A stretch of DNA of 64,000 bases from Halorhodospira halophila. GTDB taxonomy: Bacteria; Pseudomonadota; Gammaproteobacteria; Nitrococcales; Halorhodospiraceae. Positions 1 to 64,000 of this stretch are shown one piece after another. The first letter of the stretch is position 1. Each line of letters starts with the position of its first letter. The position numbers and the translations under genes were made by a program. The stretch is taken from assembly GCF_016653405.1 (NCBI RefSeq), contig NZ_NHSN01000025.1, forward strand, positions 1 to 64,000. Reading direction: 5' to 3'. The notes below the pieces were generated by a model. It ran no database searches. It saw only the letters and a program-made list of their open reading frames with translations, and was not told the DNA's origin.

Positions 1-409
1 CCGTGCCCCCCACGGTGCGGTAGCTGCCCCAGTAGACCTGCCCCATGCGGGCATCCAGGGCCGCCAGCACCTGCCCCGCCCCGTGTCGGCGGCGGGCCCC
101 TTCGGCCAGGGCGGCCAGGGTGGAGACCGGCAGCGCCGGCACCCCCCACGCCGTGCACAGCCCCTGGGCCGAAGAGGCCGCCAGGCGCACCCCGGCAAAG
201 GCCCCGGGTCCCTGGCCAAAGGCCACCGCCGAGACCTGCTCGCCACGGATACCGGCCTCCGCCATCACGGCCTCGAGCATCGGCAGCAGCCGCGCCGTGT
301 GCCGACGCGGGGCCTCTTCGCTGTGCTCGAAGATATCACCGTCCCGGTAGACAGCCACCGAGCACCCCTCGGTGGCTGTCTCCAGGGCAACGATGACGGT
401 CTGTGTCAT
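1..409 (-). CDS. tsaB: TsaB, tRNA threonylcarbamoyladenosine (t6A) factor, N-terminal part (runs off the left edge)
   Basis: TsaB partners TsaD and TsaE in the cytoplasm to make the t6A modification at position 37 of ANN-decoding tRNAs. The reading frame is open from an ATG at 409 to base 1 (136 codons), so the 3' end lies outside the window. The protein starts MTQTVIVALETATEGCSVAV and carries the family's GPGAFAGVR stretch near residues 73-81 and AALDARMGQVYW near residues 118-129. The second glycine-rich motif is usually GSFTGVR, so the two substitutions are mild. It is divergent from ectA. The kinase-like fold of TsaB is a non-catalytic scaffold for TsaD; this comes from family knowledge. 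Confidence 0.93.
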   Translation of the reverse strand, partial: MTQTVIVALETATEGCSVAVYRDGDIFEHSEEAPRRHTARLLPMLEAVMAEAGIRGEQVSAVAFGQGPGAFAGVRLAASSAQGLCTAWGVPALPVSTLAALAEGARRRHGAGQVLAALDARMGQVYWGSYRTVGGT

Positions 410-547
410 CCCATCCCTCCTGCGCTGCCCGCGCCCCAGCGGCGGGGGCGCCGACGGTTTCTGCGGGCCTTGCGACGGGGCAATATACCGCTGATCGACG
501 CCCCCGACGACCCGGGCGCTGCCGCGACGGCGCCGGGACCACCTCGC

Positions 548-576
548 TTGACCGCCCCCCGGGCGGCTGCTGTAAT
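548..576 (+). promoter_or_regulatory. Promoter of ectABC
   Basis: A TTGACC hexamer at 548-553 is followed by exactly 17 bp and TGTAAT at 571-576; each box matches the sigma-70 consensus at five of six positions. Transcription would start near 583, giving a leader of about 27 nt. An AAGAG stretch at 596-600 could act as Shine-Dalgarno for the TTG start at 610. No osmotic-response operator is recognisable by eye. Confidence 0.7.
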
Positions 577-609
577 TAATGCGAATCTTGCGAACAAGAG
601 CGCAGCTCG

Positions 610-1101
610 TTGTCCGAAGAACCATCCATCGTCTTTCGTCCGCCCGAGCGGGAAGACGGCGCCGCCATCCATCAGCTGGTCCAGCGTACCGGCATCCTGG
701 ACGTCAACTCCTGCTACCTCTACCTGCTCCTCTGCACGGAGTTCGCGGACACCTGCGTGGTGGCCGAAGAAGACGGCGCCCTGCTCGGTTTCGTCACCGG
801 CCTGCGCCTGCCGCAGCGGCCCAATTCGGTCTTCCTCTGGCAGATCGGCATCGCCCTGGACGCCCAGGGTCGGGGACTGGGCAAGCGCCTAGTGCGCGCT
901 TTCCTCGAGACCCCGGGCGCCCGTGATGCCCGCGTCCTCGAGACCACCATATCGCCCTCCAACGCGGCCTCCCGCGGCCTGTTCACGGCCATCGCCCGTG
1001 AGCACGGAGCCGAGATTCAGGTCAGCGAATACTTCCGCGAAGATCACTTCCCGCCGGGCCATGAGTCCGAAGAGCACTACCGGATCGCCCCCATTCGCTA
1101 A
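610..1101 (+). CDS. ectA: L-2,4-diaminobutyrate acetyltransferase (ectoine pathway, step 2)
   Basis: Acetylates diaminobutyrate with acetyl-CoA to N-gamma-acetyl-2,4-diaminobutyrate, the precursor of the compatible solute ectoine. The 163-residue product has the EctA-type GNAT fold: FRPPEREDG at the N-terminus, LDVNSCYLYLLLC near residue 30, and the acetyl-CoA loop QGRGLGKRL near residues 86-94, followed by ETTISPSN. The only in-frame start is TTG at 610, because a stop at 577-579 blocks extension; AAGAG lies 9 nt upstream. It is first in ectABC, and 65 nt separate it from ectB. No ectR regulator or dedicated aspartokinase gene lies beside it in this window. Confidence 0.96.
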   Translation: MSEEPSIVFRPPEREDGAAIHQLVQRTGILDVNSCYLYLLLCTEFADTCVVAEEDGALLGFVTGLRLPQRPNSVFLWQIGIALDAQGRGLGKRLVRAFLETPGARDARVLETTISPSNAASRGLFTAIAREHGAEIQVSEYFREDHFPPGHESEEHYRIAPIR

Positions 1102-1126
1102 GTCTGCGGCGCCGGGCGCCGCAGAC
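1102..1126 (+). other. GC-rich hairpin between ectA and ectB
   Basis: Immediately after the ectA stop, GTCTGCGGCG (1102-1111) is the exact reverse complement of CGCCGCAGAC (1117-1126), with a 5-nt loop. No T-run follows, so it is not a standard intrinsic terminator. It lies in the 65-nt gap before ectB and could protect or trim the upstream mRNA; that role is inference. Confidence 0.75.
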
Positions 1127-1166
1127 CGCCCAATCCATTGCAAGTCACAACCGAGGCAAAGACGCC

Positions 1167-2450
1167 ATGACCCTTGATGTAATGCAGACCATCGAGCAGC
1201 ACGAGTCGGTCGTGCGCTCCTACATCCGCACGTTCCCCAAACCGTTCGACAAGGCCAGCGGCGTGCGGGTCTACGACACCGACGGCCACAGCTATCTGGA
1301 CTTCTTCGCCGGGGCGAGCGTGCTGAACTACGGGCACAACAACCCGGAGCTCAAAAAGCCGCTACTCGAGTACCTCCAGGACGACCGCATCGTCCATAGC
1401 CTGGACATGGCCTCGGTGGCCCGCGCCGAGTTCCTGGAGACCTTCCACCGGCTCATCCTTGAGCCGCGCGGCATGCACTACCGCGTGCAGTTCCCCGGGC
1501 CGACGGGCACCAACGCCGTCGAGGCAGCGCTGAAGATCGCCCGCAAGGTCACCGGCCGTCAGCGCATGGTCTCGTTCACCAACGCCTTCCACGGCATGAC
1601 CGTCGGCTCCCTGGCGGTCACCGGCAACGCCTTCAAGCGCAAGGGCGCCGGGTTCCCGCTGACCTACAGCGAGAGCATGCCGTACTGCGGCTACTTCGGG
1701 CAGGACGTCGACACGCTGGAGTACATGGACAAGCTCCTGGCTGACAAGGGCAGCGGCGTGGACCACCCGGCGGCGATCATCACCGAGACGGTCCAGGGCG
1801 AGGGCGGCCTGGCCGCCTGCAGCATGCAGTGGCTCAAGGGCCTTGAAGAGCTCTGCCGCAAGCACGACCTGCTACTGATCGTCGACGACATCCAGACCGG
1901 CAACGGCCGCACCGGACCGTATTTCAGCTTCGAAGAGGCCGGCATCACGCCGGATATCGTCACCGTCTCCAAGTCGATCAGCGGCTACGGGCTGCCCATG
2001 TCGCTGACCCTGGTCAAGCCGGAGCACGACATCTGGGAGCCGGGCGAGCACAACGGCACCTTCCGCGGCCACAACCTGGCCTTCGTGACCGCTAAGCGCG
2101 CCCTGGAACTGTACTGGAGCGACGACACCCTGCAGCGCGAGACCGAGCGCAAGGCCCGTCGCATCTACGAGGCGCTGCAGGAGTTGATCGACAAGTACCC
2201 CCGCGCCGGCGGCGAACACCGCGGTCGAGGCATGATGCGCGGGATTCGCTTCACCAAGGACAAGGAGCTGGCCAGCACGATCTCGGAGATCGCCTTCGAG
2301 CACGGGCTGATCATCGAGACCTCCGGCCCCGAGGACGATGTGCTCAAGCTCCTGCCGCCGCTGATCATCGAGGACCGGGACCTCGAGGAGGGCCTGGCGA
2401 TCATCGAGCGCGCCCTTGGCGAGGCGATGCAGCGCCGCGGGCTGGCCTGA
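1167..2450 (+). CDS. ectB: Diaminobutyrate--2-oxoglutarate transaminase (ectoine pathway, step 1)
   Basis: A PLP-dependent class III aminotransferase that converts L-aspartate-beta-semialdehyde to L-2,4-diaminobutyrate with glutamate as amino donor. At 427 residues it has the usual EctB length. Visible signatures are FPGPTGTNAVEAALK (PLP-phosphate region, about residues 109-123), NAFHGMT, the DDIQTGNGRTG aspartate region near residues 235-245, and SKSISGYGLP around residue 270 containing the Schiff-base lysine. The ATG at 1167 is preceded by GAGGCAAAGA. It is the middle gene of ectABC, with hairpins in both flanking gaps. Confidence 0.97.
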   Translation: MTLDVMQTIEQHESVVRSYIRTFPKPFDKASGVRVYDTDGHSYLDFFAGASVLNYGHNNPELKKPLLEYLQDDRIVHSLDMASVARAEFLETFHRLILEPRGMHYRVQFPGPTGTNAVEAALKIARKVTGRQRMVSFTNAFHGMTVGSLAVTGNAFKRKGAGFPLTYSESMPYCGYFGQDVDTLEYMDKLLADKGSGVDHPAAIITETVQGEGGLAACSMQWLKGLEELCRKHDLLLIVDDIQTGNGRTGPYFSFEEAGITPDIVTVSKSISGYGLPMSLTLVKPEHDIWEPGEHNGTFRGHNLAFVTAKRALELYWSDDTLQRETERKARRIYEALQELIDKYPRAGGEHRGRGMMRGIRFTKDKELASTISEIAFEHGLIIETSGPEDDVLKLLPPLIIEDRDLEEGLAIIERALGEAMQRRGLA

Positions 2451-2459
2451 ACCGTACCC

Positions 2460-2489
2460 GGCCGGTGGCGGCCCGGGTCGCCGCCGGCC
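2460..2489 (+). other. GC-rich hairpin between ectB and ectC
   Basis: GGCCGGTGGCG (2460-2470) pairs with CGCCGCCGGCC (2479-2489) over 11 bp with one G-U pair and an 8-nt loop. No T-run follows. It begins 10 nt after the ectB stop in the 116-nt gap before ectC and resembles the ectA-ectB hairpin in position and strength. Confidence 0.75.
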
Positions 2490-2566
2490 ATCTCCCCCAC
2501 CCTCATCAACGAACCGAGTGCACCGGGCCCTCCGTCGCCCGGCCCATCCAGTAAGCGAGGTCAACC

Positions 2567-2947
2567 ATGATCGTGCGTCACATGCAGGACATCATCGGCT
2601 CCGACCGCGAGGTCGAGACCGATGAATTCATCAGCCGCCGGATCATCCTCAAGGAGGACGGGATGGGGTTCTCGTTCCACGAGACCATCATCAAGGCCGG
2701 CACTAACATGTTCATCTGGTACGCCAACCACCTTGAGTCGGTCTACTGCATCTCGGGCAAGGGCGAGATCGAGGTCGTCGGCGGTGAAACCTACACCATC
2801 GAGCCGGGCATGCTGTACGGCCTCGACGGCCACGAGAAGCACTACCTGCGCGCCGAGGAGGAGCTGCGCCTGATGTGCGTCTTCAACCCGCCCCTGACTG
2901 GCCGCGAGGTACACGACGAGAACGGCACCTACCCGCTCCTCGACTGA
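2567..2947 (+). CDS. ectC: L-ectoine synthase
   Basis: Cyclises N-gamma-acetyl-diaminobutyrate to ectoine by losing water; it is a small cupin-fold, metal-dependent enzyme in the cytoplasm. The 126-residue length and the sequence fit EctC: MIVRHMQDIIGSDREVE at the start, FSFHETI, WYANHLESVYCISGKGEIE in the cupin strand region, and HEKHYLRAEEELRL near residue 90. A strong GCGAGG lies before the ATG. It ends ectABC. No ectD (ectoine hydroxylase) follows; the next gene is convergent, with its stop only 13 nt beyond the ectC stop. Confidence 0.97.
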   Translation: MIVRHMQDIIGSDREVETDEFISRRIILKEDGMGFSFHETIIKAGTNMFIWYANHLESVYCISGKGEIEVVGGETYTIEPGMLYGLDGHEKHYLRAEEELRLMCVFNPPLTGREVHDENGTYPLLD

Positions 2948-2960
2948 CCCGCAGCCGCCC

Positions 2961-4589
2961 TCACCGGCGCCCCGACGCCGCCACCTCGGTGGCGGCGCTG
3001 CGGGTCCGGGCGCTCAGGCGCTGGCAACTGGCCAACTCCTCGTGCACGTCGGCCATCGCCCCCCCATCGGCCCCCGCCACCGCCTCGGCCAGCTGCCCGG
3101 CCAACCGCCGTGCGTGGCGCCGACCTCCGGGCCCGAGCAGTGCGCGCCCCAACCAGCCGAGCAGCAGGCTGGCCACACTGCCGCCGGCGAGCAGGGCAAA
3201 GGGCCAGCTGATCTCACCCGCCACCGCCGGCGCGGGCACGCTCGGCAAGGCCAGCCACTCGGCACCTCCCCGCGTGACCAGCCAGAGCCCGCCGAAAAGC
3301 GCGGCGGCCTCACTGGCGCCCCGTAAGGCCCCCACCCCCCGCCACCAGAGGCGCGGACGGGGCGACCAGGCCAGCTCGCCCAATCGCCCCCGCAGCTCGC
3401 CGGCGCGCGGCACCGCTGCAGTCACTGCCAGGCTGCGAAGCCGCTCTGCAGCCGGCTCCGGCAACCGCGCCGCGGCCGGCTCGATGGCCTGCAACAGGCC
3501 GTCACGCAGCAGCGGCTCGGCAACCTTCGGCCGCGGCAGCGCCGAGGTGGCGACGGCCGTGACCGCGGGACGCCCGCGCAGGCCCGAGAACAGCGCGCCG
3601 AGCAACCGCTTCAGCGGTGAGGCCACGGCCCGCATGCCGGCCTGACGATAGGCTCCGGCGGCACCGGCAAGCAGCTCGGCCTCGTTCACCGCCTGGCGCT
3701 GGGCCGTCACCAGCCTCTCGCCGTCGAGTTCGAGGCGCTCGGGATCGGGTAGACACGCCGCGCTCCGGCTGATCAGTTCGGTGACATCGGCACGGAGACG
3801 CTCCAGCGGCGCGCGGCGCTCACGCACCCGGGCAGCGATCCGCTCGGCCAGCCGGGAGACGCCCTCGCCCCCGACCGCGTCCGTGGCCAGCAGCTCCACC
3901 GCCTGCAGGCCCTGGCGGCCGAGCAGCTCTCGCAGGTGCTCCAGACAGGCATCCCGATCCGACGGGGTGAGACGATCGGCATGGTTCAGGGCGACCATCA
4001 GCACCTCGGCATGATGGGCCAGGCGGGCGAAGTACCCCTCATGGGCCAGCGCGTGGGCATACTTGAGCGGATCAACAACCCACAGCAGCAGGTCGCAGCG
4101 CTCGATCAGCCGCTCAGCCACCGCCCAGTGGTCCTGCACCACCGAATCCATATCGGGCAGGTCGAGGAGCACCGCACCATCCAGATCACTGCGTCCGCGA
4201 CCATCCGGCACGCTACGCCGCTCGAAGACCTGTAGCCAGTCGAGCAGCGCTGCGACCCGGTCATCCTCGCCCACGGTCACTGCCACCGCGTGATCCGTCG
4301 TCGGCCGGCGTACCCCCGGGGCAGAGACCTCCTCGCCCACCAGGGCATTCACCAAAGAGGATTTCCCACTGCCGGTCCCGCCGGCCACGGCGATCACGAC
4401 ATGATCCCGTGAGCGGGCCAGACGCTCCCGGGCCCGTCCCTGCACATGCGCCATCTCGTCGACCAGCGTCGGCGGCAGGCGACCGGCACCGAGGCGATGC
4501 AGCGCCTCCAGGGTCTCCAGGCCGGTATCCACGTCGCTCGTCCCACGCGTGGCGACGCCGCTGCTGCTCGAGCCCAGCCGGCGCATCAC
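2961..4589 (-). CDS. YfjP-like/dynamin-superfamily GTPase with C-terminal membrane segments (second of a pair)
   Basis: A predicted GTPase of unknown role, 542 residues. G1 is GGTGSGKS at residues 70-77, a switch-I RPTT lies at 95-98, the G3 position reads DLPDMDS at 143-149 (no glycine of DxxG), and G4 is NHAD at 202-205. Two hydrophobic stretches near residues 435-455 and 470-495 suggest membrane attachment close to the C-terminus. The ATG at 4589 overlaps the stop of the upstream GTPase by 4 nt, implying translational coupling. From memory, the sequence resembles the second member of a two-GTPase module common in Actinobacteria. Alternative calls are an Era-like GTPase or a divergent dynamin-like protein. 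Convergent with ectC. Confidence 0.8.
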   Translation of the reverse strand: MMRRLGSSSSGVATRGTSDVDTGLETLEALHRLGAGRLPPTLVDEMAHVQGRARERLARSRDHVVIAVAGGTGSGKSSLVNALVGEEVSAPGVRRPTTDHAVAVTVGEDDRVAALLDWLQVFERRSVPDGRGRSDLDGAVLLDLPDMDSVVQDHWAVAERLIERCDLLLWVVDPLKYAHALAHEGYFARLAHHAEVLMVALNHADRLTPSDRDACLEHLRELLGRQGLQAVELLATDAVGGEGVSRLAERIAARVRERRAPLERLRADVTELISRSAACLPDPERLELDGERLVTAQRQAVNEAELLAGAAGAYRQAGMRAVASPLKRLLGALFSGLRGRPAVTAVATSALPRPKVAEPLLRDGLLQAIEPAAARLPEPAAERLRSLAVTAAVPRAGELRGRLGELAWSPRPRLWWRGVGALRGASEAAALFGGLWLVTRGGAEWLALPSVPAPAVAGEISWPFALLAGGSVASLLLGWLGRALLGPGGRRHARRLAGQLAEAVAGADGGAMADVHEELASCQRLSARTRSAATEVAASGRR

Positions 4590-6256
4590 AGCACCCCCGC
4601 CAGCGCATCCCGCCGGGCCCGCACCGCATCCACCGCCTCCGGCGACGGGGCTGCCACAGTCAGTAACCGGTGGTAGACCTGCGCCTCGGACTCGGCGAGT
4701 TCGGCGACCCGGTTGTGGAGATCCTCGCGGATATCGGTGATGAGCTGATGGACGTTGCGTTCGCCGAGGATCCGCGAGAGGACCGTGTGGGTCGTGGTCG
4801 AACCTGCGGCGGTCAGGGCCAGCTCGCCGGTGCTCAGGCCGCCACTGAGGGTGAAGAGGACCAGAACGGCGCTGGTGAAGGTGGCATTGATGCCGGTGGT
4901 TGCCCGGCGGGCCCAGCTGAGCTTGGCCCGACCGATGGTGGCCACGTGCTCGGCGACCTGCTGCTCCCAGGCCGCCACCAGCGCCTCGGCATCCGCACGC
5001 CGGGCGACTGAACCTGCGGCACGCGGACGCGGCTCCCGGGCGAAGATGGCACGACCCACCGGTTCCTGCTGCCAGGCACTCTCCACGCCGGCAGCGGTCT
5101 GCTCGAGAACCGTGTGCAGCATCTCGGCGATACCAGCGCGGGCCTCCTCCTTGGCCTCCTGCTCCACCTGACGCCCCCCTCGGCCCAGCGGCAACCAGGC
5201 CAACCAGCGCCGCGGCGAGAGCTGACCCACCGCCGCATGGAGCTGGCGCTGCAGCCAGCCACTGCCGACCAGCTCGGTCCAGCGGCGCAGCACCTCCCGG
5301 CGCAAGGGCTCCCCCTCGTGGAGCTGGGTGAGCACGCGCTGCGGGACGTCGGCGTAGTCCTCTTCGACGGTGGCGGCCAAACCGCGGGCCGCAGCGCGCT
5401 CCGAATCGACCGCCTCAAGCAGGGCGTCGACCTCTGCCGGCAGATAGCGCACGGCACCGAGCACCGTACGGCGCCGATGGGCGGCACGCTGCTCCGCCGG
5501 GGCGAGGGCGCGGATCCGCTCAAGCACCGGCCCGGCCACCGACTCGGGCAGGCGCTCGCCGGAGACCGGCGCCGTGGGCAGGTGCGCCGTCTCGACGGTG
5601 CGGTGGCCGGCGGCGTCGAGCTTCTCGGCCAGGTCGGGGAGGATCTCGTGCGCCTCGGCATCACTGGCCTGGGTCAGCACGACCAGGGTCGAGACGTCCA
5701 GCTGCGCCGCCTGGCGCAGATAGACCATGCCCGCCTCGTCGGCGTAGGTGCGGGCGGTGGCCAGCCAGACCCAGACATCGGCCACCTCCAGCAGGCGCTC
5801 GGTGGCGGCGCGATTGGCGGTCTCGACGCTGTCCACATCCGGCGCATCCACCACCACCAGGCCCTCCGGCACCGACTCCAGAGGGGCCGTGCGCAGAGCG
5901 GCGCGTTCGGCCTCCGCGGCCAGGACGCCGCGGCGCAGCACCGTATCCAGATCGCCGGGGCGTCCGATCACCGTGGGCACCGAGGTGGTCGGCCGGCGCG
6001 CGCTGGTGGCGGCCACCGCCGAGCCGGCCAGCGTGTTGGCCAGGGTGGATTTGCCGGCACCGGTACCGCCGGCGAAGACCACCAGCAGGGGCTCATCCTC
6101 GCGCTCGAGGCGGGCGATGAGCCCGTCCATACGGCGCAGAAGCCGTTCCCAGGGCGGCAGCCAGGGGGCATCCCGGAGGCGGGCCGCCTCGCCGTCGAGG
6201 CCGAGCAGGTCGTGGCGGAGTTCGGTGAGGGTCTGCTGGAGCTCTTCGCGGTCCAT
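4586..6256 (-). CDS. Dynamin-superfamily-like GTPase (first of a pair)
   Basis: A predicted membrane-associated GTPase of 556 residues from the ATG at 6256; a GTG at 6292 in the same frame would add 12 residues, and neither has a clear Shine-Dalgarno. G1 is GGTGAGKST at residues 63-71, switch-I is RRPTTS at 87-92, and the G3 position is DAPDVDS at 137-143, closely matching its partner. G4 is poor: LTQASD near residue 185 replaces N/TKxD. A hydrophobic segment near residues 450-480 may span or enter the membrane. It overlaps the downstream GTPase gene by 4 nt. A 9-bp inverted repeat (6280-6313) sits in its leader. The function is unknown; membrane remodelling or stress tolerance is only a guess. 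Confidence 0.78.
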   Translation of the reverse strand: MDREELQQTLTELRHDLLGLDGEAARLRDAPWLPPWERLLRRMDGLIARLEREDEPLLVVFAGGTGAGKSTLANTLAGSAVAATSARRPTTSVPTVIGRPGDLDTVLRRGVLAAEAERAALRTAPLESVPEGLVVVDAPDVDSVETANRAATERLLEVADVWVWLATARTYADEAGMVYLRQAAQLDVSTLVVLTQASDAEAHEILPDLAEKLDAAGHRTVETAHLPTAPVSGERLPESVAGPVLERIRALAPAEQRAAHRRRTVLGAVRYLPAEVDALLEAVDSERAAARGLAATVEEDYADVPQRVLTQLHEGEPLRREVLRRWTELVGSGWLQRQLHAAVGQLSPRRWLAWLPLGRGGRQVEQEAKEEARAGIAEMLHTVLEQTAAGVESAWQQEPVGRAIFAREPRPRAAGSVARRADAEALVAAWEQQVAEHVATIGRAKLSWARRATTGINATFTSAVLVLFTLSGGLSTGELALTAAGSTTTHTVLSRILGERNVHQLITDIREDLHNRVAELAESEAQVYHRLLTVAAPSPEAVDAVRARRDALAGVL

Positions 6257-6279
6257 CGCGACAAGATACAGGGAAACCC

Positions 6280-6313
6280 GGTGGATGTTCACGTACCCGG
6301 CCCGACATCCACC
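6280..6313. repeat. Inverted repeat upstream of the GTPase pair
   Basis: GGTGGATGT (6280-6288) is the exact reverse complement of ACATCCACC (6305-6313), with a 16-nt spacer. It lies just upstream of the ATG at 6256 of the first GTPase gene. It could be a leader hairpin or a dyad operator. The alternative GTG start at 6292 falls in the loop. Confidence 0.6.
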
Positions 6314-6363
6314 CCCGGGGGGATTACACGACCCCGGGCAGGCCCGCCGCCTGAGCCGGGCAT

Positions 6364-8079
6364 CTATTCGACCTTCTCGAGGTCCACGGCGACAGGATCA
6401 TGATCGGAGGAGCGGTAGGCGTCGTCGCGGACGCGCTGCGGGTCACTGTCGAACTCCAGAAAGCGCGGTTCGTCGGCGTTGATCGGATGCCGGTGAACCG
6501 CTGCCACGCGCCCGGCCAGCGCCGGGTGGGCCTGCAGATGATCCAGGTAGCCCGATTCACCACGGAAGACGTAGGTGTAGCGCTCGGGCCATGGCAGGTG
6601 CTCAGCGAGCAGATCCACCTTGCCCGCCGCGGCCAGGGCACGCGCCGGATCCTCGCCGCCGTAGGCGTTTAGATCGCCGGCGATCAGCACCGGCAGGAGC
6701 TCGTCGCGCTCACTGCGCCAGCGCTCGAGGTACTCGACCAGCGCTCCGGCCTGCTCGGTCCGGCGCCGGTTCCAGCACCCCTGGCCTCGATCCACGTCCC
6801 CGGCATCCGGGCAACGGGTTTTCGACTTGAAGTGGATGCCCGTCACGGCGAAGGGATCCCCACCCCCACGGGGTCGAAATGCGGCCAGCGGCGGCGGGCG
6901 GTGATGAACGCCCCGGGCATCACGAACGGTCCCGGTCAGCGGCTCGACCCGATCTTCGCGATAGGCCAGGGAGACCTTGATGGCGTCGCTGCCGGTCTCC
7001 CCGCCGCTGGCCAAGCGCCAGGGGTGGCCGGTGGCCGCAGCCAGCCTTTCGATGAAGTCCTCGGGGGCGTCCCGGCGATTCTCCATCTCCACCAGCACCA
7101 GCATGTCGGCGTGCAAGGATTCTGCGGCGGCGAGCAGCTTGGCCCGCTGGCGCTGCAGTTCTGCCCGTCTGGCCGCACCGCGCTCCCCCAGGGTGAGGAA
7201 GTAGTTCTCAACGTTGAAGGCCGCCACCCGCACCGTGCCCGGCTCCGGCGACGGCAGCGACCCGGGTCGCGGGTTGGACTGCTCGAACCCGGGGGGCTCG
7301 GTCGGGTGCAGGCGCCAGGCGCCGAAGGCGTGGGTCAGCACTCCGGTCAGGTCCGTCACCCGGCTCCCCACCCGCCGCGTGCCGTCGGCATCCAGGTGGG
7401 GTATGGGATCGGGCCGGCTCCGGTAGCTGCCGTCATCCAGACGCAGGCGTCCCGCGATCAGGGCCGGATCGTCAGGGCCGTGCCCAGGCAGGAAGTTGGT
7501 GGGGCGGAAGGCGCGCCGCTCAGGGGTCAGCTTCAGGGTACCGTAGCGCGCAAGCTCGTGGTTGCCGCTGACCACCATTGGCGGCCGGATGCGCACCAGC
7601 ACTCCCTCCAGGCGCTCCGGATCGGCCGCCGGCCACGCCACGGGATGGGGGGCCAGCTCGGCCTCTCCGCAGTCGCGGACCGCCTCCAGCCATTCGAGCT
7701 GAGGCCGCCCGCGGTGCTCGCCGGCACGACCGGTGAGCAGGACCCGCCGGCCGGGCTCGATGCGTTCACGCTGCTCGGATGCCAGCTCGGGGGCATAGAC
7801 GAACAGCCCCGCCGGCTTGCCGTCCGGGGCAGGCTCGACACTTTGGATGAAGAAGCCGTCCAGCCCGTCCTCACCGAGGAAGGCGCCGGTCACCACACCG
7901 CACACCTGGATCGTCTCGTCCGGAGCCGGGCGATCGTCTATCTGCCCGGCCACTTTGTGGACAGCGGTGGTCTCCGCGGAGGCACACACTCCGTCGGCGG
8001 ACGCCGCGCCGCCGGCGAGCAGTAGCACGGCTCCGAGCAGAACCGGCGCCCATCCCGCTGCCATGCGTATTCCAGTCAC
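6364..8079 (-). CDS. Secreted ExeM/NucH-family endonuclease (EEP fold)
   Basis: A predicted extracellular DNA/RNA-degrading enzyme. The GTG at 8079 is chosen because GGGAGGAG sits 6 nt upstream and it opens directly into a signal peptide (LLGAVLLLAGGAASA, cleavage near residue 28). An OB-fold-like region follows (about residues 45-150), then an endonuclease/exonuclease/phosphatase domain with RVAAFNVENYFLT near residue 284, LVEMENR near 335, IAGDLNAYGG near 495 and SSDHDPVAVDLE at the C-terminus. These give the catalytic Asn, Glu, Asp/Asn and Asp-His residues of the family. It begins 19 nt after the RND pump stop, so it is probably the last gene of that operon. The gene name exeM would be tentative. 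Confidence 0.88.
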   Translation of the reverse strand: MTGIRMAAGWAPVLLGAVLLLAGGAASADGVCASAETTAVHKVAGQIDDRPAPDETIQVCGVVTGAFLGEDGLDGFFIQSVEPAPDGKPAGLFVYAPELASEQRERIEPGRRVLLTGRAGEHRGRPQLEWLEAVRDCGEAELAPHPVAWPAADPERLEGVLVRIRPPMVVSGNHELARYGTLKLTPERRAFRPTNFLPGHGPDDPALIAGRLRLDDGSYRSRPDPIPHLDADGTRRVGSRVTDLTGVLTHAFGAWRLHPTEPPGFEQSNPRPGSLPSPEPGTVRVAAFNVENYFLTLGERGAARRAELQRQRAKLLAAAESLHADMLVLVEMENRRDAPEDFIERLAAATGHPWRLASGGETGSDAIKVSLAYREDRVEPLTGTVRDARGVHHRPPPLAAFRPRGGGDPFAVTGIHFKSKTRCPDAGDVDRGQGCWNRRRTEQAGALVEYLERWRSERDELLPVLIAGDLNAYGGEDPARALAAAGKVDLLAEHLPWPERYTYVFRGESGYLDHLQAHPALAGRVAAVHRHPINADEPRFLEFDSDPQRVRDDAYRSSDHDPVAVDLEKVE

Positions 8080-8098
8080 CGTGGACTCCTCCCTGAGT

Positions 8099-11000
8099 TC
8101 ACTCCCTCGCCCGCGGCGCGCCGTGGGCCCGTTCCAGGCGCTCCAGCTCGGCACCGACCACATTGACCGGGGTGGTGTACCGAGCCAGCCAGTCGTAAAG
8201 GACCGGGATGACGAACAGCGTCAACAGGGTCGCAAACCCCATGCCGCCGATGATCACGGTACCGATGGCGGCACGGCTCTCGGCCCCGGCGCCCAGCGCC
8301 AGAACCAGGGGGACCGCACCGAAGACTGTGGAGATCGCCGTCATCAAGACGGGACGGAAGCGCAGCACCGCCCCGGCGTGGATGGCCTCGCGCACGCTGT
8401 AGCCCTGGTCCCGCAGCTGATTGGCGAACTCAACGATCAGGATCCCGTTCTTCGTCATCAGGCCGATTAGCAGGATCATACCGATCTGGCTGTAGATGTT
8501 CAGGCTGCTGCCGCCGAGCAGAAGCGCACCCAGGGCCCCAGTGATGGCCAGCGGCACCGCGGTCATGATGATCAGCGGATGGACGAAGCTCTCGAACTGC
8601 GCCGAGAGCACCAGAAAGACGATGAGCAGAGCCAGACCGAAGGTGAGGAAGACCGCCCCGCCGGCGCGCTTGAACTCGTCCGACAGGCCCAGGTAGCTGA
8701 TCCGCGCTGTGGCGGGCAGCTCCTCGGCGGCCACCTGCTCGAGGTAAGCCAGGGCCGCGCCCAAGTCGTAACCCGGCGCCAGCGACGCGGTCAGCGTCAC
8801 CGCCGGCAGGCGATCGACGCGGCTGAGAGCCGGCGGCGCGCCCTCCTCTTCTAAGGTGACTAAGGCCGAGAGGGGGATCAGCGCACCGTCGTTGAGGCTG
8901 CGCACGTGCAGCCGGGCCAGGTCGCCCGGGTTGCGCCGATCCACCGCCTCGGCCTGGAGCATGACGTCGTACTCGCGCCCGCGGTCGAGGTAAGCGGTCA
9001 CCGTGCGCGAGGCAAGCAGGGTCTGCACGGTGCGCCCCAGCGCCTCGGCACTGACCCCGAGGTCAGCGGCCCGGCCACGGTCGATGCGCACGTTGAGCTG
9101 CGGACGCGTGGCGTCATAGCTGCTGTCGAGGTTGACCAGGCGGGGATTTTCGTCCCGGGCCCGATCCAGGATGCGCCCGGTCCAGCCGGCTACCTCATCG
9201 TAATCGGTGCCACCGACCACGAACTGTACCGGCTGCTGGAATCCGCTCTGGCCGAGACCCGGGGGATTCACGGCGAAGGCGCGCACGCCGGGGACGCCCA
9301 TCAGCCGCGGCATGGTCTCGGCGACAATCTGCTGCTGACTCCGCGAACGATCGCCCCAGTCCTCCAGGCCAACAATGATGAACGCGCTATTGGCGCGCCC
9401 GCCAAAGCCCAGGATGCTCAGCACCCGACGAGCCTCACCAGTCTCCTCGCGCAGCGGCCGCAGGATCTCCTCCAGCTCGCGTACGCCGGCATCGGTGTGC
9501 GCCGCGGTGCTGCCCTCCGGCGCGCTCGCCGGGACAATGAACACGCCGCGGTCCTCGGTGGGGGTCAGCTCTTGGGGCAGCGCCTGATAGAGCGCATAGG
9601 CGCCGACGGCGGCGGCCACCCCGACGCCGAGCACGGCGATGGGCGCCTGCAGCGCACCGCCCAGCGCACGACGGTAGCCGCCGGTCAGGCCGGTGAAGAA
9701 CCGCTCGGCAACCGCTTCGAGCCCCCCTGGCTGTGCCGCCCGGGGGCGCAGCCACTTGGAACAAAGCATGCCCGTCAGGGTCAGGGCAACGAAGCTGGAG
9801 AACACCACCGCCGCCGCCAGCACCAGCCCGAACTCGGTGAACAGACGTCCGACGTTCCCCTCCATGAACGCAATGGGCACGAAGACCGCCACCAACGAGA
9901 TGGTGGTGGCAATGACCGCGAAACCCACCTGGCGCACGCCGCGGTAGGCGGCCAGCAGCGGCGGCTCGCCCTCGTCGATGCGCCGCTGGATGTTCTCCAG
10001 CACCACGATGGCGTCGTCGACCACCAGCCCGATGGCCAGGATCAGCGCCAGCAGCGTCAGGACGTTGAGCGAGAAGCCGAGCGGACCCATGACGATGAAC
10101 GCGCCGATTACCGCCACCGGGATGGTCACCGAAGGGATCAGGGTGGCGCGCAGGCTGCGCAGGAAGACGAAGATAGTCAGCACCACCAACCCGACGGCGA
10201 TCAGCAGGGTGCGCACCACCTCGCGGATCGACTGGCGCACGAACTGCGACTCGTCGTAGCCGACCACCAGACGCAGATCGGCGGGCAGCTGATCCTCGAG
10301 CCGGGCCATCTCGGCGAGCACGGCGTCGGCGACGGCGATGGTGTTGGCCCGGGACTGGCGAATGATCCCCAGCCCCACCGCGGTCTCGCCGTCCAGGCGC
10401 ACGGCGGTGTCGTCATCCTCCACCCCGCGTTCGACCCGGGCTACCTCGCCCAGGCGGACCAGCTCGTCGCCGCGGCGCTCAATGACCAGGCGAGCGAAGT
10501 CGTCGCGATCGCGCAGCCGGGTGTCGGTGCGCACGGTCAGCTGCCGGGCCACCGACTCGATCTCGCCGGCGGGCAGCTCGATGTTCTCCCGGCGCAGGGC
10601 ATTCTCCACGTCCTCGACGGTCAGGGCGCGGGCCGCCAGGGCCTCGCTGTCGAGCCAGATGCGCATGGCGTAGCGCCGCTCGCCGCCGATACGCACCCGC
10701 GCCACCCCGTCGAGTACCGAAAGCCGATCCACCAGATGACGGTCGGCGTAGTCGGTCATCTCCTCGGGGCTCATGCGGCTACTGCTCAGGGACAGCCACA
10801 TCATCGGCCGGGCGTCGGCCTCGGTCTTGGCCACCACCGGGGGGTCGGCATCCGCGGGCAGGTCGTCGAGGATCCGTCCGATGGCGTCACGCACGTCGTT
10901 GGCGGCGGCGTCGATATCCCGCCCCACCTCGAACTCGATATCCGTCTCACCGCGCCCGTCGCGACTCTCCGAGGTCATCGAGCGGATCCCGTCGACACTG

Positions 11001-11215
11001 CTCACCGCCGATTCGATCAGCTCGGTGATCTCGGTGTCGATCACCGCCGGCGCGGCACCGGTGTAGCGCGTCTCGATGGAGACCACAGGGGGATCGATGT
11101 CGGGGTATTCGCGCACCGGCAGCTGGGCGAGGGAGGCGATGCCGAGGACGACGATCAGCACGCTGGCCACGGTGGCCAGCACGGGGCGGCGGATCGCGAT
11201 GTCGGAGAGGATCAA
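8099..11215 (-). CDS. RND-family multidrug efflux pump, inner-membrane subunit
   Basis: A proton-driven trimeric exporter of the AcrB/MexB type (1038 residues, the usual size). The N-terminus MILSDIAIRRPVLATVASVL is typical of the HAE1 group. The two large periplasmic loops follow TM1 and TM7, and the proton-relay pair of aspartates is in GLVVDDAIVVLEN in TM4. C-terminal helices contain TAVPLAITGALGALLLGG and GLMTKNGILIVEF. The start overlaps the stop of the adaptor gene by 4 nt. No TolC-type outer-membrane gene is present here, so the pump presumably shares one encoded elsewhere. The substrate cannot be read from the sequence. Confidence 0.93.
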   Translation of the reverse strand: MILSDIAIRRPVLATVASVLIVVLGIASLAQLPVREYPDIDPPVVSIETRYTGAAPAVIDTEITELIESAVSSVDGIRSMTSESRDGRGETDIEFEVGRDIDAAANDVRDAIGRILDDLPADADPPVVAKTEADARPMMWLSLSSSRMSPEEMTDYADRHLVDRLSVLDGVARVRIGGERRYAMRIWLDSEALAARALTVEDVENALRRENIELPAGEIESVARQLTVRTDTRLRDRDDFARLVIERRGDELVRLGEVARVERGVEDDDTAVRLDGETAVGLGIIRQSRANTIAVADAVLAEMARLEDQLPADLRLVVGYDESQFVRQSIREVVRTLLIAVGLVVLTIFVFLRSLRATLIPSVTIPVAVIGAFIVMGPLGFSLNVLTLLALILAIGLVVDDAIVVLENIQRRIDEGEPPLLAAYRGVRQVGFAVIATTISLVAVFVPIAFMEGNVGRLFTEFGLVLAAAVVFSSFVALTLTGMLCSKWLRPRAAQPGGLEAVAERFFTGLTGGYRRALGGALQAPIAVLGVGVAAAVGAYALYQALPQELTPTEDRGVFIVPASAPEGSTAAHTDAGVRELEEILRPLREETGEARRVLSILGFGGRANSAFIIVGLEDWGDRSRSQQQIVAETMPRLMGVPGVRAFAVNPPGLGQSGFQQPVQFVVGGTDYDEVAGWTGRILDRARDENPRLVNLDSSYDATRPQLNVRIDRGRAADLGVSAEALGRTVQTLLASRTVTAYLDRGREYDVMLQAEAVDRRNPGDLARLHVRSLNDGALIPLSALVTLEEEGAPPALSRVDRLPAVTLTASLAPGYDLGAALAYLEQVAAEELPATARISYLGLSDEFKRAGGAVFLTFGLALLIVFLVLSAQFESFVHPLIIMTAVPLAITGALGALLLGGSSLNIYSQIGMILLIGLMTKNGILIVEFANQLRDQGYSVREAIHAGAVLRFRPVLMTAISTVFGAVPLVLALGAGAESRAAIGTVIIGGMGFATLLTLFVIPVLYDWLARYTTPVNVVGAELERLERAHGAPRARE

Positions 11216-12312
11216 CGGGCGGCCTCGGCCAGGCCGTCACCGGTCGCTGCGGCGTCGGCCGACGGGTTGCGTACCCGCACCCGGGCGCCGTCGCTCAGAC
11301 GCTGGTGGCCGAGGGCCACCACCCGGTCAGCGGCCTCCAAACCGGCGACGATCTCCACCCGGCCGTCGCGGCGCTGGCCGCTCTGCACCGCCACCCGGTG
11401 GGCCACGCCATCGTCGACGCGGTAGACGTAACGCGCCCGGCCCTCGAGGATCAGCGCCTCCTCGGGGATGACGACGGCCTCGCGCTGGTCGAGCTCCAGC
11501 TCGACCTGCAGGAACATGCCCGGTTTGAGACGCCCGTCCGGGTTATCGATCTCGGACTCCAGGCGCAGTGTACGGGTGATCGGGTCGACACGACTGTCGA
11601 TCCGGCGCAGCTCCCCGGAGAAGGTGCGATCGGCGAACCCAGCGCTGGTGGCCGTCACCGGCAGCCCGGGCTCGAGCTGCCCGAGCAGCCGCTCCGGGAC
11701 CGAGAAACCGACACGCAGGGTGGTAGTATCATCGAGGGTGGTGATGACGGTCTGCGGGTCCACGTAAGCACCGAGGCTGACCTCGCGCATCCCGGTTACC
11801 CCCTTAAACGGAGCCCTGATGCGGCGCTCACGCAGCTGGGCCTCGGCCACCCGGACCTGGGCGCCGGCCACGGCGACACCGGCCACCAGGGTATCCAGAT
11901 CCTGCTCGGTGGCGTCTCCGGTCTCGCGCAGGGAGCGCGTTCGACGCAGCTGCGCCTGCAGGTCCTCCAAGTGGGCCTGGGCCTCCTCCAGCACCGCTTG
12001 CTCCCGCTCGGCATCCAGCTCCAGCAGGGTCTGTCCGGCCCCCACCGCAGCCCCCTCCTGGAAACCGATGGCCGTGACCCGTCCGGCCGCCTCGGTGACG
12101 ACATCGACAGCCTCCCGGGCGCGGGTGGTTCCGGTCGCCCGGAAGGTATCGCGGATCGTCGCCCGCTCTGCACCGGCGGTCTCGACCACCGCCTCGCGCC
12201 CCGCCGGGGGGCCACCCGCGGGCGACGGCTCGCCACGCGTCAGCCAATAACCACCGGACGCCACCCCGGCAATCAGCAGGGCGGCGAAGAGGATCTGGTA
12301 AGCGGGACGCAT
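11212..12312 (-). CDS. RND efflux periplasmic adaptor (membrane fusion protein, HlyD/MexA type)
   Basis: Links the inner-membrane pump to an outer-membrane channel. The ATG at 12312 has GGAG 7 nt upstream and begins an uncleaved or cleaved export signal (MRPAYQILFAALLIAGVASG). The 366-residue product shows a split lipoyl domain (GRVTAIGFQEGAAVGAGQTL near residue 80 and RIRAPFKGVTGMREV near 165) around a short coiled-coil hairpin rich in Glu, Gln and Ala, then beta-barrel and membrane-proximal regions (RLKPGMFLQVELEL). It lies upstream of the pump with a 4-nt overlap. A longer reading frame to 12396 was rejected because it lacks a ribosome-binding site and hides the signal. Confidence 0.92.
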   Translation of the reverse strand: MRPAYQILFAALLIAGVASGGYWLTRGEPSPAGGPPAGREAVVETAGAERATIRDTFRATGTTRAREAVDVVTEAAGRVTAIGFQEGAAVGAGQTLLELDAEREQAVLEEAQAHLEDLQAQLRRTRSLRETGDATEQDLDTLVAGVAVAGAQVRVAEAQLRERRIRAPFKGVTGMREVSLGAYVDPQTVITTLDDTTTLRVGFSVPERLLGQLEPGLPVTATSAGFADRTFSGELRRIDSRVDPITRTLRLESEIDNPDGRLKPGMFLQVELELDQREAVVIPEEALILEGRARYVYRVDDGVAHRVAVQSGQRRDGRVEIVAGLEAADRVVALGHQRLSDGARVRVRNPSADAAATGDGLAEAAR

Positions 12313-12361
12313 GGTGACTCCTGGCAGGGACCGTCGATAGCCAGGGTATATTAGCGCTCTC

Positions 12362-14569
12362 TCATGTGCCGCGCCACACGCGCTCCACCCGCTCACTGGC
12401 CGAGAGCTTGGCCATCAGCCGGGAGAGCTGCTGGACGTCGCTGACCTGCACATCGATATCGATGCGGTAGGCGTCCGCCGGCTCGGCGTGGGTCTGCACG
12501 CCGTCCAGGCGCACCCCCTCGTGGCCGCACAGGCGGGTGATCTCGCTCAGTGGCCCGTCAAGCACCCCGGTACGGACGTGGATGCGCACCGGATAGCGCC
12601 CGGCCGGAGCCGTCCGCCAGTTGACGTCGAGCAGACGTTCCGGCTCCCGTTCCCGCAGCTGCTCCACATTGCGGCAGTCCTGACGGTGGATCGTCACCCC
12701 CGAGCCCCGGGTGATGAACCCGATGATCGGGTCCCCGGGTGCCGGGGCACAGCAGCGGGCCATACGGGTCAGCAGGTTGCCCACGCCCTCCACGGTGACG
12801 TCATCGTCACCGCCCGGTTTCTCGGGGCGGCGGGCCCGCTCGGGCGCCGCCGGGGGCTCCGGCTGCTGCGGCAGCAGCCGGTCGCGCAGCAGGGCCGCGA
12901 TCTGCCCAGAGGTCACTTCGCCCCGGCCTAGGGCCGAGAGGAACAGCTCCGCCCGGGCGTAGCGGCTACGCCGGACCACCTCGTCGGTGCTCACCTCCTC
13001 CAGCCCGAGACGGCGCAACTCCTTGTCCAGCGCCTGGCGCCCTGCCGCCACGTTCTTGTCGTGATCGCGCTGCCGAAACCAGGTGCGTACCTTGGTGCGC
13101 GCTCGATTGGTGTAGAGATACCCCAGCTCCGGGTTGATCCAGTCGCGGCTTGGCCGCTCCTCGCGACTGGTGAGGATCTCAACCCGATCGCCGTTCTCCA
13201 GGGGGCGGGTCAGCGGCGCGATCCGGTTGTTGATCTTCGCCCCGCGACAACGGTGGCCCAGGCCAGTATGGATGTGGTAGGCAAAATCCAGCGCCGTCGC
13301 CCCCCGCGGCAGGTCGATCACGTCTCCCCCCGGGGTGAGGGCATAGACCCGATCAGCGAAGACCTCGGCACGGACACGATCAACGAAATCCCCCTCGTCG
13401 TCGTCCTCGCGCCCCCACTCGAGGATCTGGCGCAGCCACGCGATCTTCTGTTCAAACTCCGCGTCCTGCCTGCCGCCCTCCTTGTAGCGCCAGTGGGCGG
13501 CGATCCCCAGCTCCGCCTCGGCGTGCATCTCGTGGGTACGGATCTGCACCTCCACCGCCTTGCCCTCGGGGCCGGCCACCGCGGTGTGCAGCGAGCGGTA
13601 GTTGTTCTCTTTGGGGGTTGCGATGTAATCGTCGAACTCCCGCGGGATCGGCATCCACAGGCCGTGGACGATCCCCAGGGCGGCGTAGCAGGCGCGCTCA
13701 TCGTCGACGAGGATACGCACGGCGCGCAGGTCGTAGAGGTCGTCGAAGCGCAGCCCCTTGCGCTGCATCTTCCGATAGATGCTGTAGATATGCTTGGGGC
13801 GACCGTAGACCTCGGCATCGAGGCCCGCCTCGTCCATGGCCGCCTGCAGCTGGCTGCAAACCTGCTCGATGTAGGCCTCGCGATCGCGCCGGCGCTCGGC
13901 CAGGCGCTTGGCGAGCTCCATGTAGGCCTCCGGCTCCAGATAACGGAACGCCAGATCCTCCAGCTCCCACTTGAGCTGCCAGATACCCAGCCGATTCGCC
14001 AGGGGCGCATAGATATCCCGCGTCTCGCGGGCCAGGCGGCTGCGCTCCTCCTCGCCGAGCCCGCGGCAACTGCGCAGGTCGTGCAGCCGCTCGGCCAGAG
14101 CGATGAAGACCACCCGGACATCCCGGGCCATGGCCAGCAGCATCTTGCGCAATCCCTCAACCCGCTCGCCCTGAATGGCCGACTCAAGCTCGGCGGAGTC
14201 ACGGAACCGGCCGATGCCGTGCATGCGGCACACCCCTTGGGCGAGTTCGGCGATGTCGGGACCCAGATGCTTGCCCAGCCCGGCGATGGCGCCCTCCTGC
14301 AACTCGGGCAGATCGTGGATCAGCGCCGCCGCCAGGGTCGCGGCGTCCAGGCCCAGCTCGGCAAGGATGGTCGCGGTGTAGACAGCGTGGGCGAAATACG
14401 GCTCGCCGGAATCGCGCATCCGCTCCCCGTAACCGGCCCGCGCACGCGCCCAGGCGCCCTCGAGCAGCTCGCGGTCGGCGTCGCTGAGCGACACCGGCAG
14501 GCGGTGCAGCCAGGCGGCCGGCTCCAGGGTGGTGACGTCGTCGATGTCGGCTAGGGCGGATTGGACCAT
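12362..14569 (-). CDS. relA: RelA-type (p)ppGpp synthetase
   Basis: Makes the stringent-response alarmones (p)ppGpp from ATP and GTP/GDP on stalled ribosomes. The 735 residues show an HD-like domain (about 20-195), a synthetase domain with YGRPKHIYSIYRKMQ near 255-269 and YRSLHTAV near 324, then TGS (about 405-465), a zinc-finger region (RMARCCAPAPGD) and a C-terminal ACT domain. The synthetase motif EFDD at 311-314 is the RelA type rather than the RxKD of bifunctional SpoT/Rel. The HD site is only half decayed: H61, H85, D86 and E89 remain, but E160 and D164 replace the usual Asp and Asn. It is divergent from lexA. Confidence 0.94.
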   Translation of the reverse strand: MVQSALADIDDVTTLEPAAWLHRLPVSLSDADRELLEGAWARARAGYGERMRDSGEPYFAHAVYTATILAELGLDAATLAAALIHDLPELQEGAIAGLGKHLGPDIAELAQGVCRMHGIGRFRDSAELESAIQGERVEGLRKMLLAMARDVRVVFIALAERLHDLRSCRGLGEEERSRLARETRDIYAPLANRLGIWQLKWELEDLAFRYLEPEAYMELAKRLAERRRDREAYIEQVCSQLQAAMDEAGLDAEVYGRPKHIYSIYRKMQRKGLRFDDLYDLRAVRILVDDERACYAALGIVHGLWMPIPREFDDYIATPKENNYRSLHTAVAGPEGKAVEVQIRTHEMHAEAELGIAAHWRYKEGGRQDAEFEQKIAWLRQILEWGREDDDEGDFVDRVRAEVFADRVYALTPGGDVIDLPRGATALDFAYHIHTGLGHRCRGAKINNRIAPLTRPLENGDRVEILTSREERPSRDWINPELGYLYTNRARTKVRTWFRQRDHDKNVAAGRQALDKELRRLGLEEVSTDEVVRRSRYARAELFLSALGRGEVTSGQIAALLRDRLLPQQPEPPAAPERARRPEKPGGDDDVTVEGVGNLLTRMARCCAPAPGDPIIGFITRGSGVTIHRQDCRNVEQLREREPERLLDVNWRTAPAGRYPVRIHVRTGVLDGPLSEITRLCGHEGVRLDGVQTHAEPADAYRIDIDVQVSDVQQLSRLMAKLSASERVERVWRGT

Positions 14570-14578
14570 GGGCCTCGG

Positions 14579-14606
14579 GGGTTCAGGGTTCAGGGTTCAG
14601 GGTTCA
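14579..14606. repeat. Four tandem copies of GGGTTCA
   Basis: A 7-bp unit GGGTTCA is repeated four times without mismatch in the leader of relA, ending about 10 nt upstream of its ATG at 14569, and a fifth GGG continues at 14607. On the relA strand the unit reads TGAACCC. It is too short and gapless to be a CRISPR array. Slippage-prone copy number near a translation start is the possible interest. Confidence 0.85.
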
Positions 14607-14696
14607 GGGGGAGAGTTTCAGGCTGCAACGGGGCCGTGACAAGGGAGAACGCTCTCCCGTCGCGGCACGAGCGGTTGACGACTGAGCCGATCCACA

Positions 14697-14735
14697 CTGT
14701 TGTACATAAAACCATCTGTGTATATAGTACTACCC
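14697..14735 (+). promoter_or_regulatory. lexA promoter with candidate SOS operator half-sites
   Basis: TTGTAC (14700-14705), 17 bp, then TATAGT (14723-14728) would start transcription at about the lexA ATG. Two CTGT half-sites (14697-14700 and 14716-14719), the second followed by an AT-alternating core, resemble the left half of the CTGT-N8-ACAG box, but the right halves are poor (AAAC, TACT). An alternative -35 TTGACG is at 14675-14680. LexA autoregulation is expected from family knowledge; operator identity is uncertain. Confidence 0.4.
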
Positions 14736-15419
14736 ATGGATACCCTTACAGACCGCCAACGCGAAATCCTCGAGCTCATCCGCCGCTCGGTGGCGGAGCG
14801 GGGATACCCCCCGACTCGAGCCGAGATCTGTCAGAGCCTCGGCTTCCGCTCACCGAACGCTGCCGAGTCCCACTTACGTGCGCTCGCCCGCAAGGGGGCC
14901 ATCGAAATGCGGCGCGGCGCCTCGCGGGGCATCCGGCTGACCGATGCCGCTGCCCGAGGCAACCCCGAAGCACCCCGGACCACCGAGGAAACGGACGGCA
15001 CCGGCCTCCCGGTTGTCGGGCGGGTGGCCGCCGGTAGTCCGCTGCTGGCCGAGGAGAGCATCGAGCGCTACTGCCAGGTCGATGCTGCACTGTTCTCCCC
15101 GCCGGCCGATTACCTGCTGCGTGTCCGCGGCGAAAGCATGCGCGATGCCGGCATCCTGGACGGCGATCTGCTCGCCGTTCGCCGTGACACCGAGGCCCGG
15201 GACGGGCAGATCGTGGTGATCCGCCTCCACGACGAAGTCACCGTCAAGTTCCTGGAACGCCGCGATGGCGTCCTGCGGCTGATCCCGGCCCACCCGGACT
15301 ACCCCGTCATCGAGGTGGCGGCGGACGGTCAGGATGCCGTGCTCGAGGGCATCGGCGTCGGCGTGCTGCGTAGTCCGCTCCACCCGCGCGGTCCGGAAGA
15401 CGACACGGCGTCCGACTGA
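14736..15419 (+). CDS. lexA: LexA, SOS-response repressor/autoprotease
   Basis: Represses DNA-damage genes until RecA filaments trigger self-cleavage. The 227-residue product has the N-terminal winged helix with [20 protein letters not shown] as recognition region (about residues 34-53), the Ala-Gly cleavage site in [10 protein letters not shown] near residue 100, the catalytic Ser in [10 protein letters not shown] and the catalytic Lys in VTVKFLERR. The ATG at 14736 matches the family start. An in-frame TTG at 14700 would add 12 atypical residues. No Shine-Dalgarno precedes the ATG, suggesting a leaderless message. It heads lexA-imuA-imuB and is divergent from relA. Confidence 0.96.
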
Positions 15420-15431
15420 GGAGGCGCAACC

Positions 15432-16271
15432 GTGAGCGAAGCTGCCCTGCAACCGCTGTTGAACGATCCGCGCATCTGGCGCCCTGGCCGCCGGGCCGAG
15501 ACCGCCCGGCAACCCGCGCTCGGCACCGGTTATCCGGAACTGGACGCCGCCCTGCCCGACGGCGGCTGGCCTCTGGGCACCGTGACCGAGATCTTCCACG
15601 AGCAACCGGCCATCGGCGAACTCCAGCTGATCCTGCCCAGCCTGGCAGCGCTGAGCCGGCGCAGGCAGTGGCTGGCCCTGGTCGCCCCGCCCTACATCCC
15701 CTACGCCCCGGGGCTGGCCCACGCGGGGCTGGACCTCTCACGGGTGCTGCTCATCCACCCGCGCGCCCACGAAGAGCACCTCTGGGCCATGGAGCAGGCG
15801 TTGCGGAGCGGAACCTGCGGCGCTGTGGTCGGCTGGCCCCGGCAGGCAGACCGGACCGCCCTGCGCCGCCTGCAACTGGCCGCCGAAACCGGCGAAAGCT
15901 GGGCCGCCCTGTTCCGGCCGCACAAGGCACGGCACCAGGCCTCCACGGCGGCAATCCGTATCGCCCTACAACCGGAAGAGGACGCCACGCTCGGCGTCGA
16001 CCTGCTCAAGTGCCGCGGCGCCCAGCCGCGCCGGCTACAGCTCCGGCCGGCACAGGCTGCCCCTCCGAACCCCACCGAAGCCCGAAACACCACCGAGGCG
16101 CGCTACCCCTCTCCACGCACCGAGGGCACCGCAGCAGCAGCCGAATCTGCCCTCCGGGAGGCGCCGGCCGGTGACCAGCCCCGTCAGGCTGCACCGTCTC
16201 CGCGGCGCCAGCCACGACGGCAGGACGCTCGCTCCCGCACCGCCGCGGGGCAGTTGCCCCTGCCCCTCTAG
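15432..16271 (+). CDS. imuA: ImuA, SOS mutagenesis protein (RecA/SulA-like)
   Basis: ImuA works with ImuB and the polymerase DnaE2 in damage-induced mutagenesis in many bacteria lacking UmuCD. The 279-residue product has the ImuA layout: a short N-terminus, GTGYPELDAALPDGGWPLG near residue 32 where RecA has its Walker A area, and a degenerate RecA-like core. The last 75 residues are basic, proline- and alanine-rich and probably disordered. The GTG start has GAGGAGG 6 nt upstream and lies 12 nt after the lexA stop, so it should be co-transcribed and LexA-controlled. In pseudomonads the same position is often labelled sulA. Confidence 0.87.
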   Translation: MSEAALQPLLNDPRIWRPGRRAETARQPALGTGYPELDAALPDGGWPLGTVTEIFHEQPAIGELQLILPSLAALSRRRQWLALVAPPYIPYAPGLAHAGLDLSRVLLIHPRAHEEHLWAMEQALRSGTCGAVVGWPRQADRTALRRLQLAAETGESWAALFRPHKARHQASTAAIRIALQPEEDATLGVDLLKCRGAQPRRLQLRPAQAAPPNPTEARNTTEARYPSPRTEGTAAAAESALREAPAGDQPRQAAPSPRRQPRRQDARSRTAAGQLPLPL

Positions 16272-16293
16272 CACGACACGCTGCGCCCCAACC

Positions 16294-17586
16294 ATGCCGG
16301 AGCCACACACCAGCCCGCTGTGGCTCGCTGTCCGCTTGCCTGCGCTGGCCGCCGAGCCCCCGGCCTCGGCAGGGCACACCCTCGAGCAAGTCGGCCTGTG
16401 GGGCCTGGAGCTCACGCATCAGGTGAGTCTCGCCCCCCCCGACACCGTCTTCCTTGAGGTCGGCGGCAGCCAGCGGCTGTTCGGGGGACCGGGGGAGATC
16501 CGACGCCACGCCCGGGAGGGTTTGCAGGGGCTGGGCCAGACTCCGGCATACTTGGCTGCTGCCCCCACGCCCCAGGGCGCCCGGCTGCTCGCGCGGGCCA
16601 GCCCGGGCACCTGGGTGACGGACCGCCGGACGCTCCGCCACACCCTGATGCCCCTGCCCTGCCAGCTCCTCGATCCGACCCCGGCCCAGCAGGAAGCCCT
16701 GGACGCCCTCGGACTGAGCCGTCTGGGCGACTGCCTGCGCATGCCCCGCAGTGGCCTGCGTCGCCGCATCGGCGATCCCCCCGTGCGCAGGCTGGAGCAG
16801 GCCCTCGGCGAACGGCCCGAACCGCGCCACTGCATCACGCCGCCGCAGCACTACCGCGGCCGCCTGGAACTGCCGGCCCCGACGACCGCCACCCGGGCCG
16901 CCGGCTTCGGCCTGCACCGGTTGCTGCGCGCCCTGGTGGGGATGCTGCGTGGCATCGACGCCGGGGTCCAACAGGCCACCGTCATCCTGGAACACCCCGA
17001 CGCGCCGGAGACTCGACTGACGCTGGGGTTCCTGCGCCCGACCCGCGACCTCGAACACATGGCCCACATCGCCCGCCACCGACTGGAGCGCCAGAGGCTC
17101 CCCGATGTGGCGGTGGCTATCCGCCTCGAGGCGGATCAGCTGCTCCCGTACCACGGCACCAGCGGCCAGCTCTTCGAGGAGGTCGGCACCAGCACCGAGG
17201 CCGTCCGCACCCTGAGCGAACGGCTCATCGCCCGCCTGGGAACCGATTGCGTCCACCGCCTGGCCGTTTGCCCAGACCCGCGCCCGGAGCGGGCCTGGCG
17301 CCGCATCCCACTGGAACACCCCGATCAGCCGCCCGTCGCCACGCCACCGCGACCAGCCTGGCTGCTACGCCGTCCGCAGCGGCTGCGCAGTAGCGAGGAC
17401 CACCCATACTGGGGCGGCCCCCTCCACTTGGAGGCCGGCCCGGAACGGATCGAGAGCGGTTGGTGGGACGGCGAGGACGTGGTGCGCGACTACTACGTAG
17501 CCCGCGCCCCGGGCGGTAGCCGTCTCTGGGTCTATCGCGACCACCGCCCTCCCTACGGCTGGCACCTGCACGGCTTCTTCGCCTGA
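16294..17586 (+). CDS. imuB: ImuB, Y-family polymerase-like SOS protein (catalytically dead)
   Basis: ImuB is a Y-family polymerase relative that lacks polymerase activity and acts as the beta-clamp-binding hub of the ImuA-ImuB-DnaE2 mutasome. The 430-residue product starts at the ATG at 16294, 22 nt after imuA. It begins with PLWLAVRLPALAAE where polymerases carry the first catalytic Asp, and has FLEVGGSQRLFGG instead of the paired acidic metal ligands. Helix-hairpin-helix residues follow (LDALGLSRLGDCLRMP near 145), and the C-terminal GWWDGEDVVRDYYVA block is typical of ImuB. The gene expected next, dnaE2, is absent; the neighbour is convergent pncA. Confidence 0.88.
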   Translation: MPEPHTSPLWLAVRLPALAAEPPASAGHTLEQVGLWGLELTHQVSLAPPDTVFLEVGGSQRLFGGPGEIRRHAREGLQGLGQTPAYLAAAPTPQGARLLARASPGTWVTDRRTLRHTLMPLPCQLLDPTPAQQEALDALGLSRLGDCLRMPRSGLRRRIGDPPVRRLEQALGERPEPRHCITPPQHYRGRLELPAPTTATRAAGFGLHRLLRALVGMLRGIDAGVQQATVILEHPDAPETRLTLGFLRPTRDLEHMAHIARHRLERQRLPDVAVAIRLEADQLLPYHGTSGQLFEEVGTSTEAVRTLSERLIARLGTDCVHRLAVCPDPRPERAWRRIPLEHPDQPPVATPPRPAWLLRRPQRLRSSEDHPYWGGPLHLEAGPERIESGWWDGEDVVRDYYVARAPGGSRLWVYRDHRPPYGWHLHGFFA

Positions 17587-17593
17587 GAACGCC

Positions 17594-18244
17594 TCACGGC
17601 GCCCCGCTGACAACCTCCACGCCCGCAGCCTGCAGCGTCCGCTGCACCGAGGCGTCGTTGCTGGCATCCACCGGACGGGTCAGGTCCCACAGGAAGTGCA
17701 CCCGGAAGCCGGCCCGGGCACCATCCTCCGCGCTCCAGAGCGCGCAGTAGTCCCGCGCCAACCCGCAGACGTAGATTTGCTCGACACCGAGTTCGCGGAG
17801 ATAGCCGGCCAGCCCCGTCGAGGGTCGCCGCCCATCGGGCGCGAAATTCTCGCGGAAAGCGCTGTAGGAGTCGACCAGCGGGTCGGTGGCCTTGCGCAGC
17901 ACAAGATCCGCGTAGCGCCAAGGGATCCCGTCGTGCAGGGCCGCCCCGGGCGTGTCCTGTACACAGTGATCGGGCCACAGCACCTGCTCGACACCGTGGA
18001 GCTCAATCACCTCGAAGGGGGAACACCCCGGATGGCTGGAAGCGAAAGAGATATGCCCCGGCGGATGCCAGTCCTGAGTAGCTACCACGTAGCGCACGGG
18101 CGCCCGCTCGAGCAAGCGGGCAATGGGGGCTACGACTTCTTCACCGCCCTGGGTCGGCAACGCGCCGCCGGGCATGAAGTCCGGCTGGACGTCGACGACG
18201 AGCAAAGCCGCGTGCTCGGCGTCTCTAGGTTGGGCCTCGACCAC
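17594..18244 (-). CDS. pncA: Nicotinamidase
   Basis: Hydrolyses nicotinamide to nicotinate in NAD salvage; the product is used by the phosphoribosyltransferase encoded at 57413-58738. The 216-residue isochorismatase-fold protein shows the catalytic triad Asp18 (LLVVDVQPDF), Lys118 (LVLRKATDP) and Cys167 (CGLARDYCALW), plus metal ligands in QDWHPPGH (Asp58, His60) and WPDHC (His93). The GTG start at 18244 has GGGAGGT about 5 nt upstream. It is convergent with imuB and separated from the pnp stop by 100 nt. Confidence 0.94.
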   Translation of the reverse strand: MVEAQPRDAEHAALLVVDVQPDFMPGGALPTQGGEEVVAPIARLLERAPVRYVVATQDWHPPGHISFASSHPGCSPFEVIELHGVEQVLWPDHCVQDTPGAALHDGIPWRYADLVLRKATDPLVDSYSAFRENFAPDGRRPSTGLAGYLRELGVEQIYVCGLARDYCALWSAEDGARAGFRVHFLWDLTRPVDASNDASVQRTLQAAGVEVVSGAP

Positions 18245-18292
18245 TGCAACCTCCCGGGGATCGGTCGGTGTCCCCTTATCAGGGTAGCCGCC

Positions 18293-18319
18293 GCGGCGCC
18301 GGCAGCAAGCCAGCGCCGC
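18293..18319 (-). other. Hairpin downstream of pnp
   Basis: On the minus strand GCGGCGCTGGC pairs with GCCGGCGCCGC over 11 bp with one G-U pair and a 5-nt loop, starting about 25 nt after the pnp stop. No T-run follows, so termination there would be weak or Rho-dependent. It may protect the 3' end of the long operon transcript. Confidence 0.5.
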
Positions 18320-18344
18320 AACGACTGCAGCGGTCGGTTCGTGG

Positions 18345-20453
18345 TTACTCTTCCTCGACCGCCTTCATGGACAGCCGGATCCGGCCCTGCCGGTCCACCT
18401 CGAGCACCTTGACCCGTACCGAGTCGCCCTCGGCCAACTCGTCGGCGACGTTCTCGACCCGGTTGTTGGAGATCTGAGAGATGTGCACCAGACCGTCCCG
18501 GCCGGGCAGGATGTTGACGAAGGCCCCGAAGTCCATGAGCTTCGCCACTTTGCCCTCGTAGACCTTGCCCACCTCGACATCGGCGGTCAGCAGCTCGATG
18601 CGCTTCTTCGCCTCCTCGGCCGCGGCCTTGTCGGCGGAAGCGATGGTCACTACGCCCTCGTCGCTGATATCGATGTTGGTGCCGGTCTCCTCGGTCAGGC
18701 CACGGATGGTGGCACCGCCCTTGCCGATGACGTCGCGGATCCGCTCCGGGTCGATCTTCATGGTCAGCAGACGCGGGGCGTACTCGGACATCTGCTCGCG
18801 CGGCTTGTCGATCACCCGGTTCATCTCGTCGAGGATATGCAGCCGACCCGAGCGCGCCTGCTCCAAGGCCCGCTCCATGATCTCGCGGGTGATCCCGTCG
18901 ATCTTGATGTCCATCTGCAGCGCGGTGACACCGTCCTTGCTGCCGGCCACCTTGAAGTCCATGTCCCCGAGGTGGTCCTCGTCACCGAGGATATCGGTCA
19001 GGACGGCGAAGTCGTCGCCCTCCTTGATCAGCCCCATGGCGATCCCCGCCACCTGGGCCTTGAGCGGTACACCGGCGTCCATCAGCGACAGGCTGGTGCC
19101 ACAGACGGTGGCCATCGATGACGAGCCGTTGGATTCCGTAACCTCGGAAACCACGCGGATGACGTAGGGGAACTCTTCGTCCGAGGGCATCACGGCTTCG
19201 ACGCCGCGCTTGGCCAACTTGCCGTGGCCAATCTCCCGCCGCTTCGGCGAGCCGATGAAGCCGGTTTCACCAACACAGTAGGGCGGGAAGTTGTAATGCA
19301 GCATAAAGGGCTCGCGGCGCTCGCCCTCCAGGGCGTCGATGACCTGGGCGTCCCGGCCGGTCCCCAGGGTGCTGACGACGATCGCCTGGGTCTCACCGCG
19401 GGTGAAGATCGCCGACCCGTGCGTCCGCGGCAGCACGCCTGCCTGAACGTTGAGCGGGCGCACGGTCTGGTTGTCGCGGCCGTCGATGCGCGGATGGCCG
19501 GCCAGAATCCGGCCCCGGACGATCTTCTTCTCCAGCGTCTTGAACGCCTCGCCGACCTCGCCGGCGCTCCAGCCTTCGCGCTCTTCGTCCGCCAGCTCCT
19601 CGATGGCCCTATCCCGCAGGGCGCCGACCCGCTCGCTGCGCTCCTGCTTGTCGGCGATCTGGTAGGCCGCCTCGAGCTCCGGGCGCACCCGATCGGCCAC
19701 GGCCGACTCCAGCGACTCGTTCTTCTCAGGCGGCTGCCAGTCCCACCGGGGCTTGCCGGCCTCGGCGGCCAGGTCGTTGATGGTGTCGATGGCCACCTGC
19801 ATCTGCTCGTGGCCGTAGAGCACGGCATCGAGCATGGTGCTTTCGGGCAGCAGGTTGGCCTCGGACTCGACCATCAGCACGGCATCGCGGGTACCGGCGA
19901 CCACCAGATCCAGGTCCGATTCGGCGGTCTGACTGAAGGTCGGGTTGAGGACGAACTCACCGTCCAGGTGCCCGACCCGGCAGGCCCCGATGGGCCCCTC
20001 GAACGGGATGCCGGATAGCGCCAGCGCCGCCGAGGTGCCGATCATCGCCGGGATGTCGGCATCAACCTCGTCGTTGAGCGAGAGCACCGTGGCGATGACC
20101 TGGACCTCCTGGCGGAACCCCTCGGGGAAAAGGGGCCGGATGGGCCGGTCGATCAGGCGGCAGGTCAGGGTCTCCTTCTCGGAGGGACGACCCTCGCGCT
20201 TGAAGAAGCCCCCCGGGATGCGCCCCGCCGCGTAGGTGCGCTCCTGGTAGTTGACCGTCAGCGGCAGGAAGTCGCGTGCCGCGGCGGGGTCCTTCTTGCC
20301 GACCACGGTGACCAGGACCACCGTGTCCGCCATGTCCACCAGGACGGCGCCATCGGCCTGTCGGGCCACGCCCCCGGTCTCCAGGGTCACCTGATGCTGA
20401 CCGAACTGGAAGCTCCGCTTGACCGGGGTCAGGGATAGCTGGCTCTCGCTCAT
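18345..20453 (-). CDS. pnp: Polynucleotide phosphorylase
   Basis: A phosphorolytic 3'-5' exoribonuclease and degradosome component in the cytoplasm. The 702 residues contain two RNase PH-like cores (about 10-220 and 310-540) joined by an alpha-helical linker, then a KH domain ([16 protein letters not shown] near 565) and a C-terminal S1 domain ([18 protein letters not shown] near 635). The active-site region [17 protein letters not shown] is present. The ATG at 20453 has AAGGGG upstream. It is the last gene of the rimP-nusA-infB-rbfA-truB-rpsO-pnp block. Only 19 nt separate it from rpsO, leaving no room for the RNase III-cleaved leader stem known in E. coli. Confidence 0.98.
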
Positions 20454-20472
20454 CGTTTTTTACCCCTTGCGC

Positions 20473-20742
20473 TTACTTGCGAATGCCGAGACGCTCGATG
20501 ACGTCCTGGTAGCGGCTCCGATCCTTGCGCTTGAGGTAATCGAGCAGCTTGCGGCGCTGGCTGACCAGCTTGAGCAGGCCCTGCCGAGAGTGGTGGTCCT
20601 GCTTGTGCACCGAGAAGTGCTCGGTAAGGTGCTGGATACGCGCCGAGAGCAGCGCGATCTGCACCTCGGGCGACCCGGTGTCCGACGGAGAGCGCCGGAA
20701 CTGCTCGACGATCTCCGATTTTTTCTCAGCATTCAGCGACAT
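20473..20742 (-). CDS. rpsO: 30S ribosomal protein S15
   Basis: A primary 16S rRNA-binding protein of the small subunit. The 89 residues from the ATG at 20742 (AGGAG 6 nt upstream) show the standard sequence, including [16 protein letters not shown] and [19 protein letters not shown]. An in-frame extension to 20823 was rejected because it lacks a ribosome-binding site and family similarity. The 127-nt leader to truB holds short hairpins that could be an autoregulatory S15 site. Confidence 0.98.
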
Positions 20743-20869
20743 GTACGACTCCTGACCTATACGCTCGATTTCGGCCTGTCCATAAAGGCCGTTAGTGTAG
20801 CCCTCGCGGGGGCAAAGGAACAAGAATTCACCCGCGAGCGGCGGGAAACTGCGCAGCGGGCTTCTCCCG
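20743..20869 (-). promoter_or_regulatory. rpsO leader, candidate S15 autoregulatory region
   Basis: On the minus strand, CCCGC and GCGGG enclose a 5-nt loop soon after the truB stop, and GGCCT/AGGCC encloses an 8-nt loop closer to rpsO. A weak TTGTTC-N18-TACACT promoter lies between them. S15 is known to bind leaders of rpsO in several bacteria, but this one does not visibly match a described class, so the call is tentative. Confidence 0.3.
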
Positions 20870-21784
20870 TCAGCGGCGTGCTACCAGGCGCTTGGGCCCG
20901 ATGCGGCCATCATCCAGGGCCTGCCCCATGCCCAGGAAGTTGCCGGCGCGATCGTACAGCCGCAGCCAGCCCTCGCTGGGAGCCTTGGGGACGAAGACCG
21001 GCTGGCCCTGAACCACGAAGTAGGCGAGATCGTCGGCGAGCTCAACCCCGGTGTACTGCTGGAGGGCCGAGTCCATGGGAAGCAGCGTGGCGTCCAGCGC
21101 CTCCCGCCCCTGCTCGGCGCGTGCGGCGAGCATCTCCTCGGTCCACATCGCCGGGTCCTGGTACGGCCCGAGCCCCAGCCTGCGCAGCGCGCAGACGTGG
21201 CCGACGGTGCCCAGCGCCTCGGCGATATCCTCGGCCAGCGTGCGGATGTAGGTTCCCTTGGAGCAGTGCACCGACAGCTCCAGCTCATCCCCGCGGACGG
21301 CCAGAAGCTGCAGGTCGTAGATCTCCACCCGTCGGCGCTCGCGCTCGACCTCGACCCCCTGACGCGCCAGGTCGTAGAGCCGCTGCCCCTGGTGTTTGAT
21401 GGCCGAATACATCGGCGGCAGCTGCTCGATGGACCCGCGAAAATCGGCCAGGACCGGCTCGACGCTCTCCGGGTCCAGCCCCGGGACCTCGGCACGGTCG
21501 CGTTCGGTGCCCTCGGCGTCCCCGGTATCGGTGGCCACGCCCAGCTTGCAGGTGACCACGTATCTCTTATCCGCGTCGAGCAGGAACCCGGAGACCTTGG
21601 TGGCATCGCCGAAGCAGATCGGCAGCAGCCCGGTGGCCAGCGGATCGAGACTGCCCGTGTGCCCGGCCTTGCGCGCCCCGAAGAGCCGCTTGACCTGTTG
21701 CAGGGCCTTATTGGAGGTCACGCCCGCCGGCTTGTCCAACAGCAGCACGCCGGTGACGTTGCGACCACCCCGCCTTTTCGCCAT
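20870..21784 (-). CDS. truB: tRNA pseudouridine-55 synthase
   Basis: Isomerises U55 in the T-loop of nearly all tRNAs. The 304-residue product starts at the ATG at 21784 with AGAAGG upstream. It shows [14 protein letters not shown], the catalytic Asp in [14 protein letters not shown] near residue 46, the family tyrosine in DKRYVV, and a C-terminal PUA-like domain (residues about 230-304). It sits between rbfA (7-nt gap) and rpsO in the classic translation operon. Confidence 0.97.
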
Positions 21785-21791
21785 TCGCCTT

Positions 21792-22172
21792 CTACTCCTT
21801 GCTCGATTCGTCGTCCGCAGGCGGCGGTGCCACCTCATCGATGAGGGCACTCAGCCGCGCACCGCGATCGAAGGCGGTGTCGTGCAGGAAGCGCAGGCTC
21901 GGCGTTCGCTTGGCACGGATGCGCCGGGCCACCTGGCTGCGCAGGAACCCGTGGGCTCGGTTCAGGACATCGATCCCGGCCTGCGCCTCGGCCGCCTCGG
22001 CGCCGAGAACGGTGACGTACACGGTCGCATGGGCCAGGTCACGGCTAACCTGCACCTCCGAGATGGTCACTGACCCCACCCGGGGGTCATCGACGTCGTC
22101 GCGAATCACCTCGGCAAGCTCGCGTCGAAGCTGCTCGGCGATCCGCCGGCTGCGCGGATAGTCCTTCGCCAT
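21792..22172 (-). CDS. rbfA: 30S ribosome-binding factor A
   Basis: A 16S rRNA maturation and cold-adaptation factor that binds the 30S subunit. The 126 residues from the ATG at 22172 fit Rbf[18 protein letters not shown] at the N-terminus, [29 protein letters not shown] in the KH-like core (two adjoining blocks) and [16 protein letters not shown] near the end. It has a short acidic tail. It starts 7 nt after the infB stop. Confidence 0.97.
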
Positions 22173-22179
22173 GTCTGCG

Positions 22180-24867
22180 CTACAGGCTCCGCTGCACCTC
22201 GATCCGCTCGTAGCACTCGATCTGGTCGCCAACGCGGACGTCGTTGTAGTTCTTCACGCCGATACCACACTCGGTGCCGGCACGCACTTCGTTGACGTCA
22301 TCCTTGAACCGCCGCAGGGACTCCAGTTCACCCTCGAAGATCACCACGCTCTCGCGCAGGACCCGGATCGGGTTGCGGCGGCGGACCACGCCGTCGACCA
22401 CCAGGCAGCCGGCCACCTGACCGAGCTTCGACGAGCGGAACACCTCGCGAACCTCCGCCGTGCCCAGGATGTGCTCCTCCAGGGCCGGCTCGAGCATGCC
22501 GGAGATGGCGTTCTTGACCTGCTCGATGGCGTCGTAGATGACGCTGTAGTAGTGCAGGTCGACGCCGTTCTCCTGAACCATGCGCTTGGCTGCAGCGTCG
22601 GCGCGGACATTGAAGCCGATAAGGATCGCCTCGGAGGCCAGCGCCAGATTGACGTCCGACTCCGTGATGGCACCTACACCGGAGGAGACCACGCGCACGC
22701 GAACCTCCTCGTGGGAGAGGTCTTCCAGCGACTGCCGCAGCGCCTCAGCGGAACCGTGGACGTCGGCCTTGACCAGCAGGTTGATGGTGGAGACCTCGTC
22801 CTCCTTCATCTGCGAGAAGAGGTTCTCCATCCGGGCCGCCTGTTGCTGCGCCAGGCGCTTCTCACGTTGACGCTCGGTGCGGCTCTCGGCCACCTCGCGG
22901 GCCTTGCGCTCGTCCTCGACCACCATGAAGTCATCGCCGGCATCCGGCAGCCCGGAAAGACCCAACACCTCCACCGGGGTCGACGGGCCGGCCTCGTTGA
23001 CGCGCTGGCCGTGCTCATCCACCAGAGCCCGGACACGGCCGAACTCGGTGCCGGAGATGACCGTGTCGCCGCGATGCAGGTAGCCGTTCTGGACCAGCAC
23101 CGTGGCCACCGGACCGCGGCCCTTGTCGAGGCTGGACTCAAGAACCACGCCGCGAGCCGGGCAATCCTTGACAGCCTTGAGCTCCTGCAACTCGGCCTGG
23201 AGGACGATGGCCTCGATCAACTCGTCCACACCCTCGCCCGTCATCGCCGAGACGTGGACGAACTGCACGTCGCCACCCCACTCCTCCGGGATGACCTCCA
23301 TCTGGGCGAGTTCCTGCTTGACGCGGTTGGGATCCGCGTCCTCCTTGTCCATCTTGTTGACCGCCACGACGATCGGCACCTCGGCGGCGCGAGCGTGGTC
23401 GACGGCCTCCTTGGTCTGCGGCATGACACCGTCATCGGCGGCCACCACGAGCACGACGATGTCGGTCATCTGCGCGCCCCGGGCCCGCATGGCAGTGAAC
23501 GCCTGGTGGCCGGGCGTATCGAGGAAGGTGGCGCTACCGTTCTCACCCTCGACGCGGTAGGCGCCGATATGCTGCGTGATTCCGCCGGCCTCGCCGGAAG
23601 CCACCTTGGAGCGGCGGATGTGGTCGAGCAGCGATGTCTTGCCGTGGTCGACGTGGCCCATCACGGTCACCACCGGCGCCCGACCGATCTGCTCGCCCTC
23701 GGGCTCCTCGCTCTGGCGCAGCAGTTCCTCCTCGACGTCGTCCTCGCGCTCGAGCTTGGGCTTGTGGCCCATCTCCTCGACGAGGATCGCCGCGGTCTCC
23801 TGGTCGATGGCCTGGTTGATCGTGGCCATCACGCCCTGCTTCATCATCTCCTTGATCAGCACGGCGGCCTTGACGCTCATCCGGTCAGCGAGCTCGGCCA
23901 CCGTGATCGTCTCGGGAATCTCGACCTCACGGACGACCGGCGCGGTCGGGCGCTCGAACTCCTGCTGCAGCTGCCTGGCCGCCGTACCGCCACCGCGCTT
24001 CTTGCCTCCGCGTCGACTGCCGGCGCCACGGCCCCCAGCGGACTGCTCTTCCTTCTTCTTCTTCTTCGGCTTGGCCTCCTGCTTGCGCTGGGCGCGCTCC
24101 TCAGCCTCGCGCTCGCGTTTGGCCTCGAGTTCGGCGCGCTTGCGCTCCCGCTCCTCTTCCCGCTTCTTGGCCTCGTCCTGCTGACTCTTGGGCTTCTCCT
24201 TGAGGGCTTCGGCCTGGGCGCGAGCGGTCTGGTCGGCCGCCGTCTCCTCCGGCTCCGCCGCTGCCTGCTCTTCGGCGTCGGATGCCTCCGCGGCAGCGGT
24301 TTCCGCACTGCCCTCTTCCGCCGTCGCCTCCGGCGCGACCGCGTCACTGGAGGCCTCATCGGCCGGTGCGGCCTCGTCAGCGGCGGGCGCTGCCTGGTCG
24401 CTGGTGCGCTGGGCCTCGGCGGCGTCCTCCTCGCGCTGAGCCTCTTCCTGCTCGAGGGCGCGCTCAAGCTGTGCGGCGGCCTCTTCGGCCTCCTCCTGCT
24501 TGCGCTTCTCCTCGGCCTCGATATCGCTGCGCTTGACGTAGGTGCGCCGCTTGCGGACCTCGACATTGACCGTGCGCGTCTGCCGCGGACCACGACTGCC
24601 CGCATCGCGGCCCGCCGGCATCTTAAGCTGGCTGTGACTGCGCCGCTTGAGGGTGATCTTCTTGGGGGATCCGTCGGAGCCGCCGCCCTCCTCGTCCTGG
24701 GCAGCACTCCCCTGCCTCAGGTGAGCCAGCAGCGTCGCCTTGTCCTCCGCCGAGAGGGCTGCATCGTCGTCGCGCCGGCCGAGTCCCGCCGCCTCCAGTT
24801 GAGCCTGAAGCCGTTCCACCGGGATCCCTACCGTCTGCGCAAATTCTTTTACCGTCGTTTCCGCCAT
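22180..24867 (-). CDS. infB: Translation initiation factor IF-2
   Basis: A GTPase that places initiator fMet-tRNA on the ribosome and promotes subunit joining. The 895 residues hold an N-terminal IF2N domain (about 1-55), a long charged linker (about 95-290) rich in Glu, Ala, Lys and Arg, then the G domain with [13 protein letters not shown] (G1), DTPGHQAF (G3) and [11 protein letters not shown] (G4), and the C-terminal fMet-binding beta-barrels. The linker is strongly acidic in its second quarter, as in other halophiles. Its partner, the initiator tRNA, is encoded just upstream of the operon at 27153-27229. Confidence 0.98.
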
Positions 24868-24920
24868 ATAACACTCTCCGGACGCGGCCCAAGTCAGAGA
24901 CCTCGTCGTGTCCCCTCTTT

Positions 24921-26426
24921 TCAGTCGGCGCGCTCGCCGCCCTCACTGGCCGCGAACCAAGGCTCGCGGGCCTTCATGATCAGCTGCCCGGCCCGATCCT
25001 CATCCATGCCTTCGACCTCCAGCAGGTCGTCCACGGACTGGTCGGCCAGATCCTCAACCGTGACGACGCCGCGCTCAGCCAGGGCCTTTGCCGTCTGCTC
25101 ATCCATCCCTTCGAGGGCCAGCAGCTCCTCGCTAGGCTGGTTCTCGTTGGCCTCCTCGGCAATCGCCTGGGCCAGGAGCACGTCCCGGGCGCGACTGCGC
25201 AGGGCCTCGACGATATCCTCGTCAAATTCCTCGATCTCCAGCAGCTCGGCGGTGGGCACATAGGCCACCTCCTCGATGCTGGAGAACCCTTCCTGGACCA
25301 GCACCCCGGCAACGTCTTCATCGACATCCAGGTGCTCGACAAACAGCTGTACCAGTTCGCCGGCCTCGCGCTCGCTCTTGGCCTCGGCTTCCTCGGCGGT
25401 CATCACGTTGAGCTCCCAGCCGGTAAGCTCGCTGGCCAGGCGCACATTCTGCCCGCCACGGCCGATGGCCTGTGAGAGCTGCTCTTCGGCCACGGCCACA
25501 TCCATGGCGCCACGATCCTCGTCGACCACGATGGACTCGACCTCGGCCGGCGCCAGGGCGTTGATGACAAACTGTGCCGGGTTCTCGTCCCACGGGATGA
25601 TGTCGATGCGCTCGCCACTGAGCTCGTTGGAGACCGCCTGCACGCGCGAGCCGCGCATGCCGACGCAGGCCCCGACCGGATCGATGCGGGGATCCAGGGC
25701 ACGTACCGAGATCTTGGCACGCATGCCCGGGTCACGGGCGGCGCCGAGGATTTCGATCAGCCCCTGACCGACCTCGGGCACCTCGATCTTGAACAGCTCG
25801 ACCAGGAAGTCGTTGGCCGTGCGGCTGACGAACAGCTGCGGCCCGCGCGGTTCAGAGCGGACGTCGCGCAGATAGCCGCGAATCCGGTCGTTGGGCCGGA
25901 TCGCCTCGCGGGGGATCAGATCCTCGCGGGAGACCAGCGCCTCGGTGTTCTCGCCCAGATCAATGATGGCACTGCCGCGCTCCATGCGCTTGACCGTGCC
26001 GTTGACCAACTCACCGATCCGGTGTTTGTAGGCGTCGACGATCTGAGCCCGCTCGGCCTCGCGCACCTTCTGCACGATAACCTGCTTGGCGGTCTGCGCC
26101 GCGATGCGGCCGAAGTCCACGGACTCGATCGGCTCTTCGACGTAGCCCCCCACCTCGGCACCGGCGTCCCGCTCGCGGGCGCGCTCCAGACTGATCTGGC
26201 GCTGCGGCTCCTCCACGGACTCCTCATCGGGCACCACCTCCCAGCGTCGATAGGTGGCGTAGTCACCGGTCTGCCGATCCACCGCGACCCGGGCGTCGAT
26301 GTCCTCCATGTGCCGCTTGCGCGTGGCCGAGGCCAGGGCCGCTTCAATGGCCTCGAAGATCACCTCCCGGTCCACGCCCTTCTCATTGGAGGTGGCCTCC
26401 ACGACCAACAGGATTTCTCTACTCAT
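24921..26426 (-). CDS. nusA: Transcription elongation/termination factor NusA
   Basis: Binds RNA polymerase and nascent RNA, modulating pausing, termination and antitermination. The 501-residue product has the N-terminal RNAP-binding domain, an S1 domain near residues 130-200 ([21 protein letters not shown] in two parts), tandem KH domains ([19 protein letters not shown] and [19 protein letters not shown]) and two acidic helix-hairpin-helix repeats at the C-terminus (residues about 360-495), as in E. coli. Its own operon leader carries a terminator-like hairpin, so autogenous control is plausible. Confidence 0.98.
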
Positions 26427-26463
26427 GCCTCCGACTCCGCTGTTCTTCTGCGGCCGACGCCCT

Positions 26464-26919
26464 TCACGGCTCGAGATCCAGCCGCGCCCGGTCGATCAGC
26501 TCCAGGGGGATGCGCAGCTCGATCCCGTCGACATCGCGCACCCGCACGAATTCATCATCCAGTCCCAGCAGGACGCCCTTGACCCGGCGACGCCCCTCGT
26601 AGAGCTCCAGCAGGCGCAGCTGGATGCGCTCACCGCTGAAGCGATCGTAATCCGCCGACTTGAAGATCGGCCGGTCCAGTCCCGGCGAGGAGACCTCGAG
26701 ATGGTAGGCCCCCTCGATCGGGTCCTCGACATCGAGCAGACCGCTGACCTGGTGACTGACCGCCTCGCAGTCCTCCAGGCGAATGCCCGCGGGCGTGTCT
26801 ATGAACACGCGCAGCGTGCGATTGCCCTTTGCCCCGGTCAGCTCGACCCCGACCAGTTCATAGCCGAGCCCGGCCACCGTCGGTTCGAGTAACGAGTGAA
26901 GCGTCTGGATCTGAGACAT
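26464..26919 (-). CDS. rimP: Ribosome maturation factor RimP
   Basis: Needed for 30S subunit maturation. The 151-residue product starts at the ATG at 26919 ([13 protein letters not shown]). It shows GYELVGVEL, the [19 protein letters not shown] stretch and [12 protein letters not shown] near residue 80 that define the family, then a C-terminal SH3-like barrel. Its start codon lies only 12 nt beyond a terminator-like hairpin, so expression of the whole rimP-nusA-infB block probably passes through that element. Confidence 0.96.
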
Positions 26920-26930
26920 CCGGCACCACA

Positions 26931-26955
26931 AACAAAAAGAGGGCCCAAGGCCCTC
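26931..26955 (-). terminator. Terminator-like hairpin directly before rimP (candidate attenuator)
   Basis: On the minus strand GAGGGCC, loop TTG, GGCCCTC is a perfect 7-bp stem followed by TTTTTGTTT. It ends about 12 nt before the rimP ATG, downstream of the -10 box at 27041-27046 and of two other hairpins. Placing an intrinsic terminator between a promoter and the first codon suggests regulated read-through. Confidence 0.75.
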
Positions 26956-27034
26956 CCCCCGAGTCCGCTCGTCGGCGAACCGACGGCGGGCGTGTCCAAA
27001 GAGCCTGCGAGCCCAACCACCCTCGCAGCTTCAG
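26956..27034 (-). promoter_or_regulatory. Structured leader of the rimP-nusA-infB operon
   Basis: Two stems precede the terminator: CTGCGAG/CTCGCAG (27005-27028 in plus coordinates, 10-nt loop) and CGTCGG-TTCG-CCGACG read on the minus strand (26970-26985). A GAGGG in the first hairpin (27020-27024) could pair with the CCCTC arm of the terminator, offering an alternative fold. NusA is known to control its own operon in E. coli; the link here is inference. Confidence 0.5.
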
Positions 27035-27040
27035 CCGGCG

Positions 27041-27046
27041 ATTATA
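27041..27046 (-). promoter_or_regulatory. Promoter -10 box for rimP operon
   Basis: The minus strand reads a perfect TATAAT here, about 122 nt upstream of the rimP ATG and downstream of the tRNA-fMet terminator. No good -35 box lies 16-18 bp upstream (the region is CTTTTT-like), so it may need an activator or be weak. Start of transcription would be near 27034. Confidence 0.5.
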
Positions 27047-27120
27047 CACACGCGCCAGGTGACAAAAAAGCGCACGGCCCACGCCGGCTGACCCAACGGG
27101 ACCGTCCGTCAAGCGCCCAC

Positions 27121-27146
27121 AAAAAAGGCGGCCATGGGCCGCCTTT
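27121..27146 (-). terminator. Intrinsic terminator of tRNA-fMet
   Basis: On the minus strand AAAGGCGGCC, a 3-nt loop and GGCCGCCTTT form a 10-bp stem followed by a run of T (27121-27126 in plus coordinates). It begins 7 nt after the tRNA's CCA end and should end its transcript. Confidence 0.85.
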
Positions 27147-27152
27147 CCGGAT

Positions 27153-27229
<77 letters not shown>

Positions 27230-27242
27230 ACTGTTAAAGAGG

Positions 27243-27271
27243 ATTATACGGGGACCCTATGCAAACATCAA
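27243..27271 (-). promoter_or_regulatory. Promoter of tRNA-fMet
   Basis: On the minus strand TTGATG (27271-27266), 17 bp, then a perfect TATAAT (27248-27243). The predicted start near 27236 is about 7 nt before the mature tRNA end. Confidence 0.8.
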
Positions 27272-27302
27272 GCCGTCCCCGCCTTCGCGAGCCGATCCAC
27301 CG

Positions 27303-28757
27303 TCACAGTCCCAGGGCCGCCTGGCACAGGGCGATCAACCGCTCGGGGAAGATCCCGAGCACCAGGACCGCCACACCGTTGACGACCACCAAGCTGCGGA
27401 TGGCGGAGGACGCGCCGGGGGCCGGCAGCGCCTGCGTGTCGGCCTCCGCCTCGGGGCGGTCGAAATAGACGACCTTAAGCACCCGCAGGTAGTAGAAGGC
27501 CCCAACCACGGCCGCCACTACGGCAAAGATCGCCAGCGGGATGTGCCCCGCCTCGACGGCCGCCTGGAGCACCAGGTACTTGGCGTAGAAGCCGACCGTA
27601 CCGGGAATGCCGGTCATCGACACCAGCACCAGCAGCAGCACCCCGGCGTAAACCGGATGACGCTCGTTGAGCCCGCGCAGATCGGCGATCTCCTCAGCCT
27701 CGAACCCAGAGCGGGCCAGCACCGTGATCATGCCGAACGCGCCGGCCGCCATGATGCTGTAGGCGATGGTGTAGAACAGCGCGGCCGCGTGACCGGCATC
27801 GGTACCGGCGGTAAACCCGACCATGATGAACCCGGCGTGGGCGATGGCCGAGTAAGCCAGCATGCGCTTGAAGTTGGTCTGCACGATGGCGATCAGGTTG
27901 CCGACCAGCAGCGAGGCCACGGCGAGGATCATCAGCATCGGCTCAAGCTGCTCGTGCATCGGTCCCAGACCGTCGACCAGCAACCGCATGAACAGCGCCA
28001 CGGCCGCCACCTTCGGCGCCGTACTCAGGAACAGGGTCACCGGCGTGGGGGCGCCCTGGTAGACGTCCGGCACCCAGGCATGGAACGGCGCGGCACCGAG
28101 CTTGAAGGCCACGCCCACCAGCATGAACACCACCCCGAAGAGCAGCATCAGTGGATCGGAGTGGCGGCCCGCCACCTCGGCGATCACCGACAGCTCCAGG
28201 CTCGCGGTAGCGCCGTAGACCATCGACATGCCGTAGAGCAGGATGCCGGAGGCCAGCGAACCGAGAACGAAGTACTTCATGGCCGCCTCAGCCGCACGGC
28301 GCGAGTCGCGGTGATAGGCCACCAGGGCGTAGAGGGCCAGCGACAGCAGCTCCAGGCCGAGATACAAGCTGAGCAGGCTGGCGCCGGAGGCGATCACCAG
28401 CATGCCCAGGTTGGCGAACAGGGCCAGCAGGTAGAACTCCCCCTGGAGCAACCCGCGGTCGCCCAGATAGGGCCGCGTGTAGGCTAGGGCCAGCATGGAC
28501 AGCAGTGCCACGGAGGCCTTGACCACTGCACCCAGGGAGTCGGCAACGTAGTGGCCCGAGAAGGTCACCTCGTTCACGCCCCACTGGGTACTCAGGGCCA
28601 GCACCGCCGTCACCAGCAGCGCCCCCTGGGTCAGATAGAAAGTCGCGCTACGCCGGGCATCACTGGAGAAGAGGTCCACCACCAGCACGCCGCAGGTGGC
28701 CGCCAGCAACCAGATTTCCGGCAGCGCCAGGGAGAAATCGGGCGTCTCGAAGCTCAT
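27303..28757 (-). CDS. nuoN: NADH-quinone oxidoreductase subunit N
   Basis: One of three antiporter-like proton-pumping subunits in the membrane arm of respiratory complex I. The 484-residue, about 14-helix protein has the charged residues expected in the half-channels: LELLSLALYALVAY (Glu in TM5) and FKLGAAPFHAWVPDVYQGAP (Lys in TM7). It is the last gene of nuoA-N, 13 nt after nuoM. Only about 30 nt separate its stop from the tRNA-fMet promoter, and no obvious terminator lies there, so read-through is possible. Confidence 0.97.
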   Translation of the reverse strand: MSFETPDFSLALPEIWLLAATCGVLVVDLFSSDARRSATFYLTQGALLVTAVLALSTQWGVNEVTFSGHYVADSLGAVVKASVALLSMLALAYTRPYLGDRGLLQGEFYLLALFANLGMLVIASGASLLSLYLGLELLSLALYALVAYHRDSRRAAEAAMKYFVLGSLASGILLYGMSMVYGATASLELSVIAEVAGRHSDPLMLLFGVVFMLVGVAFKLGAAPFHAWVPDVYQGAPTPVTLFLSTAPKVAAVALFMRLLVDGLGPMHEQLEPMLMILAVASLLVGNLIAIVQTNFKRMLAYSAIAHAGFIMVGFTAGTDAGHAAALFYTIAYSIMAAGAFGMITVLARSGFEAEEIADLRGLNERHPVYAGVLLLVLVSMTGIPGTVGFYAKYLVLQAAVEAGHIPLAIFAVVAAVVGAFYYLRVLKVVYFDRPEAEADTQALPAPGASSAIRSLVVVNGVAVLVLGIFPERLIALCQAALGL

Positions 28758-28770
28758 TGCCTCTCCTTCC

Positions 28771-30288
28771 TTACCGGGCAGCCGGGAGCGCTGCAGAGAC
28801 GTCGTTCAACAACTCGACCAGGGTCGGCTCCGCCACAGCGACCAGCGCCTGGGGATAGACACCGACGCCGATCACCAGCACCGCCAGCACGCCGAGCAGC
28901 ATGAACTCGCGCCGGTCGAGGTCGTTCAGCGCAGCCACCCGCTCGTTGGCCACCGGACCGAAGATGACCCGCTTGACCAGCCACAGCGAGTAGGCAGCTC
29001 CGACGATCAGGGTCAGACCGGCGATGGCGGCGTACCAGAAGCTGGCCTGGTAGCTGCCGAGGATGACCAGGAACTCGCCGACGAAGCCGGAGGTCCCGGG
29101 CAGGCCCGCGTTGGCCATGGCGAAAACCACGAAGAGGGCGCCAAAGATCGGCATGCGGTTGATCACACCACCGTAGTCGGCGATGTTCCGGGTGTGCATC
29201 CGGTCGTAGAGCACGCCGACGCACAGGAACAGCGCCGCTGAGATGAACCCGTGGGAGATCAGCTGGACGTAGCCGCCGGTCATCGCCATCAGGGCGCCGT
29301 CCCCGGCCTCGGCACCGAGACCGGCCTGGAAGATGACGAAGAACCCCAGGGTGGCGAAGCCCATGTGGGCGATCGATGAGTAGGCGATCAGCCGCTTCAT
29401 GTCCTCCTGGACCATGGCCACCAAACCGATGTAGACGATGGCGATCAGCGACATGGCGATCACCAGCCAGGCCAGCTCCTGGCTCGCCTCCGGCGCGATG
29501 GGCAGCGCGAAGCGCAGGAACCCGTAGGCGCCCATCTTCAGGGTGATCGCCGCCAGGATCACCGAGCCACCGGTGGGCGCCTCGGTGTGTGCATCGGGGA
29601 GCCAGGTGTGTACTGGCCACATCGGCACCTTGACGGCAAAAGCCGCCAGCAGTGCCAGGAAGATCAGGATCTGCGCCTCGAGCCCGATGCTCAGCCCGTG
29701 GAAATCGAGTACGCCGAAGCTGCCCGCCTCCCAACGCAGATAGAGGAAGGCGATGAGCATCAGCACCGAACCGAGGAAGGTGTAGAGGAAGAACTTGATG
29801 GTGGCGTAGATGCGGTTGGCGCCGCCCCAGATACCGATGAGCAGGAACATCGGCACCAGCATCGCCTCCCAGAAAACATAGAAGAGGATGGCGTCGAGCG
29901 CCGCGAAGACGCCAACCATCAGCCCCTCCATGATCAGGAAGGCACCCATGTACTGCGCCGGCCGATAGGTGAGCCCGCTGCGACCGGCGACCACCACCAA
30001 CAGCGTGGCGAAGGCGGTCAGCACCACCAGCGGCATGGAGATACCGTCCACCCCCAGGTGGTAGTGGATGTCGAAGGTCGGCACCCAGTCGCGCTTCTCC
30101 ACGAACTGCATGCCGCTCCCGGGTTCAAAGGCGAACCAGAGCACAAGGCTGAACAGGAACGTCAGCCCGGCCACGCCGGTGGCCAGTTCCCGGACCGCCA
30201 CCTCCGAGCGCTGGCCAACGGCCAGCACCGCGGCACCGCCGAGGATCGGCAGCCAGATAATCAGGCTAAGCAACCAACCGTCGAACAT
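28771..30288 (-). CDS. nuoM: NADH-quinone oxidoreductase subunit M
   Basis: An antiporter-like proton-translocating subunit of complex I, 505 residues and about 14 helices. Conserved charges are visible in FYVFWEAMLVPMFLLIGIWG (Glu of TM5) and KVPMWPVHTWLPDAHTEAP (Lys of TM7 and the broken-helix region). Later helices carry the lysine in QEDMKRLIAYSSIAHMGF. It lies between nuoL (45-nt gap) and nuoN. Confidence 0.97.
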   Translation of the reverse strand: MFDGWLLSLIIWLPILGGAAVLAVGQRSEVAVRELATGVAGLTFLFSLVLWFAFEPGSGMQFVEKRDWVPTFDIHYHLGVDGISMPLVVLTAFATLLVVVAGRSGLTYRPAQYMGAFLIMEGLMVGVFAALDAILFYVFWEAMLVPMFLLIGIWGGANRIYATIKFFLYTFLGSVLMLIAFLYLRWEAGSFGVLDFHGLSIGLEAQILIFLALLAAFAVKVPMWPVHTWLPDAHTEAPTGGSVILAAITLKMGAYGFLRFALPIAPEASQELAWLVIAMSLIAIVYIGLVAMVQEDMKRLIAYSSIAHMGFATLGFFVIFQAGLGAEAGDGALMAMTGGYVQLISHGFISAALFLCVGVLYDRMHTRNIADYGGVINRMPIFGALFVVFAMANAGLPGTSGFVGEFLVILGSYQASFWYAAIAGLTLIVGAAYSLWLVKRVIFGPVANERVAALNDLDRREFMLLGVLAVLVIGVGVYPQALVAVAEPTLVELLNDVSAALPAAR

Positions 30289-30333
30289 CCGTTCTTCCCC
30301 TGCGTTCTTGCGCGTCCGTTCCGAAGCCGCGCA

Positions 30334-32304
30334 CTAGGCGAACAGCGTTCGCACAACGAAGAATGAGATCAGCAGCAGTACGCCGATGACCATGACGAAG
30401 GCGTAGTGATACAGGTACCCGGTCTGTGAGTACCGCGCCCCGGCAGCGACCCGGCCGATCAGACGCGCCGACCCGTTGACCAGCAGCCCGTCGATCAGCC
30501 AGCGATCCCCGACCTTCGACAGCAGCCCGGCGATCGCTCGACCGCCATCCGTGAACCCGCGGATGTAGAGCCAGTCGAACCCGTACTTGTGCTCCAGCAC
30601 CCGCTGCAGCGGACGCAGGGGCGCCACCACCCGTTCCCGCAGGTCAGGGCGACGCAGGTAGAGCAGCCAGGCCACGAAGACACCGGCCAGCACCAGGTAG
30701 AGCACCGGCGTCACCAACGCGTGGGCCATGAAGCCCAGAACCCCGGTGTACCCGTCCGCCAGGCGATCCAGGCCGGTCTGATCGGCAAGCACGCGGATCG
30801 ACCCGTCGGCGTAGAAGAAGTCGCCCATGACCATCGGCCCGAAGGTGAACAGGCCGATCAGCACCGAGGGCACCGCCAGGAGCACCAGCGGCACGGTCAC
30901 CACCAGCGGGCTCTCGTGCAGATGTTTGCGGGCGTGCTCGTCCATGCGCTCCTCGCCGTGAAAGACCATGAACAGCAGGCGGAAACTATAGAGCGCGGTG
31001 ACGAAGACCCCGAGCACCAGCAGCCAATAGGCGAAGGTGGCCCAGCCGCCGGCGGAGTACCCCACGGCCTCGATAATGGCGTCCTTCGAGAAGAAGCCAG
31101 AGAAGCCGGGGATGCCGATCAGCGCCAGGGTGCCGACCAGCATGGCGATGTAGGTCACCGGCATGTACCGGGCCAGCCCGCCCATCTTGCGCATGTCCTG
31201 CTCGTGGTGCAGGGCGATGATCACCGAGCCGGCCCCGAGGAAGAGCAGTGCTTTGAAGAAGGCGTGGGTGAACAGATGGAAGACACCGGCCGCGTAGGCC
31301 GACACGCCCAGGGCCGCGACCATGTAGCCGAGCTGGGAGAGCGTGGAGTAGGCGATGACCCGCTTGATGTCGTTCTGTACCAGCCCGATCAAGCCCATGA
31401 AGAAGGCCGTCAGCGCACCCACGACCAGGACCACGGTCAGCGCCACCGTGGACAGCTCGAAGACCGGCGACATGCGGGCGACCAGGAAGATGCCGGCGGT
31501 CACCATGGTCGCGGCGTGGATCAGCGCCGAGATGGGCGTTGGGCCCTCCATGGAGTCCGGCAGCCAGACATGGAGCGGGACTTGGGCCGACTTGCCCATG
31601 CAGCCGATGAAGATCAGCAGCGCGGCGACGGTCACCAGGCTCCACTCGGCGGCGCCGAAGAGGTTCAGCGTCCGGCCGGGATCGGCCTCCACCGCCGCGA
31701 AGATCTCGCCGTAGTGGAGCGTGCCAAAGGCACCAGCCAGTACGGCGATGCCCAGAAGCAGCCCCAGATCCCCCACGCGGTTGACCAGAAACGCCTTGAG
31801 GTTGGCAAAGATGGCGCTCTCGCGGGTGTACCAGAAACCGATCAACAGGTAAGAGACGAGCCCGACAGCCTCCCAGGCGAAGAACAGCTGCAGCAGGTTG
31901 TTCGCCATGACCAGCATCAGCATGGCGAAGGTGAACAGCGCGATGTAGCTGAAAAACCGCTGATAGCCTGGGTCGTCGTGCATGTAGCCGATGGTGTAGA
32001 TATGGACCATCAGCGCGACAAAGGTGACGGTGGCCATCATCACCGCGGTGAGCCGGTCGACCAGGAAGCCGATCTCGAAGCTCAGGTCGCCTACCGAGGC
32101 CCACGTGTAGACGGTGAAGTCCACCGGCTCCAGATCGCCCCAGACCAGGCCGTGCAGCACCCAGAAGGAAAGGGCGCAGGAAATGGCGACACCGAGGATG
32201 GTCACCCAGTGGGCTCCGGCGCGTCCGATCCAGCCGCCAGCCATGCCAGCGATGGCGGCGGCGACCAGCGGAAAGAGGACGATGGCGTAGAGGACCGTCT
32301 CCAT
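30334..32304 (-). CDS. nuoL: NADH-quinone oxidoreductase subunit L
   Basis: The distal proton-pumping subunit of complex I, with a long C-terminal amphipathic helix that runs along the membrane arm and a final anchor helix (LYHYAFVMVIGVLLLISFFV). At 656 residues it is somewhat longer than the E. coli protein. FAWEAVGLVSYLLIGFW and GKSAQVPLHVWLPDSMEGPT hold the functional Glu and Lys. Its ATG at 32304 begins 3 nt after the nuoK stop. Confidence 0.97.
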   Translation of the reverse strand: METVLYAIVLFPLVAAAIAGMAGGWIGRAGAHWVTILGVAISCALSFWVLHGLVWGDLEPVDFTVYTWASVGDLSFEIGFLVDRLTAVMMATVTFVALMVHIYTIGYMHDDPGYQRFFSYIALFTFAMLMLVMANNLLQLFFAWEAVGLVSYLLIGFWYTRESAIFANLKAFLVNRVGDLGLLLGIAVLAGAFGTLHYGEIFAAVEADPGRTLNLFGAAEWSLVTVAALLIFIGCMGKSAQVPLHVWLPDSMEGPTPISALIHAATMVTAGIFLVARMSPVFELSTVALTVVLVVGALTAFFMGLIGLVQNDIKRVIAYSTLSQLGYMVAALGVSAYAAGVFHLFTHAFFKALLFLGAGSVIIALHHEQDMRKMGGLARYMPVTYIAMLVGTLALIGIPGFSGFFSKDAIIEAVGYSAGGWATFAYWLLVLGVFVTALYSFRLLFMVFHGEERMDEHARKHLHESPLVVTVPLVLLAVPSVLIGLFTFGPMVMGDFFYADGSIRVLADQTGLDRLADGYTGVLGFMAHALVTPVLYLVLAGVFVAWLLYLRRPDLRERVVAPLRPLQRVLEHKYGFDWLYIRGFTDGGRAIAGLLSKVGDRWLIDGLLVNGSARLIGRVAAGARYSQTGYLYHYAFVMVIGVLLLISFFVVRTLFA

Positions 32305-32307
32305 GGC

Positions 32308-32613
32308 TTACCCCTTCATCGCATCCAGGGCGGCAACGTTGATGTCGCCGCGTGAGCGGAACAGGACCACGACGATGGCCAGGCCGATGGCCGCCTCCGC
32401 CGCCGCCACGGTGAGGATGAAGAAGACGAAGATCTGCCCGGCTATATCCTCCAGATAGGCGGAGAAGCCGATGAAGTTGATGTTCACGGCGAGCAGGATC
32501 AGCTCGATGCACATCAACAGCAGGATCACGTTCTTCCGGTTGAGGAAGATGCCTGCCACGCCGAGGGAGAACAGCAACGCCCCCAGGATCAGGAAATCGG
32601 ACAGCTCGATCAT
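32308..32613 (-). CDS. nuoK: NADH-quinone oxidoreductase subunit K
   Basis: A small three-helix membrane subunit of complex I (101 residues) that contributes two buried glutamates to the proton path: one in [14 protein letters not shown] and one in [14 protein letters not shown]. Length and helices match the family. The gene lies between nuoJ (48-nt gap) and nuoL. Confidence 0.97.
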
Positions 32614-32661
32614 TGGGCCTTCCTGCTTGCCTTCGCTAGTCGTTTGCCCGGCTTCGGGCCC

Positions 32662-33273
32662 TCAGTTCCGCGTATGGTCCTGCCGTCGCGAGGACTTCAT
32701 GCGCACCATGCGCAGGCGGTCGTCCTTCTTGACCGACAGCTGCCGGGGCACATCCTGCTTGTGCGTCCCCTCGCGCCGGCGCAGCGTCAGGGTGATCGCG
32801 GCAACGATGGCCAGCAGTAGGATCACCGCCGCGATCTCGAACGGGTAGACGTAGACCGTGTACAACACCCCGCCAATCGCCTGGATATTGTTCACGTCCG
32901 CCGCCGGCTCGGGGATGGTCCCACTGACCAGGTCCGCCCGCTCGGAGACGATGACCGCCACCAGCTGCGCGGCCATCAGGACCGCCACCAGTGCCCCGAC
33001 CGGCAGGTAGCGGGTAAACCCTTCGCGCATCGGGGCGATGTTGATATCGAGCATCATCAGCACGAAGAGGAAGAGCACCATCACCGCGCCGACGTACACC
33101 AACACCAGGGCGATGCCGAGGAACTCGGCACCGGCCAGTACCCAGATCACCGCAGCGTTAAAGAACGCGAGCACCAGGAACAGCGCCGCGTGGACCGGGT
33201 TGCGCACGGAGATCACCATGGTCGCCGCGAACAGCAGCACCCCGGCGAAGATGTAGAAGATCACCTGTTCCAT
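32662..33273 (-). CDS. nuoJ: NADH-quinone oxidoreductase subunit J
   Basis: A five-helix membrane subunit of complex I near the quinone-chamber end of the membrane arm. The 203 residues from the ATG at 33273 contain FYIFAGVLLFAATMVISVRNP at the start (in two adjoining blocks) and LVLVYVGAVMVLFLFVLMML, whose helix carries the pi-bulge region of the family. The last 35 residues are basic and unusual in length, ending after VPRQLSVKK. The longer frame to 33348 overlaps nuoI and was rejected. Confidence 0.95.
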   Translation of the reverse strand: MEQVIFYIFAGVLLFAATMVISVRNPVHAALFLVLAFFNAAVIWVLAGAEFLGIALVLVYVGAVMVLFLFVLMMLDINIAPMREGFTRYLPVGALVAVLMAAQLVAVIVSERADLVSGTIPEPAADVNNIQAIGGVLYTVYVYPFEIAAVILLLAIVAAITLTLRRREGTHKQDVPRQLSVKKDDRLRMVRMKSSRRQDHTRN

Positions 33274-33289
33274 AAGCCCGAGGCTCCCA

Positions 33290-33781
33290 TTACCGGTAGG
33301 GCGCATCGGCGGCGCGATCGGCCGCCAGCTGGCTCTCGTACTTGTCACCCATGGCCAGCAGCTTCTGCTTGTCGGCGACCCGCTCCTCGCGACGCTCCAT
33401 GTGGAAGGTGTCGAGCCGGGTCAGGACGATGGAGTCTACCGGGCAGGACTCCTCGCAGAAGCCGCAGTAGATGCACTTGAACATGTCGATGTCGTAGCGC
33501 GTGGTGCGCCGTGTGCCGTCGGCGCGCTGGTGTGAATCGATGGTGATCGCCAGCGCCGGGCACACCGCCTCGCAGAGCTTGCAGGCGATACAGCGCTCCT
33601 CGCCGTTGGGGTATCGACGCAGGGCCAGGTGCCCCCGGAAACGCGGCGACTTCGGCGCCCGCTCTTCCGGGAACTCCAGCGTGACGCTGCGTCGGAAGAA
33701 CATGTGCCCCGCCGTCAGCCGCAGTCCGCGCAGCAGCTCGGTGAACAGGAAGCTGTTCAGATAGTCGTTTAGCGGTCTCAT
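33290..33781 (-). CDS. nuoI: NADH-quinone oxidoreductase subunit I (8Fe ferredoxin type)
   Basis: A peripheral-arm subunit carrying clusters N6a and N6b that pass electrons toward N2 in NuoB. The 163 residues have two CxxCxxCxxxCP motifs, [12 protein letters not shown] near residue 63 and [12 protein letters not shown] near residue 102. It lies 13 nt after nuoH and 16 nt before nuoJ. Confidence 0.97.
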
Positions 33782-33794
33782 GACCGTACCCCCG

Positions 33795-34808
33795 TCAGAA
33801 CCAAGGACCGACGCCGCCGTAGACCAAGCCGGTGAGCACCACCAGCCAGACCACGGTGGCCGGGATCAGAACCTTCCAGCCCAGCCGCATGAGCTGGTCG
33901 TAGCGGTAGCGCGGGAAGGTGGCGCGGAACCACAGGTAGCAGAAGGCGAAGAAGGCAGCCTTCGCGAACAGCCAGACGATCCCGGGGACCCAGTCGAACG
34001 CTGGCCCAAGCACCGGCAGCCCCTCGAAGGGCGAGTGCCACCCGCCCAGGAACAGAGTCGCCGCGAGGAACGAGATGAGCAGCATGTTGGCGTACTCGGC
34101 CAGGAAGAAGACCGCGAAGGCCATTCCCGAGTACTCCACGTGGAAACCGGCAACGATCTCGGACTCGCCCTCGGCAATGTCGAACGGCGCCCGGTTGGTC
34201 TCGGCGACGCCGGAGATCCAGTAGATCAGGAACAGCGGCAGCAGCGGCAGCCAGAACCACTCCCAGAACGGACCGGCCTGGGCGTTGACGATGCCGGTGA
34301 GGTTCATCGTCCCGGCGGCCAGCAACACACCGACCAGCGCGAACCCCATGGCGATCTCGTAAGACACGACCTGGGCCGAGGCGCGCAAGGTACCGAGCAG
34401 CGCGTACTTGGAGTTGGAGGCCCAGCCGGCGATGATCAGTCCGTACACCCCCAGCGAGGTCATCGCCAGGATGTAGAGCAGACCAGCGTTGATATCCGCC
34501 ACCACCAGGCCGTCGTCGAAGGGGATCACCGCCCACGCGGCCAGGGCCGGCATGATGGCCATCGCCGGGGCGATCAAGAACAGCGTCCGGCTGGCGTAGG
34601 TCGGGATGGTGATCTCCTTGAAAAGGAGCTTCAGCGCATCGGCAATGGGCTGCAGCAGCCCGCGGGGACCGACCCGGTTGGGCCCGCGTCGATCCTGCAT
34701 GTGACCGATCACCCGCCGCTCGACGTAGGTGAAATAGGCCACGGCCAGGAACAGCGGGATCAGGACGGCCCAGATCTTGGCGAACTGCCAGAAGAGTGTC
34801 TCGTACAT
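33795..34808 (-). CDS. nuoH: NADH-quinone oxidoreductase subunit H
   Basis: The eight-helix membrane subunit that forms much of the quinone-binding chamber and joins the two arms of complex I. The 337 residues include [20 protein letters not shown] near residue 30 and [20 protein letters not shown] near residue 205, the two most conserved stretches of the family. It follows nuoG by 33 nt. Confidence 0.97.
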
Positions 34809-34841
34809 GCCCTCGATCGTCCTTTTCTGCGGCTCTGCGGC

Positions 34842-37229
34842 CTAGAGCGCTTCCAGCGAGACGGTCCCGTAAGGGCCGCCGAGCGCCGCACGCTCATCCA
34901 GCCCGGCAGGAATCCAGGCCACGCCTGCCGGCACGGCGTCATCCACGACCAGCGGCAGCTCCGCCACCCCGCTGTCGGCACGGACCCGGACGCGGCGTGG
35001 CTGCGTCTGCGAAAACCCGAGTTCGGCCGCCGTCTGCGGGGCAAGCACCACCTCGGCCCGCCCGGCAATCGGCGCCTGCTGCAGTGGCCGCGCGCGCCGC
35101 ACCAGCGGATCGCCGGCGTAGATCGGCACACCACCGGCCAGCGCCAAGCCCTGCCCCGTCTTCGCCCCGGCGGCCACCGCCGTGGCCGGGTAGTGCGACC
35201 CCGGCCTCAGATCCCGACAGAGCCCGGCCAGCTCGCCGTAAACATCGGCGATGTCGTTGTATTCGAAGCGCTCCAGCCCGAGGACCGTGCCCAGGGCACG
35301 CAGGACGCGCCAGCCCGGGCGTGCCTCGCCGGGAGGCTCCGCCACACCACGGCAGCTCTGCCAGCGGCCCTCGTTGTTGACGTACGTCCCGGCACTCTCG
35401 CCGAAAGCGCCCATCGGCAGCAGGACGTCGGCCTGGGCGCGCAGCTGCTCGTCGGCGAAGGCCGTGATGGCCACCACCTCTTCGGCCTGCTCCATGGCCT
35501 GCCGGGCGGCCTGCGGATCCCATAGATCGCGGGTCGGCTCGACGTTCAGCAGCAGATACCCCTTGAGCCCGGCGCGCAGCATGGCGTCGGCGCTGCGTCC
35601 GGCCGGCTGTGCCGCCACGCCGCCGGCCTGACGATGTGGCACCGCGCCGGCCAACCAGCCGCCGGCGGTATTGCCGGCCTCGGCGAGAACCCCGAGGCGC
35701 CCGCCGCAGAACTCCGCGATACAGCTGCCCAGGGCCCGCAACGCGGCAGCCTGCGGATGACTGCTGGCGAGGTTGCCGAGCAGCACCGTGGGCCGCTGCG
35801 CCGCGGCCAACCGGCGCGCCACCTCGCGGGCGTGATCCGTCACCGGTCCGGCCACGGCAGCCAATTCGTCGGGCAGCGAGCGCCCGGCTCCCTCGGCCAC
35901 TGCCACCGCCACCGCGCCGAACTCGGCAACCAGCTGCGCCGGCGCAACGGCCTGCTCTGAGGCCAGCGGCAGGTTCCAATCGAACCCCCGGGGGTTCAGG
36001 GCCATGATCTGCGCGCCCGAACGCGCGACCTTGCGCAGGCGGTGGTTGATCAGCGGCTGCTCGTGTCGGGTATAGGCCCCGACCAGCAGCGCCGCATCGA
36101 CCTGCTCGAGCTCGGCGATCTCCTGCCCGAGATAGGGGAAGGGCGGTGCCTGTTCCTGGTCCGAGGTGTCCACCTCGCGGAGCCGGTGGTCGACGTTCCC
36201 GCTCCCCAGACCGCGCAGCAGTCGCGCCGCCAGGTAGAGTTCCTCGAGGGTGGCGCTCGGCGCCAGCAGCCCGCCCAGACCATCAGCGCCGTGGCGCTGG
36301 ACGACCCCCTGCAGGGCCCCCGCGGCGCGATCGAGTGCCGTCTCCCAGGGCACCTCGTGCCAACGGCCGTCGCGCTTGATCATCGGCTGCACAAGCCGGT
36401 CGGCGTGGTCGACCCCCTCAATGGCGAACCGGTCGCGGTCGGCGATCCAGGTCTCGTTGATGGCCTCGTTCTCGCGCGGCACCGCCCGCTGGATACGTCC
36501 GCGCAGGGTGTGCAGCGCCAGGTTCGAGCCGACCCCGTCGTGGGGGGAGACCGCTGGGAAGCTGAGCAGCTCCCACGGACGGGCCCGGAAACGGAACGGC
36601 TTGTTGGTCAGCGCTCCAACCGGGCAGAGGTCGATCACGTTGCCGGAGAGCTCCGAGCTTAGCCCCGTTTCCAGGTAGGTCGAGATCTCCATGTGCTCGC
36701 CCCGCCCCATGCCACCGAGTTCCTTCTGCCCGGCCACCTCGTCGAGGAAGCGCACACAGCGGGTGCAGTGGATGCAGCGGGTCATCTCCGTGGCGACCAG
36801 CGGGCCAAGGTCCTCGTCGGCCACGGAGCGTTTGCCTTCGGTAAAGCGCGAGATCCCGCGGCCGTACCCCATGGAGATGTCCTGCAACTCGCACTCGCCG
36901 CCCTGGTCGCAGATTGGGCAGTCGAGCGGGTGGTTGATCAGCAGGAACTCCATCACCCCGCGCTGCGCCTTGATCGCCGTCGCCGATGTAGTGCGCACCA
37001 CCATGCCGTCAGCCACTGGCGTGGCGCACGCCGGCAGCGGTTTCGGCGCCTTCTCGACCTCGACGAGGCACATCCGACAGTTGGCCACCACCGAGAGGTG
37101 CTTGTGGTAGCAGAACCGCGGGACGTGGATCCCGTGACGGTCGGTGGCCTGAATCAGCATCTCGCCCTTGCGGGCCTCGATGGAGCACCCATCGACCTCG
37201 ATGGTGACCGTCTCCTCGTTTGCGCTCAT
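34842..37229 (-). CDS. nuoG: NADH-quinone oxidoreductase subunit G
   Basis: The large iron-sulfur subunit of the peripheral arm, 795 residues. The N-terminus carries the 2Fe-2S N1b ligands ([16 protein letters not shown]), then [18 protein letters not shown] for N5/N4 with a His ligand upstream, and [13 protein letters not shown]. The rest is a molybdopterin-oxidoreductase-like domain that has lost the cofactor. The CxxCxxxC site for the extra cluster N7 of E. coli is missing; the region reads SPHDGVGSN. Its ATG overlaps the nuoF stop by 4 nt. Confidence 0.96.
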
Positions 37230-38506
37230 GCCGCTGCCTCCACCGGGGATCGACCGTGCTCGATGTAGTGCTCGAACTCGTGCCGGAAGTGCTGGATGAA
37301 GCTCTGCACCGGAGTTGCCGCCGCATCACCGAAGGCGCAGATGGTGTGCCCGGCGATCTGCCCCGGCACCTCCTCGAGCATGCGTAGGTCGTCGTGGGTG
37401 CCGCGCCCCTCATGGATCCGCTGGACCGCGCGATAGAGCCAGCCGGTGCCTTCACGACACGGCGTGCACTGCCCGCAGGACTCGGCGTAATAGAAGCGCG
37501 TGATACGGGCGAGGATGCGCACCATGTCCGTGGTATCGTCCATCACCACCACGGCCCCGGAGCCGAGCATGGAGCCGGCTGCAGCAATGCTGTCGTAGTC
37601 CATGTCGGTCTCGAGCATGGTCTCGCCGGGGACCACCGGCGTCGAGCTGCCGCCGGGGATCACCGCCTTGAGCCGGCGACCACCACGCACACCGCCGGCC
37701 ATCTCCAGTAGCTCGCGGAAGGGGATGCCCATCGGGATCTCGTAGTTGCCGGGGCGCTCGACGTGACCGGAGACGGAGAAGATCTTCTCGCCGCCGTTGT
37801 TCGGCCTACCGAGGTTGAGGAACCAGTCGGCGCCATTGCGGATGACCGCAGGCACCGAGGCGAGGGTCTCGGTGTTGTTGATGGTCGTCGGCTTGCCGTA
37901 GATGCCGACCTGCGCCGGGAAAGGCGGCTTGTATCGGGGCTGGCCCTTCTTGCCCTCGAGCGACTCCATGAGTGCCGACTCTTCGCCGCAGATATAGGCG
38001 CCGGCACCGTAGTGGTTGTGGAGCTGAAAATCGAAGCCCGAGTCGAGGATGTTCTGCCCCAGGTAGCCGGCCTGGTGGGCCTCGGCCACCGCCTGCTCCA
38101 TACGCTCGAACGGCTCGTGATGGAATTCGCCGCGCAGGTAGTTGTAGCCGACGCTCGCGCCCATGGCGTAGCCGGCGATGATCATCCCCTCGACCACCGC
38201 ATGCGGGTTGAAACGCAGGATGTCGTGATCCTTGCAGGTTCCCGGTTCGGACTCATCCGAGTTGCAGATCAGGTACTTCTGCCCGGCACTGTCGCGGGGC
38301 ATGAACCCCCACTTGATCCCCGGCGGGAAGCCGGCACCGCCCCGACCGCGCAGGGCGCTCTGCTTGACCTCGTCGATGACCTCCTGGGGCGACATGGGCG
38401 TGCGCAGCACGCGCTCGAGGGCCTTGTAGCCACCCACCTTGCGGTAGGTCTCCAGGCTCCACGGCTCGTCATAGCCCAGGGTCGTATAACAAACTTGGTT
38501 GACCAT
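37226..38506 (-). CDS. nuoF: NADH-quinone oxidoreductase subunit F
   Basis: The NADH- and FMN-binding subunit and site of electron entry into complex I. The 426 residues show [16 protein letters not shown] near residue 53 (FMN/NADH glycine-rich loop), [16 protein letters not shown], and the N3 cluster ligands in [12 protein letters not shown] near residue 345. It overlaps nuoG by 4 nt and follows nuoE by 21 nt. Confidence 0.97.
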
Positions 38507-38527
38507 GACCCCTCCGCGCCCTGCGGC

Positions 38528-39040
38528 TCAGCTCAGCCCGTCGAGGATCTCGTCGATCCGCTCGCGGGTCAGATGGGTGTAGTAGTGCCCGTCGACGACC
38601 ATCATCGGCGCCCGCGTGCAGGCGGCCAGGCACTCCTCCTCGCGCACCAGCGTGATGCGTCCGTCCGGCGTCGTCTCGCCGAGCCGGATCCCGAGCTTCT
38701 CCTCGGCGTAGGCCACCAGCTCATCGGCGCCGTTGAGACAGCACGAAATATTGGTGCAGATATTGACCTTGTGCCGGCCCACCGGCTCATCGAGGTGAAA
38801 CATGGAGTAGAAGGTCGCCACCTCGAAGGCGCTGGCCCGGGGCATGCCGATGTAGTCTGCGGCCGCCGCCACGTGACGCCGCTCCAGCCAGCCGCCGTTA
38901 TCATCCTGCAGGATGTGCAGCGCCGGGATGATCGCCGACGCCCGCCCCTGCTCGTCATCGGGATACTTAGCCAGCCAGTGGTCGATACGCCGGCACTGGT
39001 CCGCGCTCAGGGTCTCTGCTGCCACCGTCTGCTCCGTCAC
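38528..39040 (-). CDS. nuoE: NADH-quinone oxidoreductase subunit E
   Basis: A thioredoxin-fold subunit with 2Fe-2S cluster N1a beside the FMN of NuoF. The 170-residue product has ligand cysteines in [14 protein letters not shown] near residue 93 and [13 protein letters not shown] near residue 134. The start is GTG at 39040, overlapping the nuoD stop as GTGA. Confidence 0.96.
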
Positions 39041-40290
39041 CGATCCACCTCCCCGAACACCACATCCAGCGAGCCGATCAGGGTCACCACGTCCGCCAGC
39101 ATGTAGCCGCGGATCATCTCGTCAGTAGCCGCCAGGTGGTAGTAGCACGGCGGCCGGACCTTTAAGCGGTACGGCTTGTTGGCGCCGTCCGAGATCAGGT
39201 AGACGCCAAACTCGCCCTTGGGCGCCTCTACCGCGGCGTAAACCTCGCCGGGCGGCGTGCAGTACCCCTCGGTGAAGAGCTTGAAGTGGTGGATGAGCGA
39301 CTCCATGTCGTCTTTCATCTCTTCCCGGGTCGGGGGGGTCACCTTCGGATCGTCGACCCGCACCGGGCCCGGGTTGTCGCGCAGCCAGTCCACGCACTGC
39401 TTGATAATGCGCACCGACTGGCGCATCTCCTCGACACGCACCAAGTAGCGGTCGTAGGAGTCACCGTTGACGCCGACCGGGATGTCGAAGTCGACCCGGT
39501 CGTAGGCGGCGTAAGGCTGTTTCTTGCGCAGGTCCCAGGCCACTCCGGAGCCGCGCAGCAGCGGACCGGTAAAGCCGAGTTCCACGGCACGCTCGGCGGA
39601 GACCGGGCAGATGTCCACCAGTCGCTGCTTCCAGATCCGGTTCTCGGTCAGCAGCGTCTCGTACTCGTCCACGCAGGCGGGGAAGCGCTCGCAAAAGTCG
39701 TCGAGAAAGTCGAGCACCGAGCCCTCGCGGGCGCGGTTCATCTCACGCAACTCCTTCTCGCTGCGGTAGGGCGAGGGCTCGTATTTGGGCATCTGGTCGG
39801 GCAGGTCGCGGTGCACCCCGCCCGGGCGGTAGTAGGTCGCGTGCATCCGCGCGCCCGAGACCGCCTCGTAGACATCCATGAGATCCTCGCGCTCGCGGAA
39901 GGTATACAGGAACGCGGTCATGGCGCCGACGTCGAGCCCGTGCCCGCCGAGCCACATCAGGTGGTTCAAGATGCGGGTGACCTCGTCCATCATCGTGCGG
40001 ATATACTGCGCCCGCAGCGGCGGCTCGATACCGAGCAGTTTCTCGATCGCGCGCACATAGCCGTGCTCGTTGCACATCATCGAGACGTAGTCGAGCCGGT
40101 CCATGTAGCCGATGGACTGATTGTACGGCTTGGATTCGGCCAGCTTCTCCGTCGCCCGGTGCAGCAGACCGATGTGGGGGTCGGCGCGGCGCACCGTTTC
40201 CCCCTCCATCTCCAGCACCAGGCGCAGCACCCCGTGCGCCGCCGGGTGCTGCGGGCCGAAGTTCAGGGTATAGCTCTGGAACTCAGCCAT
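39037..40290 (-). CDS. nuoD: NADH-quinone oxidoreductase subunit D
   Basis: The 49-kDa-type subunit, related to the NiFe-hydrogenase large subunit, forming the quinone site with NuoB. The 417 residues include [14 protein letters not shown] near residue 11 with the quinone-contacting His, [10 protein letters not shown], and the C-terminal [18 protein letters not shown]. It is a separate gene from nuoC, overlapping it by 8 nt, unlike the fused nuoCD of E. coli. Confidence 0.97.
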
Positions 40291-41023
40291 CGGCTTGTCC
40301 CTCCGTGCCTTCCGCCTTGTGCGGTGCGGCGTAACGGTTGTCTTCGCGGATCACCCGCGGCACGAGCACCCGCGGCTCGATCTCCACCGGCCCGTAGACG
40401 ACACGCCCCTTCTCGGGGTCGTAGCGCGGCTCTACGTTGCCGATCAGCGGGAAGTCCTTGCGGAAGGGGTGCCCGACAAAACCGTAATCGGTGAGGATCC
40501 GGCGCAGATCCGGGTGGCCTTCGAAAACGATACCGTACAGGTCGAAAGCCTCCCTTTCGGCCCAATTGGCGGACGGCCAGAGGCCCGACACAGAGGGCAA
40601 TACCGGCAGGTCGTCATCCTCGGCGAAGCAGCGCACGCGAAGGCGCTGATTGTGCGTCAACGACAGCAGCTGATAGACCGCCGCGAAACGCCGGCCGGTC
40701 CGCTCCTCGATCGACTGCACCCCGTAGATGCCGGTCAGGCCCAGACGCCCAAACCCCGGCTCGGTCACCCCGCGGCTGAAGCCTGTCCCGGTCGCCGACT
40801 CGGTGATCCACTCATCCTGGCCGTAGGCGGCGTAGTCGACCCCGGCGACATCGGACAGCTGCTCGAAACGCCAATCGGCGGCATCACGCAGCTCGGTCAT
40901 CACCGCAACCAACTCGGCGGGCCGGACCTCCAGCGTCACCTCGCCGCGCTCGAGCCAGCAATCGGTCAAACGACCACCGAAATGGCCGCGGAGCTGCTCC
41001 AACAGGCTCTCGGGCTCAGCCAT
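40283..41023 (-). CDS. nuoC: NADH-quinone oxidoreductase subunit C
   Basis: The 30-kDa-type structural subunit of the complex I peripheral arm. The 246-residue product has the family block [20 protein letters not shown] followed by [20 protein letters not shown] and [10 protein letters not shown]. The N-terminal half is variable, as usual. It overlaps nuoD by 8 nt and follows nuoB by 9 nt. Confidence 0.96.
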
Positions 41024-41032
41024 GACTCTCCC

Positions 41033-41509
41033 TCAACGTGCGATGGTATTGGTCCGGCGGATCTTGTTCTGCAGCTGCAGGATGCCGTAGTACAGGGCCT
41101 CGGCCGTGGGTGGACAACCGGGGACGTAGATGTCCACGGGGACGATGCGGTCGCAGCCGCGCGTCACCGAGTAGGAGTAGTGGTAGTACCCCCCGCCGTT
41201 GGCACACGACCCCATGGAGATCACCCACTTCGGCTCCGGCATCTGGTCGTAGACCTTGCGCAGCGCCGGGGCCATCTTGTTGCAGAGCGTGCCGGCGACA
41301 ATCATCACATCAGACTGCCGCGGGCTGGGCCGGAAGATCAGACCGTTGCGGTCCATGTCGTAGCGCCCCGCGGCGGTGTGCATCATCTCGACGGCACAGC
41401 AGGCCAGGCCGAAGGTCATGGGCCACAGGGAGCCGGTCCGCGCCCAGTTGATCAGCTTATCCGCGGAGGTCGTCACGTACCCCCGCTCCAGGATGCCTTC
41501 TACTCCCAT
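41033..41509 (-). CDS. nuoB: NADH-quinone oxidoreductase subunit B
   Basis: Carries cluster N2, the last iron-sulfur centre before quinone. The 158 residues show the adjacent cysteine pair in [18 protein letters not shown] near residue 36, a third Cys in [10 protein letters not shown] and the fourth in [15 protein letters not shown]. The gene overlaps nuoA by 10 nt and is followed by nuoC after 9 nt. Confidence 0.97.
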
Positions 41510-41856
41510 TCCAGCGCCCCTTTACGCCACTCGTAGAGCAAACCGATCACGAGAAGCCCGACAAATAGGCCCATGGCCAAGATGCCGAACAGCCCAATGT
41601 CGTCCAACACAACTGCCCAAGGGAAGAGGAAGGCGATCTCGAGATCGAAGAGGATGAACAGAATGGCGACGAGGTAATAGCGCACGTCGAACTTCATGCG
41701 CGAATCCTCGAAGGCCTCGAAGCCGCACTCGTAAGGCGACTGCTTTTCCGGATCTTCACGCCGAGGACCGAGCACGAACCCGGCAGCCAGAGGCAGGACG
41801 CCGAAGACGAGCCCGACGACAATGAAGAGCAGAACCGGGAGGTAATTCTCTAGCAT
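41500..41856 (-). CDS. nuoA: NADH-quinone oxidoreductase subunit A
   Basis: A three-helix membrane subunit of complex I and first gene of the nuo operon. The 118 residues from the ATG at 41856 (GGAG about 9 nt upstream) hold [20 protein letters not shown] in the loop after TM1 and FLFPWAVV in the loop after TM2. A GTG at 41883 would add 9 residues and is less family-like. A promoter lies at 41921-41950. Confidence 0.95.
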
Positions 41857-41920
41857 CGTTCGCCGCTCCGCTGGTGAGAACACGGGACCGGTGCCCCGCC
41901 CCCGTGTCGAACATCGCTGG

Positions 41921-41950
41921 AGTTTACGGAGCGGTCTCTCTCCGTGTCAA
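41921..41950 (-). promoter_or_regulatory. Promoter of the nuoA-N operon
   Basis: On the minus strand a perfect TTGACA (41950-41945), 18 bp, then TAAACT (41926-41921, four of six). Transcription would begin near 41914 and leave a leader of about 58 nt before the nuoA ATG. The 160 bases between it and the tRNA-Leu gene are relatively AT-rich; I see no gene there. Confidence 0.6.
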
Positions 41951-42111
41951 CTCAGCGGCTTTTTTAACTTCCTGATTTTAAAGACGTTATCGTGCCGACA
42001 AACGATCGTGACGGTTGCGGGAAATCAATCCCGCCAACCGGCGTGACCAGACAGGGACGATCAGGGTGCGGGATATCGCGCGAGTGCGCGCTGAGGAAGG
42101 AGAGATATAGA

Positions 42112-42196
42112 TGGTGCCGAAGGCCGGACTCGAACCGGCACGGCTTTCGCCACCGCCCCCTCAAGACGGCGTGTCTACCAGTTCCACCACTTCGGC
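42112..42196 (-). tRNA. tRNA-Leu (anticodon GAG)
   Basis: An 85-nt class II tRNA with a long variable arm and CCA encoded. The anticodon loop is TTGAGGG with GAG at positions 34-36, closed by a CCGTC/GGCGG-type stem with one wobble pair. It lies 99 nt downstream of secG, the position of leuU in E. coli, with its own promoter upstream. No T-run terminator follows. Confidence 0.93.
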
Positions 42197-42244
42197 ACGT
42201 AGACAGTTGCGGTTGGGCGTTTACTCTGCCCCAACGCGGGACGC

Positions 42245-42273
42245 ATGATAGCAACCCTGATCCCGCGATTCAA
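42245..42273 (-). promoter_or_regulatory. Promoter of tRNA-Leu
   Basis: On the minus strand TTGAAT (42273-42268), 17 bp, then TATCAT (42250-42245). The start would be near 42238, about 42 nt before the tRNA. A 7-bp inverted repeat CGCGATT/AATCGCG (42264-42286) covers the -35 box and may also act as the 3' hairpin of secG. Confidence 0.6.
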
Positions 42274-42295
42274 TCCCGCAATCGCGGAAAAGGGG

Positions 42296-42712
42296 CTACT
42301 CCGCTTCACCCTCTTCCGCAGGCGCGTCCGGCTCCACCGGCTGACCCGGCGCCTCAGGCGCGGGGGCCTCCTGCTCCGCCGGCATGTCCGGAGCCGCCGG
42401 CGCCTCCGGATCCTCCTCTTCCGTCTCTTCCTCGCTCTCGAGCACGTCGTCGTCGCCAATCACCGAAGCGCCGCCGCCGATCCCCTGCGAGGCGATCACC
42501 GCCAGCCCCAGGCTGGTCAGGAAGAAGGTCGTACCCAGGGTCGCAATCAGCTTGGTCATGAAGGTCGCTGCGCCGCGCGAGCCGAAGACGGTGCTCGAGG
42601 CACCGCTGCCGAAGGCGGCTCCCATGTCAGCGCCCTTCCCCTGGTTCAGCAGGACCAGCACCACCAGGGCAACGGCGATGACGATATGGACGGCAAGCAA
42701 CGCTTCAAACAT
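42296..42712 (-). CDS. secG: Protein-export membrane protein SecG
   Basis: An accessory subunit of the SecYEG protein-export channel in the inner membrane. The 138 residues contain two hydrophobic helices (about 3-22 and 55-75) around the conserved cytoplasmic loop NQGKGADMGAAFGSGASSTV. The last 50 or so residues are an acidic, proline- and alanine-rich tail that is longer than in E. coli SecG (110 residues in total). It follows tpiA by 9 nt and precedes tRNA-Leu. Confidence 0.95.
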   Translation of the reverse strand: MFEALLAVHIVIAVALVVLVLLNQGKGADMGAAFGSGASSTVFGSRGAATFMTKLIATLGTTFFLTSLGLAVIASQGIGGGASVIGDDDVLESEEETEEEDPEAPAAPDMPAEQEAPAPEAPGQPVEPDAPAEEGEAE

Positions 42713-42721
42713 GGGTCTACC

Positions 42722-43471
42722 TCAGCCCTCCGCGGCTGCGTTGTAAATCGAAAGGAAGCTGTCGGGATCCAGCGACGCGCCACCGATCAGACCGCCGTCG
42801 ATATCCGGCTGGGCCAGGAGCTCGGCGGCATTGTCCGCCTTCATGCTGCCCCCGTAGAGGATGCGCAGCTGGTCGGCCACCTCATTGCCATCGCGCTCCG
42901 CAACGCGCTGACGGATGAAAGCGTGCACCGCCTGCGCCTGTTCCGGGGTTGCGGTCCGCCCGGTCCCAATGGCCCAGACCGGCTCATAGGCGATGACCGC
43001 CCCCTGGAAGGCCGCCCCGTCCACGGCGTCGATGGCAGCGTCGAGCTGTTCACCTACCACAGTCTCGGTGCGCTCGGCATCTCGCTCGGCCAGGGTCTCG
43101 CCAACGCACAGGATCGGGGTCAGCCCGGCATTGCGCGCCGCCACGAACTTGCCGGCCACCCGGCCGTTGTCCTCGCCGTAGAGCGTCCGACGCTCCGAGT
43201 GCCCGACGATCACGTAACGGCACCCCGCCTCGAGCAGCATGCCCGCCGACACTTCGCCGGTGTAGGCGCCCGACTCGTACTCGCTGACGTCCTGCGCACC
43301 CAGCGCCACACCGAATGGCAGCTGCGATGCGGCCGCCGCGAGCAAGGGATACGGCGGGCAGACCGCCAGCTCGGCATCGCCACCGCTGTCGGCAGCGTGC
43401 TCCGCAACGCGGCGGACCAGATCCTGGTCGCCGTTCATCTTCCAGTTACCAGCAATGATCTTGCGCCGCAT
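42722..43471 (-). CDS. tpiA: Triosephosphate isomerase
   Basis: Interconverts dihydroxyacetone phosphate and glyceraldehyde-3-phosphate in glycolysis, gluconeogenesis and the Calvin cycle. The 249 residues show IAGNWKMN (catalytic Lys), VIVGHSERR (catalytic His), AYEPVWAIGTGRTA (catalytic Glu and loop 6) and LYGGSMKADN near the phosphate site. The ATG at 43471 was chosen; an upstream in-frame TTG adds only four residues. Confidence 0.97.
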   Translation of the reverse strand: MRRKIIAGNWKMNGDQDLVRRVAEHAADSGGDAELAVCPPYPLLAAAASQLPFGVALGAQDVSEYESGAYTGEVSAGMLLEAGCRYVIVGHSERRTLYGEDNGRVAGKFVAARNAGLTPILCVGETLAERDAERTETVVGEQLDAAIDAVDGAAFQGAVIAYEPVWAIGTGRTATPEQAQAVHAFIRQRVAERDGNEVADQLRILYGGSMKADNAAELLAQPDIDGGLIGGASLDPDSFLSIYNAAAEG

Positions 43472-43539
43472 GCCTAGACCCAACCCTGTCTATGGATTCC
43501 TGTGAAGCTGACGAAGCCTATCTACACAAGCGACTGAAA

Positions 43540-44907
43540 TCAAATCGGGTCGGTGGCCGCACCCCGGGCCGCGCTGGCCACGGTCTCCGCCAGCGACTCG
43601 ACCAGGCGATCCACCTGCGCCCCGTCGGCGCCCTCGACCATCACCCGCAGCAGCGGCTCTGTCCCCGACGGACGCAACAACACCCGCCCCCGTTCGCCGA
43701 GCTCTTGCTCGGCCTCGCTGACCGCTTCGTTGACCGCCGGCAACCCGAGTACGTCCACGCCACGCTCGATCGGCACATTGACCAGACGCTGTGGATAGTA
43801 CTGCATCCCGGCGACCAGCTCATCCAGCGGCCGGCCGGTGGTCACCATGGCCTCGAGCACCTGCAGCGCCGAGATCAGCCCGTCGCCGGTGGTGGTCCGA
43901 TCCAGGCAGATGATATGACCGGAGGACTCACCGCCCAGCACACCGCCGACCTGCAGCAGCCGCTCGAGGACATAACGGTCGCCCACCCGGGTCCGCTCCA
44001 GGGGAAGCCCCAGCTCCTGCAGCGCCACCTCCAGGCCGAGGTTGGTCATTTGGGTGCCGACCACCGGTCCGCACGCCTGACCACGGGCCACCCGGGCCGT
44101 AGCGATGATATAGAGCAGACCATCGCCATCGATCAGGCGGCCGGACCGGTCGGCCATGATCACCCGGTCGCCGTCGCCGTCGAACGCCACACCGACATCC
44201 GCGGACTCGTCCACCACCCGCCGGCACAGACGCTCCGGGTGCTGGGAGCCGTGATCGACATTGATGTTCAGCCCGTCCGGCTCGTGGCCGATGAGCACCA
44301 CCTCGGCACCCAGCTCGCGGAGCACCGCCGGTGCCGCCTGGTAGGTGGCACCGTGGGCGCAGTCAACCACGACCCGGAGACCGCGCAGGTCGATGCGCCG
44401 ACCCACAGAGCCCTTGCAGAACTCGATGTACCGCCCGACCGCGTCGTTGATACGGGTCGCGCGGCCCAGCTCCTGGCAGGGGACCATCTGCGGCGGCCCG
44501 TCCTGGAGCAGTCGCTCGATGGCCTCTTCGGTGGCGTCGTCGAGCTTGTAGCCATCCGGGCCGAAGAACTTGATCCCGTTATCGTAATGCGGGTTGTGCG
44601 AGGCGCTGATGACGACACCGGCCCGGGCATGGAGGGTCCGCGTCAGGTAGGCAATGGCCGGGGTCGGCATGGGCCCGAGCATCAGACTGTGCACGCCGGC
44701 GGCCGCGAAACCGGCCTCGAGGGCGGACTCGAACATGTACCCGGACAGCCGGGTGTCCTTGCCGATGACCACCTTGCGCTGCCCCTCGCCGACGAGGACA
44801 CGGCCAGCCGCCCAGCCCAGCCTGAGGACGAAGTCCGGGGTGATCGGCGCCTCGCCGACCCGCCCGCGGATGCCATCGGTTCCGAAATAGATTCTCTGCT
44901 CGGCCAA
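43540..44907 (-). CDS. glmM: Phosphoglucosamine mutase
   Basis: Converts glucosamine-6-phosphate to glucosamine-1-phosphate on the way to UDP-GlcNAc for peptidoglycan and lipopolysaccharide. The 455 residues carry FGTDGIRG at the start, the phosphoserine loop [16 protein letters not shown] (Ser103), the metal loop AFDGDGDR near residue 240 and [14 protein letters not shown] near the end. The start codon appears to be TTG at 44907, with AAGGGA about 9 nt upstream. It follows folP by 27 nt, as in E. coli. Confidence 0.97.
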
Positions 44908-44934
44908 GTCCGTGTTCCCTTTCAGTGCACTTGC

Positions 44935-45782
44935 CTAGGCGCTCGCGGCCGTCGCTGCCACCCGCACCGCGTCGGCGGTCGCCCCAACATCGTGGGCACG
45001 AATGATCCGTGCCCCCTGGTACACGGCGACGGCCGCCGCCGCCAGGCTGCCTGGCAACCGCTCCTCCACCGGGCGATCCAGCAGTTTGCCGATCATGGAC
45101 TTGCGCGACATGCCGACGAGCACCGGTGGTCCGAGCGCCACGATCCGATCCAGGTGCCGGAGCAGCTGGTAGTTGTGCTCCAGCGTCTTACCGAAACCGA
45201 ACCCCGGATCGAGCAGCATGCGCTCGCGTGGCAGCCCGGCCTCCTCGGCGGCGGCCATCCGTTCCGCCAAGCATTCGGCCACCTCGGTCACCACGTCATT
45301 GTAGCTCGGCGCATCCTGCATGGTCCGGGGCTGACCCTGCATGTGCATCAGACACACTGGGACGCCCAGCCCGGCGGCTGCCTCCGCGGCCCCCGGCTCC
45401 TGCAGCGCACGGATGTCGTTGATCAAACCCGCCCCGGCGGCTACCGCCTCGCGGGCCACCTCGGGCTTGTAGGTGTCCACGGAGATCGGGCAATCGACCT
45501 CGCGGGCCAGGGCCTCGACGACCGGGACCACTCGCTCAAGCTCCTGCTCCAGCGGCACCGGCGGCGCACCGGGGCGGCTCGACTCGCCTCCGACATCGAT
45601 CAGGTCGGCGCCCTCGGCCACCATCCGCCGGGCATGGGCGCGCGCCTGCTCCAGGTCGAGGAAGTGGCCCCCGTCCGAAAAGGAGTCCGGGGTCACGTTG
45701 AGCACGCCCATAACCCGCGGCCGATCTAACGAGAGGGGGCGGCCCCCGCAATGGAGAACCGCCCCGTCGGACAACGCCACCA

Positions 45783-45783
<1 letters not shown>
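44935..45783 (-). CDS. folP: Dihydropteroate synthase
   Basis: Joins p-aminobenzoate to the pterin pyrophosphate in folate synthesis; it is the sulfonamide target. The 282-residue TIM-barrel protein shows MGVLNVTPDSFSDGG near residue 25, DVGGESSRPGA near residue 61, and LLDPGFGFGKTLEHN in the middle. The ATG at 45783 overlaps the ftsH stop (TGATG). The synteny ftsH-folP-glmM supports it. Confidence 0.97.
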
Positions 45784-47741
<1,958 letters not shown>

Positions 47742-47787
47742 GGCGTCACCTCAATCTGCCTGAATGCGGCACCTGATAGGCACCTTA

Positions 47788-48426
47788 CTATACCGTCGGA
47801 CCGCGAGCCAGAAGGTAGACCTCCCGACTGCCCGACCTGGAGGCGTCCGGTTTGCGAGAGAGGACGCGGGAGAAGCGCCGTGTCAGCTCGCCGCGGAACG
47901 TGTCGAACCCCTCGCCGTGGAAGACCTTGACGAGGAAGTCACCATCCTTATGCAAGAATTGACCGGCAAAGTCGGCGGCGAGTTCCGCCAGCCCCATCGC
48001 CGCCGGCTGATCCACCGCGCTGTGCCCGGTCAGATTCGGCGCCATGTCGGAGAGCACCACATCCACCGGGCGCCCGCCCAGCGCGGTCTCCACGGCGCGC
48101 AGCCCGTCGTCGGTGGAAAAGTCGGCGTGGACGAACGTAACCCCGGGCAGGGGTTCCATCTCCAGCAGGTCGATGGCGACGACCAACCCCGACGCGCCCA
48201 CCTTCGGCGCCGCCAGCTGCGACCACCCACCGGGTGCGGCGCCCAGGTCAACAACCACCTGACCGGGGCGCAGGAGCCCGTCGCGCTGGTCGATCGCCTC
48301 GAGCTTAAGTGCTGCCCGCGAGCGCCACCCCTCAGCACGGGCACGGCGGACGAACGGATCGCTTTCGTGCCGGCTCCGCCGGGCCCGGGAGTTGCAGCCG
48401 CTGCGCCGCCGCCTACAGGCCGCCAT
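47788..48426 (-). CDS. rlmE: 23S rRNA 2'-O-ribose U2552 methyltransferase
   Basis: Methylates U2552 in the A-loop of 23S rRNA, a late step of 50S assembly. The 212 residues from the ATG at 48426 show RSRAALKLEAID, the SAM site VVDLGAAPGGWSQLA, SDMAPNLTGH with the catalytic Asp and LVKVFHGEGF with a catalytic Lys. The N-terminal 20 residues are very basic. It lies 46 nt before ftsH, as in most Gammaproteobacteria, and overlaps the small membrane-protein gene by 14 nt. Confidence 0.95.
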   Translation of the reverse strand: MAACRRRRSGCNSRARRSRHESDPFVRRARAEGWRSRAALKLEAIDQRDGLLRPGQVVVDLGAAPGGWSQLAAPKVGASGLVVAIDLLEMEPLPGVTFVHADFSTDDGLRAVETALGGRPVDVVLSDMAPNLTGHSAVDQPAAMGLAELAADFAGQFLHKDGDFLVKVFHGEGFDTFRGELTRRFSRVLSRKPDASRSGSREVYLLARGPTV

Positions 48427-48685
48427 GCCCGCCCCCTTCCGCCACGCGGCGGCGCGCCACGGCACGTGCGCGCAGCACGACCCAGCCGGCACCCAGGCTG
48501 GCGACCACCAGCACGCCGAGCGCCTCCTGCCAGGCGGCGAGATCGAGACCCAGCGTCAGGAAGTACGCCGAGATGATCACCAGCACCACCACACCCAGCT
48601 CGATCTTGACCTCGCGCAGCGGCCCGCCGCTTGCCCGGACCACGCCACGGCGTGATAGCCTTCTTGCTTTATCGTCACCAGGCAC
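48413..48685 (-). CDS. Small two-helix membrane protein of unknown function
   Basis: A 90-residue product with two hydrophobic segments (about 34-52 and 58-76), IELGVVVLVIISAYFLTLGL and EALGVLVVASLGAGWVVL, and basic ends. I do not recognise a family. The GTG at 48685 has GGAGG exactly 6 nt upstream, which supports it as real. It overlaps rlmE by 14 nt and is probably co-transcribed with rlmE-ftsH. Its start lies only 11 nt from the divergent yhbY start, so the promoters of both genes must sit inside the opposite coding region. Confidence 0.6.
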   Translation of the reverse strand: MPGDDKARRLSRRGVVRASGGPLREVKIELGVVVLVIISAYFLTLGLDLAAWQEALGVLVVASLGAGWVVLRARAVARRRVAEGGGHGGL

Positions 48686-48696
48686 CAAACACCTCC

Positions 48697-48987
48697 ATGC
48701 ATCTAGATCCGGATCAACTCAAGCAACTCCGCCGGCTCGGCCACGCCCTCAAGCCCGTCGTCCTGACCGGGGCCGCCGGCCTCAGCGAGGGGGTCCTGGA
48801 GGAGATTGAGCGTGCCCTGGACGACCACGAGCTGATCAAGGTGAAGCTCGCCGGCGCCAGCAAGGAGGAGCGCCAGGCCATGACCGAGGAGATTGCCGAA
48901 CAGACCGGGGCGATCGTGGTCCAGACCATCGGGCGGATCGTCCTGCTCTATCGAGAGAACCCGGAGAAGAGCCAAGTCCTGATCTGA
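48697..48987 (+). CDS. yhbY: YhbY, CRM-domain RNA-binding protein
   Basis: A small RNA-binding protein associated with pre-50S ribosomal particles. The 96-residue product matches the CRM fold: LKQLRRLGHALKPVVLTG, GLSEGVLEEIERALDDHELIKVKL (in parts) with the conserved basic KVK, and TIGRIVLLYRENPEK. The ATG at 48697 has only a weak AGG far upstream. In most relatives it sits between greA and rlmE, divergent from rlmE, as here. Confidence 0.94.
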   Translation: MHLDPDQLKQLRRLGHALKPVVLTGAAGLSEGVLEEIERALDDHELIKVKLAGASKEERQAMTEEIAEQTGAIVVQTIGRIVLLYRENPEKSQVLI

Positions 48988-49006
48988 GCTCCCGCGCGGC
49001 AGACGC

Positions 49007-49480
49007 TCAGCGTCCCTGTTCCGCGGTGTCGACGGCATCACCGTCACCTGCCGCCAGCCGCGGTTCGATCCCGCCGAGTACCAGGACCAGCGCAATGGCA
49101 CTGGCCACGAAGTAGAGGCTTTCGGCGGCACGCAGGGCCGAGAGGTACCCGACTTCACCGGCCTGCTCAGTTAAAACCGCCATCGGTGGCCGCACCCAGA
49201 ACTCTCCCACCGCCAGCACGACCGCCAACAGCACCAGCAGCCACAGCCGCCAGTGGGCCGCCAGCGGACGGATCCGGTGGCGCAACTGTGTCGGTATCAG
49301 CAGCGCGGCACACACCAGGGCGATCCAAGCCACCAGGCCGGTGATCTCGCCGACCAACGCCGCCGCCTGGGCGGTGTCCTCCAGCGTGCGAAACAGCAAT
49401 GGCGAGACGATGTAGCCGACGCTCCACAGCGCGCCGGCCAGCATCGTCAGCGCCACCCGCTCGGCCGCGCGGATCAGCAC
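49007..49480 (-). CDS. DUF4149-type integral membrane protein
   Basis: A 157-residue membrane protein with about four helices (TMLAGALWSVGYIVSPLLF, LVAWIALVCAALLIP, LWLLVLLAVVLAVGEFWV and SLYFVASAIALVLVLGG). The short helices and the greA-proximal location between greA and yhbY match the DUF4149 family as I remember it; its function is unknown. The GTG at 49480 has GGAGG 4 nt upstream and was preferred over the longer frame to 49522. Convergent with yhbY. Confidence 0.8.
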   Translation of the reverse strand: MLIRAAERVALTMLAGALWSVGYIVSPLLFRTLEDTAQAAALVGEITGLVAWIALVCAALLIPTQLRHRIRPLAAHWRLWLLVLLAVVLAVGEFWVRPPMAVLTEQAGEVGYLSALRAAESLYFVASAIALVLVLGGIEPRLAAGDGDAVDTAEQGR

Positions 49481-49522
49481 CGCACCTCCACCGCCGGGCC
49501 GCTGCGGGCAAGCTGCCCGCAC

Positions 49523-49995
49523 CTACTCATAGCGGACCTCGACGATCTCATAGGTCCGCTCACCGCCCGGGGCCTGCACCACGGCCTCGTCACCCTCCTC
49601 CTTGCCGATCAGCGCGCGGGCGATGGGCGAGTTGACCGAGATGAGGTGCTGCTTGATGTCCGCCTCGTCCTCGCCAACGATCTGATAGCTGACCGTCTCC
49701 TCGGTGTCGGTGTCCTCGAGCGCCACGGTCGCCCCGAAGACGATCTTCGGGGCCGCCTGCACCGTCGCCGGGTCAATGATCTGGGCGTTGGACAGTTTGC
49801 CCTCGATCTCCTGGATACGGCCCTCAATAAAACTCTGCTGCTCGCGCGCGGCGTGATACTCGGCGTTCTCTTTTAGGTCGCCGTGTTCCCTCGCCTCGGC
49901 AATCGCCTGGATGACCCGCGGGCGATCCTCGTGCTTGAGCCGCTGAAGCTCCTCACGCAGCTTCTCTGCGCCACGAACCGTCAACGGTATCTTGC

Positions 49996-49999
<4 letters not shown>
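49523..49999 (-). CDS. greA: Transcription elongation factor GreA
   Basis: Rescues backtracked RNA polymerase by stimulating transcript cleavage. The 158 residues have the N-terminal coiled coil with the acidic tip [15 protein letters not shown] near residue 42, and a C-terminal FKBP-like domain ([20 protein letters not shown]). The ATG at 49999 overlaps the carB stop by 4 nt (ATGA), so carA-carB-greA form one unit. Confidence 0.97.
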
Positions 50000-53217
<3,218 letters not shown>

Positions 53218-53277
53218 GATTCCAGAGTGCTCGGGGTCCAGTGGTCGGCGGTCGCCTGTGATGCGGCTGCGCAGTGC

Positions 53278-54417
53278 TCAGTCACGCTCCATTATCTCGA
53301 CGAAGCGCTGGAACAGCGGACGCATGTCGTGGGGACCGGGGCTTGCCTCCGGGTGGCCCTGGAAGCTGAAGGCAGGCACGTCGGTGCGCCGGATACCCTG
53401 TAGCGAGCCGTCGAACAGCGAGCGGTGCGTCGCCTCCAGGTGGTCGGGAAGGCTGCCCTCGTCCACCGCGAAGCCGTGGTTCTGGCTGGAGATCAGCACC
53501 TGCCCGGAGGCCAGGTCGATCACCGGGTGATTGGCACCGTGGTGGCCGAATTTCATCTTCTCGGTCCGCGCCCCGCTGGCCAGCCCCAGCAGCTGATGGC
53601 CCAGGCAGATGCCGAAGGTCGGGATGCGATGCTCCTCCAAGAGCTCGCGGATGGTCGCCACCGCGTAGTCCATCGGCTCCGGGTCACCCGGCCCGTTGGA
53701 GAAGAACAAGCCGTCCGGCTGCAGCTTGAGGACATCCGCAGCCCCGGTCCGCGCCGGTACCACCGTGACCCGGCAGTCGGCGTCGACCAGCAGGCGCAGG
53801 ATCTGCTGCTTGATCCCGTAATCGAAAGCCACCACGTGGTATCGCCCCGACTCACCGCGCTCCGCCGCATCGGCAAGACCATCGTCCAGGGTCCAGGTCC
53901 CGCGCTGCCACGGCCGACGGGTCTTGGTGCCCGCCTCGCCGGCCAGGTCACGGCCACTCATGCCGCCGTAGCCCTGGGCCTGAGCCAGCGCCCAGGCCTC
54001 GTCCAGCGACTCGCCGGCGACCAGGCAACCACCCTGGGCTCCGCCCTCGCGGAGGCGGCGGGTTAGCTTGCGGGTATCGATCCCGGAAATCGCCACCACC
54101 CCCTGGTCACGCAGCCAGGCCGTCAGCCCCTTCTCGGCACGCCAGTTGCTGGCCCGCGGCGGCACATCGCGCACCACCAGCCCCGCCAGCCGAGCGCGGT
54201 CGTCCTCGCGGTCGACGCTGTTGATGCCGGTGTTGCCGATGTGGGGGTAGGTCAGGGTCACGATCTGACCGGCGTAGGACGGGTCGGTGGCGATCTCCTG
54301 GTAACCCGTCATCGCGGTATTGAAGACCACCTCGCCGGTGACGGCCCCGTCGGCGCCCACCGCCTCGCCGTGGAAAACCGTACCGTCCTGGAGGACGAGC
54401 AGTGCTGGCCGGGTCAA
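53278..54417 (-). CDS. carA: Carbamoyl-phosphate synthase small subunit (glutaminase)
   Basis: Hydrolyses glutamine and feeds ammonia to CarB. The 379 residues end with a class I amidotransferase domain with the nucleophile in [13 protein letters not shown] and the His-Glu pair in [13 protein letters not shown]. The start is TTG at 54417, chosen because GGGGAGG lies 5 nt upstream and the product then begins with the normal [14 protein letters not shown]. The longer frame to 54516 runs through a terminator hairpin and was rejected. Confidence 0.96.
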
Positions 54418-54484
54418 CGCAGCCTCCCCTGTCTGGAGCTCAACGGCCCCGCCCGGACAAGCCACGGACGGGGTGCGGGCATGC

Positions 54485-54511
54485 AAAAAACGGGAGGGTT
54501 TACCCCTCCCG
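54485..54511 (-). terminator. Intrinsic terminator after cysH
   Basis: On the minus strand CGGGAGGG, a 5-nt loop and CCCTCCCG form an 8-bp stem followed by six T (54485-54490 in plus coordinates). It lies about 72 nt after the cysH stop and upstream of carA, separating the two transcripts. Confidence 0.85.
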
Positions 54512-54582
54512 TCCATGGAATCGCCAAACCGCGCCCTCCGGCGCGTAGACGCCGGTATTCTACCGGGGCCAGCGGTGATCTG

Positions 54583-55344
54583 TCACGGCTTTGCGGCGCA
54601 TTTCAACCACCCGGTCGCCCCCGCCGGAGCCCGGTGCAGGCCGCACTCGCGCTGACCCGATGCCTCCCACCACCACCGCCCGGCGCGGGCATCCTCACCC
54701 GGAGCAACCGGCCGGGTACACGGCGCACACCCGATACTGCGATACCCTTGATCGTAGAGTTCGTTGTACGGCACACGGCGGCTGCGCAGGTAGGCCCATA
54801 CATCGTCCTCACGCCACTCCGCCAGCGGGTTGACCTTCACTAGGCCGTGGTGCTCGTCGAACCCCTCAACGACCACCTCCTGGCGGGAGACGGCCTGGGC
54901 GCGGCGCATCCCGGTCAGCCAGGCACGCTGCCCAGCCAGGGCGCGCTGCAGCGGCGCCACCTTCCGGGCATGGCAGCACGCCCGCCGGGCCTCGATGCCA
55001 TGGTAGAACCCGTTGGCGCCGTAATGCGCCACAAAACCCTCCACCTCAGCCGGATTGGGGAAGTAGGTGCGCACCACCGGGCCGTAACGCTCCAGCACCT
55101 GCTGCTGCAGTGCGTAAGTCTCCGCCGGCAGCCGCCCGGTATCCAGGGTAAAGACCCCGATCCCCGGCGCGTGCCCGCGGATCAGGTCCAGCAGCACCAT
55201 GTCCTCGGCGCTGAAGCTGGAGGCCAGCGCCGCGGGCAGCAGCTCGCCCTCGACCCGCTCCAGGACCTGCACGGCCTGACAAACCCGCGCCCTGAGCGCC
55301 GGCGCCAAGTCCCGCTCGACAGATACTGCTCGGGATTCGCTCAT
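54583..55344 (-). CDS. cysH: Assimilatory adenylyl-sulfate (APS) reductase
   Basis: Reduces APS to sulfite with thioredoxin in assimilatory sulfate reduction. The 253-residue product has SSFSAEDMVLLDLI, the PP-loop family signature, and two iron-sulfur cysteine pairs, RRACCHARKVAPL near residue 121 and GCAPCTRPV near residue 206, that distinguish APS reductases from PAPS reductases. The catalytic Cys is in RECGLH near the C-terminus. The symbol cysH is used for both types. It is divergent from the ABC exporter across 245 nt, in which I find no convincing promoter. Confidence 0.94.
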   Translation of the reverse strand: MSESRAVSVERDLAPALRARVCQAVQVLERVEGELLPAALASSFSAEDMVLLDLIRGHAPGIGVFTLDTGRLPAETYALQQQVLERYGPVVRTYFPNPAEVEGFVAHYGANGFYHGIEARRACCHARKVAPLQRALAGQRAWLTGMRRAQAVSRQEVVVEGFDEHHGLVKVNPLAEWREDDVWAYLRSRRVPYNELYDQGYRSIGCAPCTRPVAPGEDARAGRWWWEASGQRECGLHRAPAGATGWLKCAAKP

Positions 55345-55589
55345 CGATCTGCCTCCCCGTCTGTTCCCGCCTTGATCCGGACGAGCCGACCGCCCCAGAC
55401 GCTGCGGCGGGCCTCACCGGCGTCTGCACCCTTGCTCACCCTAGGCGCCTCTGCCGGCGGCGTGAAATACGGATTCGGCATTTTGTTACCACAGCCCGGC
55501 ATATCCCCCCGCGGCATCCCGACCGCCCTACAAAAAAACCGGCACACCCCCTACCATGAGAGGTTTCTCCATGAACCCGAGGACACCCT

Positions 55590-56552
55590 TTGACCGCCCT
55601 AGCCGTCTCCGACCTGACCAAGACCTACGCCGGGGGGCATATCGCGCTGCACGGCATCAATCTGACCGTCGACGCGGGCGCTTTCTTCGGGCTGCTGGGA
55701 CCCAACGGGGCGGGCAAATCCACCCTCATCGGGATCGTCTCGACGCTGGTCAACAAGAGCGGCGGGACGGTACGCGTCTTTGGCCACGACCTGGACCGCG
55801 ACCCCTGGGCGGTCAAGTCTTCCATCGGCCTGGTCCCGCAGGAGTTCAACTTCAACACCTTCGAGACCGTGGAGCAGATCGTGGTCAACCAGGCCGGCTA
55901 CTACGGTATCCCGCGCCGGTTAGCCCGCCAGCGTGCCGAGCACTACCTCCATAGCCTGGGCCTGTGGGAACGGCGTGAGACCGTCTCGCGCACGCTCTCC
56001 GGCGGGATGAAACGCCGGCTGATGATCGCCCGGGCGCTGATGCACGAACCGCAGCTTCTGATCCTCGACGAGCCCACCGCCGGCGTGGACATCGAGCTGC
56101 GCCGCTCCATGTGGGACTTCCTGCGCCACATCAACGACCAGGGCACCACCATCATCCTCACCACGCACTACCTCGAGGAGGCCGAGAGCCTCTGCAAGGA
56201 CATCGCCATCATTGATGATGGACGGATCATCGAGAACACCGACGTCAAGAGCCTGCTCCAGCGCCTGTCCACCCACGCCTTCCTGCTCGACGTCGATCGG
56301 GTCCCCCGGCCGCTGCCGCAGCTGGACGACTTCGCCCTGCGCCAGGTTGATGACTACGTCCTGGAAGCGGAGGTGCCGCGCGGCCGAGCTCTGACTGACC
56401 TGTTCGCCGCCCTCTCCAAGCACGGGATCACGGTCAGCAGCATGCGCAACAAGTCGAACCGCCTCGAGGAACTTTTCCTGCGCCTGGTAGAGAGCAGCGA
56501 CCCGGCTCCGGTGACGCCGGACAACGCCGATAGGCAGGAGGTCGTCTCTTGA
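55590..56552 (+). CDS. yadG: YadG-type ABC exporter ATPase
   Basis: The ATPase half of an ABC-2-type exporter of unknown substrate. The 320 residues show Walker A GLLGPNGAGKSTLIG, Q-loop LVPQEFNFNTFETV, signature LSGGMKRRLMIARAL, Walker B LLILDEPTAGVDIELRRSMW and H-loop TTHYLEEAE, all close to E. coli YadG, followed by a 100-residue C-terminal extension. The start is TTG at 55590 with GAGGA about 8 nt upstream. It overlaps the permease gene by 4 nt. Confidence 0.92.
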   Translation: MTALAVSDLTKTYAGGHIALHGINLTVDAGAFFGLLGPNGAGKSTLIGIVSTLVNKSGGTVRVFGHDLDRDPWAVKSSIGLVPQEFNFNTFETVEQIVVNQAGYYGIPRRLARQRAEHYLHSLGLWERRETVSRTLSGGMKRRLMIARALMHEPQLLILDEPTAGVDIELRRSMWDFLRHINDQGTTIILTTHYLEEAESLCKDIAIIDDGRIIENTDVKSLLQRLSTHAFLLDVDRVPRPLPQLDDFALRQVDDYVLEAEVPRGRALTDLFAALSKHGITVSSMRNKSNRLEELFLRLVESSDPAPVTPDNADRQEVVS

Positions 56553-57373
56553 ACCGGCCCCAGGGATCCCCGCGCCGCTACGGCAGCCAGGGTACGCCGT
56601 CGCGAACCCGCGCCGCCCTGGTCTCGCTGCAGACCATTGTCTACAAGGAGACCCACCGCTATCTGCGGATCTGGATCCAGACCCTGGTGCCGCCGGCGAT
56701 CACCATGACCCTCTACTTCGTGATCTTCGGCGCCCTGATCGGCGAACGGGTCGGCGAGATGGAGGGCTACCGATACATGGAGTACATCGCCCCCGGCATC
56801 ATCATGCTGGCGGTGATCACCAACTCCTACAACAACGTGGTTTCGTCGTTCTTCGGCGCCAAGTTCCAGCGCCACATCGAGGAGATGCTGGTCTCGCCGA
56901 CACCCAACATCGTCATCCTGCTGGGCTATGTCGCCGGAGGTGTGGGGCGCGGGCTGTTCACCGGCGCGATCGTCACCGCCGTGGCGCTGATGTTCACCTC
57001 CCTGCCCATCCACAACTGGGCAATCACCATCTCGGTGGTGGTCCTGACCGCGGTGCTGTTCTCCATCGGCGGCTTCATCAACGCCATCTACGCGCGCAAG
57101 TTCGACGACATCGCCATCATCCCCACGTTTGTTCTGACCCCGCTGACCTACCTCGGCGGCGTGTTCTACTCGATTTCGCTGCTGCCGGAGTTCTGGCAGG
57201 GGGTGTCGCTGGCCAACCCAATCCTCTACATGGTCAACGCCTTCCGCTACGGCATCCTCGGCTCGGCCGACGTCCACATCGCCGTGTCGTACGCGATGAT
57301 GCTCGCCTTCATCGCGGCCTTCGGCGGGTTTGCCCTCTATCTGCTAAACCGGGGGACAGGGCTGCGCTCCTGA
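56549..57373 (+). CDS. yadH: YadH-type ABC-2 permease
   Basis: The membrane partner of the upstream ATPase, 274 residues with about six helices. LRIWIQTLVPPAITMTLYFV begins the first membrane segment, and the ABC-2 signature region PLTYLGGVFYSISLLPEFWQ and LANPILYMVNAFRYG lie in the last third. The start is TTG at 56549, inside a TTGA overlap with the ATPase stop, with AGGAGG upstream. The extra 25 N-terminal residues are basic. The substrate is unknown. Confidence 0.9.
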   Translation: MNRPQGSPRRYGSQGTPSRTRAALVSLQTIVYKETHRYLRIWIQTLVPPAITMTLYFVIFGALIGERVGEMEGYRYMEYIAPGIIMLAVITNSYNNVVSSFFGAKFQRHIEEMLVSPTPNIVILLGYVAGGVGRGLFTGAIVTAVALMFTSLPIHNWAITISVVVLTAVLFSIGGFINAIYARKFDDIAIIPTFVLTPLTYLGGVFYSISLLPEFWQGVSLANPILYMVNAFRYGILGSADVHIAVSYAMMLAFIAAFGGFALYLLNRGTGLRS

Positions 57374-57412
57374 TCCGTAGCCCGTGCATTCGCACCATCC
57401 GAGGGAGCTCTC

Positions 57413-58738
57413 ATGGAACCGGCCCACAGCCCGCTGCTGACCGACCTCTACCAGCTGACCATGGTCGACAGCTACCTCCAGCAGGGCATGGACGCCCCGG
57501 CCTCCTTCGAGCTGTTCAGCCGCAAGCTGCCCCCGGGGCGCGGTTTCTACATCGCCGCGGGCATCGAGGCAGTGGTCGACTGGCTGACGGAGATGCGCTT
57601 TGGCGACGCGGAGCTGGACTGGATCCGGACCTGCGGACACTTCCGCGCCGGCTTGGCCGAAGAACTGGCACAGCTGCGCTTTACCGGTCACGTCGAGGCC
57701 GTGCCGGACGGCACCATCCTCTTCCCCCAGGAGCCGATCCTGCGTGTGACCGCCCCGCTGCCCGAGGCCCAGCTGATCGAGAGCCGGGTCATGAACCTAG
57801 TCCACCTGCACAGCCTGCTCACCAGCAAGGCCGCCCGCGCGGTACTGGCCGCCGGGGGCGGCAGCCTGGTGGACTTCGGCATGCGCCGCGCCCACGGCGC
57901 CGAGGCCGCCATGGCCGCTGCACGCAGCACCTGGATCGCCGGCTACGCCGGCACCGCCACCTGTCTGGCCGGCGCCCGGTACGACATCCCCACCGTGGGC
58001 ACAATGGCCCACTCCTACGTGCTCGCCTTCGACCGCGAGATCGACGCCTTCCGCGCCTTCGCCACCGCCCATCCGCGGAACGTGGTGCTGCTGATCGACA
58101 CCTACGACACCGCCGACGGGGCTCGGAAGACGGTCCAGCTTGCCCGGGAGGGCCACCCCGTCCACGGCGTGCGCATCGACAGCGGCGACCTCGGGGCCGA
58201 AGCCAGACGCGTGCGCCGCATCCTGGACGAGGGTGGGCTGGAGCAGGTGCGCATCCTGGTCAGCGGTGACCTGGATGAGTATGCCATCGCCCGCCTGCGC
58301 GCCGACGCAGCCCCCATCGACGGTTTCGGCCTGGGCACACGGATGGACACCGCCGCCGATCAGCCCCACCTGGACATGGCGTACAAGCTACAGGAGTATC
58401 GCGGCGTTGCCCGGCGCAAACGCTCCGTGGGGAAGATGCACTGGCCGGGCCGCAAGCAGGTCCGGCGGCGCTTCGTCGATGGTGTGGCCGCCGGCGACAC
58501 CCTCTGCCTGGCCGAGGAGGAGCTGCCCGGGGCGCCATTGCTCACCGAAGTCATGGACGGCGGCCAGCGTACCCGCTCCCCGGAGGGCACCGCCGCCATC
58601 CGCGAGCGGGTGCGGGAGGGGCTCGCCGCCCTGCCCGAGGCCTGCCGCGCGCTGGAGGCGGAGCCGGACCTCTACCCTGTGGAGGTCTCCACCCGGCTGC
58701 GCGCCTGCGCCGAGGCCACGGACCGCCAGCGCCACTAG
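57413..58738 (+). CDS. pncB: Nicotinate phosphoribosyltransferase
   Basis: Makes nicotinate mononucleotide from nicotinate and PRPP in the Preiss-Handler route; with nicotinamidase (17594-18244) it completes NAD salvage. The 441 residues show LLTDLYQLTMVDSYLQQGM at the N-terminus, the autophosphorylated-His region GTMAHSYVLAF near residue 198, DTYDTADGARK and RIDSGDLGAEARR, and GFGLGTRMDT near the PRPP site. GAGGGAG lies 8 nt before the ATG. Its TAG stop forms a CTAG shared with the convergent H-NS-like gene. Confidence 0.95.
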   Translation: MEPAHSPLLTDLYQLTMVDSYLQQGMDAPASFELFSRKLPPGRGFYIAAGIEAVVDWLTEMRFGDAELDWIRTCGHFRAGLAEELAQLRFTGHVEAVPDGTILFPQEPILRVTAPLPEAQLIESRVMNLVHLHSLLTSKAARAVLAAGGGSLVDFGMRRAHGAEAAMAAARSTWIAGYAGTATCLAGARYDIPTVGTMAHSYVLAFDREIDAFRAFATAHPRNVVLLIDTYDTADGARKTVQLAREGHPVHGVRIDSGDLGAEARRVRRILDEGGLEQVRILVSGDLDEYAIARLRADAAPIDGFGLGTRMDTAADQPHLDMAYKLQEYRGVARRKRSVGKMHWPGRKQVRRRFVDGVAAGDTLCLAEEELPGAPLLTEVMDGGQRTRSPEGTAAIRERVREGLAALPEACRALEAEPDLYPVEVSTRLRACAEATDRQRH

Positions 58739-58926
58739 CCGGAGTCCCCCGTCCCGCGCATGCCCTCAAGCAGATCGCTGAGGGCGAATCCGTAGCGCTC
58801 GGCGATGGCTTTCAGCTCGCGCCGCGCCTGGACGATGTTCTCCCGGCGACGGCGCTCGATCTCGCGTTCCACATCCTTGCGCAGGTCGCGCAACTGCTCC
58901 ACCGAGTACCTGGACAGATCCTCCAT
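58735..58926 (-). CDS. H-NS-like oligomerisation-domain protein lacking the DNA-binding domain
   Basis: A 63-residue, largely helical and strongly charged protein. It resembles the N-terminal oligomerisation half of H-NS-family proteins: SVEQLRDLRKDVEREIERRR, then RELKAIAERYGFALSDLLEG. The C-terminal domain with the AT-hook-like GRGRKP-type motif is absent because the frame stops at a CTAG shared with pncB. The ATG at 58926 has AGGGAG 4 nt upstream, so it looks like a genuine short gene rather than an artefact. It could be a dominant-negative or adaptor partner of a full H-NS; that is inference. Alternative: an unrelated short coiled-coil protein. Confidence 0.7.
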   Translation of the reverse strand: MEDLSRYSVEQLRDLRKDVEREIERRRRENIVQARRELKAIAERYGFALSDLLEGMRGTGDSG

Positions 58927-58954
58927 CACGCTCCCTTTCGGCCCGATACGCCCA

Positions 58955-59560
58955 TCACGGATTGAGCAGGAAATGGCTCCAGCCGTCCGGTCGGTGCTCG
59001 TATCGCTCGCGCTGATGCAGGCGTCCGTCACCGGCCGACCAGAGTTCGATACTGGACGGGATTATACGGTAACCGGACCAGTGCGGGGGACGCGGCACCC
59101 GCTCCGGGAAGCGCGACTCGACCTCCTCCAGGCGGGCCTCCAGCTCGTGACGGCTGGCCAGCGGGTCGGACTGATGCGAGGCCCACGCTCCCAGCTGGCT
59201 GAGCCGCTCCCGCTGCGCCCAGTAGTGGTCCGCCTCACTCGCACTCACCGCTGCTACCACGCCGCGAATCTCGACCTGCTCGTAGAGGGGCTGGAAATGG
59301 AAGCACAGCGCCGCGCGGGGATTGGCCGCCAGGTGCTGCCCCTTGCGGCTGTTGCGATTGGTGTAGAACACGGCGCCCTGGTGGTCCAGCTGTTTGAGCA
59401 ACACCGTCCGCGCCGCCGGCCAGCCGTCGGGGCCGACCGTCGCCAGAACGCCGGCGGTAGGCTCCGGCAGGTCCGTGGCCCGGGCCCGCTCCAGCACCTG
59501 GTGCACCCGGCTCAGCGCCTCCTGGTAGATCGTGTCCGAATCCATCCCCGGTTCACTCAT
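58955..59560 (-). CDS. pdxH: Pyridoxamine/pyridoxine 5'-phosphate oxidase
   Basis: An FMN enzyme that makes the active cofactor pyridoxal 5'-phosphate. The 201-residue product matches Pdx[56 protein letters not shown], and the C-terminal WRSHFL-type ending (GWSHFLLNP with RYEHRPDG). The ATG at 59560 overlaps the nfeD stop by 8 nt. Confidence 0.95.
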
Positions 59561-61001
59561 TGGGTTCGACCCTCAACGTCAGTCCCTCCTTGCTGACCAC
59601 CCGCACCCGCTGACCGCTACGCACCGGGCGGACCGCCACGGCATTCCAGCGCTCGCCGGCGTAGCGCACATGGCCCGTGGCATCGAAAGCCTCCTCGGCG
59701 ATGGCCTCGGCATCGATCAGCTCATCGGCCCCGCCGAGCTTCGGCCGTCGCCACGCCCGAGCGGCCATGGTGGCCACCCCGGTGAAGACGATCAGGCTAG
59801 CGACCGTAAACCCGGCGATCAGGCCGATCGAGACCTGGAAGGCCTCGAGATCGGTATCGAACAGCATGATCGAACCGAGCACAAAGGCAACGGCTCCACC
59901 GATGCCCATGATCCCGAAACTGGGCATGAACGCCTCGGCGATCATGAAGGCGATCCCCAGCCCGATCAGCCCCAACCCGGCGTAGGTGATCGGCAGGGCC
60001 TGGAAGGCGTAAAGCGCCAGCAGCAGGCTGATGCCGCCGAGCACCCCCGGCACCAGGGAGCCGGGATTGATCAGCTCGAAGATGATGCCGTAGATCCCGA
60101 CCAGCATCAGGATATAGGCCACGTTGGGATTGGTGATCACCGCCAGCAGGCGGTTGCGCCAATCCGGCTCGAGCAGCTCCACCTCCAGACCGGCGGTCTC
60201 GATGGCGCGCTCGCCCACCGGGAACTTGACCACCATGCCGTCGGCCTTGGCGAGGAGTTCGTCCACGTCCTCGGCGACAAAGTCGATCACCCCCAGCTCG
60301 GCCGCCTCGCTGGCCGAGGCGCTCACCGACTCGCGCACCGCCTTCTCCGCCCACTCGGCGTTGCGCCCGCGCAGCTCGGCCAGGCCCTTGATGTAGGAGA
60401 CCGCGTCCTCAATGATCTTGCGCTCCATGGCATCCGGGCGCTCGTCCGCCCGCTCTTCCGCCGGCTCGTCCTCGTCGCGGGCTTCCTCGTCGTCGTCCTC
60501 GCCGAGCAGATCCTGGAGTTCGTCGAAGCCCTCGCCGTCGCGCTCCTCGTCGTCCCCGCCGGGGAAGATCCCACCACCGCCACCGCCGATCTGCACCGGC
60601 GTGGCCGCACCCAGGTTGGTTGCCGGCGCCATGGCCGCAACATGGGAGGCGTAGAGGATGTAGGTCCCGGCACTCGCCGCCCGGGAACCACTGGGCGCGA
60701 CATAGGTGGCCACGGGGATTTCGCTGGCGAGGATCTCGCTGATGATGTCGCGCATGGCGTCATCGAGGCCGCCCGGGGTGTTCATGCGCAGGATGACCAG
60801 CCTGGCGCCGCGCTCCTGCGCCTCGGCGAGGCCGCGGACGATATAGTCGGTGGTTGCCGGGCCGATGGGCCCCTTGACCTCGAGCATCAGCGCCGTACCG
60901 GCCGCTTCCTCATCGGCGTCCGGCGTTGTCTCGGCACTGCCCAGCGGCACGGCCGAGAGGAAGTAGGCGAGCAGGACGGCAAGCAGACGTCGAATCCACA
61001 T
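59553..61001 (-). CDS. NfeD-type membrane serine protease (ClpP-like) with acidic insert
   Basis: A 482-residue membrane protein of the long NfeD type. A signal peptide ([18 protein letters not shown]) is followed by a ClpP/SppA-like domain with the catalytic Ser in [11 protein letters not shown] (Ser110) and Lys in [12 protein letters not shown] (Lys195). About five helices (residues 280-400) and a C-terminal OB-fold ([14 protein letters not shown]) follow. A Gly-rich then very acidic stretch (about 138-190) separates Ser and Lys by 85 residues, against 41 in the archaeal enzyme PH1510. No SPFH/stomatin partner gene is adjacent on either side. The ATG at 61001 has GGAGG upstream. Confidence 0.88.
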
Positions 61002-61022
61002 GGCCAGGCACACCTCCAGAAA

Positions 61023-61050
61023 GCGGCGAGGGCCGACAAGCCCTCGCCGC
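61023..61050 (-). terminator. Hairpin between adk and the NfeD gene
   Basis: On the minus strand GCGGCGAGGG, an 8-nt loop and CCCTCGCCGC form a perfect 10-bp stem followed by only TTTC, just after the adk stop and directly before the nfeD Shine-Dalgarno. It could be a weak terminator that reduces read-through, or a processing signal. Confidence 0.6.
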
Positions 61051-61058
61051 CTGTCCGA

Positions 61059-63722
<2,664 letters not shown>

Positions 63723-63726
<4 letters not shown>

Positions 63727-64000
63727 GCCTCACTCTCCACGGCCTGCAGCTTCAGGCGGACCAGCTCGCGTGACTGTGCGCCCAATCCTTCCTGATCCAG
63801 CGCCTGCTGATATGCTTCGGTGGCCTCGTCATAGCGACCGAGCTCGCGGAGCAGGTCACCACGCAGCTCGGCATAGGCGGCCGCAAAACCAGCCGAGACA
63901 GAACCCTCCAGCGCCGCCAGGGCCTCCTCCGCGTCAACCTCGCCGAGGACCCGGGCCTGGCGCAGCCGGGCGAGCTCCGCCATGGCGCTATGGTCGGCGT
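63723..64000 (-). CDS. yfgM: YfgM-type tetratricopeptide protein, C-terminal part (runs off the right edge)
   Basis: YfgM is an inner-membrane, periplasm-facing TPR protein that works with the SecYEG translocon and chaperones. The visible 92 or so codons are open to the right edge, so the N-terminus lies outside. ARLRQARVLGEVDAEEALAA, FAAAYAELRGDLLRELGRYD and EATEAYQQAL are two TPR-like helical pairs, as in the family's C-terminus. The GTGA overlap with bamB supports the call. Confidence 0.85.

Follow-up and report, generated by a model that had tools for sequence, protein, structure and literature searches.

A tandem pair of dynamin-like GTPases of actinobacterial type in Halorhodospira, probably acquired as a unit from a Nitriliruptoria lineage

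Introduction

Most bacterial dynamin-like proteins (DLPs) are encoded as side-by-side operon pairs; in the pair of Campylobacter jejuni each protein alone hydrolyses little GTP and GTP turnover needs both P-loops, the DLP tetramer tethers membranes, the pair tethers liposomes, and Cj-DLP1 carries an assembly domain specific to Campylobacter (PMC6104087). An interaction between DynA and DynB is among the work cited in that paper (PMC6104087), and mycobacterial IniA/IniC represents an actinobacterial operon pair of DLPs. Pairing of bacterial dynamins is already known, and few pairs have been studied. Here, we describe two GTPase genes, B (upstream) and A (downstream), in a 64,000-nucleotide stretch of DNA from Halorhodospira halophila, a purple sulfur bacterium found in salt lakes (the window; positions 1 to 64,000 of contig NZ_NHSN01000025.1). 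No published study of this pair was found in the literature searched by annotation names, which for the actinobacterial pairs we take to be "dynamin family protein" and "YfjP family GTPase".

Gene organization and conservation in the genus

As the sequence-only reading of the window had claimed, two overlapping GTPase reading frames lie on the minus strand, B followed by A (Table 1). The listed open reading frames begin at GTG 6292 (B) and GTG 4589 (A), whereas the starts conserved among relatives are ATG 6256 for B ("MDREE..."), not GTG 6292, and ATG 4586 for A; A is accordingly 542 aa long from the GTG and 541 aa from the ATG. The 4-nt overlap reported earlier stands with GTG 4589 as the start of A and shrinks to 1 nt (TGATG) with ATG 4586. 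Since one relative (L021) has no GTG at this position, the 4-nt value depends on the choice of start, whereas the tight coupling is independent of it; such a junction may be regarded as compatible with coupled production of the two proteins. The ectABC genes (610-2947) are convergent to the pair and leave a gap of 13 bp to the end of A. Upstream of B lies a gene for an endonuclease/exonuclease/phosphatase-domain protein (6364-8163) whose N-terminal stretch resembles a signal peptide, and beyond it are genes for an RND pump and a membrane-fusion protein.

Table 1. Features of the two-gene locus, with positions in the window
Feature	Position	Strand	Basis
Gene B (upstream), dynamin-like GTPase of 556 aa, G4 degenerate	4586..6256	minus	ORF; Dynamin_N 1.2e-8; orthologues; fold match to BDLP/IniA/Cj-DLP
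B P-loop (G1), GGTGAGKS	6047..6070	minus	invariant across the genus
B non-canonical G3, DAPDVDS	5828..5848	minus	D.PD.DS invariant in B-family alignment and in 12-protein A/B alignment
B degenerate G4 position, LTQASD	5660..5677	minus	not conserved
Hydrophobic tip of B (residues 452-497), flanked by two long helices	4766..4903	minus	hydropathy; low-confidence tip between model helices 420-453 and 499-532
B stop/A start junction, GTGATG	4584..4589	minus	sequence; equivalent overlaps or abutments in relatives
Gene A, downstream subunit, GTPase with intact G1 and G4	2961..4589	minus	ORF; Dynamin_N 1.1e-10; MMR_HSR1 1.4e-6; orthologues
A P-loop (G1), GGTGSGKS	4359..4382	minus	invariant across the genus
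A non-canonical G3, DLPDMDS	4143..4163	minus	D.PD.DS invariant in A-family alignment and in 12-protein A/B alignment
A G4, NHAD	3975..3986	minus	N and D invariant in A-family alignment
Hydrophobic hairpin near the C-terminus of A (residues 414-447 and 453-482)	3144..3350	minus	family hydropathy; model helices

All nine Halorhodospira genomes carry the pair (in one it is spread over two contigs and in another a contig end truncates it), the named loci coming from H. abdelmalekii, H. neutriphila and Ectothiorhodospiraceae MAGs, as against 0/45 other genomes of the order at the threshold of that scan; several of the genomes are drafts, so absence from any single one is weak evidence. Identity across the genus ranges from 60 to 91% for B, the slower-evolving protein, and from 47 to 76% for A, the faster-evolving one, and conservation at these levels excludes chance. 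In each of the seven relatives with contigs that extend past B, its immediate upstream neighbour is the endonuclease gene. A contig scan with the genus alignment returned Halorhodospira and a weak match in Rhodococcoides, in a genome where no A homologue was found. Carriage by plasmids and by viruses was considered and rejected, as the plasmid search yielded only a chromosome-sized Nonomuraea record and the viral contigs gave one host-like fragment at an element boundary. Another weak match, G000:C1, is an elongation-factor-like GTPase that has no link to the pair.

Motifs and predicted fold

A P-loop, an RPTT switch I and a matching DxPDxDS had been described for both proteins; all three are present, and the key positions of the P-loops, RPTT and DLPDMDS/DAPDVDS are invariant across Halorhodospira. 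Across 12 A and B proteins from Halorhodospira, Actinomycetota and Gammaproteobacteria, the D-x-P-D-x-D-S at G3, the aspartate that follows it and the tyrosine of a KY/RY are also invariant. That is, the position of the glycine in the canonical G3 (DxxG) is taken by aspartate in A and B of both phyla, and neither protein carries the canonical motif; unpaired GTPases from the same searches (L110 and L229) have an ordinary DTPG there. The G4 motif differs between the two subunits. N202 and D205 of A, i.e., the NxxD at G4, are invariant throughout the genus and the sampled Actinomycetota, and most A proteins also show a TSA-like G5. B has no conserved G4 (the D of its LTQASD is absent even from sister species) and lacks the motif in Halorhodospira and in all sampled Actinomycetota alike. 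The earlier suggestion of an active and a degenerate GTPase is thus supported insofar as G4 is intact in A and degenerate in B. Because the motif is missing from B across the sampled Actinomycetota while NK is kept in gammaproteobacterial B-like proteins (see below), this asymmetry is, as judged from the alignments, a trait of the actinobacterial branch rather than a peculiarity of this genome.

Both proteins score above the Pfam gathering cut-off for Dynamin_N (A, 42.3 vs. 27 bits; B, 35.6 vs. 27 bits), 21 of 21 sampled family members match this model at E<=1e-3, and hhalign shows the G domains of A and B to be homologous (99.7%, E 8e-27). The AlphaFold model of B (pLDDT 77, from a shallow alignment of seven sequences) opens with helices at the N-terminus, continues with a G domain and has a long helical stalk whose hydrophobic tip is modelled with low confidence; in this predicted structure the G domain is thus followed by neck/trunk helical bundles with a membrane tip. 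Its best Foldseek matches are BDLP (3e-10), IniA (7e-10) and the Cj-DLP pair (5owv and 5oxf; 9e-9 for chain 5owv_C), followed by dynamins and mitofusins. The TM-scores of the model against known DLPs are low (0.2-0.4), for which hinge motion is a likely cause. The model of A, also folded from a shallow alignment, is poor (pLDDT 73), and its weak best matches are again DLPs, with BDLP on top (6e-3). At the sequence level, matches to solved structures either cover no more than portions of the G domain or are both weak and short. The locus resembles the C. jejuni genes in being a DLP operon pair with a B fold of this type, whereas similarity in sequence to Cj-DLP1/Cj-DLP2 is confined to the P-loop region. 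Orthology with IniA/IniC, which would call for sequence similarity beyond the P-loop, is not supported, as no IniA chain appears among the matches listed in the PDB sequence searches with A and B. Nor is the pair a defence system going by PADLOC, whose sole matches, to LeoA/LeoBC, are weak and fall mostly within the P-loop region.

The hydrophobic segments near the C-terminus that had been noticed in each protein were recovered by hydropathy. In B there is one such stretch, around residues 452-486, and the tip that includes it is likely to be a membrane-contacting paddle, going by the model. In A they form a two-helix hairpin, clear in most relatives and weaker in the copy in the window. On the basis of fold and Pfam matches, we call the pair a DLP-like variant rather than a canonical member of the dynamin superfamily, given the aspartate at the G3 glycine position.

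Relatives in Actinomycetota and Gammaproteobacteria

Full-length relatives, in the gene order B-then-A, are common in Actinomycetota. About 26 of 149 genomes in an even sample have a strong A match (E<1e-35), with a B-type gene upstream wherever the contig reaches, and a second sample yielded strong B matches in 49 of 396 genomes. The top ten among these 49 all lie in genomes also found in Nitriliruptoria (the class of G131, rich in halophiles), in which 37 of 66 genomes have a match; the class is identified through its member G621, which carries Euzebya pacifica plasmid sequence (100% identity, identical coordinates), Euzebya pacifica being placed in Nitriliruptoria by NCBI. In all 52 Actinomycetota loci where both ORFs exceed 90 bits, B precedes A on the same strand, and the A domain starts within ~60 nt of the B stop in most of them. 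Among the Actinomycetota loci no orphan A or B was seen, apart from cases in which a contig ends or the partner has diverged further. These pairs share with that of Halorhodospira the full-length sequence, the order, the overlap, DxPDxDS in both proteins, the C-terminal hydrophobic segments and NxxD in the downstream protein only, although the Halorhodospira copies are diverged from them (about 29-39% identity). The search for homologues and the comparison of trees (below) agree with the actinobacterial type proposed at the outset, the closest relatives found belonging to Nitriliruptoria. By its arrangement, signature motifs and tree placement, the locus is a tandem DxPDxDS pair of actinobacterial type.

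The neighbouring genes differ. Downstream of the pair, several members of other actinobacterial groups have ssb and a gene for an ABC-F ATPase, as opposed to the endonuclease gene and ectABC beside it in Halorhodospira. Such neighbours, together with matches of A to the MMR_HSR1 and RsgA_GTPase models and to solved structures that are mostly Era/Der/HflX-type P-loops, would fit an Era/YfjP-like regulatory GTPase couple that acts at DNA or the translation machinery and not at membranes. However, A and B both have conserved C-terminal hydrophobic segments, the predicted fold of B is DLP-like, and the ssb/ABC-F neighbours are absent from Halorhodospira and inconsistent in Nitriliruptoria; we thus consider such a couple unlikely, if still worth keeping in mind, and favor a membrane-remodelling pair.

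The arrangement had been thought to be known mainly from Actinobacteria, and while it is indeed common there, it is not confined to them. A mixed Halorhodospira/actinobacterial profile of higher sensitivity revealed a divergent version in 5 of 123 other gammaproteobacterial genomes (L224-L228), with adjacent GTPases, B-like then A-like, in overlapping frames (4 nt in L226), and with DxPDxDS and C-terminal hydrophobic segments in both proteins. These pairs are only 14-24% identical to that of Halorhodospira, keep NK at the G4 of the B-like protein (a canonical NKxD in L224 and L228), and form a separate, distant and deep clade in the trees. At the threshold of the scan of the order of Halorhodospira, none of them turned up there. 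A scan of 398 Pseudomonadota that kept the best three candidates per genome showed none of these gammaproteobacterial pairs and was not relied upon.

Origin of the pair

In the tree of B (60 rows) as in that of A (53 rows), the Halorhodospira sequences form a clade (support 100/100) beside the same group of Nitriliruptoria, and the two together are nested inside a larger Nitriliruptoria clade. This placement is kept when gammaproteobacterial outgroups are included (B, 99/95; A, 95/87; joint, 100/99). The branch leading to Halorhodospira is long, at about 1 change per site. Alternatively, the pair might be an old proteobacterial one, inherited vertically and lost outside Halorhodospira and a few gammaproteobacteria. 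The divergent version in 5/123 other sampled gammaproteobacterial genomes is consistent with such a history, and so is the AU test with B alone, in which a position of Halorhodospira outside all Actinomycetota is not rejected (p=0.14). The same position is rejected, modestly, with B and A joined (p=0.034), Halorhodospira falls within Nitriliruptoria in the A, B and joint trees, and the pair is missing from the rest of the order; these observations make vertical inheritance highly unlikely. Hence, the earlier suggestion of a transferred module apparently holds, and the trees point to a single transfer of the two-gene unit from a Nitriliruptoria lineage into the ancestor of Halorhodospira as the likely event; these trees sampled Pseudomonadota and Actinomycetota, and a donor in between is conceivable. 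Sediments of hypersaline soda lakes hold both Nitriliruptoria and a close relative of Halorhodospira in abundance (PMC6146748), so the opportunity for transfer existed.

Proposed function

Taken together, we regard it as reasonably probable that B and A constitute a heterotypic dynamin-like membrane-remodelling pair that was acquired laterally, as a unit, from a Nitriliruptoria lineage. B and A would be made from their overlapping genes in fixed order, and their C-terminal hydrophobic tips would probably anchor them to the inner membrane. By analogy with the C. jejuni pair (PMC6104087), the two would most likely hetero-oligomerise, with A as the GTP-selective, hydrolysing partner. B would be the opposing partner at the nucleotide pocket, less selective and lacking guanine selection, i.e., a regulatory rather than an active subunit. 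Pairing of the G domains of A and B could then drive membrane tethering, fusion or scission in the course of envelope repair or remodelling.

Our first choice for the physiological role would be such repair or remodelling, ahead of a service in cell division or in the shaping of intracytoplasmic photosynthetic membranes. Halorhodospira has stacked photosynthetic membranes and Streptomyces DynA/DynB act in sporulation septation, both of which could speak for a more specialized role. However, the family occurs in many Actinomycetota, mostly without photosynthetic membranes, for which reason we favor repair, and no division or photosynthesis gene lies beside the pair in the stretches examined; a role in division or membrane shaping instead of general repair therefore seems quite improbable.

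It is also conceivable, though we hold this only tentatively and would not be surprised to see it fail, that the pair belongs to an unrecognised, obligate two-subunit class of dynamin-like proteins in Actinobacteria and gammaproteobacteria, with the switch-II DxxG glycine replaced by aspartate in both subunits. If so, the DxPDxDS class would imply a mechanism of GTP hydrolysis or switching unlike that of other dynamins, a progressive loss of guanine recognition in one subunit, and a two-gene machine that is a stand-alone unit, transferable between phyla. A widespread family with fixed order, an unusual G3 in both partners and an asymmetric G4 would be well suited to testing cleanly why two different subunits are needed in dynamin pairs. 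Further, as the pair apparently reached one genus of a distant phylum in the form of just two genes, it seems to function without other actinobacterial partners, and Halorhodospira could be used as a natural transplant for learning its function.

Relation to the ectoine genes

The pair adjoins ectABC in most Halorhodospira genomes, and halophiles are found in both the host group and the likely donor class, which would suit a part for the pair in an osmoadaptation module with ectABC, active against membrane stress under salt. A functional link of this kind had been raised, as speculation, in the sequence-only reading, and the comparisons speak against it. The convergent orientation of ectABC is at odds with co-transcription. 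In G001, ectABC has been lost from the interval that separates tsaB from A, where just the final 13 codons of ectC remain, and the pair is intact (ectB was not found in this genome, which is 83% complete). In H. abdelmalekii the ect cluster is split: ectC adjoins A, with their relative orientation reversed, and ectB is located on a different contig. Among the 66 Nitriliruptoria genomes, ectC occurs in 5 of 37 with the pair and 7 of 29 without it (Fisher p=0.34), i.e., there is no co-occurrence, and it lies on other contigs than the pair or hundreds of kilobases away. An osmoadaptation module thus appears extremely improbable, and the adjacency most plausibly reflects an insertion site that descent has preserved. 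Vertical inheritance within the genus would have kept the pair between tsaB and the endonuclease gene and, in most species, beside ectABC.

Neighbourhood of the pair in Halorhodospira

Directly upstream of gene B of the dynamin-like GTPase pair lies a gene for an endonuclease/exonuclease/phosphatase-domain protein, which occupied this position in each of the seven Halorhodospira relatives whose contigs extend this far; the RND pump and membrane-fusion genes beyond it were present in only some of them. The ectoine cluster is split in H. abdelmalekii, with ectC adjoining gene A in reversed relative orientation and ectB on a separate contig. In the relative G001, the interval from tsaB to gene A appears to have lost ectABC except for the final 13 ectC codons, which persist as a scar, and no ectB was found elsewhere in this MAG.

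Features in the window and in two relatives
Feature	Location	Remark
Endonuclease/exonuclease/phosphatase-domain protein gene	window:6364-8163	Signal-peptide-like N-terminus
Split ectoine cluster, H. abdelmalekii	L026:5677-6051 and G002:C40:26031-27308	
tsaB-gene A interval with ectC scar, G001	L024:2122-2829	

Related loci in other taxa

At loci outside Nitriliruptoria, an ssb gene, an ABC-F ATPase gene or both often come next after the pair (L092, L093, L097, L099, L102, L104 and L039), a recurrence that may hint at a conserved regulon. Some actinobacteria carry the pair or its relatives in two or three copies, e.g., Nonomuraea gerenzanensis (L038, L039) and G624 (L205-L207). A viral contig (IMGVR_UViG_3300035523_000013; L216:1-5491) carries a fragment of an actinobacterial A-type gene, and after it come an ssb-like gene and an ORF resembling a serine recombinase, a layout as if an integrated element adjoined an A-ssb locus. 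Finally, five gammaproteobacterial loci (L224, L225, L226, L227 and L228) hold tandem dynamin-like pairs in which both genes have DxPDxDS; these come from scattered genera and apparently make up an uncharacterised family of their own.
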